Of a stretch of 39,636 nt of DNA, positions 1-39,636 are shown piece after piece. Positions within the stretch are counted from its first letter, which is position 1; every line of letters starts with the position of its first letter. A program made the position numbers and the translations under genes. Under the pieces are notes generated by a model. It did not search any database. It had not been told where the DNA came from and was given only the letters and a program-made list of their open reading frames with translations. This DNA is from Bacillota bacterium. GTDB lineage: Bacteria; Bacillota; DTU025; MWDF01. Location: positions 1 through 39,636 of the forward strand of contig JAGOKM010000004.1 of the NCBI GenBank assembly GCA_017994615.1. The letters run 5' to 3'.

Positions 1-121
1 ATACAACGTCAGGAAGGCCTGGAACCCGGCCCTCTGCCTTACGTATGTAAGCGAGTTTTTTAGCTCATCCTTGACGTCGTCGTATACGAGGGCCGGGTTC
101 CTGGCCTTCCTGATGTTGTAT
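1..121. repeat. Imperfect inverted repeat at window edge
   Basis: Bases 1-34 are the reverse complement of 88-121 with two mismatches (at 8 and 20), enclosing 53 bases. Both arms lie inside the SurA-like frame and are translated in it. The outer end of the left arm coincides with the first base of the window. Confidence 0.85.
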
Positions 122-651
122 TCTGCCTGTATGTCGGCCTCGGTCACCTCTGGGAACGTGGCGCTCATCTTAAGATATGTGTCATACAGCGTGTTGTCGC
201 TCACATAATTCCTGAACGTGGCCTCTGTGAATGCCCAGTTGTTCAGGAACGCCTTCCAGTTGTCCTCGTTCCCGTTGGAGATCTGCTTCTTCTGCTCGGC
301 GACTGCGGCGTCGATCGCCTCCTTGCTGAGGACGAGCTTGTCCTTTGCGGCCTGGGCCAGCACCAGCTCCTTGTCTACGACCAGGTCCATGACCGTTGAC
401 CTCAGCTGGTCCAGAAGGTCGTACCTAACCCCACCCAGCTGGCTTCTCAGCTGGAACTGGCTTATGAACTCGCGTTCATACTCGAGCCTGGTTATCTTCC
501 TGCCGTCGGCTACGGCGACGGTTGTCGTCCAATACTTGTCCATCGTCTGCGTGGCCCTGCCCTGGAAAAGGCCCGGCAAAACCATCGCCAGGACGAGCAC
601 GGCAGCTAGGATCACTATTATCGTACCGGCGTTCTTGCGCATCTTGATCAT
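1..651 (-). CDS. SurA/PpiD-like membrane-anchored foldase, N-terminal part (partial)
   Basis: The open frame runs from an ATG at 651 off the left edge; 217 residues are visible. Residues 1-9 are basic, and about 11-31 form one hydrophobic segment, either a signal anchor or an uncleaved signal. Next comes a helical, charged region with the pattern of SurA_N domains: an xTVAVADGRKI-like strand, then amphipathic helices with many KxELVLAQA/EAID-type stretches. This suggests an exported chaperone or peptidyl-prolyl isomerase of the SurA/PpiD type acting on secreted proteins. No parvulin PPIase domain is visible, and it may lie beyond the edge or be absent. A consensus promoter lies just upstream, so the gene is probably transcribed independently of the recJ-rel block. 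A TTG at 654 is an alternative start. The last 40 codons contain both arms of a large inverted repeat. Confidence 0.72.
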   Translation of the reverse strand, partial: MIKMRKNAGTIIVILAAVLVLAMVLPGLFQGRATQTMDKYWTTTVAVADGRKITRLEYEREFISQFQLRSQLGGVRYDLLDQLRSTVMDLVVDKELVLAQAAKDKLVLSKEAIDAAVAEQKKQISNGNEDNWKAFLNNWAFTEATFRNYVSDNTLYDTYLKMSATFPEVTEADIQAEYNIRKARNPALVYDDVKDELKNSLTYVRQRAGFQAFLTLY

Positions 652-691
652 CAATTGAGTATGCCCCCAGTCACAAGACAGAATCTATGTA

Positions 692-720
692 ATTGTATCC
701 CATTATCATGGCAAAGTCAA
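692..720 (-). promoter_or_regulatory. Sigma-A type promoter for the SurA-like gene
   Basis: On the minus strand, TTGACT (720-715), a 17-base spacer and TACAAT (697-692) match the housekeeping consensus well. The predicted transcript start is about 685, giving a short leader before the ATG at 651. Confidence 0.72.
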
Positions 721-731
721 TGCTATCCCAG

Positions 732-1373
732 CTAAAAGGCGTTTAACAGCGCTGTGACCCTGAGCCTTTCGCGACCGATTGTCGTCTCCGGGCCGTGCCC
801 CGGCAGGACCCTTACGTCATCGTCCAGGGCGAAGAGCTTCCCTAGAACGGACGCCCTCAGGGATTCGAAGTCCCCGCCGACCAGGTCTGTCCTGCCTACG
901 CTTCCGAAGAATAGCGTGTCCCCCGAGAAAAGCACCTTCTCCCCGGGTATGTAGTAACAGACCCCACCGGGCGTGTGCCCCGGAGTCAGCATGGTCAGGA
1001 ACCTTATTCCTGCTGCCGTGCGCTCCTCGCCGTCAACCAGCCTTGAGTCCGCCGACCTGAACCCTGAAGGCTTTGCCTGCAGAAGCCCGAAGTCGTCCTT
1101 CGTCAGGTCCAGCCTGTCTGCGTCAAGGGCCCCTATCAGCACCCTGGCCCCGGTCTCCGCCCTCAGCTCCCCTGCTGCGCCTATGTGGTCCGGGTGCCAG
1201 TGCGTTAGCAAGATGGAATCAAGCCCCAGGCCGAGGCCATGCAGCCTTCCCAACACCTTGGCCTCGTTTGCGCCCGGGTCTATGCAGACGGCTTTCTCCG
1301 CCCCCTCCATATATGCAATGTAGCAGTTGGTCTGTATAGGCCCCACGATGAGCCGCGCTATCTTCAAGTCCAT
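732..1373 (-). CDS. Metallo-beta-lactamase fold hydrolase (GloB-like)
   Basis: A 213-residue MBL-fold protein of the glyoxalase II-like family. The metal-binding signature LTHWHPDHIG is present, followed by the downstream ligands in TPGHTPGG (His), FSGDTLF (Asp) and LPGHGPET (His), so a two-metal site should be intact. Family members hydrolyse thioesters such as S-lactoylglutathione, but the substrate cannot be told from sequence. The ATG at 1373 is preferred because GAGGTG lies just upstream of it; a GTG at 1379 is also in frame. It follows dtd within 10 bases and is the last gene of the recJ-rel-dtd run, an order widely seen in Firmicutes and Synergistota. It is probably cytoplasmic, as no signal peptide is seen. 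Confidence 0.85.
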   Translation of the reverse strand: MDLKIARLIVGPIQTNCYIAYMEGAEKAVCIDPGANEAKVLGRLHGLGLGLDSILLTHWHPDHIGAAGELRAETGARVLIGALDADRLDLTKDDFGLLQAKPSGFRSADSRLVDGEERTAAGIRFLTMLTPGHTPGGVCYYIPGEKVLFSGDTLFFGSVGRTDLVGGDFESLRASVLGKLFALDDDVRVLPGHGPETTIGRERLRVTALLNAF

Positions 1374-1380
1374 GCCCACC

Positions 1381-1830
1381 TCAGAATGCTTTGCTGCTGT
1401 CCAGCAGTATTGTTACGGGCCCGTCGTTAACGAGCGATACTTCCATCGATGCCCCGAAGATTCCGCTGCGGACTTCGAGCCCTTTTGCCCTGAGCTTCTC
1501 CAACGTCAGCTCGTAGAGCTTCTCTCCCAGTTCCGCCCCCGCCGCCTCCGTGAAGGACGGCCTCCTTCCGGCCCTTGCGTCGCCGTACAGCGTGAACTGC
1601 GAGACTACCAGCACCGAGCCCTTCACGTCATAGAGGGAGAGGTTGAACTTGCCCGCGTCGTCGTTGAACACCCTCAGTCCGCATATCTTGTCGGCGATGT
1701 ACTGCGCATCCTTCTCGGAATCGTGCCTTGACACTCCGAGAAGCACCATGAAGCCCAGACCGATCGCCCCTGCCGTTTCGCCGCCAACGCTGACTGAAGC
1801 GCACTTGACGCGCTGAACTACAGCCCTCAT
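1381..1830 (-). CDS. dtd: D-aminoacyl-tRNA deacylase
   Basis: A 149-residue protein, the usual Dtd length. It hydrolyses D-amino acids mischarged onto tRNA (and Gly-tRNA(Ala)), proofreading translation in the cytoplasm. The N-terminus MRAVVQRV is the classic Dtd opening. The SQFTLYGD motif (about residues 77-84) and the C-terminal NDGPVTI motif (about 135-141) form the active site, including the cross-subunit Gly-Pro. The ATG at 1830 has AGGAGG upstream and lies 8 bases after the rel stop; the longer open frame above it is the shadow of rel. The Rel-Dtd pairing is conserved in many Gram-positive-type genomes, so co-transcription with rel is expected. Confidence 0.95.
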
Positions 1831-1838
1831 TTGCCCTC

Positions 1839-3974
1839 CTAGATCCTCTTTACCTCTTCCACGCCGCTTATCTTGCCCATCTTGGCCATTATGCTGTTGA
1901 GGTAGTTGATGTCCCTTATCTCTATCCGGACGTGCACTTTGGCATGGCCCGATTTGTAGGCCTTCGCGCTCGCGGAGGCGAGGGCGACGTCCATCTCGGC
2001 TATCACCTTGGTCACGTCGTTCAGGAAGCCGCTCCTGTCCCTGCCGGAGATTTCGAGCGACACCTGGTAGAGGCCCCTCAAGGACTTGCTCCATGAGACG
2101 TTCACCTGCCGCTCCGGTTCGCTTGCCATTATGAGCTTTCCCTCTTCGCAGTCCGCCCTGTGCACCGACACGCCCCTGCCCCTTGTTATGAAGCCTATGA
2201 TTGGTTCCTCCGGGACCGGGGAGCAGCACTTTGCGAACCTTACCAGGCAGCCTTCCAGGCCGCTGACCACGACGCCCTTCGATATGGCCTGTACGCTCGA
2301 CGCCTTCTTGAGCTTGACCTCAGGTTCCGGGAACTTGTCGGGGTAGAGCCTGGCTACGACGGCCGGCGGCGAGATCTTGCCGTAGCCGATCGCCACCAGG
2401 AGCTCCTCCGGTCCGGAGTGCCCGCTCTTCTTGGCCACCTCTTCGAGCAGCTCATCCTTCATCGAGGCATGGACGTCAAGCTCGTTGCGCCTGAGCTCCT
2501 TTTCCAGCATCTCCTTTCCCAGTTCGAGCTTCTCGTTCCTGCGCTGTTCCTTCATGAACGAGCGTATCTTCGATTTTGCCCTCGTAGACTTCGCTATCTT
2601 GAGCCAGTCCCTTGAAGGCCCCTGGGAAGCCTTGTTTGTTAATATCTCGACTATGTCACCGGTCTTCAAGACGGTGTCCAGCGGCACCAGCTTGGAGTTG
2701 ACCTTGGCTCCTGCGCACTTGTGGCCCACGTTCGTATGCACGTGGTAGGCGAAATCTATGGGGGTGGCCCCCTGAGGCAGCACCTTCACGTCCCCTGCCG
2801 GCGTGAAGACGTACACTTCGTCCGACGACAGGTCCATCTTGAGGGTGTCCATGAACTCCGACGTGTCGTCGGATTCCTTCTGGATCTCTATCATCTGCCG
2901 GAGCCAGACCATCTTCTCCTCGAATGGGTCCGACTTGCCGCTGGTGTGCTCCTTGTATTTCCAGTGGGCCGCGATGCCGTACTCGGCGGTCTTGTGCATA
3001 TCCCAGGTCCGTATCTGGATCTCCAGGGGTTCCCCCCTGGTGCCTATGACCGTTGTGTGAAGCGACTGGTACATGTTCGTCTTGGGCATCGCGATGTAGT
3101 CCTTGAACTTGCCGGGGATCGGTTTCCAGAACGTATGTATGGCCCCGAGCGCGCTGTAGCATTCGTGCACGGTCTCGACTATCACCCTCAAGCCCATAAG
3201 GTCCCAGATCTCTGACAGCTGCCTTCCCTGGTTGACCATCTTCTGGTAGATGCTGTAGAAGTGCTTCGGCCTTCCGCTTATGTCGGCCTTTATGCCGGCT
3301 TCCTGCATCAGGGATGTGAGGGTCTTCTTGGCCTCCTCGATTATGCTCTCCCTCTCGGCCCTGCCCTTCGCCACCTGCACCGCCAGGCTGTAGTAGGTGT
3401 CAGGGTCCTTGAACAGGAGCGCCAGGTCCTCGAACTCCCATTTCCATCTCCATATCCCGAGCCTGTGCGCCAACGGCGCGTATATGTCAAGCGTCTCCTG
3501 GGCCACCCTTATCTGCTTCTCGCGGTCGGTGTGCTTGAGGGTGCGCATGTTGTGGAGCCTGTCCGCCAGCTTGATGAGAATGACCCTTACGTCGTTGGCC
3601 ATGGCCACGAACATCTTGCGGTAGCTCTCCACCTGCATGACCTGCTTGTCCTTGAAGCCCATCTTGGTCAGCTTCGTGACCCCGTCGACCAGCTTCGCTA
3701 TCTCCTCGCCGAACTCGGCCTTAATATCCTCTATCTTGGTGCCCGTATCCTCGACGACGTCGTGCAGGAGCGCGGCCGAAATGCTGGTTGCTCCCAGCTG
3801 CAGGTCTGCAAGCAGGAATGCCGCGGCGGCAGGGTGCTCCATGTAAGGCTCCCCGCTCTCCCTCAGCTGTCCCCTATGCTTCTCTTCGGCGTATGAATAT
3901 GCCCGCCTGATGAGGTCCAGGTTGGTGTCGGGCCTGTACATCGCGACCTTCGATACGATCTCCTCGACGTTCAT
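1839..3974 (-). CDS. rel: Bifunctional (p)ppGpp synthetase/hydrolase Rel
   Basis: A 711-residue long RSH enzyme that makes and degrades the stringent-response alarmone (p)ppGpp on and off the ribosome. The N-terminal HD hydrolase domain is intact, with His47 and HDVVEDT at about 71-77. The synthetase domain (about 235-345) contains [12 protein letters not shown] and, at about 289-292, KFKD. This is the basic version of the motif that marks bifunctional Rel rather than the acidic EFDD of monofunctional RelA. A TGS domain (about 390-450) and a C-terminal ACT domain (about 635-711) follow, so the full-length regulatory half is present. It starts 10 bases after recJ and is followed by dtd, forming one operon. 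Called rel because both catalytic halves look active. Confidence 0.96.
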
Positions 3975-3984
3975 GCCCGCCGCC

Positions 3985-5721
3985 TCAATTCCCCTGCGGG
4001 ACGTCGGGGCTGTGCCTTATGTCCCTCAGCACGAGCTGCAGGTACTCGTTTCCGTTGTATCGCGATATCTCCATGGTGTAGGCGATGTCCACCGGATGCT
4101 TCCTGTCGTAGAAGTCCTCCATGCGCATGCCCATGTTGTAGCCTATGGCATTGAGCATGCAGCCTTCCCTTGAGAGCTTAAGCCTCATGTGCTTGCCGTC
4201 GTTGCCGACGCACCTGATGTCGTTGATTTCGAGCTTGTTCGTCACGAAAACCGGCTCGGGGTTGGAAAGGCCGTAGGGCTGGAGCTTGCTTATCTCCTTG
4301 GCGAGCTCCATCGTTATCTTCTGCGGCCTTAGTACCGCGTCAACCTTCAATATCGGCTGCAGCTGGCTTGATATGATCTGCTGGGAGGCGACCGAGTTTA
4401 TCCTCTCCTTGAACTCCTCTATCATTTCCGGCTTGAGGGTAAGGCCGGCCGCCTGTGCGTGCCCGCCGAACCTCACAAGGCAGTCGGCGCACTCCGTCAG
4501 GGCCGCATGCAGGTCGAACCCCCCTATGCTCCTGCCGGAGCCCCTGCCCTCGCCGTTGGCTATCGAAATCAGTATGGCCGGCCTGTTGTAGCTTTCTACC
4601 ATCCTTGAGGCAACGATTCCGACCACGCCCTGGTGCCAGTCCTCGGAGGAGAGCACTATGACGTTCATCGTGCTCAGGTCCTGCTCCTCAAGCATCCGTA
4701 CCGCCTGTTCGGATATAACAGCCTCGATCTCCTGACGGCGCCTGTTCTCGTCTGCCAGCATCGAGGCGATGCTTGCCGCCCTTGCATAGTCGTCCGTCGT
4801 GAACAGCTCAACGGCTATGGAAGCATCACCCAGCCTGCCGACGGCGTTCAGCCTGGGGGCCACCGTATAGCTTATGTTTGTGGCGGAAAGCGGCCTGCCG
4901 TTGAGGTTGCAGCTTTCCAACAGGCTCGCAAGACCCGGGTTCTTCGTCTGCATCATCTGCTGCATCCCGAAGTAGGCGATGGCCCTGTTCTCGCCCACCA
5001 GGGGCACCATGTCAGCTATCGTGCCCAGCGCGACCAGGTCCGAGTATTTCTGAGGGTCGGTGGATGCATCCCCTCCGATGAGGCTGTGGACCGCCTGGCA
5101 GAGCTTGAAGGCGACGCCTACCCCGGCGAGCGTATCCTGGCCAAGGCCGTCCGGCTTGAGCTTCGGGTTCACCACTGCCGTGCACTGGGGCACGTCGTCG
5201 CCGGGCTGGTGATGGTCGGTTATGATCACATCTATGCCGAGCTCCTTCGCCCTTTCGACTTCGAAATAGGCTCCGATGCCGCAGTCTACGGTCACAATCA
5301 CCTTCACGCCCGCCGTGGCCGCCTGCTCGATCGCCTCTATGTTTATGCCGTAGCCCTCCTCCAGCCTCTTGGGTATGTAGGAGAGCACCTCGGCTCCCAG
5401 CTCGGACAGGCATCTTACGGTCGTTGCGGTGGCGGTTATCCCGTCTACGTCGTAGTCGCCGTAGACCATGATCTTCTCGTTCGCGTATATTGCCTTCAGA
5501 AGGCGCGTAGCCGCCCTTTTCATGTCGGGAAGCTCGAACGGGTCGGTAGTGTGGTCCAAGGAGGGGTTAAGGAATTCCTTCGCGTTCTCGTAGTCGGTTA
5601 TCCCCCTGTTGTACAGCAGGCCTGCCATGGTCTCGGACACGCCGAACAGGCGCGCATGTTCCCTGCGCTGCACTACGTCCAGCTCAGCCCTCAATTCCCA
5701 TTTCTTCCTGGCCCTGGCCAT
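3985..5721 (-). CDS. recJ: Single-stranded-DNA-specific 5'-3' exonuclease RecJ
   Basis: About 578 residues. RecJ degrades 5'-ended single strands in recombination and mismatch/base-excision repair. The DHH phosphoesterase motifs are visible: YGDYDVDGITA (motif I), VDCGIG, ITDHHQPGD (the DHH), and NPKLKPD. The DHHA1 motif GGHAQAAG lies near residue 430, followed by the C-terminal OB-like region. Two adjacent ATGs are possible (5724 and 5721). The second has better spacing from AAGGAG, so 5721 is used; the open frame extends further upstream without a good site. It is the first gene of recJ-rel-dtd-MBL, with an AT-rich TATAAT-like stretch just upstream but no convincing -35. Confidence 0.95.
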   Translation of the reverse strand: MARARKKWELRAELDVVQRREHARLFGVSETMAGLLYNRGITDYENAKEFLNPSLDHTTDPFELPDMKRAATRLLKAIYANEKIMVYGDYDVDGITATATTVRCLSELGAEVLSYIPKRLEEGYGINIEAIEQAATAGVKVIVTVDCGIGAYFEVERAKELGIDVIITDHHQPGDDVPQCTAVVNPKLKPDGLGQDTLAGVGVAFKLCQAVHSLIGGDASTDPQKYSDLVALGTIADMVPLVGENRAIAYFGMQQMMQTKNPGLASLLESCNLNGRPLSATNISYTVAPRLNAVGRLGDASIAVELFTTDDYARAASIASMLADENRRRQEIEAVISEQAVRMLEEQDLSTMNVIVLSSEDWHQGVVGIVASRMVESYNRPAILISIANGEGRGSGRSIGGFDLHAALTECADCLVRFGGHAQAAGLTLKPEMIEEFKERINSVASQQIISSQLQPILKVDAVLRPQKITMELAKEISKLQPYGLSNPEPVFVTNKLEINDIRCVGNDGKHMRLKLSREGCMLNAIGYNMGMRMEDFYDRKHPVDIAYTMEISRYNGNEYLQLVLRDIRHSPDVPQGN

Positions 5722-5797
5722 CATGCTCTCCTTCAAAGGTCTAACATTATAAATATAACACAATGCAGGGATGCCTTTAAGTTCATTCCTCGACGGA

Positions 5798-6556
5798 TCA
5801 GGATGTCCGCCCCTGGGCGCGGCCTGCTGCCCAGGCCCTAAGCTCCCTGCTCCTGACCCTCCAGTCGGGCATCAGGCCGGCAAGCGCCCCGTGGAAACCG
5901 GCCGAGTGGTCCATGTGCATCAGATGGGTCAGCTCGTGCGCCACGACGTATTCCATGAGCTCCGGCGGTGCCTTGACGAGGGATGCGTTCAGGCTGATGC
6001 TGTTGGTCCGCCTGCTGTAGCTTCCCCATCTGGTCTTCATCGCCCTGACCCTGAGCTTAGGCCTTTGGTAGCCCCTTGATCCGAAATAGGGCCAGTATCT
6101 CTCCAAGCATCCCTCTGCAAGCTCAAGCGCAAGGTCTTTGCACCATTCGTCTACCAGCCTGGCTGCTGTCTGCCAGTCAGAAGCTCCTTTGACGCATACT
6201 ACGAGCACATCGCCTTCCAGGCGGCATCCGGGCATCTGCGATTCGATTACATTGACTTTTACGGGCCTGCCAAGCAGCTGCATCGGTTCCGGGTCGCCGG
6301 AACCGCCAGCAAGGGGGGCCAAACGCCTGTTCATCTCCTCGGCTCTCGCCACGGTTGAACGTATCCAGGGCAGTTTCAGCCTTAAAATGCCCTCTATCTC
6401 GGAATCCGGCATCCAGTAGGGCACCCCCATGCGCACGCGACCGGCCCGGGTAACCCGGATTACGGTCGAGCGCGAGCGACGGTAGCTGAGATGGACCTCC
6501 AGCCCTCCTGAGCGATCGTCTATGGTTATCAGCCTAGCCTTGCGGGCGCAGACCAT
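5798..6556 (-). CDS. YgjP/SprT-like (M48-type, DUF45) metallopeptidase
   Basis: About 252 residues. The zinc-peptidase signature HELTH is at about 207-211, with a third likely ligand at His217 in the HMDHSAGFH stretch. The conserved RWGS (in KTRWGSY) and SISLN motifs precede it, as in the YgjP/WLM family. No signal peptide or membrane segment is seen, so it is probably cytoplasmic. The cellular substrate of the family is not well defined; some relatives are linked to DNA-protein crosslinks, but that cannot be assigned here. The ATG at 6556 is chosen because GGAGGG lies just upstream. That RBS sits directly behind the secF terminator, so expression may depend on read-through or on an unseen promoter. 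Confidence 0.85.
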   Translation of the reverse strand: MVCARKARLITIDDRSGGLEVHLSYRRSRSTVIRVTRAGRVRMGVPYWMPDSEIEGILRLKLPWIRSTVARAEEMNRRLAPLAGGSGDPEPMQLLGRPVKVNVIESQMPGCRLEGDVLVVCVKGASDWQTAARLVDEWCKDLALELAEGCLERYWPYFGSRGYQRPKLRVRAMKTRWGSYSRRTNSISLNASLVKAPPELMEYVVAHELTHLMHMDHSAGFHGALAGLMPDWRVRSRELRAWAAGRAQGRTS

Positions 6557-6566
6557 GGGACCCTCC

Positions 6567-6593
6567 AAAAAGGCGGAAGGTGTCCCTTCCGCC
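6567..6593 (-). terminator. Rho-independent terminator after secF
   Basis: A perfect 9-bp stem (6572-6580 with 6585-6593) and 4-base loop are followed on the minus strand by five T residues. It begins about 10 bases after the secF stop and ends right at the RBS of the metallopeptidase gene. Confidence 0.82.
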
Positions 6594-6603
6594 CTGCCCT
6601 CAT

Positions 6604-7494
6604 TTACTTGACCCTTCGTTTCTCGGTGCCTGAGAGCTTCCTCCAGTCGTACCAAAGGGGCCCTGCTACGAATATCGAGAGGTAGACACCCGCAATCAGC
6701 CCTATTAAAAGGGCGAACGTGAAGTCGCGTATGGTCGTTGAGCCGAAGACGTAAAGCGCGACCACCCCGATCAAGGTCGTAATCGTGGTGTGCACGGTCC
6801 TTGCCATCATCTCCCCGATGCTCCTGTCGGTCATCTCCGCAAGGTCTTCCTTCCTTGCGCTCTTGAGGTTCTCCCTTATCCTGTCGAATATGATTATCGT
6901 ATTGTTTATGCAGTAGCCGACGAGTGTAAGCATGCCCGCTACGAAAGCCGAGTTGATCTCCTGCCCCGAGACCACGAAAGCCCCGATCGTCATGAACACC
7001 CCCGCCACAAGCGTTGCCACCGAAATCACCGCGAAGCGGTATTCGAACCTGAGCGCGATGTATGCGAGAATCCCGAGAGACGCTATGAGAACCGATTCTA
7101 TTGCAACTTTGGTGAGCTCGCTTCCTATCCTCGGGTCAACCTGGTCGATGCCGTGGTTCTGCACGTCGCCGAACTTATCCCTCAAAGCCGCCAGCACCGC
7201 TTCCTGTCCCTCGGCATCAAGGCTGGGCACCCTTAGGGTGTACTCCCTGTCGCCGATCTTCTGCACCATGCCCTTGCCCAGGTTCAGATCGGCAGTCGCA
7301 GGCGTATTTATCGCTTCGGTGATGGCCGACGCGTCCACAGCCCCAGGGAACTCCAGCCAGAACAGGGTCCCGGATGTGAAGTCGATTCCGAGGTTCATGC
7401 CGTTGAGAAGAAGCCCCGCGGCTCCTCCCAAAGCCAGGGCCAAGGTTACCGCATACCATATCTTCCTCGTCTTTATGAAGCTGAATCCTTTCAT
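6604..7494 (-). CDS. secF: Protein translocase accessory subunit SecF
   Basis: About 296 residues. With SecD and YajC it forms the accessory complex that uses the proton-motive force to pull exported proteins off SecYEG. An N-terminal membrane segment (about 12-30) is followed by a short periplasmic domain and five C-terminal membrane helices. The MNIDFTSGT-like motif (LGIDFTSGTLFW) and YCINNTIIIFDRIREN, in the RND core, are diagnostic for SecF. The ATG at 7494 has GGAGG seven bases upstream and lies only 4 bases after the secD stop, so translation is probably coupled. It is separate from secD, unlike the fused SecDF of Bacillus. Confidence 0.96.
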   Translation of the reverse strand: MKGFSFIKTRKIWYAVTLALALGGAAGLLLNGMNLGIDFTSGTLFWLEFPGAVDASAITEAINTPATADLNLGKGMVQKIGDREYTLRVPSLDAEGQEAVLAALRDKFGDVQNHGIDQVDPRIGSELTKVAIESVLIASLGILAYIALRFEYRFAVISVATLVAGVFMTIGAFVVSGQEINSAFVAGMLTLVGYCINNTIIIFDRIRENLKSARKEDLAEMTDRSIGEMMARTVHTTITTLIGVVALYVFGSTTIRDFTFALLIGLIAGVYLSIFVAGPLWYDWRKLSGTEKRRVK

Positions 7495-7498
7495 GCCG

Positions 7499-8746
7499 TT
7501 ACCTCCTCGCCCCGAAGAACTTGATGCCCATTCCGGGCGAGACGACAAGCGTCAGTAGGGACCTCGTCAGGATCACGGCGGTGAACATGCTCGCCAGCAC
7601 CCCTATGATCAGGGTGACTGCGAAGCCCTGCACCCTGCCTGATCCGAAGTAGAAAAGGATTATCGCAGTGATGATCGTCGTGGCGTTCCCGTCTATGATG
7701 GCGGCCATCGACTTCCTGAAGCCGGCGTCTATCGCCGCCCTTATGCTCTTGCCAGCCCTCATCTCGTCTTTTATCCTCTCGAAGATGATGACGTTCGCGT
7801 CGACTGCCATGCCGGTAGACAGTATGAAACCTGCGATCCCCGCAAGGCTCAGCGTGCCTTTGATCAACATGAACACGGCAAGGACTATGCCCGTATAGAT
7901 TATGAGCGCAAACCCCGCCATCAGTCCCGGTACCCTGTAAATGGCAATCATGTAGACCAGTATCACCGCAAAGCCGAAGGCACCTGCGAGCATGCTGCTC
8001 CTGCTCATGTCGGCGCCGAGCGTCGGGTCCACGAAGCGGGTCTCCTTGTGCTCTACCGGGGCGGGAAGCACGCCGCCTCTCAGGATGGCGGCAATTGACG
8101 TCGCCGACTCTATGGTTATGTCCCCGCCGGATATCTCGGCCTTGCCGTCTGGTATCTCGGTGCTTATCACGCCGCCGACAACCTCCTGGCCGTCCAGCTC
8201 TATGCTGATGATCTCGCCTATGTTGTTCCTGGTGATCGTCGCAAACTGCCTGGAGTATTCGGAGGAAAGCTCAAGTTGCACAGCCGGCTTGTTGTCCCTG
8301 CTCGAATAGCCCGGCGTCGCCTTGGCCAGTATACCTGGGCCCGACATAATCGTCCTGCCGTTAAGCTTGAATTCGAGCAGTCCCTGCTTTCCCACTACGT
8401 CAAGCGCCTGCTGGAGGCTGGTCACACCAGGGAGGGATACCGTTATCCTCCTCCAGTTCTCTCCGCTCAGCTTCTCTATTACGGGCTCTGTGACCCCCAG
8501 CGAGTCTATCCTCTTCTCCATGGCGGCCCTTGTGTCTTCAACGGTCTGGGCATCTGCCGCCCCGTCCTTCTTGTCCTGAACCTCAAGCACCAGCATGACC
8601 CCCCCCTGAAGGTCCATGCCGAGCCTAAGCCAGCTCTTACCGTCGGTGTCTTCGAGCCTCTGCCTTCCCATGAGGAAGATGGCGCCCCCGGTGATCGCTA
8701 CCACCAGAAGCACCGTAACAAGGCTCACTAACTTGTTGCGCTCCAT
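7499..8746 (-). CDS. secD: Protein translocase accessory subunit SecD
   Basis: About 415 residues, the short SecD form. It partners with SecF in proton-driven protein export across the inner membrane. It has an N-terminal membrane helix (about 7-27), the GMDLQGGVML motif, and an exported P1 region with SLPGV. Five C-terminal helices follow, containing GMAVDANVIIFERIKDE, the SecD counterpart of the proton-relay helix motif. The ATG at 8746 is preferred over 8752 because GAGG is seven bases from it and would be too close to the first ATG. The upstream gene ends with a good terminator, so secDF should have its own promoter, which I could not place. Confidence 0.96.
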   Translation of the reverse strand: MERNKLVSLVTVLLVVAITGGAIFLMGRQRLEDTDGKSWLRLGMDLQGGVMLVLEVQDKKDGAADAQTVEDTRAAMEKRIDSLGVTEPVIEKLSGENWRRITVSLPGVTSLQQALDVVGKQGLLEFKLNGRTIMSGPGILAKATPGYSSRDNKPAVQLELSSEYSRQFATITRNNIGEIISIELDGQEVVGGVISTEIPDGKAEISGGDITIESATSIAAILRGGVLPAPVEHKETRFVDPTLGADMSRSSMLAGAFGFAVILVYMIAIYRVPGLMAGFALIIYTGIVLAVFMLIKGTLSLAGIAGFILSTGMAVDANVIIFERIKDEMRAGKSIRAAIDAGFRKSMAAIIDGNATTIITAIILFYFGSGRVQGFAVTLIIGVLASMFTAVILTRSLLTLVVSPGMGIKFFGARR

Positions 8747-8775
8747 CGGCATACCTCACTTTACTTCTGAGTCCA

Positions 8776-8804
8776 TAAAAAAAGGGCCCCTTCTCGAAGG
8801 CCCT
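8776..8804 (-). terminator. Rho-independent terminator between HD gene and secD
   Basis: On the minus strand, AGGGCC and GGCCCT form the stem, with an inner TT/AA pair and a small bulge, followed by seven T residues. It separates the yajC-HD run from secDF. Confidence 0.85.
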
Positions 8805-8826
8805 ATGGTCCGGGACCACGGAGCAT

Positions 8827-9498
8827 TTAGAGCAGCCTGGCCCCGTTTGCGACTATCGAGAACTCGCATCCCAGGAAGGCCGCCGCCTTGCGGCTCATGG
8901 TCATCCTGGTCATGAACAGCTCGAAATACTCCATTACGGATGTGACGCTGTTGTCTATCACAAGGTTGAGCGTTATGCGCTTGCCCGCCGCGTCGACGTC
9001 CAAAAACGAGCTGGTCACGCTGTAGCACACGCGGTCGTGGACGTCGAATTCCGAATCGTCCATGCTGACCTGGACCCTCGTCCTGTGCACGTCGGTCTTG
9101 TCAGCGAGGATCAATGCCGCGGCGATGTGGTTGACGACGTGGCCAATCTCCTCTTCGTGGTTGCCGACCGCGGATATGACCAAGGCAACCTCCTCGGGGT
9201 CCATGCCCATGTCAAGCAGGGCAGGAGCCGCCAGGTTCGCGCTCAACAGGCCATGATGCTCGCGGTTTATGGAATTGCCAATGTCGTGTATATAGCCCGC
9301 GATAGCCGCAAGCTGGGCGTCCCTTTCAGGGAACCCAAGCCTTTTCATCACGTTGTCTGCTATGTCGGACACGAGCTTCGCGTGGCGAAGGCCGTGCTCG
9401 GTGTAGCCCATAGCCTTTATGTTCTTGGACCCTCTGTCCAAAAATGCCATTATAACGGGGTTCTCCCTGACGTCCTTCAAAGTGATAGCCTTGTACAA
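8827..9498 (-). CDS. HD-domain phosphohydrolase of unknown substrate
   Basis: About 223 residues from the TTG at 9498, which has GGAGG eight bases upstream; no ATG fits that site. The HD-superfamily metal ligands are all visible: His35/His39 in EHGLRHA, His71-Asp72 in YIHDIG, His81/82, His114 in GNHEEE, and Asp133 in LADKTD. It therefore looks like an active metal-dependent phosphohydrolase. The C-terminal 85 residues form a separate all-beta-like domain with no recognised motif. No membrane segment is seen. Its position between the yajC cluster and secDF is not obviously informative. Nucleotide hydrolysis or cyclic-nucleotide breakdown are possible, but the substrate is not assigned. Confidence 0.8.
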   Translation of the reverse strand: MYKAITLKDVRENPVIMAFLDRGSKNIKAMGYTEHGLRHAKLVSDIADNVMKRLGFPERDAQLAAIAGYIHDIGNSINREHHGLLSANLAAPALLDMGMDPEEVALVISAVGNHEEEIGHVVNHIAAALILADKTDVHRTRVQVSMDDSEFDVHDRVCYSVTSSFLDVDAAGKRITLNLVIDNSVTSVMEYFELFMTRMTMSRKAAAFLGCEFSIVANGARLL

Positions 9499-9521
9499 TC
9501 TTCTAACCTCCGGATGGATAA

Positions 9522-9548
9522 GCCGCGCCAGCCGTCGGAAGGCGCGGC
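9522..9548 (-). other. GC-rich intergenic hairpin
   Basis: A perfect 8-bp stem, gccgcgcc (9522-9529) with ggcgcggc (9541-9548), and an 11-base loop lie between the unknown exported protein and the HD gene. There is no T-run on the minus strand, so it is more likely an mRNA processing or stability element, or a weak terminator. Confidence 0.5.
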
Positions 9549-9566
9549 CGCTGTGCTTGCCGTTTT

Positions 9567-10343
9567 CTACAGGTACTCTACCGCGAACTGGTCGATGGGC
9601 CCGAACGGCAGGTAGAATACCCACCTGATCTTCTCGCCCTTGAGGCCTGCCGCCGCCGGGTCCTTCTGCCAGAACGGCATCATCGCGAACGTCCGCACGC
9701 TCATGCCCGCTTTCAGCAGGCCGTCTGTCACCTTGTCGGGCACCAGCGGGAAGTACCTCTTCTTGAACGTCCCGTCGATCTCGACCACGTAAAACGACTC
9801 CTGCATCGGCATCACATAGACGTCCAGTTTGCTGGAGTTTGTTATGTAGAGGTCGAACTTTATCTCGTCGCCCAACTGCAGATACCCAAGCACCGTCAGC
9901 GTCACGCCGTTGATGGTCTCCGGAGTCTTGAACAGCCCCTTGGTGTAGTTGGCCGACACCCAGTCTGCTGCCACCAGCTTGTCGTCCACTACGGCGTCCT
10001 TGCCGACTGCTATGTTCTTGACCTTGACATACCTTGGGACTATCTTGCCGTCCTTGTTGGAGTAGTACACCTTGACCCTTACGGAGTCGCCGAGCTGCTC
10101 CGACTGGACAGCCTCAACCTTGGTGAAGCCATCGGTCGTGCCGTTTCTGACCTCGACGAGCTCTACGAAGCTCAAGGCGGCATCCGCCGAAAGGAGCTTA
10201 GCCTCCGCCCAGTTGCCCTTCTGGAACGCCGTGACATATGCCACGGCGGTCGTCTCAGCCGCCATGTTGGCGGTCATTGAAGGCACAGCGAACATTACGA
10301 CGCATATCAGGGCTGCCAGCAAAGGCAGCGCCGCTCTTCTCAT
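9567..10343 (-). CDS. Exported protein of unknown function
   Basis: About 258 residues. The ATG at 10343 has GGAGG eight bases upstream, and the mature start MRRAALPLLAALIC is a signal peptide with likely cleavage after residues 25-30 (AVPSMTANMAA). The first half is alpha/beta with a helical YVTAFQKGNWAEAKLLS stretch typical of NTF2-like folds. The last half is beta-rich and resembles Ig-like DUF4352/BsuPI-type domains (FYVVEIDG, then LLKAGMSVRTFAMMPF). Both are impressions from pattern only. It follows yajC by 29 bases and is probably in the tgt-yajC transcript, hinting at an envelope role, but function is unknown. Confidence 0.75.
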   Translation of the reverse strand: MRRAALPLLAALICVVMFAVPSMTANMAAETTAVAYVTAFQKGNWAEAKLLSADAALSFVELVEVRNGTTDGFTKVEAVQSEQLGDSVRVKVYYSNKDGKIVPRYVKVKNIAVGKDAVVDDKLVAADWVSANYTKGLFKTPETINGVTLTVLGYLQLGDEIKFDLYITNSSKLDVYVMPMQESFYVVEIDGTFKKRYFPLVPDKVTDGLLKAGMSVRTFAMMPFWQKDPAAAGLKGEKIRWVFYLPFGPIDQFAVEYL

Positions 10344-10372
10344 AAGAGGAACCTCCCCTTCTACCAGGTGCC

Positions 10373-10696
10373 TCAGGACTTCTTCTCTGCCGGCTTCTCC
10401 GCGAACTCGGGCTTGCCCTCCACTGCGTTGATCGCCCACTTCTTTATGCGGCAGAGCATCTCCTGCGAGCTGTCCTCGGCGATGTTTATGATGAGGTCGT
10501 CTTCCTTGATGTCAACTATGACGGCCCTGAAGCCGCCGATGGTTATCACCCTGTTGTCCTTCCTGAGCGATGCCATCATGGCCTCGCGCTTCTTCTTCTG
10601 CTGCTGCTGCGGCCTGATTGTGAGGAAATACATCATCGCGAAAAGCGCCACGACCCATATGATGAGGAAAGTTGAGCTGCCAGTGCCCGTTGTCAT
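10373..10696 (-). CDS. yajC: Preprotein translocase subunit YajC
   Basis: A 107-residue protein. YajC associates with SecDF in the inner membrane. One N-terminal membrane helix (about 8-28) is followed by the conserved FLTIRPQQQQKKKREAM region and the VITIGG motif. An acidic/basic tail follows, as in the family. The RBS GGAGG lies seven bases before the ATG at 10696. It follows tgt, the standard queA-tgt-yajC order. Here secDF is separated from yajC by two extra genes and a terminator, whereas in many genomes they are adjacent. Confidence 0.95.
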   Translation of the reverse strand: MTTGTGSSTFLIIWVVALFAMMYFLTIRPQQQQKKKREAMMASLRKDNRVITIGGFRAVIVDIKEDDLIINIAEDSSQEMLCRIKKWAINAVEGKPEFAEKPAEKKS

Positions 10697-10728
10697 CTAA
10701 TTACCTCCACGTTCATTTTCTGGATTAA

Positions 10729-11862
<1,134 letters not shown>

Positions 11863-12882
11863 CTAGATTATCATCATGGCGTCGCCGAACGAGAAGAACC
11901 TGTACTTCTCCCTTACGGCCAGGCGGTAAGCCTCAAGTGTGAGGTCCAGCCCGTGGAAAGCCGACACGAGCATGATGAGCGTCGATTTCGGCAGGTGGAA
12001 GTTCGTTATCATCCCGTCTACGGCTTTGTATTTGTAGCCCGGGTAGATATATGCAGCTGTCCAGCCCGTCTGCGGCCGTATTAGGCCGTCTTCGCCGGAT
12101 ACGGTCTCCAATGTCCTTACAGACGTGGTGCCTACCGCGATGACGCGCCCGCCCGAAGCCCTGCACCGGTTGATCCTGTCTGCCTCATCAGCGCTGATGC
12201 TGAACGCCTCGGAGTGCATCCTGTGCCTGGTCACGTCCTCCTCCTCGGTCACCTTCCCGAAAGTGCCCAGCCCGACGTGCAATGTGCACCATGCAGTCTC
12301 CACCCCCATCTCCCTTATCTCATCAAGGAGCTCCCTGGTGAAGTGAAGGCCGGCGGTTGGGGCCGCGGCGGACCCCGTAACGCGGGAATAGACCGTCTGG
12401 TACCTCTCAGGGTCGTCCGGATACTTCTTGATGTAAGGCGGCACCGGCATGTAGCCGGTCTGCATTATCACATCGTCGACGGGCTCATCGGACTGAAGGG
12501 CAAGATACCTCTCCCCGGTAGGGGTGATGCCTTCCACCCTAGCGGCCAGCCTTCCGCCGCAAAGCGGGACGACTGCCCCCGGCTTGAACTTCCTGCCCGG
12601 ATGCACCCATGCTTCCCACGTATCGTCGAACATCCGCTTAAGAAGCAGGACCTCCGTACTGCCCTCGCCGTACAGCCTCGCCGGAAGGACCCTCGTGTCG
12701 TTCAAGACGAGGACGTCGCCCTTCCTCAAATATTCCCTCATGTCCCTGAAATGCCTGTGCTCCGCCCCGGGCTTCCCTCTCCTGAGGACCATGAGCCTGG
12801 AAGAATCCCTGGGTTCGGCCGCGACCTGGGCGATCAGCTCCTGGGGCAGGGCGTAGTCGAAATCTTCAAGCCTCAAGCTCAA
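11863..12882 (-). CDS. queA: S-adenosylmethionine:tRNA ribosyltransferase-isomerase QueA
   Basis: A 339-residue enzyme that transfers and isomerises ribose from SAM onto preQ1-tRNA to give epoxyqueuosine. Family motifs are seen along the chain: DYALPQELIAQ at the N-terminus, DSSRLM, LVLNDTRVLPARLYG, PTAGLHFT (about 180), HVGLGTF and NFHLPKSTLIMLVSAF near the C-terminus. Its ATG overlaps the era stop by four bases (ATGA), so it is translationally coupled to era. This joins the phoH-era cluster to the queA-tgt-yajC cluster in what looks like one long transcript. Confidence 0.97.
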   Translation of the reverse strand: MSLRLEDFDYALPQELIAQVAAEPRDSSRLMVLRRGKPGAEHRHFRDMREYLRKGDVLVLNDTRVLPARLYGEGSTEVLLLKRMFDDTWEAWVHPGRKFKPGAVVPLCGGRLAARVEGITPTGERYLALQSDEPVDDVIMQTGYMPVPPYIKKYPDDPERYQTVYSRVTGSAAAPTAGLHFTRELLDEIREMGVETAWCTLHVGLGTFGKVTEEEDVTRHRMHSEAFSISADEADRINRCRASGGRVIAVGTTSVRTLETVSGEDGLIRPQTGWTAAYIYPGYKYKAVDGMITNFHLPKSTLIMLVSAFHGLDLTLEAYRLAVREKYRFFSFGDAMMII

Positions 12883-13802
12883 GCCTCTTCCCCTCCGTCG
12901 TCATAGCCGAACCTTGATAGCTGCGTCGGGTCCTGCCTCCACTTCTCCCGGACCTTGACCCAGAGCTGCAGGTTCACCCTGTTTCCGAGTATCGCCTCGA
13001 TGTCCAGCCTGGCCTGGGTTCCAATCTCCTTGAGCATCGATCCTTTCGCGCCTATTATTATGCCTTTCTGTGAATCCCTCTCAACATATATCACGGCGGA
13101 GATGTCCACAAGGTCTGCGCCCCTGTTCTCCATGGATTCTACGATTACCGCTGTGGAGTGGGGTACCTCCTCCCTTGTGAGGCGGAATACCTTCTCCCTC
13201 ACAAGCTCGGCGACTACGAACTCCTCAGGATGGTCGAGCGACATCCCTTCGGGATAGAACTGGGGGCCGGGCTCCATGACCTCAGAGACTGCGTCCAACA
13301 GTTCCCCTACTCCCCGCCCCGACTGGGCCGACACCAGGAAGTTCCGCTCGAAGCCTGTAAGATCCGAGAACCGCCCCCTTACCTCGGCTTCCTGCTCGCC
13401 CTCCACCAGGTCCGACTTGTTCATCACAAGCCACACCCTGGCGCCCGACGCCGCAAGGTCATCCGAAACGAAATAGTCGCCCTTATGCCCGGACATGCTA
13501 GCGTCCACGACGAAAAGCACCAGGTCAACGTCCCTTGCCGCGTTCCTCGCCTGGCTGTTCATCTTCTCTCCCAACAGGTGCTTGGGTTTGTGGATGCCCG
13601 GGGTGTCTATGAAAACCACCTGGAGGCCGGGCTTGTTCATTATGGCCGCAATCTTGTTCCTGGTGGTCTGCGGCTTGTCCGAGGTTATGACCACCTTGTG
13701 CCCTATCATCGAATTGATGAGCGTGGACTTGCCGACGTTCGGCCTGCCTATTATTCCGACGAAGCCGGAGCGGAACTCCTGCCCCCCTTTTTCAGCGCCC
13801 AT
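12879..13802 (-). CDS. era: GTPase Era
   Basis: About 307 residues. Era is a GTPase that binds the 3' end of 16S rRNA and acts in 30S assembly. The G motifs are intact: GRPNVGKST (about 19-27), the switch TTRNK, DTPGIHKP and NKSD. The C-terminal KH domain contains VERDSQKGIIIGAKGSMLKEIG. The second of two adjacent ATGs (13802) is used because AAGGAGG is five bases upstream of it; 13805 is the alternative. The start overlaps the end of cdd by 11 bases. The ybeY-cdd-era order matches Bacillus apart from a missing dgkA. Confidence 0.97.
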   Translation of the reverse strand: MGAEKGGQEFRSGFVGIIGRPNVGKSTLINSMIGHKVVITSDKPQTTRNKIAAIMNKPGLQVVFIDTPGIHKPKHLLGEKMNSQARNAARDVDLVLFVVDASMSGHKGDYFVSDDLAASGARVWLVMNKSDLVEGEQEAEVRGRFSDLTGFERNFLVSAQSGRGVGELLDAVSEVMEPGPQFYPEGMSLDHPEEFVVAELVREKVFRLTREEVPHSTAVIVESMENRGADLVDISAVIYVERDSQKGIIIGAKGSMLKEIGTQARLDIEAILGNRVNLQLWVKVREKWRQDPTQLSRFGYDDGGEEA

Positions 13803-14208
13803 CATTTCCTCCTTCGAGCCTTTTCGGGCTGAAATGCCAGGGGAGCATCTCGGAGAGTTTATGGCTGACCGGTTCTCCGCCCTCCGCCTCAAGGACCACT
13901 TCGAGCTCTGGGTTGAATTCCACGAGCGTCTGCCTGCACTGTCCGCAAGGCTCGGCCGGCCCTTTGTCGCCGCCGACTACCGCTATTGCCACGAAGTCCT
14001 TGACGCCCTCGGATATCGCTTTTACGAGCGCCGTCCTTTCGGCGCATATCGTGCAGCCGTAGGCGGCGTTTTCGATGTTGCAGCCCTGCCAAACCCTGCC
14101 GTGGCTGTCAAGGAGGGCCGCCCCCACCTTGTAGCCGGAATATGGGGCGTAAGCCCTCTCTTTTGCCAGCTTTGCCTTTTCAAGCAGGCCCTGCCTGTCT
14201 ATCTTCAA
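13792..14208 (-). CDS. cdd: Cytidine deaminase
   Basis: About 138 residues, matching the small homotetrameric cytidine deaminases that convert cytidine and deoxycytidine to uridines in pyrimidine salvage. The zinc motif is of the Cys type: CAE (Cys55, Glu57) and PCGQC (Cys88, Cys91), with the NIENAAYG substrate motif just before. The TTG at 14208 is favoured because GAGG lies eight bases upstream; a GTG at 14217 has no RBS. The C-terminus runs on past the usual family end into the era start region (about 20 extra residues, Arg/Gly rich). Confidence 0.93.
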   Translation of the reverse strand: MKIDRQGLLEKAKLAKERAYAPYSGYKVGAALLDSHGRVWQGCNIENAAYGCTICAERTALVKAISEGVKDFVAIAVVGGDKGPAEPCGQCRQTLVEFNPELEVVLEAEGGEPVSHKLSEMLPWHFSPKRLEGGNDGR

Positions 14209-14274
14209 TCGCAGCACCTCTAATCGGACCTTCTCCGCGCCCGTTCCAGCAAGCCCGGAGGGTCCCTTCCTCGC

Positions 14275-14748
14275 CTATCTCCCTTGGCCTAATGCCTTCA
14301 GGACCTCTTCCTCCGCCAGCCTCATCTCGGCCTTGTCGGCTTCGTCCTCGTGGTCGTAACCCAGAAGGTGCAGCGTTCCGTGTACCGCCAGGTAGGCCAC
14401 CTCCCTTTCGACCGTGTGGCCGAAGTCCGCTGCCTGCCTCCTTGCCGTCTCCAGCGAGATTACTATATCGCCGAGAAGGGAGACCTCGCCCGGGTCGCCA
14501 TCTGCCAGCCCGTCCTCCCATTGGGGGAACGACAGCACGTCAGTGCTGGAATCCTTTCCCCTGTAGCTTTTGTTCAGCTTCCTTATCCCCACATCATCGG
14601 TGATAAGTACGGATACTTCGTAGGAACCTTCCTCGGCAAACATCCCCACGCAGCTTCTGATGGCCTCCTGCGCCAGACTGGCCGCCTTCTCGTCCGCCGG
14701 GGAAGGCACTTCCCCCTCGAACGCAGTATCTACGATTACCTCATGCAT
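14275..14748 (-). CDS. ybeY: Endoribonuclease YbeY (rRNA maturation)
   Basis: A 157-residue metalloprotein needed for 16S rRNA 3'-end maturation and ribosome quality control. The diagnostic zinc motif HGTLHLLGYDH (HxxxHxxxxxH) is at about 124-134, and STDVLSFP, the other conserved block, is at about 68-75. It begins directly after the pgpH stop. The phoH-pgpH-ybeY order is the standard one, and PhoH/YbeZ proteins are known partners of YbeY. A 66-base spacer follows before cdd, where many genomes carry dgkA; no such gene is present here. Confidence 0.96.
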   Translation of the reverse strand: MHEVIVDTAFEGEVPSPADEKAASLAQEAIRSCVGMFAEEGSYEVSVLITDDVGIRKLNKSYRGKDSSTDVLSFPQWEDGLADGDPGEVSLLGDIVISLETARRQAADFGHTVEREVAYLAVHGTLHLLGYDHEDEADKAEMRLAEEEVLKALGQGR

Positions 14749-16911
14749 CTATTCCTGTCCCTCGTCTTCCCTGGGCAGCTCGTCCGGTTCCTCGTCCTCC
14801 TGACTGTTAAAGAGGGGGGCCTGGCCCGGATATGCTATCCTGTCGTGCTTTACGCCTGATATGGTGCTAACGAAGCTGTCCTCTATGGCTTTTAGGTCCT
14901 TAAGGGTAAGTGGCGTCTCGTTGAGGTCGCCCGCATATAGCCTCTCCCTGATAAGGCTGTGTATGGCCTCGCCGACCTTCTCCTTGTCCATCGTGTTCAT
15001 GGCCCTCACCTTCGCTTCGGTTATGTCGGCGAGCATGATGAGGGCGGCTTCCGCGGTCTGTGGCCTGGGGCCCGGGTAGTTGAACTTGTCCTCGTTTTCG
15101 ACCTTCCCGTACTTCGCAAGCGCCTTATGGTAGAAGTACCACACCTTGGAATTACCGTGATGCTGCGCGATTATGTCAATAATGCTGGCTGGCAGCCTGT
15201 GCTCCCTTGCCAGCTCCATGCCGTAGGTCACATGCTCTATTATGATCCCTGCCGATACTTCCGGCGGGAGCTCGTCGTGCGGGTTCACCTTGTTGACCTG
15301 GTTTTCGACGAACAGCCCCGGCTGCCTTACCTTGCCGCAGTCGTGGTATAACGCAGCCGACCTCACAAGCAATGGATCGGCCTTGACGCGCGCAGCTGCC
15401 GCTTCGGCCAGGTTGCCCACCACTATGCTGTGATGGTATGTCCCGGGCGCCTCCATCATTATCTTCCTCAGCAGCTCGTTACCCGGGTTGGAGACCTCAA
15501 GCAGCCTGAACGGTGACGCAAGGCCGAGGGCGACCTCGGCGAATGGCATCGAGCCAAGGCACAGCACAGCGCTTGTCAATCCGTTGGCTACAGATGCAAG
15601 GACCAGCCCCCCGTTCGGCGCTTCGCCCGTCAGGGCGGAAATGGCGGCACCTGAGACCATGGTCGACAAAGCGATATAGAAGGCCGCCCTTACCATGCTG
15701 AACCTGTCGGCCAGCCCCCTGGCCGTCAGTATGCCCAGCACTATGCCCGCCATCGGCCCTAGCAACGACATCAGCGAACCTTCGAACATGAAGCCGTTGA
15801 ATATGAGCGCTGCAACGCTGGCAGTGATGGCGGTCCTTGTGTCAACCATAAGGGTGAGCGACATCGCGATGTAAGCCAGCGGGACGAAGAGGGGCCCATA
15901 TTTGCCGAGGTATCTGTAGGCCGCCCACGACATGAACAGGCTCACGGTCACGAGTATCAAGGCCAGTCCGAACTTCTTTACGTTCCTCCAGCCGTCGGTG
16001 CCGATCCAGAAAAGGGAGAAGGCCAGTGTGGCTAGGATGAGGGCCGTCAAAAGGCCCAGGGAGATCCTGGCCCAAAGTGGTTCCATCCCCTTCATGAGCC
16101 CCAGCGATTTCGTTAGGTTTATCTGCTCCTCGGTTACTATCTCGCCCATCTTGGCGATGACTGTCCCCTTCTGGATGAAGACGGGCTGCACGTTGGCCTC
16201 CGCATCGGCCGCGCCCTTCTCGAGGGCGGCTATGTCCACAGAGGTGTTGACCTCGATGAAGATGCCGGCCAGCTCAGACGCGTGCTTTGCCGCTTCATCG
16301 CTGAGCCCCAGCTGCTTGAGGCCCGCTTCTGCGAGCTTCCTCTCTGCAGCTAGGTTGGACTCAAGCACTTTCTTGTTCTTGAGAACGGATGTCACGTAAT
16401 TCTTGACGGCCGAAAGCTCCTCGCCCAGGCTTTCGGCGGGCATCTCCATCAGCCTGTACAGGAGTTGCTGCGGCACAGAAGGTATGCCGGCTTGTACAAG
16501 CGACTTCGACAGCGAGTCCACCTTGGCAGCCGTGCTCCTTGCGCCCGTGCCACGTTCCCTGGCAAGCAGGCTGAAGAGCGTATCTAGCCTGCTTTCGGCC
16601 ACTACGTAGACCGATTCGTTGATGCTCATGAAAGCCTGGCTGTTCGCCGAGGACAGCAGGAAGTTCTTCCTTGCCTCTTGCCTCAGGGCTTCTGTCGCAG
16701 CGATGTTCACCACTGTCCTGTGGGCTACTACGGTCCTCATGGCGGGCTTGCCTACCTCCAGCTTGACAGCCAGCGGCGTTATGTTTGTAGAAAGCAGGAC
16801 GAAACAGACCACCCATGCCGAAACTAGGATGATCCCCCTCACCCATTTACGGCCGACCCTTGCAGCGAAACCCGAGCTTGCTGCACTCCCTTTGGAAGGA
16901 GCGTCGTTCAT
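14749..16911 (-). CDS. pgpH: 7TM-HD cyclic-di-AMP phosphodiesterase PgpH
   Basis: A 720-residue membrane protein of the 7TMR-HD family; characterised PgpH members hydrolyse c-di-AMP. An N-terminal membrane helix (about 27-47) is followed by an exported 7TM-HDED-type domain up to about 270 and a bundle of about seven membrane helices (about 280-470). The cytoplasmic HD domain has TYHHSIVVGN (His493/494), YHDCGK (His523-Asp524), EHVTYG and QHHG, so the metal site looks complete. The C-terminal tail is strongly acidic. It overlaps the phoH stop by four bases (ATGA). Whether this organism makes c-di-AMP cannot be judged from the window. Confidence 0.93.
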   Translation of the reverse strand: MNDAPSKGSAASSGFAARVGRKWVRGIILVSAWVVCFVLLSTNITPLAVKLEVGKPAMRTVVAHRTVVNIAATEALRQEARKNFLLSSANSQAFMSINESVYVVAESRLDTLFSLLARERGTGARSTAAKVDSLSKSLVQAGIPSVPQQLLYRLMEMPAESLGEELSAVKNYVTSVLKNKKVLESNLAAERKLAEAGLKQLGLSDEAAKHASELAGIFIEVNTSVDIAALEKGAADAEANVQPVFIQKGTVIAKMGEIVTEEQINLTKSLGLMKGMEPLWARISLGLLTALILATLAFSLFWIGTDGWRNVKKFGLALILVTVSLFMSWAAYRYLGKYGPLFVPLAYIAMSLTLMVDTRTAITASVAALIFNGFMFEGSLMSLLGPMAGIVLGILTARGLADRFSMVRAAFYIALSTMVSGAAISALTGEAPNGGLVLASVANGLTSAVLCLGSMPFAEVALGLASPFRLLEVSNPGNELLRKIMMEAPGTYHHSIVVGNLAEAAAARVKADPLLVRSAALYHDCGKVRQPGLFVENQVNKVNPHDELPPEVSAGIIIEHVTYGMELAREHRLPASIIDIIAQHHGNSKVWYFYHKALAKYGKVENEDKFNYPGPRPQTAEAALIMLADITEAKVRAMNTMDKEKVGEAIHSLIRERLYAGDLNETPLTLKDLKAIEDSFVSTISGVKHDRIAYPGQAPLFNSQEDEEPDELPREDEGQE

Positions 16912-17918
16912 TGCACCTTCTCCGTTTCGTTGGGCTGGAAGAGCACACCGTTCCTGTTCTCTTCGAGCGTCTCATATGCCTTGATGATCCTCTGCACCAG
17001 CTCATGCCTCACCACGTCCTGCTCGGACAGGTGCACTACGGCGATGCCCGGGACGTTGGACAGAAGAGCGGCGGCCTCGACAAGCCCGGACTCCTGCCCC
17101 TTTGGAAGGTCTATCTGCGTGACGTCCCCTGTCACGACCACCTTTGATGAGAAGCCCATCCTGGTGAGGAACATCTTCATCTGTTCCCTGGTCGTGTTCT
17201 GAGCCTCGTCGAGGATTATGAAGGCATCGTCCAGCGTCCTTCCCCTCATGTAAGCCAGGGGCGCTATCTCGAGCAGCCCTTTCTCCCTGAGCCTCTCGAA
17301 GCCCTCCAGGCCCATTATGTCCCAGAGCGCGTCATATAGGGGCCTAAGGTAAGGGTCCACCTTCTCCTGGATGTCCCCGGGCAGGAAGCCCAGCTTCTCC
17401 CCCGCCTCAACCGCAGGCCTGGTCAGGATGATCCTGCTTATCTGCTTTGCCTTGTAAGCCGCGACGGCCATTGCGACCGCCAGATATGTCTTGCCAGTTC
17501 CGGCAGGGCCGATCCCGAAGGTCATGTTGCTTTCGCGGATCGCGTCGACATATATCTTCTGCCCCACTGTCCTCGGCTTGATCTGTTTGCCGCGGCTGGT
17601 CACCTGTATCACGTCGTTCAGGACAGAGCTGAGCGTCACGCTTCCTCCAGCCCTGGCCATGTCAAGGGCATGCTTGGCGTCCCTTATGCCGACCTTGTTG
17701 CCGGACCTAATCACTCGCCTTATATCCTCCAGCACCGTAAGCGCCAGCTCTACTTCATATTCCTCGCCCTTGATTATTATGTCCGCCCCCCTTGAGTTGG
17801 CTGCCACGCCGAGCTCCGACTCGAGGAGCTTCAATATCTCGTCGCCCGAACCGAAGATAAGGGCTGCTTCCTGCGCATCGAATACGGTGAACCTGGTTTC
17901 CTTGTCTATGTCTCCCAT
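16908..17918 (-). CDS. phoH: PhoH-family ATPase (YbeZ-like)
   Basis: A 336-residue P-loop ATPase. An N-terminal KH-like part (about 1-90) precedes the ATPase core with GPAGTGKT (137-144), the FLPGD motif, MRGRTL, the Walker B ILDEAQNTT, and VVTGDVTQIDLP. It is thought to act with YbeY in RNA metabolism, and its position immediately upstream of pgpH and ybeY supports that. The ATG at 17918 follows GAGGATGGGAG. A 93-base spacer with a strong hairpin separates it from the upstream gene. Confidence 0.94.
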   Translation of the reverse strand: MGDIDKETRFTVFDAQEAALIFGSGDEILKLLESELGVAANSRGADIIIKGEEYEVELALTVLEDIRRVIRSGNKVGIRDAKHALDMARAGGSVTLSSVLNDVIQVTSRGKQIKPRTVGQKIYVDAIRESNMTFGIGPAGTGKTYLAVAMAVAAYKAKQISRIILTRPAVEAGEKLGFLPGDIQEKVDPYLRPLYDALWDIMGLEGFERLREKGLLEIAPLAYMRGRTLDDAFIILDEAQNTTREQMKMFLTRMGFSSKVVVTGDVTQIDLPKGQESGLVEAAALLSNVPGIAVVHLSEQDVVRHELVQRIIKAYETLEENRNGVLFQPNETEKVQ

Positions 17919-17955
17919 CCTCCATCCTCTGTCCTCTGTTGCTCGAAAATGTGCA

Positions 17956-17993
17956 GTTGCGCCCCGGAGGTTAGCTGCCGCCGGAGGCGCAAC
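17956..17993 (-). other. Long GC-rich hairpin upstream of phoH
   Basis: Bases 17956-17967 pair with 17981-17993 (12 bp with one bulged base, at 17985), around a 13-base loop. On the minus strand no T-run follows directly; a TTTT lies about 6 bases further on. It is either a leaky terminator behind the unknown membrane protein or an mRNA processing site within a long transcript. Confidence 0.5.
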
Positions 17994-18011
17994 CGGATTG
18001 CCTGATGGCCG

Positions 18012-18779
18012 TCAATAGGCCCTCCTTGCCCGGAAGCCCTCGAAGCGCCTGCGGGCCAGTGGCCTTGACATTATCTCCTGCCAGACTATGGCGTCTGCCA
18101 TCTCCTTCATGTCGATCCAGCCGACAAGGTCCACCTGTTCGGGCTCCTCTTTCCTCATCATCGACTGCAGCTGCTGTTCCAGCGAGCCTTCCTCGAAGCC
18201 CTCTATCGGCTCCTTCGCCCAGGATTCGAAGGTATCTACGCCCTTGACCGTGTTGGGCTCCTCGGACCCGATGCCTTCTGTGCTATCGGCCTTCATGCTG
18301 CCGCCCATCAGTTCCATCTGGAATGGGGTCAGCCCGCCCATATGCTGGTCGTAGGACATCTCCCACTCCCTGAGGCTTTCCTGGGAAGTGCCCTCCAGGC
18401 TTCCGGAGGTCCCTTCCATGCCCGCGCCTTCAGCCCCCTCGTAGGCCTGCTGCCCGGGCGCTTCGCCCCTGTAATCCTCGAACCGGGACTTTATGACCCT
18501 CTTGGTGACAGGCTGCGGGGCTTGCCTGGAAGGGCCTGGATACTGAGATGCAGGAGGCATCCCGACCTGGGATTCCCGCCTCTTCTGCTCCTCGATCTCA
18601 CCCAGCGTCCTCCTCAGCTCCTCGAGCTTCTTCCTGACCGTATCCTGGTCGAATCCCTTGCCCTTGTTCTTCGAGGCATTCGCGACGGACTTGAATATCC
18701 TGACTACGGTGGAAACGACAATCAGGAACCAGATGATCGAAAATACCATCGGTATCAGAGAACCGAACAGCTCGTCCAT
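18012..18779 (-). CDS. Unknown single-span membrane protein between floA and phoH
   Basis: A 255-residue protein I do not recognise. Residues about 7-28 form one membrane helix. They are followed by a basic stretch (KNKGKGFDQ) and a predicted coiled coil (about 46-70, KKLEELRRTLGEIEEQKRR). A long low-complexity middle, rich in Pro, Gln, Gly and Glu (about 72-200), follows. The compact C-terminus (about 200-255) contains DLVGWIDMKEMADAIVWQEI. A strong RBS, GGAGG, lies nine bases before the ATG at 18779. It occupies the slot where Bacillus has yqfB/C/D, but no similarity to those is seen. Being 30 bases after floA, it may be a flotillin-microdomain partner; this is inference from position only. 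Confidence 0.7.
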   Translation of the reverse strand: MDELFGSLIPMVFSIIWFLIVVSTVVRIFKSVANASKNKGKGFDQDTVRKKLEELRRTLGEIEEQKRRESQVGMPPASQYPGPSRQAPQPVTKRVIKSRFEDYRGEAPGQQAYEGAEGAGMEGTSGSLEGTSQESLREWEMSYDQHMGGLTPFQMELMGGSMKADSTEGIGSEEPNTVKGVDTFESWAKEPIEGFEEGSLEQQLQSMMRKEEPEQVDLVGWIDMKEMADAIVWQEIMSRPLARRRFEGFRARRAY

Positions 18780-18809
18780 GGAGGGTTCACCTCCTTAAGC
18801 CCGCTGACA

Positions 18810-19820
18810 TCACTTGCCGCCTTCCGGAGGCAGTTCCTCCGAGCCGGGGCCCTTCTGACCTACCTTGGCGATGCTCTCCCTCATCTGGGTGTCGGACTGC
18901 ACGTTCAGCAGGTTGTAGTAGTCCATGACGCCGAGCTTGCCCTCTTTGAGGGCGTAGGCCATAGCTTTGGGCACCTCTGCCTCCGCCTCGACGACCCTTG
19001 CCCTCATCTCCTGGACCCTGGCCTTCATCTCCTGCTCCACTGCGAGCGCGGCAAAGCGCCTCTCGGCGGCCTTCGCCTGGGCAATGTTCTTGTCTGCCTC
19101 GGCCTGGTCCATCTGTAGCCTTGCGCCGATGTTGCGGCCGACGTCTACGTCTGCTATGTCGATGGAGAGTATCTCGAATGCCGTACCGATGTCCAAGCCT
19201 TTGGAAAGCACGGTCCTGGATATCATGTCGGGGTTCTCGAGGACCACCTTGTGGCTCTCTGCTGAGCCGACGGTCGTAACGATGCCTTCGCCGACCCTTG
19301 CGATTATCGTCATCTCCCCTGCTCCTCCGACCAGCCTTTCGATGTTGGCTCGCACGGTAACCCTGGCTTTGGCCCTAAGCTCGATGCCGTCTTTCGCTAC
19401 GGCAGCGACCACCGGGGTCTCTATCACCTTGGGGTTGACGCTCATCTGGACCGCCTCAAGGACGTTCCTGCCTGCGAGGTCTATGGCAGTGGCGCTTTCG
19501 AACGTCAGGTGTATGTTGGCCCTCTGGGCCGCGATCAGGGCATCGACTACGCGGTCGACGTTGCCGCCCGCCAGATGGTGGGCTTCCAGCTTGTCGACGC
19601 TCACCGGTATGCCCGCCTTCACGGATTTGATCATAGGCATTATTATCCTGTACGGAGCCACCCTCCTGAGCCTCATGCCCACAAGGGTGAACAGTCCCAC
19701 CTTAACGCCCGCGGCAAGGGCGGATATCCAGAGCCCGACGGGGATGAAGTTCAACAACAGGATCAGGAAAATGAAAACCAGCACGGGCAGGAAAATCACC
19801 AAGAAACCGAAATCCATCAT
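18810..19820 (-). CDS. floA: Flotillin-like protein FloA
   Basis: A 336-residue flotillin-like scaffold (YqfA/FloA type) that organises functional membrane microdomains. A hydrophobic N-terminal hairpin (about 5-50) anchors it. An SPFH/PHB domain follows, with [39 protein letters not shown] and [10 protein letters not shown] helical, Ala/Glu-rich region (about 235-290, [17 protein letters not shown]) ends in a polar tail. The RBS GGAGG is five bases before the ATG at 19820. The partner nfeD genes are directly upstream, the usual nfeD-floA arrangement. Confidence 0.95.
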
Positions 19821-19844
19821 GCCTACCTCCTCTATATCAACAGC

Positions 19845-20165
19845 TTATTGCCGTTTGACCCTTCTCACCATGACGCTTTTGCCCGAGTTTCCGATTACGA
19901 CGACCTTGGCGCCCGCCTCTATGAATTCGCCTTCCGAAATGGCGTCGTATGGCACGGAATCGTACTCTATGGTGCCCGCCGGCCTTAATGTCTTCGACAC
20001 GACGGCCTCCGTTCCTTCAGTGAGCGCATTTTCGGGCCTCCTCCGTCCTTCACCAAATCCGATCCTAGCCGTCAGAGTGGAGCCCCTGAAAACCGCAACC
20101 CCTAGCCATATTAAGGCTGCGACCGAGGCGACAAGCAGAAAGACACCAATATAGCCCTCATTCAT
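19845..20165 (-). CDS. Short NfeD-like membrane protein
   Basis: A 106-residue protein with one N-terminal membrane helix (about 5-26). A C-terminal OB-fold NfeD domain follows (about 45-105), with the pattern G-E-x-V-x-T-L-R-P-A-G and A-I-S-E-G-E-F-I-E-A-G-A-K-V-V-V. It repeats the C-terminal OB domain of the preceding long NfeD (RPVGTAYFG, LSEGEFLTPG), so the two are probably related by duplication. Its start overlaps the long nfeD by eight bases, and floA follows after 24 bases. It probably links the NfeD protease to FloA microdomains. Confidence 0.88.
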   Translation of the reverse strand: MNEGYIGVFLLVASVAALIWLGVAVFRGSTLTARIGFGEGRRRPENALTEGTEAVVSKTLRPAGTIEYDSVPYDAISEGEFIEAGAKVVVIGNSGKSVMVRRVKRQ

Positions 20166-21513
20166 GGCCCTTCGCCTCCGCTTCCGCGTGGGCCGGTTCC
20201 TCGACCTTCCTGACTACCACTTTAAGCCCTTCTACCCTCTCGACTGCCACCTTCGTGCCCGGGGTCAGGAACTCGCCTTCGGAAAGCACCTCTACCTTGG
20301 AGTCGCCGAAGTACGCGGTGCCTACCGGCCTTAATGTCGTGAATACCACGCCGACTTCTCCGGGCGCCAGAGGCGCCACTTTCCGCGCCTCGCCCTCGGC
20401 CTTGGTTATCACGTTCTTCCCGGTTACCTCCGTGAGCACGAGCCTTCCCAGGAAGCTGTTCCCCTTTATACCCTTCTTCTCCAGCGTCCTTACCAGGATG
20501 ACTATCGCCGCTATGGCGAACACAAGGGCGATGCTGACGGCCACAAGCGCGTCCGCCGGGGTGGGATAGGAGAGTATGAAGCTCGAGAATATTCCGATCA
20601 GGCCGGTGACTCCAAGGACGCCGAAGCCGGGTATGAAAAGCTCGATTATCAGAAGCGCGAGCCCTATGACGAAAAGGACTACTATCTCCCAGCCGGCCAT
20701 CCCAGTGATTATCCTTCCGTAGAAGAAAAGGGCGAACCCAAGGACGCCCATGGTGCCGAATATCCCGAAACCGGGCGTGAAGGCCTCGATCACCAGCCCA
20801 AGCACTCCGACTACCAGCAGTATCTCCGATGTTACGGGAGAAGTGAGGAACTGCCCCATCCTCTCCTTGTTGTTCATCGAGAAATCGATGCGGGTAGAGT
20901 CGTTGAGCCCTGCTGCCGCTATCATCTCGTCCATTCCGGCTGTCGCTGCGTCGGCGAATCCGAGCCTTTTCGCATCGTCGGCTCCCAGCGTGAGGATCTT
21001 GCCCTCCTCGGTCAAACCTTCGATTGCTATGTCGGAGTCCACCATGGCGCCGGCGATAAGGGGGTCCCTCCCCCTTGCCTGGGCCGTGCTCTTGAACTGC
21101 TCGCGGTAGGCCGATATGTACTTCTCTTCCGCCGGCCTCGTCTCGGCGGCTCCGATGGAGCTCCCGGTAGACATATAGAGCTCGTTGCAGCTGAGAGCTA
21201 TCAGGGCCCCCGCCGACCATGCCTTCTGGTTGACGTAGGCTATGGTCCTTACTCCGCTTGCGAGGATCTCATCCCTGATCTTGTTCGAGGCGTCCACCAG
21301 CCCGCCGTATGTGTCAATCTCGAAGATGACTGCATCAAGGTTGCGGCTGTCAGCCTCCTTGAGCGCCCTTCGTACGAACAGCACCGTGCCATCGTCTATG
21401 TCGCCTTTCAGCTGGACAACGAAGTAACTTCCCGATGCAGCTGAAGATAAGCCCTGCCAGGCCATGGACAGAGCCAGTGCTATGGCGATCATGTAGAGCA
21501 GCTTTTTGCCCAT
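20158..21513 (-). CDS. nfeD: Membrane-bound serine protease NfeD (long form)
   Basis: About 451 residues. A signal peptide (about 1-26) is followed by a ClpP-like serine protease domain: FEIDTYGGLVDAS, then KAWSAGALIA with the probable nucleophile Ser100, and a likely general base Lys131 in the RPAEEKYIS segment, as in archaeal 1510-N. Next come four or five membrane helices (about 235-370) and a C-terminal OB domain (about 380-445). Family members cleave membrane proteins, and stomatin/flotillin proteins are known partners. The ATG at 21513 has AAGGAG upstream (AAGGAGTGAGGCAT); the longer open frame lacks an RBS. It heads the nfeD-floA cluster. Confidence 0.93.
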   Translation of the reverse strand: MGKKLLYMIAIALALSMAWQGLSSAASGSYFVVQLKGDIDDGTVLFVRRALKEADSRNLDAVIFEIDTYGGLVDASNKIRDEILASGVRTIAYVNQKAWSAGALIALSCNELYMSTGSSIGAAETRPAEEKYISAYREQFKSTAQARGRDPLIAGAMVDSDIAIEGLTEEGKILTLGADDAKRLGFADAATAGMDEMIAAAGLNDSTRIDFSMNNKERMGQFLTSPVTSEILLVVGVLGLVIEAFTPGFGIFGTMGVLGFALFFYGRIITGMAGWEIVVLFVIGLALLIIELFIPGFGVLGVTGLIGIFSSFILSYPTPADALVAVSIALVFAIAAIVILVRTLEKKGIKGNSFLGRLVLTEVTGKNVITKAEGEARKVAPLAPGEVGVVFTTLRPVGTAYFGDSKVEVLSEGEFLTPGTKVAVERVEGLKVVVRKVEEPAHAEAEAKGHE

Positions 21514-21555
21514 ATGCCTCACTCCTTGCGGTTGCCGTCGTATTTCCCCTCTTAC

Positions 21556-21561
21556 ATTATA
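21556..21561 (-). promoter_or_regulatory. Possible -10 box for the nfeD-floA transcript
   Basis: A perfect TATAAT on the minus strand, 43 bases before the nfeD ATG and downstream of the rpsU terminator. No good -35 is seen at 16-18 bases, so the call is tentative. Confidence 0.4.
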
Positions 21562-21606
21562 CAGCAGCGGCCATATCATTCGTCGGATGCGGCTTCCTAC
21601 ACATAA

Positions 21607-21635
21607 TGTAAAACGCCGGGCGTCTGCCCGGCGTT
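21607..21635 (-). terminator. Rho-independent terminator after rpsU
   Basis: A perfect 10-bp stem (21612-21621 with 21626-21635) with a 4-base loop is followed on the minus strand by a short T-rich tract (TTTACATTAT, the first two T's completing the stem). It starts 14 bases after the rpsU stop. Confidence 0.82.
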
Positions 21636-21648
21636 ACAAATCGTTTTC

Positions 21649-21825
21649 CTAGCGGAAGCGCCTCTTGCGAGCGGCCTCGGACTTCTTCTTGCGCTTTACG
21701 CTGGGCTTCTCATAGTGCTCCCTCTTGCGTATCTCAGCCAAGACGCCTGACATCTGGCACTGGCGCTTGAAGCGGCGCAGTGCGCTGTCGAGGGTCTCGT
21801 TCTTTCCTACTCTTACCTCTGCCAT
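21649..21825 (-). CDS. rpsU: 30S ribosomal protein S21
   Basis: A 58-residue basic protein, the standard S21 length. The opening [20 protein letters not shown] and the [22 protein letters not shown] tail region are typical. S21 sits on the 30S platform near the 3' end of 16S rRNA. The ATG at 21825 is preceded by GGAGGGGAG. The frame stays open further upstream, but that stretch contains the promoter and is not coding. It is a single-gene unit with its own promoter and terminator, placed between mtaB/HIT and nfeD; Bacillus has yqeY in between, which is missing here. Confidence 0.97.
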
Positions 21826-21910
21826 ACGGACTCCCCTCCCTCCGGGTTTGGATTCACGGTCCGCCGTCCAGCTGATCCGTATGACCTTGCCGATGGCAAG
21901 TTCTTTTACA

Positions 21911-21939
21911 ATGTTAACCGAAGCAGGGTCGCTTGTCAA
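21911..21939 (-). promoter_or_regulatory. Strong promoter for rpsU
   Basis: On the minus strand a perfect TTGACA (21939-21934), a 17-base spacer and TAACAT (21916-21911). The predicted start near 21904 gives a leader of about 80 bases before the rpsU ATG. Confidence 0.78.
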
Positions 21940-22000
21940 TTGATTATCGCCTCATGGGCGCGGAATCCTGCCAAGCCCTCGAACTGGAAGCCAGATGGCA

Positions 22001-22339
22001 TCAACCCGGAGGCCAGCCGAACGGCCTTCCGCCAAGAAGGTGCATATGAAGGTGGGGTACGCTCTGCCCTCCGTCCGGGCCTGAGTTGATCACAAGCCTG
22101 TAGCCTGACTTCGAGATCCCTTCTGCCACCGCAAGCTTGACTGCCAGCTCCGCCATTCTCCCGACAAGGCCTGGGTCGTCAAGGCCTTCGCCAAGGCCCG
22201 GTACATGCTCCCTAGGCACAATCAATATATGGACCGGGCCGGCTGGGTTTATATCCCTGAAAGCTGCAATCTCCCCGTCCTGATGCATCAACTTCCCCAG
22301 CTCGCCCGCTGCTATCTTGCAGAAAATGCAGTCGCCCAA
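22001..22339 (-). CDS. Histidine-triad (HIT) nucleotide-binding protein
   Basis: A 112-residue HINT-type HIT protein. The N-terminal CIFCKIAAGE motif has two of the zinc Cys of this branch. The catalytic histidine triad is in VPHLHMHLLGG (His96, His98, His100). Such enzymes hydrolyse AMP-lysine or other nucleoside phosphoramidates; the in vivo substrate is not known. The start is a TTG at 22339 with a very strong AGGAGGTG seven bases upstream. It follows mtaB by 19 bases and is probably the last gene of queT-mtaB-HIT. Confidence 0.93.
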   Translation of the reverse strand: MGDCIFCKIAAGELGKLMHQDGEIAAFRDINPAGPVHILIVPREHVPGLGEGLDDPGLVGRMAELAVKLAVAEGISKSGYRLVINSGPDGGQSVPHLHMHLLGGRPFGWPPG

Positions 22340-22358
22340 ATTGAAACACCTCCTGCTT

Positions 22359-23678
22359 CTATCTTACCAGCTTCCCTGCGGCCCCTTCCGCATCGCACGA
22401 CACGATGGACACGATGGCGCAGCACGCAAGGCGCGACGGCGAGTCGAAACCGACCTTCACGTAGTCGCTCGTGTACCCCTCATACCTGAAGCCGCCGTCT
22501 ATAATGGATTCCTTCTCCAGTATTACCTCGTAATCCTTCCCTACCATCCTTCTGTGGTATTCTTCGGCCAGCCGGCCTGCCTCGGCTATCAGCCTCTTGC
22601 ACCTAGCCTGCTTCACAGACGGCGGTATCTGGCCCTGCATCAGGTCCGCTGGCGTCCCCTTCCTCCTTGAGTACGGGAAGACGTGGGCCCTCATGACGCC
22701 CGCCCTCTTAACCACCGCTACTGTGTTTTCGAACATCTCCTCTGTCTCTCCAGGGAAGCCTGCTATGACGTCGGTCGTAAGGCCGAATTCGCCTATGCGG
22801 CTTCTGGCCTCATCCACCTTCTCAAGGAACTGCTTGCCGGTATAGTGCCTGTTCATGGCCTTCAACACCGTATCGTCGCCAGATTGAAGCGGCAGGTGCA
22901 GATGCCTTGCCAGTTTCGGCATCTCGGCGAACAGGTCCATCATCCCGTCGTCAAGCTCTGTCGGCTCCAACGACGACAGCCTTACCCGCTTGATGCCGTC
23001 CGGCTTGGCAGCAGCCCTGACCGCGTCCGCTAGCCTGGGTTTGCCGCCTAAGTCCCTGCCGTAGCTTCCGAGGTGTATGCCCGTCAGGACGACCTCCCTG
23101 TATCCGGCCGAGGCGAGCCTTTCCGCCTCCTCCTCGATCGAGGTAATCGCCCTGCTGCGCACATGCCCTCTTACATAAGGCACGTAGCAGTACGAGCAGT
23201 AGGCGTCGCAGCCGTCTTCTATCTTCAGGTACGCCCTCGACATGCCGTCAGAGCCCTCTGCCCTGATGTCCTCATATCCTCCGAACTCGGAGATGTCGTC
23301 GATGAGAACCCCTTCCTCACCGGCCTGCCGGTCAGGGGAAAGAGCCCTGTCGACCGCTTCTACCAGCCCGTACCTCCCGGAGCTGCCCGCTACGATGTCG
23401 ACGCCCTCTATTGCGGCGGCGGCTTCTGGGTTCCCCTGAGGGAAGCAGCCTGCTGCCACTATCACCGCAGACGGGTTGCACCTGGCTGCCCTCCTTACCA
23501 TCTGCCTCGATTTCCTGTCCGCTTCGGCCGTGACGGTACATGTGTTGACGATGACTGCGTCGGCGCGCTCGCCTGGGGGCACAATCTCATACCCGCGCTC
23601 CCTGAAGGCCATCTCCATTGCCTGCGTGTCATACTGGTTGACCTTGCATCCCAGCGTAATGAAAGAAACCTTCCTCAT
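22359..23678 (-). CDS. mtaB: tRNA (N6-threonylcarbamoyladenosine-37) methylthiotransferase MtaB
   Basis: About 439 residues. A radical-SAM methylthiotransferase that makes ms2t6A37 in ANN-decoding tRNAs. The N-terminal domain holds the three auxiliary-cluster Cys (Cys11 in TLGCKVNQYD, Cys47, Cys78). The radical-SAM motif CDAYCSYC has Cys157, 161 and 164, and a C-terminal TRAM domain ends the protein. TLGCKVNQYD identifies the MtaB branch rather than MiaB or RimO. The ATG at 23678 overlaps the queT stop by four bases (ATGA). In Bacillus mtaB directly follows rsmE; here trxA, three lipoproteins and queT lie between. Confidence 0.94.
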   Translation of the reverse strand: MRKVSFITLGCKVNQYDTQAMEMAFRERGYEIVPPGERADAVIVNTCTVTAEADRKSRQMVRRAARCNPSAVIVAAGCFPQGNPEAAAAIEGVDIVAGSSGRYGLVEAVDRALSPDRQAGEEGVLIDDISEFGGYEDIRAEGSDGMSRAYLKIEDGCDAYCSYCYVPYVRGHVRSRAITSIEEEAERLASAGYREVVLTGIHLGSYGRDLGGKPRLADAVRAAAKPDGIKRVRLSSLEPTELDDGMMDLFAEMPKLARHLHLPLQSGDDTVLKAMNRHYTGKQFLEKVDEARSRIGEFGLTTDVIAGFPGETEEMFENTVAVVKRAGVMRAHVFPYSRRKGTPADLMQGQIPPSVKQARCKRLIAEAGRLAEEYHRRMVGKDYEVILEKESIIDGGFRYEGYTSDYVKVGFDSPSRLACCAIVSIVSCDAEGAAGKLVR

Positions 23679-24169
23679 CTTCTCTGGTTTGCCGCCTTTC
23701 TGAAGATGCGCAGCAGCGGCAGTCCCAACCCCAGCACCGCCACTGCTTCCCCGGCGGCGACCGCCAGCATTGACGCCGGCACGGTCATGTCCATGCCCCA
23801 CAGCGTCACCTGGGGCATGCCGTACACGAAAGGAAGATATCCCCCCACTATCAGGCCGTTTATCAGTATGGGGGCGGCATATCCGGCCGCCTTCCAGGGG
23901 AACTTCATCGTTACGAGCGCCGCGATCAGGGTAGCGAGCGTCCCGAATATGACGTCGATTGCGCCTACCGGTCCGATCAGGTTGGCGATGAGGGCGCCCA
24001 CGGCGAGGCCTGGCATCGCTTCAGGCCAAACCATCGGCAGCACTGTCATGGCTTCCGCTATCCTAACCTGCAGCGGCCCGTACGATATCGGCGAGAGGGC
24101 CAGGCAAAGCGCCACGTATAATGCCGCTATCGCCCCTGCCCTGGTCAATCTCCTCAAACCGGGGTCCAA
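23675..24169 (-). CDS. queT: QueT-family queuosine precursor transporter
   Basis: About 164 residues, with five or six membrane helices. The sequence LSPISYGPLQVRIAEAMTVLP, followed by GLAVGALIANLIGPVGAIDVIFGTLATLIAAL, is characteristic of QueT (PF06177). QueT proteins are substrate-specific (S) components of ECF transporters thought to import preQ0/preQ1 or related queuosine precursors. The TTG at 24169 is chosen because GGAGG is seven bases upstream; a GTG at 24193 has no site. It overlaps mtaB, so the two tRNA anticodon-loop functions are co-expressed. No energising ECF genes are in the window. Confidence 0.9.
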   Translation of the reverse strand: MDPGLRRLTRAGAIAALYVALCLALSPISYGPLQVRIAEAMTVLPMVWPEAMPGLAVGALIANLIGPVGAIDVIFGTLATLIAALVTMKFPWKAAGYAAPILINGLIVGGYLPFVYGMPQVTLWGMDMTVPASMLAVAAGEAVAVLGLGLPLLRIFRKAANQRR

Positions 24170-24234
24170 TTGCTTACCTCCGCTTACTATCACTAGGATA
24201 AGTTAACACAGGAGGCACATCATGTCTAATTCGA

Positions 24235-24267
24235 AAAGAGACTGCCCGGCCGTCGGCCGGGCAGTCT
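24235..24267 (-). terminator. Rho-independent terminator after lipoprotein genes
   Basis: A perfect 13-bp GC-rich stem (24239-24251 with 24255-24267) and 3-base loop are followed on the minus strand by CTTTTCG. It closes the lipoprotein pair and separates it from queT. Confidence 0.88.
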
Positions 24268-24281
24268 GCCTGGAAAGCGGC

Positions 24282-24905
24282 TCAAACGGGATTGAGCGCA
24301 TCGAACCACAGGGTGAACGTCCCCACGGTCTTGCCCAATGCCGTCTTAAGGAAACCCTGGAATTCGAAGTCTATCGTCGAACCGTCGCCGATCATGTTCG
24401 CGGCCTGCACGATGCTGTCAACGAAGCCGTCATAGGCGGCCTGGCCGATTATCAGCTTCAGGGGTATCGGAATCGGCCCCAGCATGGGGCCTGCAGAGGA
24501 GATGCCCAGGGCGGTCCAGAAATCAAGCAGAGTATACTCCCCAGTAACCCGGAAAGTGTCGGCTGAAGTATCGAAGGTATGGTCCTCGAAGCCAAGTCCG
24601 GTTTCTAGATGTTCGCCGATGGTCGCCAGGGCTGCGTCTATCTCGGGCTGCGACATGCTCATGCTCATGATCAGGCCCTCCAGCTCTACTTCAAGCACGA
24701 CAGGCAGCTTCAGCATGAATCCCTTGGTCGTAAGCTCCATTTCAATCTCGCTTTCGTTAAAAGACCCGTCAAGCACCCTGCCGTCAGCCGTTATGGTATA
24801 GCTGTCCGCGCCTTCCAGCGTGAAAGTAAGCGTGCATCCCGATAGCATAAGTAGCAAGGACAACAAAGCCACGGCAGAGGCCATACGCAGGCATTTCACC
24901 CTCAT
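24282..24905 (-). CDS. Lipoprotein C of a three-gene paralogous cluster
   Basis: A 207-residue exported lipoprotein with no recognised family. The signal peptide ends in a lipobox LSGC with Cys24 as the lipidated residue. The mature protein begins with a beta-hairpin pattern, CTLTFTLEGADSYTI, then an EMELTTKG strand. It is the most diverged of the three but keeps the ordering of conserved features: the early strand block, an acidic DAL/EHLE helix, a YDGFVDSIVQA helix and a C-terminal FQGFLKTALGKTVGTF strand pair. GGAGGTGATC precedes the ATG at 24905. It is 58 bases after lipoprotein B with no terminator between, so the two probably share a transcript. The early DG-rich strands loosely recall LppM/DUF3153 lipoproteins, unverified. 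Confidence 0.8.
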   Translation of the reverse strand: MRVKCLRMASAVALLSLLLMLSGCTLTFTLEGADSYTITADGRVLDGSFNESEIEMELTTKGFMLKLPVVLEVELEGLIMSMSMSQPEIDAALATIGEHLETGLGFEDHTFDTSADTFRVTGEYTLLDFWTALGISSAGPMLGPIPIPLKLIIGQAAYDGFVDSIVQAANMIGDGSTIDFEFQGFLKTALGKTVGTFTLWFDALNPV

Positions 24906-24963
24906 CTGATCACCTCCACGATTTCTTATAGATTACTGCCTAATTGCTGACATATGCCGAACG

Positions 24964-25572
24964 TTAAGGGTCGATTATGAAGTCGCAGTCCAGTGTAGCC
25001 ACGGTCCTGCCCAGGCCCGTCGTCATGAGGCCCTCAAGCTTGGCAGCCACAGATGTCGTGTAGCCCAGCTCCTCGGTACACTGCCTTTGAAACTCGCTGA
25101 TGATCGCATCATAGAACCCATCCGTTATCACTTCGGACAAGTACCATTCGTAGGGGCCAAGTGCCGTCGTCCTCGAACCTGCCGGCCCGAACCATTCCAT
25201 GACGGGAGGCATGTCCATCTCCTTGACCAGCCAGAACGGATTGCCGGCAGAAGAGCTTCCGCTGCATGAGTCGAATTCCAGCCTGTCGTACATGTCGAGC
25301 GAGACTCTGTCGGCAAGCGCGTCGAGCTCCGTCCCGGTCATCGTCGCATCAGAGACGCTGCCTTTTATTTCGTACCTCACCCTGTCGGGCCATCTAGGCA
25401 CAAGGCCTTTGACAGTGATTTCCACTTTGGCTGGGCCGCCAATTATACCTGTGGAGTCTACAGTGTAAGTCTCCTTGCCCAGGATGGTGAACACCATGAT
25501 GCAACCTGTAAGGGATAGCGCAAGCATCAAGAGGGACGCCATCGAGACAACCTTCAATGCAACTCTGCGCAT
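24964..25572 (-). CDS. Lipoprotein B of a three-gene paralogous cluster
   Basis: A 202-residue exported lipoprotein. The lipobox LTGC again places the lipidated Cys at residue 24. The next 30 residues align closely with lipoprotein A (VFT-G-Y-VDSTGI-GP-KV-TVKG-WPD). A helix with DALADRVSLDMYDRLEF follows, then a proline-rich stretch and a YDAIISEFQRQC helix. It ends in a LEGLMTTGLGRTVATL strand block shared with lipoprotein C. The mature part contains three further Cys (near 98, 170 and 196), which the paralogues lack. GGAGG precedes the ATG at 25572. It is transcribed with C and separated from A by a terminator. Confidence 0.8.
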   Translation of the reverse strand: MRRVALKVVSMASLLMLALSLTGCIMVFTILGKETYTVDSTGIIGGPAKVEITVKGLVPRWPDRVRYEIKGSVSDATMTGTELDALADRVSLDMYDRLEFDSCSGSSSAGNPFWLVKEMDMPPVMEWFGPAGSRTTALGPYEWYLSEVITDGFYDAIISEFQRQCTEELGYTTSVAAKLEGLMTTGLGRTVATLDCDFIIDP

Positions 25573-25657
25573 GTCAACTCCTCCTTGGCTATTGCATCGC
25601 CAAGGAATATTTCTACGCTCCTGCGATTATTCCTCTCATGACATATGACGGCCATGG

Positions 25658-25686
25658 AAAAGCACCTGCGGAAACCCGCAGGTGCT
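25658..25686 (-). terminator. Rho-independent terminator after lipoprotein A
   Basis: A perfect 11-bp stem (25661-25671 with 25676-25686) and 4-base loop are followed on the minus strand by TTTT. It sits 27 bases after the lipoprotein A stop, so lipoproteins B and C need their own promoter. Confidence 0.8.
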
Positions 25687-25712
25687 TCATCATTATCGTT
25701 ACTGCCTGCTTA

Positions 25713-26360
25713 TCAGGGCAATACTTGCGAACCGTTTAACATGAAGGTTATCTCCAGATCGCCTATCAGCTTCGTGCCCTTTGTCAGTTCGCCTTCCAGC
25801 GTCGTGCGTACTGCATCGCCTTCAGGGATGTTGGCGCATGCTTGCTGCAGCCCGTCGACCATTTTGCTGTATGTCTCAGGTTTCAAGAGGTATTCCAAGT
25901 TGACGTCGTTGAAGGTCGCTGACGAAGTAGCGCCGCCTTGAGCGAGAAGTTCCTTCAAGCCGGGTATGGCCATCACTACCTCGACGCTGAACACGTCGTC
26001 CGACGAGTCGCCCTCAAACGTCACGCTTTCAAATTGATTGTCCCCGTTGTTCCATAGCTCCGCATACAGCTTGGCTTCAATGGTGTTCGCAAGTTGCACG
26101 TCCAGTGGGTTTCCGGCGTCAGACGGCGCTCCTACCGGGTTCACCGTGCCTGTGATGCTTGCGGTCAGAGTATCAGGCCAAACGGGCCAGATGCCTTTCA
26201 CTGTCACGTCTACTTTAATGGGGCCGTTCGTTATGCCGGTCGAATTGACATTGTACTCATCCGATCCGACAACCGTGAAGACGAGGATGCAGCCCGTTAA
26301 AGATATCATGAGGGCGAGCGCGGCAGCCGCCGCAATGTTCCTGAGCGAGTTCCTTTTCAT
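25713..26360 (-). CDS. Lipoprotein A of a three-gene paralogous cluster
   Basis: A 215-residue exported lipoprotein of unknown function. The signal peptide has a basic start, a hydrophobic run and the lipobox LTGC with Cys24. The following block (CILVFTVVGSDEYNVNSTGI, then GPIKVDVTVKG) is nearly superimposable on lipoprotein B. The remainder is probably mixed alpha/beta, with a YSKMVDGLQQACANIPEGD helix and a TTLEGELTKGTKLIGDL strand block at the C-terminus. GGAGGGG precedes the ATG at 26360. It lies downstream of trxA across a hairpin lacking a T-run, so read-through from trxA is possible. Localisation (inner or outer membrane) is not decidable; no Asp is at +2. Confidence 0.8.
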   Translation of the reverse strand: MKRNSLRNIAAAAALALMISLTGCILVFTVVGSDEYNVNSTGITNGPIKVDVTVKGIWPVWPDTLTASITGTVNPVGAPSDAGNPLDVQLANTIEAKLYAELWNNGDNQFESVTFEGDSSDDVFSVEVVMAIPGLKELLAQGGATSSATFNDVNLEYLLKPETYSKMVDGLQQACANIPEGDAVRTTLEGELTKGTKLIGDLEITFMLNGSQVLP

Positions 26361-26393
26361 GACCGATCCCCTCCGTTCAATTGCGATATTCTT

Positions 26394-26416
26394 ACGGGAG
26401 GCTTTCCGCCTCCCGT
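26394..26416 (-). other. Hairpin between trxA and lipoprotein A
   Basis: A perfect 9-bp stem (26394-26402 with 26408-26416) with a 5-base loop lies 14 bases after the trxA stop. On the minus strand it is followed by AAGAATAT, not T-rich, so it is a poor intrinsic terminator and may be a 3'-end stabiliser or leaky stop. Confidence 0.5.
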
Positions 26417-26430
26417 CATATCGTCTTCCT

Positions 26431-26748
26431 TTACTTCAGAAGCGCCTTCGCCTTGGCGTCGAGCGTCGCCGCCGGGGTTACCCCGACCGCCTTGTCAACG
26501 GCCTTGCCGTCCTTGAATATGATCAGCGTCGGGATGCTCTGCACTCCGAACTGCTGGGCGGTCACCACATGGTCGTCTACGTTGATCTTGCAGATCTTGA
26601 TGTCCTTGTTGAGGGCCGCAAGCTTGTCGAGCTCCGGGGCCTGCATACGGCAGGGGCCGCACCAGGGTGCCCAGAAATCCACCAGGACCAGGCCCTTGTG
26701 GTCTAATACTTCCGCCTTGAAGTTCGCGTCGTTGATCTCGTGTGCCAT
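26431..26748 (-). CDS. trxA: Thioredoxin
   Basis: A 105-residue cytoplasmic thioredoxin. The active site WCGPC has Cys30 and Cys33, and the cis-Pro loop IPTLIIFKDG is present, as is the GVQSIPT motif. It reduces protein disulfides such as those of ribonucleotide reductase. It has its own extended -10 promoter just upstream and AGGTGA-type RBS before the ATG at 26748. It separates the hrcA-rsmE operon from the lipoprotein cluster, a position not seen in the Bacillus order. Confidence 0.96.
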   Translation of the reverse strand: MAHEINDANFKAEVLDHKGLVLVDFWAPWCGPCRMQAPELDKLAALNKDIKICKINVDDHVVTAQQFGVQSIPTLIIFKDGKAVDKAVGVTPAATLDAKAKALLK

Positions 26749-26791
26749 TCTAGTTTCACCTGTCCTTTTCTTATTCGCGTATACGCTAGAT

Positions 26792-26822
26792 ATTATACCA
26801 CTTCATTGCGCTACCAGTTCAA
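26792..26822 (-). promoter_or_regulatory. Extended -10 promoter for trxA
   Basis: On the minus strand, TATAAT (26797-26792) is preceded directly by TGG (TGn extended -10). A weak -35 TTGAAC (26822-26817) is present, but the spacer is 19 bases. The -35 abuts the rsmE stop codon. Confidence 0.68.
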
Positions 26823-27554
26823 TCACGGCTGCAGTTCGCCCGCTATGTAAAGCACCGCCGACCCTGCAGCTATGGGCGCCGTCTCCGTCCTCAACACCCT
26901 TGGTCCCAGGTTGACAAGGTGCGCGCCCATGGCCTCTGCCGACCTTGCTTCCTCGGTGCTGAATCCGCCCTCCGGGCCCACTACTATGACTATCTCGCCG
27001 GCGGCCCTGATTTCGGCCTCTATGCTGTGTAAACCCTTGTTCTCCTCATGCTCCCACAGGAAGATGACGAGAGCGCCCCTTCTTGCCACGTCCCTTAAAG
27101 CGGTGTCCAGGCCCTCCGCTTCGCATACCTCTGGGATCCTGCTCCTGCCGCTCTGCTTCGCCGCCGAATGGGCCAGCTTCCTCCATCTTTCGAGCTTGCC
27201 CTCCGACGAGTCCCTCACGACCGAGTGCTTCGTCACGGCAAGCCTGAATTCAGAAAATCCCAGCTCAGTGCACTTCTCTACTATGAAGTCCATCTTCTGG
27301 CCCTTGGGTAGGCCCTGTATGAGGATGAACTTCTTCTTCGTCTCGGTGTAGCTCGGCACGAAAGCAAGGGACCTTAACAGCACCTCATCCTCCCCGATGC
27401 GCTCTATCATGCATGAGGCTATGTCCCCAGACGGGAGCACCACGTCCAGCTTGTCCCCCTCTTTCATCCTCAGCACAAGGGAGACGTGCTTGGCGTCCTG
27501 TCCTTTCAGGGATAGCCAGCCGTCGTCGTTCTGTTCCGCGAAGAACACCCTCAT
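26823..27554 (-). CDS. rsmE: 16S rRNA (uracil-1498-N3)-methyltransferase RsmE
   Basis: A 243-residue SPOUT methyltransferase that methylates U1498 of 16S rRNA. The N-terminal PUA-like domain (about 1-70) contains HVSLVLRMKEGD. The C-terminal knot has VGPEGGFSTEEA and LGPRVLRTETA, the SAM-binding motifs. The ATG at 27554 overlaps the prmA stop by four bases (ATGA). The prmA-rsmE pair after dnaJ is the standard arrangement. It is the last gene of the hrcA heat-shock operon, because trxA has its own promoter starting at its stop codon. Confidence 0.96.
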   Translation of the reverse strand: MRVFFAEQNDDGWLSLKGQDAKHVSLVLRMKEGDKLDVVLPSGDIASCMIERIGEDEVLLRSLAFVPSYTETKKKFILIQGLPKGQKMDFIVEKCTELGFSEFRLAVTKHSVVRDSSEGKLERWRKLAHSAAKQSGRSRIPEVCEAEGLDTALRDVARRGALVIFLWEHEENKGLHSIEAEIRAAGEIVIVVGPEGGFSTEEARSAEAMGAHLVNLGPRVLRTETAPIAAGSAVLYIAGELQP

Positions 27555-28492
27555 AAAGTAGGCTTCCTTGCCGCAAGGCTAACCCAGTCGCCGTCTTGTA
27601 TCCTGTCTGCTATCTCGAATCCGGCGCCAGTGAGTGCCTTGCTTACATCTTCCTCGCTTTTCAGGACATAACCTGCCGTTATGTAGTAACCGCCCGAGCA
27701 CAGCAGCCTGAACGCCGTGGGAGCTATCTCGATTACGGGGTCGGCAAGTATGTTGGACACGATGATATCATATGGACCATCCATGCCTTTGAGCATGTCG
27801 CCCTTCACAATCTTCACCCTGTCCGAGACCCTGTTTGCCGCCGCATTCTCGGCAGCGCACTTCACCGCGGTCGAATCTATGTCCACCCCTGTGGCCTCGT
27901 CTGCCCCAAGCAGCACAGAGGCTATGGCCAGTATGCCTGTGCCCGTCCCCACATCGAGCACGCGCTCTCCGCCCTCGATGTACCTTTCGAGCATGAATGC
28001 GCAGCTCGCCGTCGTCGCATGCTGTCCCGTGCCGAAAGCCTGGCCCGGGTCGATCCTTATGACTATGTCCTCAGGAAGCGCATCCGGCTCCTCCCAGGTC
28101 GGGGTGACGAGCATCCTGGTTCCAAGCCTGAACGGCTTGAAGGATTGCTTCCACGAGGACCATTCCCTGTCGTCTGCCATCCTGACGGAAAGGCTCAGTA
28201 CGTTCTTCTCTGCCGAGGCGCAGTTCACCTCCCTGTCGAGCCTTCCTCTTATCTCGCTTAATGTGCCTGCCAGCTCCGCCTCTTCCTCGTCGACGTAAAA
28301 CCTTACGGTTGCCGGCCCTTCGGGGTTAAGCCCGCCGAGCTCGAATTCGGTCAAACCTGCGCTTGCACATGCCTCTTTCACCAGCCGAGGGTCCATCACA
28401 GCGACGCCGCCACTTGCGTAATCGGAGGCAATCGAGGCCACTTCCTCGACCGCCCCGCATTTCACCTCAATGCTAATCTCAGCCCATCTCAT
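27551..28492 (-). CDS. prmA: Ribosomal protein L11 methyltransferase PrmA
   Basis: A 313-residue SAM-dependent methyltransferase that trimethylates lysines of ribosomal protein L11. An N-terminal substrate-binding domain (about 1-110) is followed by the Rossmann core with VLDVGTGTGILAI (motif I, about 177-189) and GVDID. The motif IVSNILADPV is the NILA-type motif IV of PrmA. The ATG at 28492 is three bases beyond the dnaJ stop with only a weak AGGAAG, so translation is probably coupled to dnaJ. It belongs to the CIRCE-controlled operon. Confidence 0.95.
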   Translation of the reverse strand: MRWAEISIEVKCGAVEEVASIASDYASGGVAVMDPRLVKEACASAGLTEFELGGLNPEGPATVRFYVDEEEAELAGTLSEIRGRLDREVNCASAEKNVLSLSVRMADDREWSSWKQSFKPFRLGTRMLVTPTWEEPDALPEDIVIRIDPGQAFGTGQHATTASCAFMLERYIEGGERVLDVGTGTGILAIASVLLGADEATGVDIDSTAVKCAAENAAANRVSDRVKIVKGDMLKGMDGPYDIIVSNILADPVIEIAPTAFRLLCSGGYYITAGYVLKSEEDVSKALTGAGFEIADRIQDGDWVSLAARKPTL

Positions 28493-28495
28493 CGG

Positions 28496-29635
28496 CTATC
28501 TTTTCTTCCTTCCCAGGATCTTGTCCAGCACTCCAAGCTCCTCGTTTACGGAGTACCCGCCCGCCTCGGCGAGCTGCCTGTACAGCTCCTTTTCCTTGGC
28601 CCCGAGCCTTTCGGGCGTCTTCACCCTGACGAGCACCTTCATGTCACCCAATCCTCCCCCTCTTACCGAGGGGAGCCCCTTACCCCTAATAGACAGCACC
28701 TTGCCGCTCTGTGTTCCAGCAGGTATCCTGAGCTCGGCGTCGTCTTTCAAGGTCTGTACGGTGAGCTTTGCCCCGAGCGCCGCCTGTGGGAAGGATATCT
28801 CCAGCTCCTGGGCGAGGTCGCTTCCCTGTCTCGTGAACTTCTCATGGGGTTTGACCCTAATATGTATGAGGACGTCGCCGGGGCCGCCGCCCCTTGTGCC
28901 CGCGTGGCCCTGCCCCGCCGCCCTTACTATCATCCCGTCTTCTACCCCTGCAGGGATGTTGACTTTGACAGTGGACGTCTTCCTCGTCCGGCCCTGCCCG
29001 TCGCAGTCGGGGCATGGTTCGGCTATGAAGCTGCCGCTGCCGCCGCACTGCGCACAAGGGGTGACGCTCTGTATCGTGCCGAGGAAGGTCTGTTGGTAGC
29101 TCCTCACCTGTCCGGTGCCGCCGCACTTCGGGCACTTCTGAGGCTTCGTGCCGGCCTTGGCCCCGGAGCCTGAGCATGCGGCACACGTTTCCACCCTGTT
29201 TATGTCGAAGGACCTTTCCACCCCGTCGTACACTTCCTCCAGGGTGAGCTCCGCCATGAGGTCGATGTCCGCTCCCTCCATGGGGCCCCTCCTCGTAGAG
29301 CCGCTGAAGCCCGAGAATCCTCCGAAGCCTCCGCCGAAGAACGAGTTGAATATGTCGAACGGGTTGAAGTCGCTGAAGTCGCCGTTGCCGAAGCCGCCCC
29401 GTTCAGCGTCGTGCCCGTACTGGTCGTACCTTGACCTCTTGCCGGAATCGGACAGCACGCTGTAGGCTTCGTTTATCTCCTTGAACCTCTCCTCCGCCCC
29501 CGGGTCCCCTGGGTTGGCGTCGGGATGGTGCTGCCTGGCCAGCTTTCTGTAAGCCGCCTTTATCTCCGCCTCGCTGGAGCTTCTGTCGACTCCCAGGACC
29601 TCATAGTAATCCCTTTTGCCTGCCGTATCGAACAC
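28496..29635 (-). CDS. dnaJ: Co-chaperone DnaJ (Hsp40)
   Basis: A 379-residue type I DnaJ. The J domain (1-70) has the HPD motif at 37-39, and a Gly/Phe-rich linker (about 80-116) follows. Four CxxCxGxG-type zinc repeats at about 151-215 read [24 protein letters not shown] and CPDCDGQG. Substrate-binding domains complete the protein. It stimulates DnaK ATPase and delivers clients. The start is a GTG at 29635 with a poor RBS (AGGCG nearly touching it), suggesting low or coupled translation from hrcA. Its partner genes dnaK and grpE, normally just upstream, are absent here. Confidence 0.97.
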
Positions 29636-29692
29636 CGCCTGTCAAATCTTGTTGTCTTGGGTCCGTCCGGACCCCTGTCTTCCGAGAAACCC

Positions 29693-30736
29693 CTACCTTG
29701 TTGGGCCGGTGCGCTCAAGTATCTCGCTTATCCCCTCTGCCATGAACCTCACCAGCGCTATCGCCTTCGAGTAGTCCATCCTTGTGGGCCCCACTATCCC
29801 TATGGAGCCGAGCACCTTTCCCGCCTGGCCGTAGCTGGCAGATATCATCGAGCAGTCCTTCAGCTCTTCGGCAGGGTTCTCCGATCCTATCCTGACCGAT
29901 ACGCCGGTATGAGATGCCGTCATGAGGCTCAGGAGGTGCGCCTGCGACTCAAGCAGCCTCAATACCGGCCTTGCCTTCTCTATTTGCTTGAATTCAGGCT
30001 GCTCGAGGAATTTCGTAATACCGTCCGTATGGACGCTTTCCTCCCCAGGGCACATGCCGGATCCCGCCAGTATCTCCAACGCCTTGCTGGCAAGCTCCGA
30101 ATATGCGGAAAGGTCGTTCCTGACGGCTCTGATGACCTGCCTGGTTATCGCGCTGAATGCGAGCCCCCTCAAGTGCCGGTTCAGGATCGCAGTCACCGCG
30201 TCCAGGTCTGCCTGGCTCAGGGAATTTTCTATGCTTATGGTCCTGTGCTCGATTGCGCCAGAAGAGGTTATAACTATCATCATTATGTCGCCGTCGCTTA
30301 TGGGGGTCATCTGCACATGCTTGATGTAGCCGCACTGCAGCCCCGGGGCGATTACGACCGCCGCGCAGTTGGCCAGGTCGGCCAGTATCTTGGCAGCCGC
30401 CCGGGAAAGGGACTGTATCTCCCCGCGCCGCTGGGCATACTCCCTGAGGACCCTTTCGATCTCATCCTGCCTCAGCGGCCGGTCCTTCATCAGGACGTCC
30501 ACATAGAACCTGTAGCCTTTATCAGATGGGACCCTGCCTGCAGAAGTGTGCGGCTGCTCAAGATAACCCTCATATTCCAGATCCGCCATCTCGTTTCTTA
30601 TCGTGGCGGGAGAAAGGTCCGTAAGGTATTTCCTCGAGATGGTGCGCGAGCCTACAGGCTCTGCCGTGGATACGTAATCCTCGGTCACAGCCTGCAGTAT
30701 GTCCTTCTTCCTGCTGTTCATGCTGTTTTCAGGCAT
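29693..30736 (-). CDS. hrcA: Heat-inducible transcription repressor HrcA
   Basis: A 347-residue repressor that binds the CIRCE operator and controls class I heat-shock genes. The N-terminal winged helix has RKKDILQAVTEDYVSTAEPV, then ISRKYLTDLSPATIRNEMADLE as the recognition region. The LEQPHTSAGRVPSDKGYRFYVD motif is diagnostic of HrcA. The rest is the GAF-like dimerisation and inserted domains. A CIRCE element and a promoter lie just upstream, giving autoregulation. GroESL normally tunes HrcA but is not in the window. Only 57 bases separate hrcA from dnaJ. Confidence 0.97.
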   Translation of the reverse strand: MPENSMNSRKKDILQAVTEDYVSTAEPVGSRTISRKYLTDLSPATIRNEMADLEYEGYLEQPHTSAGRVPSDKGYRFYVDVLMKDRPLRQDEIERVLREYAQRRGEIQSLSRAAAKILADLANCAAVVIAPGLQCGYIKHVQMTPISDGDIMMIVITSSGAIEHRTISIENSLSQADLDAVTAILNRHLRGLAFSAITRQVIRAVRNDLSAYSELASKALEILAGSGMCPGEESVHTDGITKFLEQPEFKQIEKARPVLRLLESQAHLLSLMTASHTGVSVRIGSENPAEELKDCSMISASYGQAGKVLGSIGIVGPTRMDYSKAIALVRFMAEGISEILERTGPTR

Positions 30737-30758
30737 CTGCTGCGCCCTTCCCTCATTT

Positions 30759-30785
30759 TTGGCACTCGCATCGTTAGAGTGCTAA
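30759..30785 (-). promoter_or_regulatory. CIRCE operator upstream of hrcA
   Basis: On the minus strand, TTAGCACTC, nine bases, then GAGTGCCAA. This matches the CIRCE consensus inverted repeat (TTAGCACTC-N9-GAGTGCTAA) with one mismatch in the right arm. It lies just downstream of the -10 box and 22 bases before the hrcA ATG, where bound HrcA would block transcription. Confidence 0.95.
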
Positions 30786-30789
30786 AAAT

Positions 30790-30818
30790 AAGTTACAACA
30801 CCCGGGTGGCCATGTCAA
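30790..30818 (-). promoter_or_regulatory. Sigma-A promoter of the hrcA-dnaJ operon
   Basis: A perfect TTGACA (30818-30813), 17-base spacer and TAACTT (30795-30790) on the minus strand, placed right before CIRCE and starting 12 bases after the hemW stop. Confidence 0.8.
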
Positions 30819-30829
30819 GGCGGACGGGC

Positions 30830-31996
30830 CTACACCAGCTTGGCAAACAGGGAATTCGAGAGCATGAAGCCCTTTCGGGTCAACTTTGCCCTCCCTTCTT
30901 CGTCGAGAAATAGCAGGCCGTTCGCCTTGGCCCAGGCAAGCGCATCAAGCTGCCTAGGTTCGAGCTTCAGGCCATGGCGAGCCTCAATGTCTCCTATGCT
31001 GGCCCCGGCGCTCGTCCTGAGCGCAAGTATGAGATGGTCGGTCAGAGCAGCGCGCCTTGTGAGCTGCTCCCTTCCTGCCTCGGCAGCTCCTCCTCTTCCT
31101 ATACGCTCCATGTACTCCTTCGTCCCGTCCACATTCCATGATCTGACTAGATCTGCTGTGTAGTATGAATGGGCGGCCGCGCCCAGCCCCAAATAGGGCA
31201 TGTCGGACCAATAACCGAGGTTGTGTAGGCATTCGTGAGCTGGCCTGGCGTAATTGGATATCTCGTAGCGCAGAAGGCCCATCGCCTCAAGTGCGCTTGA
31301 TGCGAGCTCCATCAAATCCGCGCTTTCATCGTCGCCCGGGACGTCTACCTCACCTTCCTCGACCGCCTCCTTCAAAGGGGTGCCATCTTCCAATGTGAGG
31401 GCATAGCAGGAGACATGATCGGGCTTGAAGTGGGCGATCCCTTCGAGTGTCGCCGCAAGGCTGGCAAGGTCCTGCCCGGGAAGGCCGGTCATCAGGTCTA
31501 CCGAAACCGACCTTGCGCCAGACGCCCTGGCTGCCTGGACCGCCATTTCGGCGTCCTCAGCCGAGTGGATCCTGCCTATCGCCTTGAGCTCGGAGTCCAC
31601 CAGCGACTGGACCCCTATAGAGAATCTGGTGACGCCGGCTTTCACCAGCCCGGCCGCCCCTCTGTGGCTGAATGTGCCGGGGTTGGCCTCGACGCTCGCC
31701 TCGGCGGGACCGGCCCAGCCCTTCGCCTTCATGGCATCTATGGCGCCCGTCACAAGCCAGGCAAGTGCATCCTTGTCGAGGACCGTCGGGGTGCCCCCTC
31801 CTATGTAAAGCGTCCAGCCGTCCATTTCGCCGCAGCAGGCGGGCGCTCGTGCCTTAAGCTCATCCAGCAGGGCGCGGGCGTATTCGTATGAGAAGGCCCC
31901 GTCAGGCCTCTGGGCATATGATACGAATGAGCAGTATGAGCACTTTTTCACACAGAAGGGCACGTGCATGTATATTCCGAGGCGAAAGCCGCTCAC
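30830..31996 (-). CDS. hemW: Radical SAM heme chaperone HemW
   Basis: About 388 residues. HemW is a radical-SAM family protein once called an oxygen-independent coproporphyrinogen III oxidase, now regarded as a heme-binding chaperone. The motif [15 protein letters not shown] has Cys15, Cys19 and Cys22 for the 4Fe-4S cluster; the fourth Cys of true HemN (CxxxCxxCxC) is replaced by Phe. [15 protein letters not shown] and GVQSLVD follow, and a HemN C-terminal domain ends the protein. The GTG at 31996 overlaps the lepA stop by four bases (GTGA); the open frame extends into lepA, but that part is a shadow. The lepA-hemW-hrcA order is conserved. Confidence 0.94.
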
Positions 31997-33804
31997 TCTT
32001 CGTCTTCCTCCGCCGAAAGCACCGCCATGAAGGCCTCCTGCGGTATTTCTACGGCGCCGACCTGCTTCATCCTCTTCTTGCCTTCCTTCTGCTTTTCGAG
32101 CAGCTTCCTCTTTCGGCTTATGTCGCCGCCGTAGCACTTGGCCAGGACGTCCTTGCGCAGCGCCTTTACCGTCTCGCGCGCAATCACCTTGGATCCTACG
32201 GCTGCTTGCACCGGCACGTCGAACATCTGCCTGGGGATGATCTTCCTCAGTTTCTGGACAAGTATCCTTCCCCTGTTCTGGGCCGATTCCATATGGACTA
32301 TGGAAGACAGTGCGTCGAGGGGCCTCTCGTTAACAAGCACATCCAGCTTCACCAGCCTTGCCGGCCTGTATTCAAGAAGCTCGTAGTCCATCGAGGCATA
32401 GCCCCTTGTCTTGCTCTTAAGCTTGTCGAAGAAATCGTAGAGTATCTCTGCGAGCGGCATCTCGAACTTCATGTTCACCCGCTGAGGGGAAAGGAAGCTC
32501 ATGTCCTTGTATATGCCCCGGCGGTCGATCGCAAGGGACATCACCGCGCCGATGTACTCAGATGGCGTAAGCACGGTAAGCCTTACGATCGGTTCCGCAA
32601 TCTCGTCGATTTCGGCGGTACCCGGCAGGTCGGACGGGTTGTCTACGGACATCTCGCTGCCGTCGGTCTTCCTTACCTTGTATATGACGGAAGGGGCCGT
32701 CGTTATTATCTCCATGCCGTACTCACGCTCGAGCCTGGCCTGCACTATCTCCATGTGCAGAAGCCCAAGGAAGCCGCACCTGAAGCCGAAGCCCAATGCG
32801 GCTGAGCTCTCCGGCTCGAACACCAGGGCGGCGTCGTTCAGCTTGAGCTTCTCCAAAGCGTCCCTCAAAAGGGCGAAGTCGTTGTTCTCGACTGGATACA
32901 TGCCGGTGTATACCATCGGCTGCACCTGCCTGTAACCAGGAAGCGGCTCCGAGGCGGGGTTGGACGCCGATGTCACCGTGTCGCCCACCCTCGCATCAGC
33001 CATGTTCCTGATCTGGCCAGCCAGATAACCGACTTCCCCCGCCTTTAGAAGCCCCACAGGTTTCATCTCCGGCGTGAATACGCCGGCCTCGATGACGTCG
33101 AACTCCATGCAGTTGCTCATCATCCTTATACGATCGCCGGTCTTCAGGGAGCCTTCCTGGATACGGATATATGCTATGACGCCTTTGTACGGGTCGAAAT
33201 GCGAGTCGAAGACAAGCGCCCTGAGCGGGGCTTCTATTTCGCCCTTCGGCGCTGGGATCCTGTCGATTATCGCCGCAAGGACCTTGTCCACGTTCTGCCC
33301 CGTCTTGGCGGAGATCCTGATGACCTCGCTGTCGTCTATGCCAATGAGCTCGCAGATCTCTTCGGCCACCTTGTCGGGGTCTGCGTTGGGAAGGTCGATC
33401 TTGTTGACCACGGGGATTATCTCGAGGTCGTGGTCGAGCGCAAGGTAGAGGTTGGCCAGGGTCTGCGCTTCGATGCCCTGGGTCGCGTCCACGACGAGAA
33501 GGGCTCCCTCGCACGCCGCAAGGCTCCTTGAGACCTCGTAGCTGAAATCGACATGCCCTGGCGTGTCGATCAGGTTCATGATGTGAGGGCCCTTGTCCTT
33601 GAATATGCCGCACTCGATCCTGACGGGTTTGAGCTTTATCGTGATTCCTCTTTCACGCTCGAGGTCCATCTTGTCCAGGACCTGCTCTGTCATCTGCCTC
33701 TGGCTCATGGCGCCCGTCATTTCCAGTATCCTGTCGGCGAGAGTGCTCTTCCCGTGGTCGATGTGGGCGATTATGCAGAAATTCCTGATGCGGGAGCTGT
33801 TCAT
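31993..33804 (-). CDS. lepA: Elongation factor 4 (LepA)
   Basis: A 603-residue translational GTPase that acts on ribosomes during initiation or stress and is proposed to back-translocate. G motifs: [14 protein letters not shown] (about 12-25), the switch with [13 protein letters not shown] (about 82-89) and [13 protein letters not shown]-like domains follow. The C-terminal LepA-specific domain ([20 protein letters not shown]) identifies it. The ATG at 33804 has AGGTGA upstream, and a promoter is visible in the intergenic region. It is divergent from rpsT. Confidence 0.98.
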
Positions 33805-33841
33805 GTGGGTTCACCTTTCGATTTGAATGCGTTACCTTATT

Positions 33842-33870
33842 ATTATCTTTGCAAACCGGCTCATATGCAA
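33842..33870 (-). promoter_or_regulatory. Promoter for lepA
   Basis: On the minus strand TTGCAT (33870-33865), a 17-base spacer and GATAAT (33847-33842), about 38 bases before the lepA ATG. It is less perfect than the divergent rpsT promoter. Confidence 0.6.
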
Positions 33871-33888
33871 GGTTTTGTAAAAATGAGA

Positions 33889-33918
33889 TTGACTTGTCAA
33901 AGCCTAAGTAAATATAAT
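33889..33918 (+). promoter_or_regulatory. Strong promoter for rpsT
   Basis: On the plus strand TTGACT (33889-33894), 18-base spacer and a perfect TATAAT (33913-33918). The start near 33926 gives a leader of about 50 bases. Its -35 lies 18 bases from the divergent lepA -35. Confidence 0.82.
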
Positions 33919-33977
33919 TGTAATGTTAAATTCGCAGGGACATGACATGATGTATCCTTCAAGGAGGTGAAAAACCG

Positions 33978-34250
33978 GTGAAAAGAAACGTACAGGGTGA
34001 GAAGCGCAATCGTACTAACCGCGTTCGTGCATTGAGGAACGCTTCCATAAAGTCCTCCGTGAAGACCGCCGCCCGTAGGGTGAACGAGGCCCTCGGCCAG
34101 AACGACCAGGAGATGTCGGCCGAGAAGCTCAGCGCCGCATACAGCTCGATAGACCGCGCGGTCAAGAAGGGCGTCATCCATGCCAACCAGGGTGCGCGCC
34201 GCAAGGCAAGGCTAGCGGCCAAGGTGAACGAAGCCGCCAAGGCCGAGTAA
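33978..34250 (+). CDS. rpsT: 30S ribosomal protein S20
   Basis: A 90-residue, very basic helical protein and the only plus-strand gene of the window. MKRNVQGEKRNRTNRVRALR and the KSSVKTAARRVNEAL region are typical S20, which binds the 5' domain of 16S rRNA. The start is GTG at 33978, preceded by AAGGAGGTGA (33961-33970), a full anti-Shine-Dalgarno match. A rare start with a very strong RBS recalls the UUG start of the autoregulated E. coli gene, but autoregulation here is inference. Own promoter and terminator make it a single-gene unit, divergent from lepA and convergent with holA. Confidence 0.97.
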   Translation: MKRNVQGEKRNRTNRVRALRNASIKSSVKTAARRVNEALGQNDQEMSAEKLSAAYSSIDRAVKKGVIHANQGARRKARLAAKVNEAAKAE

Positions 34251-34270
34251 TCGGACAATCGGGATTGATG

Positions 34271-34297
34271 CCCCGGACCTCCCGGTCCGGGGTTTTT
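34271..34297 (+). terminator. Rho-independent terminator of rpsT
   Basis: A perfect 9-bp GC-rich stem (34271-34279 with 34284-34292) and a 4-base loop are followed by five T on the plus strand. The holA stop codon on the other strand is at 34300. There is no T-run on the minus side, so it works for rpsT only. Confidence 0.9.
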
Positions 34298-34299
34298 CT

Positions 34300-35343
34300 T
34301 TACTGCCTTGCGCTCCCTTTTGCGATTGAGCAAAGGTCTACTACCGCCGCGTCGAAGGCCCCGTCCTCGCCTATTGTTGTGTCCGTGAGCGCAGTCCCGC
34401 CTTTCATCTGCCTGTCCGCTTCTCCCAGCCTGACCAGCATCCTGGCCGCCTTGTGAGGCCCCAGCCTAGAAGCCGCGTTTACGGTCCTTTCGAGGATGAA
34501 GCTCGGCGCCCTGAGGTCTTTTTCCGTCTTTATCCTTTCCACTACCTCTTTCACGGACAAGCCGTCGCTTAACAGCTCCTGCATGCGGATCATCAAGCGC
34601 AGCTCAGACGCAATCGACGCCAGCATGAGCTGGTTGGGTATCCTAGGCTCGGTGCTCTCCCTGAACTGCCTTACCATGTGCATCGCCTGCGTGCTCCTGC
34701 CGTAGGCAATCGCGGTTATAAGGTCGGAAAGGCCCTCATGCTGGGCCTCCCCTACCGCCTTCCTTACATCGTCGCCCGTAGCCTGCGCAACGCCAACCCC
34801 AAGGTATGTGACCAGCTTGTCGACCTCCGAAGATACCAAGGACAGGTCCGTCCCCAGCCTCGAAATCAGGGCGTCGTATGCGTCGTCCGTCAGCACCAGC
34901 CCGACTTTGGAAGCATAGGCCCTCATGAACTCCCTTGCGTCCCTTTCGTAGGCCTTCTTGCATTCTATTAGTCCGACCCAACCCGCCGCCTTGGGCATCT
35001 TGATGCCCGCAGGCGGGAACTTCCTGTCAGCCCAGCTGATTGAGACAAATGTCCCGTCCGGCAAGGGGCAGGATCCTCCCTCGGTCAGGTCCGATAACAA
35101 CCTCTTGGCGTCAGCGGGCTTCAGCTCCTCGGCGTTTCTGACGATGACATGCCTCGCCGTGGAGAAGAGCGAGCCCGTCATCGCCTCCGAGAGTATCTCG
35201 GATACCCCTGAATCCGACGCTATTATGGACGTAATCTCGGCTCCTTCGTACCGGGATACGTAAGAGGAGACCCTTTCGATCTCCTCGTCGCGGCGGAAGT
35301 CCTCCTCGCCGTATATTATGTTCACTCTGTAAGGGGCCTTCAT
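34300..35343 (-). CDS. holA: DNA polymerase III delta subunit HolA
   Basis: About 347 residues. The delta subunit opens and loads the beta sliding clamp. The N-terminus YRVNIIYGEEDFRRDEEIER is the usual HolA opening (an ATPase-like fold lacking a working P-loop). The central RLGTDLSLVSSEVDKLVTYL is the family's most conserved block (about 165-185). The C-terminal helical domain ends with a KGGTALTDTTIGEDGAFDAAV-like stretch. The ATG at 35343 is used; an ATG at 35355 has its AG-rich site too close. It begins just after the ABC permease gene, so it may be transcribed from the ABC operon, an odd pairing. HolA next to rpsT is conserved in Firmicutes. Confidence 0.9.
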   Translation of the reverse strand: MKAPYRVNIIYGEEDFRRDEEIERVSSYVSRYEGAEITSIIASDSGVSEILSEAMTGSLFSTARHVIVRNAEELKPADAKRLLSDLTEGGSCPLPDGTFVSISWADRKFPPAGIKMPKAAGWVGLIECKKAYERDAREFMRAYASKVGLVLTDDAYDALISRLGTDLSLVSSEVDKLVTYLGVGVAQATGDDVRKAVGEAQHEGLSDLITAIAYGRSTQAMHMVRQFRESTEPRIPNQLMLASIASELRLMIRMQELLSDGLSVKEVVERIKTEKDLRAPSFILERTVNAASRLGPHKAARMLVRLGEADRQMKGGTALTDTTIGEDGAFDAAVVDLCSIAKGSARQ

Positions 35344-35358
35344 GCAGCTGCCCATCCC

Positions 35359-36309
35359 CTAGCTTTTCAGGCCTGTCCTTGCTATTCCCTGGATGAACTG
35401 CTTCTGGGCTATGAAGAACAGCACCAGTAGCGGGGCTATTGCGGTCGTCGAGGCTGCCATAAGCAGGTTAGGCTTGGTCCCGAACTCCTGGTTGAAGGAC
35501 GAAAGGCCTACCTGTATTGTCCTGAGCCTCGGGGAGTTCGTCACGATGAGCGGCCAGAGGAACGTGTTCCATCCGCTGATGAACGAGAACAGCCCCGTCG
35601 TGACCAGCACCGGGACGGCGAGAGGCAACATGACCCTCCATAGGTATTCGAACCTGGTGCAGCCGTCTATCTGGGCCGCATCCCAAAGCTCGGTCGGTAT
35701 CGTCATGAAGAACTGCCTCATCATGAATATGCTGAAGACGGAGGCGATCCAAGGTATGATAAGCGCCTTGTAAGTGTCTATCCAGCCCAGCTTGGCTACG
35801 ATTACGTAGTTGGGCACGAGGGTAACCTGCCCAGGTATCATCATCGTGCCGAGGAAGATGAGGAAAATCAGCTCCTTGCCCCTGAACTTCATGGTGGCGA
35901 AGGCATATGCGGCAAGCGCCGACGTTGCTAGCTGCAGCACCGTGGTGGAAATAGCTATCACGAAGCTGTTTATGTAGTACCACGGGAAATTCACGTCCTC
36001 TTTCCATGCGTTCACGTAGTTCACCCAGATGGTTGAAGCAAGCTTCCTTAGCTCTCCAGTAACCGGAAGGCCGAGGCTGGCATTCTGTCTGTCGGTCCTC
36101 CAAGCGTTAATGTACTCGGTAAGCTTCCAGTTCCTGGGTATCCACACCAGCTTTGCGGTGAAGGTCTCGTCCGACGTCTTGGTCGAGGTAGAAAGCATGT
36201 AATAGAAAGGCAGCAGCATTATTGCCGCCCCTGCTATAAGCAGTGCGTATATTACGAGTTTGTTCAACCTGCTGCCCATGCCGGGGGCGTTCCCCTTATT
36301 CTTGGCCAT
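35359..36309 (-). CDS. ABC sugar-type transporter permease (MalG/UgpE family)
   Basis: About 316 residues with six membrane helices. It is the second permease of a carbohydrate-uptake (CUT1-type) ABC importer. The cytoplasmic EAA loop is ELWDAAQIDGCTRFEYLWRVMLP, shown here in part as WDAAQIDGC, which contacts the ATPase. The insert between helices 1 and 2 (about 45-110) is long and exported, as in MalG. The start could be the GTG at 36318 or the ATG at 36309; GGTGG is five bases before the latter. The ATPase is not encoded in the window, so a shared MsmK/UgpC-like ATPase may be used. Substrate unknown. Confidence 0.92.
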   Translation of the reverse strand: MAKNKGNAPGMGSRLNKLVIYALLIAGAAIMLLPFYYMLSTSTKTSDETFTAKLVWIPRNWKLTEYINAWRTDRQNASLGLPVTGELRKLASTIWVNYVNAWKEDVNFPWYYINSFVIAISTTVLQLATSALAAYAFATMKFRGKELIFLIFLGTMMIPGQVTLVPNYVIVAKLGWIDTYKALIIPWIASVFSIFMMRQFFMTIPTELWDAAQIDGCTRFEYLWRVMLPLAVPVLVTTGLFSFISGWNTFLWPLIVTNSPRLRTIQVGLSSFNQEFGTKPNLLMAASTTAIAPLLVLFFIAQKQFIQGIARTGLKS

Positions 36310-36322
36310 CCTTTCCACCCCC

Positions 36323-37270
36323 CTACTGGTAGTAGACCTTCTTGCCCAGCATCTTCCTCTGGATTAGGGTAAGAAGGAATATCACGAAGAACAGGAAGTA
36401 TCCTATCGCCGCCGCGTAGCCGAAGCGGAATTCGCCCCAGCCTACGTCATATAGGTACTTGACTACGACAAGCGTCGTCTTGAGGGGGCCTCCCCCTCCT
36501 CCCGGCCACAGCACGTAAGCCTGCGTGAAGACCTGGAAGGAACCTATTATGGAGATTATCGTGAGGAAATATGTCGTAGGGGAAAGCAAAGGCCATGTGA
36601 TGTGGCTGAACAGCTTCCATCCCCTGGCCCCGTCAATGGCCGCCGCGTCGTAGTATTCCTGCGGTATGTTCTGCAGCCCCGCAAGGAAGATTATTATGTT
36701 ATAACCCAGATGCCTCCATACGCTCATGACCACGAGCGCGAACATGGACCATTTGGGGTCGAGCAGCCACTTCTCGCCCGAGATTCCGAACATGTTCAGG
36801 ATCGAGTTGAGCATGCCCGAGGAATCTTCCTTGTATATCCACATCCAGACGATGGATATGGCCACGACCGGAGTCACATAGGGAAGGAAGTAGGACGTCC
36901 TGAAGAAACCCGAACCTCTTATCTTCTGGTTCAGCAGGTATGCGATCGCAAGGGCCAGGGCCAGTCCCGTCGGAACCGTCCCCAGCACGTAAACAAGCGT
37001 ATTCTTCACCGATACCAGGAAATCGGGGTCTGAGAACATCTCTATGTAGTTTCCGGCGCCGATGAAGTTCCACCTGCCGAGGAGGTTGGTGTTGAACAGG
37101 CTGATATATGCGGCGTAGAAAGCCGGGAAGAAGTGGAACACAACCAGCACAGCGGTCGCCGGGATTATATACAGGTATGCCCCCAGATCGTCCAGGATCC
37201 CGTTCTTGCCGCTCCGTACGCCCCTGTTGCGCAAAGCCCCGTTCTTTCCTGAGTTATCTGCCACAGCCAC
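36323..37270 (-). CDS. ABC sugar-type transporter permease (MalF/UgpA family)
   Basis: A 315-residue protein with six membrane helices after a polar N-terminus (about 1-27). It is the first permease of a CUT1-type importer. The EAA loop contains YYDAAAIDGARGWKLF (about 206-221). A Gly-rich loop, PGGGGGPL, sits in the last third, at the place where MalF/UgpA proteins carry G-rich loops. The GTG at 37270 follows the PHP gene stop directly, with AGGTGG as RBS. It pairs with the MalG-type permease 13 bases downstream. The neighbourhood (solute-binding protein, secreted metallohydrolase) suggests import of a product released outside the inner membrane; the compound is unknown. Confidence 0.93.
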   Translation of the reverse strand: MAVADNSGKNGALRNRGVRSGKNGILDDLGAYLYIIPATAVLVVFHFFPAFYAAYISLFNTNLLGRWNFIGAGNYIEMFSDPDFLVSVKNTLVYVLGTVPTGLALALAIAYLLNQKIRGSGFFRTSYFLPYVTPVVAISIVWMWIYKEDSSGMLNSILNMFGISGEKWLLDPKWSMFALVVMSVWRHLGYNIIIFLAGLQNIPQEYYDAAAIDGARGWKLFSHITWPLLSPTTYFLTIISIIGSFQVFTQAYVLWPGGGGGPLKTTLVVVKYLYDVGWGEFRFGYAAAIGYFLFFVIFLLTLIQRKMLGKKVYYQ

Positions 37271-39337
37271 TTACTGCCACCTGCCCTCCATCAGCCATGC
37301 AAGCAAGTCAACCGCAAGGCGTCTGTTGTCGAAGCCGTCTTTCTTCAGTTCGTAATCGGAGAACAGCACGCTCCCTGCCAGAACAACCCTACCCCTGCCA
37401 ACGTTGTAGGCTGCAAGGAAGTATGGATCCTCGATTCTTGTCCCGTCGATGGTTGCGCTGTTGCCCGACGCGCCCGAGCCATGTACCAGCCATTGAGACC
37501 CGTCTGCGATTTTAAGGGCGCAGCCTTCCGTGAATGCAACCTTGTATTCGCCAAGCGGTGTGGTGACTATCGATGTCAAAGCAAGCGCTTCCCCCGAAAG
37601 GAGCATCCCTCCCGCGAACGATGCGCCTACTCCAAGCTTCTCAAGCAGCCTGTTGAAGTCCCTGGGGTCCCTTGAGCCGTCGCCCGCGTCGCCCCAGCCC
37701 ATGAGCATCAGGCTTCCGCCCTGCTTCACCCACTCTGCAAGGGCTTCGATCTCCGCATCTTCATAATACGTCGGCGTAAGGGCGAATCCCTGTTCCGGCA
37801 TCGGCAGGACAATCAGATTCAGGCCCTTTAGGTAGTCAGGCCTGATGATGTCCACAAGCACGCTGCCGTCGTAACCTGCCTGCTTCGCCAGTCCCAGCAG
37901 AGAAGAGTAATATGAAGTGAGCCTGTTGTTGTGCCCTTCGTCCACGGCCAACCGCATGGGTTCCTTCTCCATGACCTCGTACAGGCCTGCCATGAACGAC
38001 TGCGGCCCCGAGGCCGTCATTATCACCAGCTTGAGGGCAGCCTGCCCTTCCGAGGATGGCACCCACGGTATCGTCAGGTGGGCCCACCTGCCCGGGGTTA
38101 TGGAAAGGCTTCCCTCAGCCTTCTTCTCGAAACCGCTTCCCTGGTCGGAATATAGCTCATAGCCGACCTCTGCCGGGCTTTCCCCCGTGCGGTCGGCTAT
38201 GCGGGCATAGAAACTGGCCTGCTTACCCTTTACTATGAATGCGTCCTCTATGCGGAAGTCGGATGCGACGACGCCGGCTCCCGTCTCTATCCATATAGGG
38301 GTGGTTATGATGCGGTCCCCGTCGGCTTGCGTCATTCTGGCGTAGAAGTAGCTGTAATCCAGCTCTGTGGTGACCCTGAAGCTGAAAGTCCCGCCCTTGA
38401 CGGCGTTGACGGCGGAAACGACCCTGCCTCCGTTGGTAATGAGCTCTATCTTCGAGTAGAGGTCCCCGTCGGGGTCCTCCGCATAGACTTCAATTTCGAA
38501 TTCCCTTCCTATGGCCGGGCCGTTTGTAAGCATAGTGTCGCCCATAACGTATTCCCCGCTCCATATCAGGGCCCTGGCGTTTTTGTCCTCTGTCGAGTAT
38601 GTGCGCATGTTGCGCATCGCGTCCATTATTGAGTCCCTGTTAAGCTCGCGGGCCACTATACCCGTCCTTACAGGCGCTGCGGTCCCCCAGTCGTCCCTGT
38701 GGTTGTCCTGGTTGTTGACTGCCCCGACCTTCCAGCCCCTGTCCAAGGCCTTGATGTATGAGGGTTCGTTCCTTGTGTTCCGGTAGTAGGCTCCCGATCC
38801 TACCTCTATCATGGAGACAACATCGTCCGCGTAGGCCCAGTAGGAGAAGTCGTTCCAGTTGGGCTGTATCTCCGGGTTGGGATGGTTGAACGTGGCGATT
38901 CCGTTGAACTCGTGCAGGTATTCTATGAAGGCGGTGAAGTCGCGCTGTGTGTCCCTCGACGCCGCCTTCGGAGTGCCGTAACCGTTCATGTGCCCTTCGG
39001 AGTGCGTCCATTCATAACCCACGAGGGGTACGAACTCCCCAGGTCTGTAGAACGCGTCGGCTTCCTCATGAGACTTGTACCATAGGTGGATATTGGTGAT
39101 CTCCTGGAAATAGTAGCCGTGCTCCGTCAGCGAGAAGAAGTCCATGTCCCCTGCGCCGCTCACCTTCTTGTATGCGTCTGTCGGAGTGCCCATCCCGTCC
39201 GAGTAGGAAGTATGCGCATGCAGATTCCCGAAGTAGTAATTGAATTCCGGCACTGCCGTGCCGGATGCAGCCGCAGCGCCCGTGGCCGCCAGGAAGAGCA
39301 TGATGAGAGCTGTAATGCATAAGGCCCTGTTCCTCAT
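37271..39337 (-). CDS. Secreted PHP-domain metallohydrolase (CehA/McbA-like) with GATase-like C-terminal domain
   Basis: A 688-residue exported protein. A signal peptide covers about 1-25. The PHP domain (about 33-270) keeps the metal-site motifs: NLHAHTSYSDG (His40, His42, Asp47), LTEHG (Glu72, His73), YEWTH (Glu109, His112), TFNHPNP (His152) and NNQDNH (Asp211, His213). This is the CehA/McbA branch, whose known members hydrolyse carbamates or phosphoesters. Beta-rich linker domains follow (about 275-450). A Rossmann-like GATase/DUF4350-type domain at about 460-688 has LIVLPMPEQG, EWVKQGGSLML and a SDYELKKDGFDNRRL end. No catalytic Cys triad of true amidotransferases is seen, so it may be a binding domain. 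GGAGG lies seven bases before the ATG. Placed between the binding protein and permeases of an ABC importer. Confidence 0.85.
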   Translation of the reverse strand: MRNRALCITALIMLFLAATGAAAASGTAVPEFNYYFGNLHAHTSYSDGMGTPTDAYKKVSGAGDMDFFSLTEHGYYFQEITNIHLWYKSHEEADAFYRPGEFVPLVGYEWTHSEGHMNGYGTPKAASRDTQRDFTAFIEYLHEFNGIATFNHPNPEIQPNWNDFSYWAYADDVVSMIEVGSGAYYRNTRNEPSYIKALDRGWKVGAVNNQDNHRDDWGTAAPVRTGIVARELNRDSIMDAMRNMRTYSTEDKNARALIWSGEYVMGDTMLTNGPAIGREFEIEVYAEDPDGDLYSKIELITNGGRVVSAVNAVKGGTFSFRVTTELDYSYFYARMTQADGDRIITTPIWIETGAGVVASDFRIEDAFIVKGKQASFYARIADRTGESPAEVGYELYSDQGSGFEKKAEGSLSITPGRWAHLTIPWVPSSEGQAALKLVIMTASGPQSFMAGLYEVMEKEPMRLAVDEGHNNRLTSYYSSLLGLAKQAGYDGSVLVDIIRPDYLKGLNLIVLPMPEQGFALTPTYYEDAEIEALAEWVKQGGSLMLMGWGDAGDGSRDPRDFNRLLEKLGVGASFAGGMLLSGEALALTSIVTTPLGEYKVAFTEGCALKIADGSQWLVHGSGASGNSATIDGTRIEDPYFLAAYNVGRGRVVLAGSVLFSDYELKKDGFDNRRLAVDLLAWLMEGRWQ

Positions 39338-39368
39338 TCGGCTTCCTCCAGAGATTTCTAATCGTCAA

Positions 39369-39408
39369 CCAGCCCAGGGGCTTGGCTGCCGCCTCGACCC
39401 TGGGCTGG
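39369..39408 (-). other. Intercistronic hairpin between binding protein and PHP gene
   Basis: A perfect 11-bp stem, ccagcccaggg (39369-39379) with ccctgggctgg (39398-39408), around an 18-base loop. No T-run follows on the minus strand. Such hairpins after binding-protein genes often protect the upstream mRNA or partly stop transcription, so the binding protein is made in excess. Confidence 0.6.
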
Positions 39409-39433
39409 CGTCACTTATACCGGCCGGGTTGCG

Positions 39434-39636
39434 TCAGAACCCCAGCTTCTTGTTCCCGACCGCGACCGCTTCGTTGAGGGCCTCGGCAACTGTCGCCTTG
39501 GCCAGGAAAGCCTTCTGCACGGCGGTGCTGATATCGCCGCGTATTCCGTTCCAGGCGGCGAGGTTCGGGCCGTACTTGCTGCAGTTGAGCTGTTTGAGGC
39601 TCTGCTCGGCCTTGGTGTTCTTCGCGAAGACCTCCT
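39434..39636 (-). CDS. ABC solute-binding protein, C-terminal end (partial)
   Basis: Only the last 66 residues are in the window; the rest lies beyond the right edge. The visible part includes AEQSLKQLNCSKYGPNLAAW, then RGDISTAVQKAF and ATVAEALNEAVAVGNKKLGF before the TGA. That is the usual C-terminus of sugar-type (SBP_bac_1) binding proteins, in which an amphipathic helix with A-L-N-E-A-V ends the chain. It would deliver ligand to the two permeases encoded downstream. The binding specificity cannot be read from this fragment. Confidence 0.85.
   Translation of the reverse strand, partial: EVFAKNTKAEQSLKQLNCSKYGPNLAAWNGIRGDISTAVQKAFLAKATVAEALNEAVAVGNKKLGF

Follow-up and report, generated by a model that had tools for sequence, protein, structure and literature searches.

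A conserved cassette of an exported CehA/McbA-family PHP metallohydrolase and a UgpB-like ABC importer: a possible organophosphodiester uptake module

Why does a gene for an exported metallohydrolase stand between the genes of an ABC importer, and what would such an enzyme deliver to the transporter? We examined this arrangement in a window of 39,636 nt, the whole of one contig (G000:C55) from a draft genome of 1.46 Mb with a completeness of 78%. On the minus strand, read 5′ to 3′, it carries the end of a solute-binding protein (SBP) gene, the gene of a 688-aa exported protein, the genes of permease A and permease B, holA, lepA, and hemW (Table 1). A preliminary description had placed an exported metallohydrolase gene between a binding protein gene and permease genes, and all of these features and their positions were confirmed. 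The SBP is truncated because the assembly contig stops there; the retained fragment matches residues 364-429 of the L002 SBP, from a related locus, with 89% identity. The hydrolase gene and the permease A gene are separated by 0 nt and the two permease genes by 4 nt, and holA, which had been described as following immediately, starts 3 nt after permease B. The 99-nt stretch between the SBP and hydrolase genes folds into a strong hairpin, and comparable hairpins were found at the same position in five related loci (L002, L030, L022, L026, and L027). Hairpins behind SBP genes are common and favour higher SBP expression. No RNA family of Rfam matched anywhere in the window. The genes checked in the remainder (positions 3985-33804), namely recJ, tgt, queA, era, an HDIG protein gene, a phoH-like gene, floA, mtaB, rsmE, hemW, and lepA, were all housekeeping or common genes.

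Table 1. Positions of the cassette features and of the downstream gene in the window
Feature	Position	Strand	Evidence or remark
SBP, C-terminal 66 codons and stop	39434..39636	-	Codons 39437-39634; rest beyond contig end
Intercistronic hairpin between SBP and hydrolase genes, CCAGCCCAGGG...CCCTGGGCTGG	39369..39408	-	Folding of the 99-nt intergenic stretch, -40.5 kcal/mol
Exported CehA/McbA-family PHP metallohydrolase, 688 aa	37271..39337	-	NF038032, 116.5 bits vs cut-off 80; model pLDDT 91
Signal peptide, about residues 1-24, Sec type, without lipobox	39266..39337	-	By eye from the translation; low-confidence N-terminal helix in the model
CehA/McbA (PHP) catalytic region, residues 33-351, nine metal ligands	38285..39241	-	NF038032, alignment, structure comparison
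All-beta Ig-like domain, about residues 356-456	37970..38272	-	Secondary structure of the model; weak PDB profile matches 2kut, 2kl6
DUF4350/IFT52-GIFT-like domain, residues 461-688	37274..37957	-	PF14258, 32.4 bits vs 30.4; 5fmr, 2.9e-8; 5fms, TM-score 0.72 (target length)
CUT1 permease A (UgpA/MalF-like)	36323..37270	-	PF00528, 4.6e-21
CUT1 permease B (UgpE/MalG-like)	35359..36318	-	PF00528, 1.5e-20
holA (housekeeping; conserved downstream neighbour, outside the system)	34300..35355	-	TIGR01128, 144 bits vs 80

The neighbourhood survey that had been suggested for this locus detected the order comEC-SBP-hydrolase-permease A-permease B in 15 loci besides the window, which belong to two lineages (L031 was left out of the count as it comes from the same genome as L002). 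Since the same order recurs in 15 further loci, the gene arrangement is far beyond chance. Where the stretch reached far enough and the gene was recognised, holA followed the cassette, which was not so for L028, L029, and L067. All loci that extend far enough have the cassette immediately after comEC, and the comEC domains were intact where checked. The identity of the hydrolases across the conserved loci goes down to 33%. Their pairwise distances are correlated with those of the SBP and the permeases (r 0.93-0.98), as fits inheritance as a unit. The comEC-holA neighbourhood is an old one in Firmicutes. The simplest account is a single ancient insertion between comEC and holA with retention ever since, and the adjacency to comEC does not amount to separate support for a link with competence. 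A scan of genome contigs gave at least one relative, the MAG USDV_metabat.107. Related but more distant SBP and permease genes occur without a hydrolase gene in G197, where the set adjoins a gene read by eye as guaA, and in G158, which indicates that transport does not strictly require the hydrolase. In G158 (L093:6474-11627), an AP_endonuc_2 TIM-barrel gene and a small PHP gene lie downstream of those for a UgpB-like SBP and permeases, so that a transporter of this type is paired with a PHP protein for a second time.

The hydrolase had been recognised correctly as a PHP metallohydrolase but had been presented without its curated family. Its residues 33-351 scored above the curated cut-off of the NCBIfam CehA/McbA metallohydrolase model, as did the orthologues in L029 and L064, whereas the Pfam PHP model PF02811 gave 18 bits, below its gathering score of 26.4. 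Its membership of the PHP superfamily is thus based on NF038032 and on the match to the structure 3E38 in both profile and fold, not on PF02811. The namesake CehA is a carbamate hydrolase that acts on a pesticide; the window enzyme resembles this family in the catalytic region and the PHP metal ligands, but it has additional beta and GIFT-like domains and is encoded between SBP and permease genes. Given a carbamate-cleaving CehA, the PHP fold alone would be no guarantee of phosphoester chemistry. The metal site is complete, as originally proposed: nine ligands (H40, H42, D47, H73, E109, H116, H152, D211, and H213) are present and were invariant in 12 of 12 aligned sequences. Among 35 diverse rows, E109, H116, H152, D211, and H213 were invariant and each of the other four was kept in at least 90%, and no loss of metal ligands was seen in the close homologues.

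The AlphaFold model of the hydrolase was calculated from 35 sequences, an earlier model from 12 sequences being poor in the PHP part. It showed a mean pLDDT of 91 and consisted of the PHP domain, beta domains, and a C-terminal IFT52-GIFT/DUF4350 fold; neither an OB-fold nor an LTD domain was found in the window hydrolase. When the 35-row profile was compared with the PDB, the nearest solved structure was 3E38 (7.7e-15), followed by TM0559 (2ANU), the exoribonuclease 7UG9, 3E0F, and 2YB1, and 3E38 also ranked first when Foldseek was run with the model. The profile was needed for this result, as phmmer with the single hydrolase sequence found nothing in the PDB. 3E38 is the single solved structure among the homologues of Sb-PDE, which, like No-PDE, is a secreted PHP phosphodiesterase (PMC11656708); Sb-PDE is likewise described as exported in PMC5460133. 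The metal ligands listed for these two enzymes (H61, H63, D68, H93, E135, H142, H203, D260, and H262; PMC11656708) match those of the hydrolase in order and mostly in spacing (HxH, D+7, E-x6-H, DxH). Sb-PDE and No-PDE degrade flame-retardant diesters, and the available portions of both papers report no importer operon for them. The exported metal-dependent hydrolase probably cuts phosphate esters.

The C-terminal region had been described as GATase/DUF4350-like. The DUF4350 part of this assignment holds, since the predicted structure of residues 455-688 has a GIFT/IFT52-like fold (PF14258 and 5fms; Table 1), but the GATase part does not. The domain contains an invariant DEGHNNR motif and no invariant Cys among 12 aligned sequences. 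Because a GIFT/DUF4350-type fold is combined with the lack of an invariant Cys, an active GATase is unlikely, and the glutamine-amidotransferase reading was rejected as the nearest fold is the IFT52 GIFT domain and the catalytic Cys of class I GATases is absent. Its role is probably in binding or as a scaffold and not in catalysis.

The closest solved structures to the cassette SBPs were those of a Thermus thermophilus SBP that binds U3G (7C14/7C0F, 1.4e-49; PDB 7C0F-7C1B), followed by E. coli UgpB. Chandravanshi (2021), as cited in PMC12718374, describes the Thermus protein as one that binds dinucleotides. In UgpB, two Tyr and two Ser bind the phosphate, Glu, Gly, and Arg bind hydroxyls, and two Trp form a glycerol clamp, and the Tyr/Ser phosphate set is absent from glucose-binding proteins (PMC12718374, 2025). 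In the cassette SBPs, Y65, S144, S271, Y346, G307, and R397 (E. coli numbering) were invariant wherever the position is present; of this pocket set, only R397 falls within the SBP fragment of the window. Which residue corresponds to Ser266 varies with the alignment, and E. coli column 271 is Ser in all cassette SBPs. The position of the UgpB Glu is occupied by Gly, and no Trp aligned at the clamp positions. The Thermus SBP has the phosphate residues in common with the cassette SBPs and likewise lacks the Trp clamp, but its Glu89 corresponds to Gly in the cassette. The SBP of L002 scored 128.7 bits against the UgpB equivalog model NF008211, far under the cut-off of 411, and a canonical UgpB equivalog was ruled out by this score together with the missing Glu and Trp. 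As negative controls, two other SBPs of the same genome lacked most of the phosphate-pocket set. They belong to two further CUT1-type systems (G000:C48, L131; G000:C95, L132), each of which has its own UgpC/MalK-like ATPase.

No lipobox Cys was found at the expected cleavage site of the SBPs, and Omp85 is encoded in 12 of 12 genomes of the order, which is one of the two cassette lineages. On these sequence features, it is likely that the SBP and the hydrolase are soluble periplasmic proteins of a diderm bacterium.

With an SBP and two BPD_transp_1 permeases, the transporter is a CUT1 importer. The best NCBIfam models were UgpA for permease A (133.7 bits) and UgpE for permease B (153.2 bits), both under the equivalog cut-offs of 335 and 297, respectively. 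The designation as a sugar-type importer is therefore appropriate at the level of the CUT1 superfamily only, as the SBP is UgpB-like and has a phosphate pocket. The cassette resembles the E. coli UgpBAEC-UgpQ system in its UgpB-like SBP, its UgpA- and UgpE-like permeases, and the presence of a hydrolase gene in the operon; it differs in that UgpQ is a GDPD and not a PHP enzyme, that ugpC is part of the E. coli operon, and that the cassette SBP lacks the Trp clamp and the Glu. No ATPase gene was found near the cassette in the window, as had been observed before, which is ordinary: shared ATPases are usual in Bacillota. Two MalK/UgpC-type ATPases (OB_MalK) are encoded elsewhere in the genome, so that the transporter is not to be regarded as incomplete and a shared ATPase is likely. 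Either of the two may serve the cassette importer.

The preliminary description knew of no system with this exact arrangement, a statement that is weakened by the recurrence of CehA/McbA genes beside ABC importers in the phylum. Of 40 other CehA/McbA loci, 11 had a gene for a CUT1- or related permease within the fetched stretch, one of them marginal (L147); since the 40 loci are from one phylum and mainly from the top of a ranked list, this is not an unbiased rate. Four loci (L141, L142, L144, and L145) share a recurrent operon of SBP, permease, permease, ATPase, CehA/McbA, and GH38 alpha-mannosidase genes, which indicates that the family is not restricted to organophosphates; Pfam confirmed the GH38 assignment in two of them, L141 and L144. 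The CehA protein of these alpha-mannosidase operons has no evident signal peptide. Two loci (L154 and L155) have an importer-ATPase-CehA operon, and another (L140:5182-7007, G076) is an ABC importer locus with a CehA/McbA gene adjacent to a GDPD gene. No description of a CehA/McbA importer operon was found in the literature searched, which covered few subscription journals. The nearest wider homologues of the hydrolase are giant secreted proteins; of nine examined, seven had an OB-fold nucleic-acid-binding domain and four an LTD domain. One of these giant PHP proteins (L069:1873-14250, G341) carries LTD, OB-fold, CARDB, and calcineurin-like domains, and its gene is followed by a separate 5′-nucleotidase-C/SLH frame with a Bmp-type nucleoside ABC importer beside it; the two frames may be one broken gene.

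Because phosphate chemistry is common to the enzyme and the binding protein, we prefer an organophosphodiester uptake module, and a periplasmic phospho(di)esterase that feeds an organophosphodiester importer is the best reading, in which we have moderate confidence. The earlier proposal of an extracytoplasmic hydrolase supplying the importer is retained in this form, with the SBP pocket favouring a phosphoester over a carbamate or polymer. The four genes for the SBP, the hydrolase, and permeases A and B would act as one uptake cassette. The 688-aa protein would be exported to the periplasm, where the most likely substrate of its trinuclear-type PHP site is a phosphate ester, probably a diester, and we infer that hydrolysis could precede uptake. 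The SBP would capture the product or the intact diester and grip the phosphate by two Tyr and two Ser, and the two permeases would import this ligand with the power of a MalK/UgpC-type ATPase encoded elsewhere, while the GIFT-like domain would take no part in catalysis. The CehA/McbA gene beside the GDPD gene in the L140 importer locus appears to count for the organophosphodiester reading, whereas the divergence of the SBP from UgpB in its pocket residues and equivalog score would count against it.

Two more specific forms of this reading, which overlap with it and do not add to its strength, are about equally supported. In the first, the hydrolase would act in the periplasm as a nuclease, a nucleotidase, or a phosphodiesterase on oligonucleotides, with the importer taking up (di)nucleotides as a salvage arm near comEA/comEC. 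We regard it as a tentative possibility. It agrees with the Thermus U3G-binding protein as the best match of the SBP, although the dinucleotide in that protein may not be its natural ligand, and with the position directly downstream of comEC, although this may reflect one insertion and vertical inheritance in an old neighbourhood. The OB-fold and 5′-nucleotidase domains of the wider relatives, including the calcineurin-like domain, the neighbouring frame, and the Bmp importer of L069, lean towards nucleic acid. LTD and OB-like regions also build up the extracellular nuclease ExeM (PMC6085458); these modules are common to the ExeM/YhcR nucleases and the wider relatives, but the catalytic domain of ExeM is EEP and not PHP, and the window hydrolase itself has neither module.

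In the second form, which is likewise possible but doubtful, the enzyme would be a PHP-type analogue of GlpQ/UgpQ that supplies a Ugp-like importer by freeing glycerol phosphate from deacylated phospholipids. The highest-scoring curated models are UgpB for the SBP and UgpA and UgpE for the two permeases, but all scores are far under the Ugp equivalog cut-offs; the SBPs keep the phosphate set, Gly, and Arg, but not the glycerol-phosphate Trp clamp and Glu. GDPD genes are present in 12 of 12 genomes of the order, in addition to the one that neighbours a CehA/McbA gene in L140, but the two GDPD loci examined in the order showed no linkage to the cassette.

A scavenging module in a competence operon, in which a periplasmic PHP nuclease or phosphodiesterase breaks down DNA that is coming in or is not transported, or fragments of extracellular RNA/DNA, and a dinucleotide-type ABC importer recovers the pieces near ComEA/ComEC, seems rather unlikely. 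We also consider it unlikely that the enzyme acts by CehA-like chemistry on a non-phosphorus compound, as a carboxyl-ester, carbamate, or glycan-linked hydrolase whose product is imported by the CUT1 system. The family name and the CehA precedent point in this direction (carbamate degradation is reportedly the subject of a review), as do the several operons with GH38; arguments against it are the SBP's phosphate pocket, a metal site like that of 3E38/Sb-PDE, and nearest structures that are named as phosphoesterases. Finally, the hydrolase could be co-transcribed with the importer and have an unrelated role in the envelope, as the hydrolase-free sets of G197 and G158 would allow, but this is very unlikely given that its gene lies between those of the SBP and the permeases, with no gap to permease A in the window, and that this position is kept across two lineages with distances that track those of the transporter proteins.

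The organophosphodiester reading provides a testable substrate class, phosphodiesters, for a secreted hydrolase of the CehA/McbA family, which is known mainly from pesticide degradation. The present results also show more than one link between this family and ABC importers in Bacillota. If the nucleic-acid form is true, DNA uptake and nucleotide salvage would be combined in one operon in a diderm lineage.
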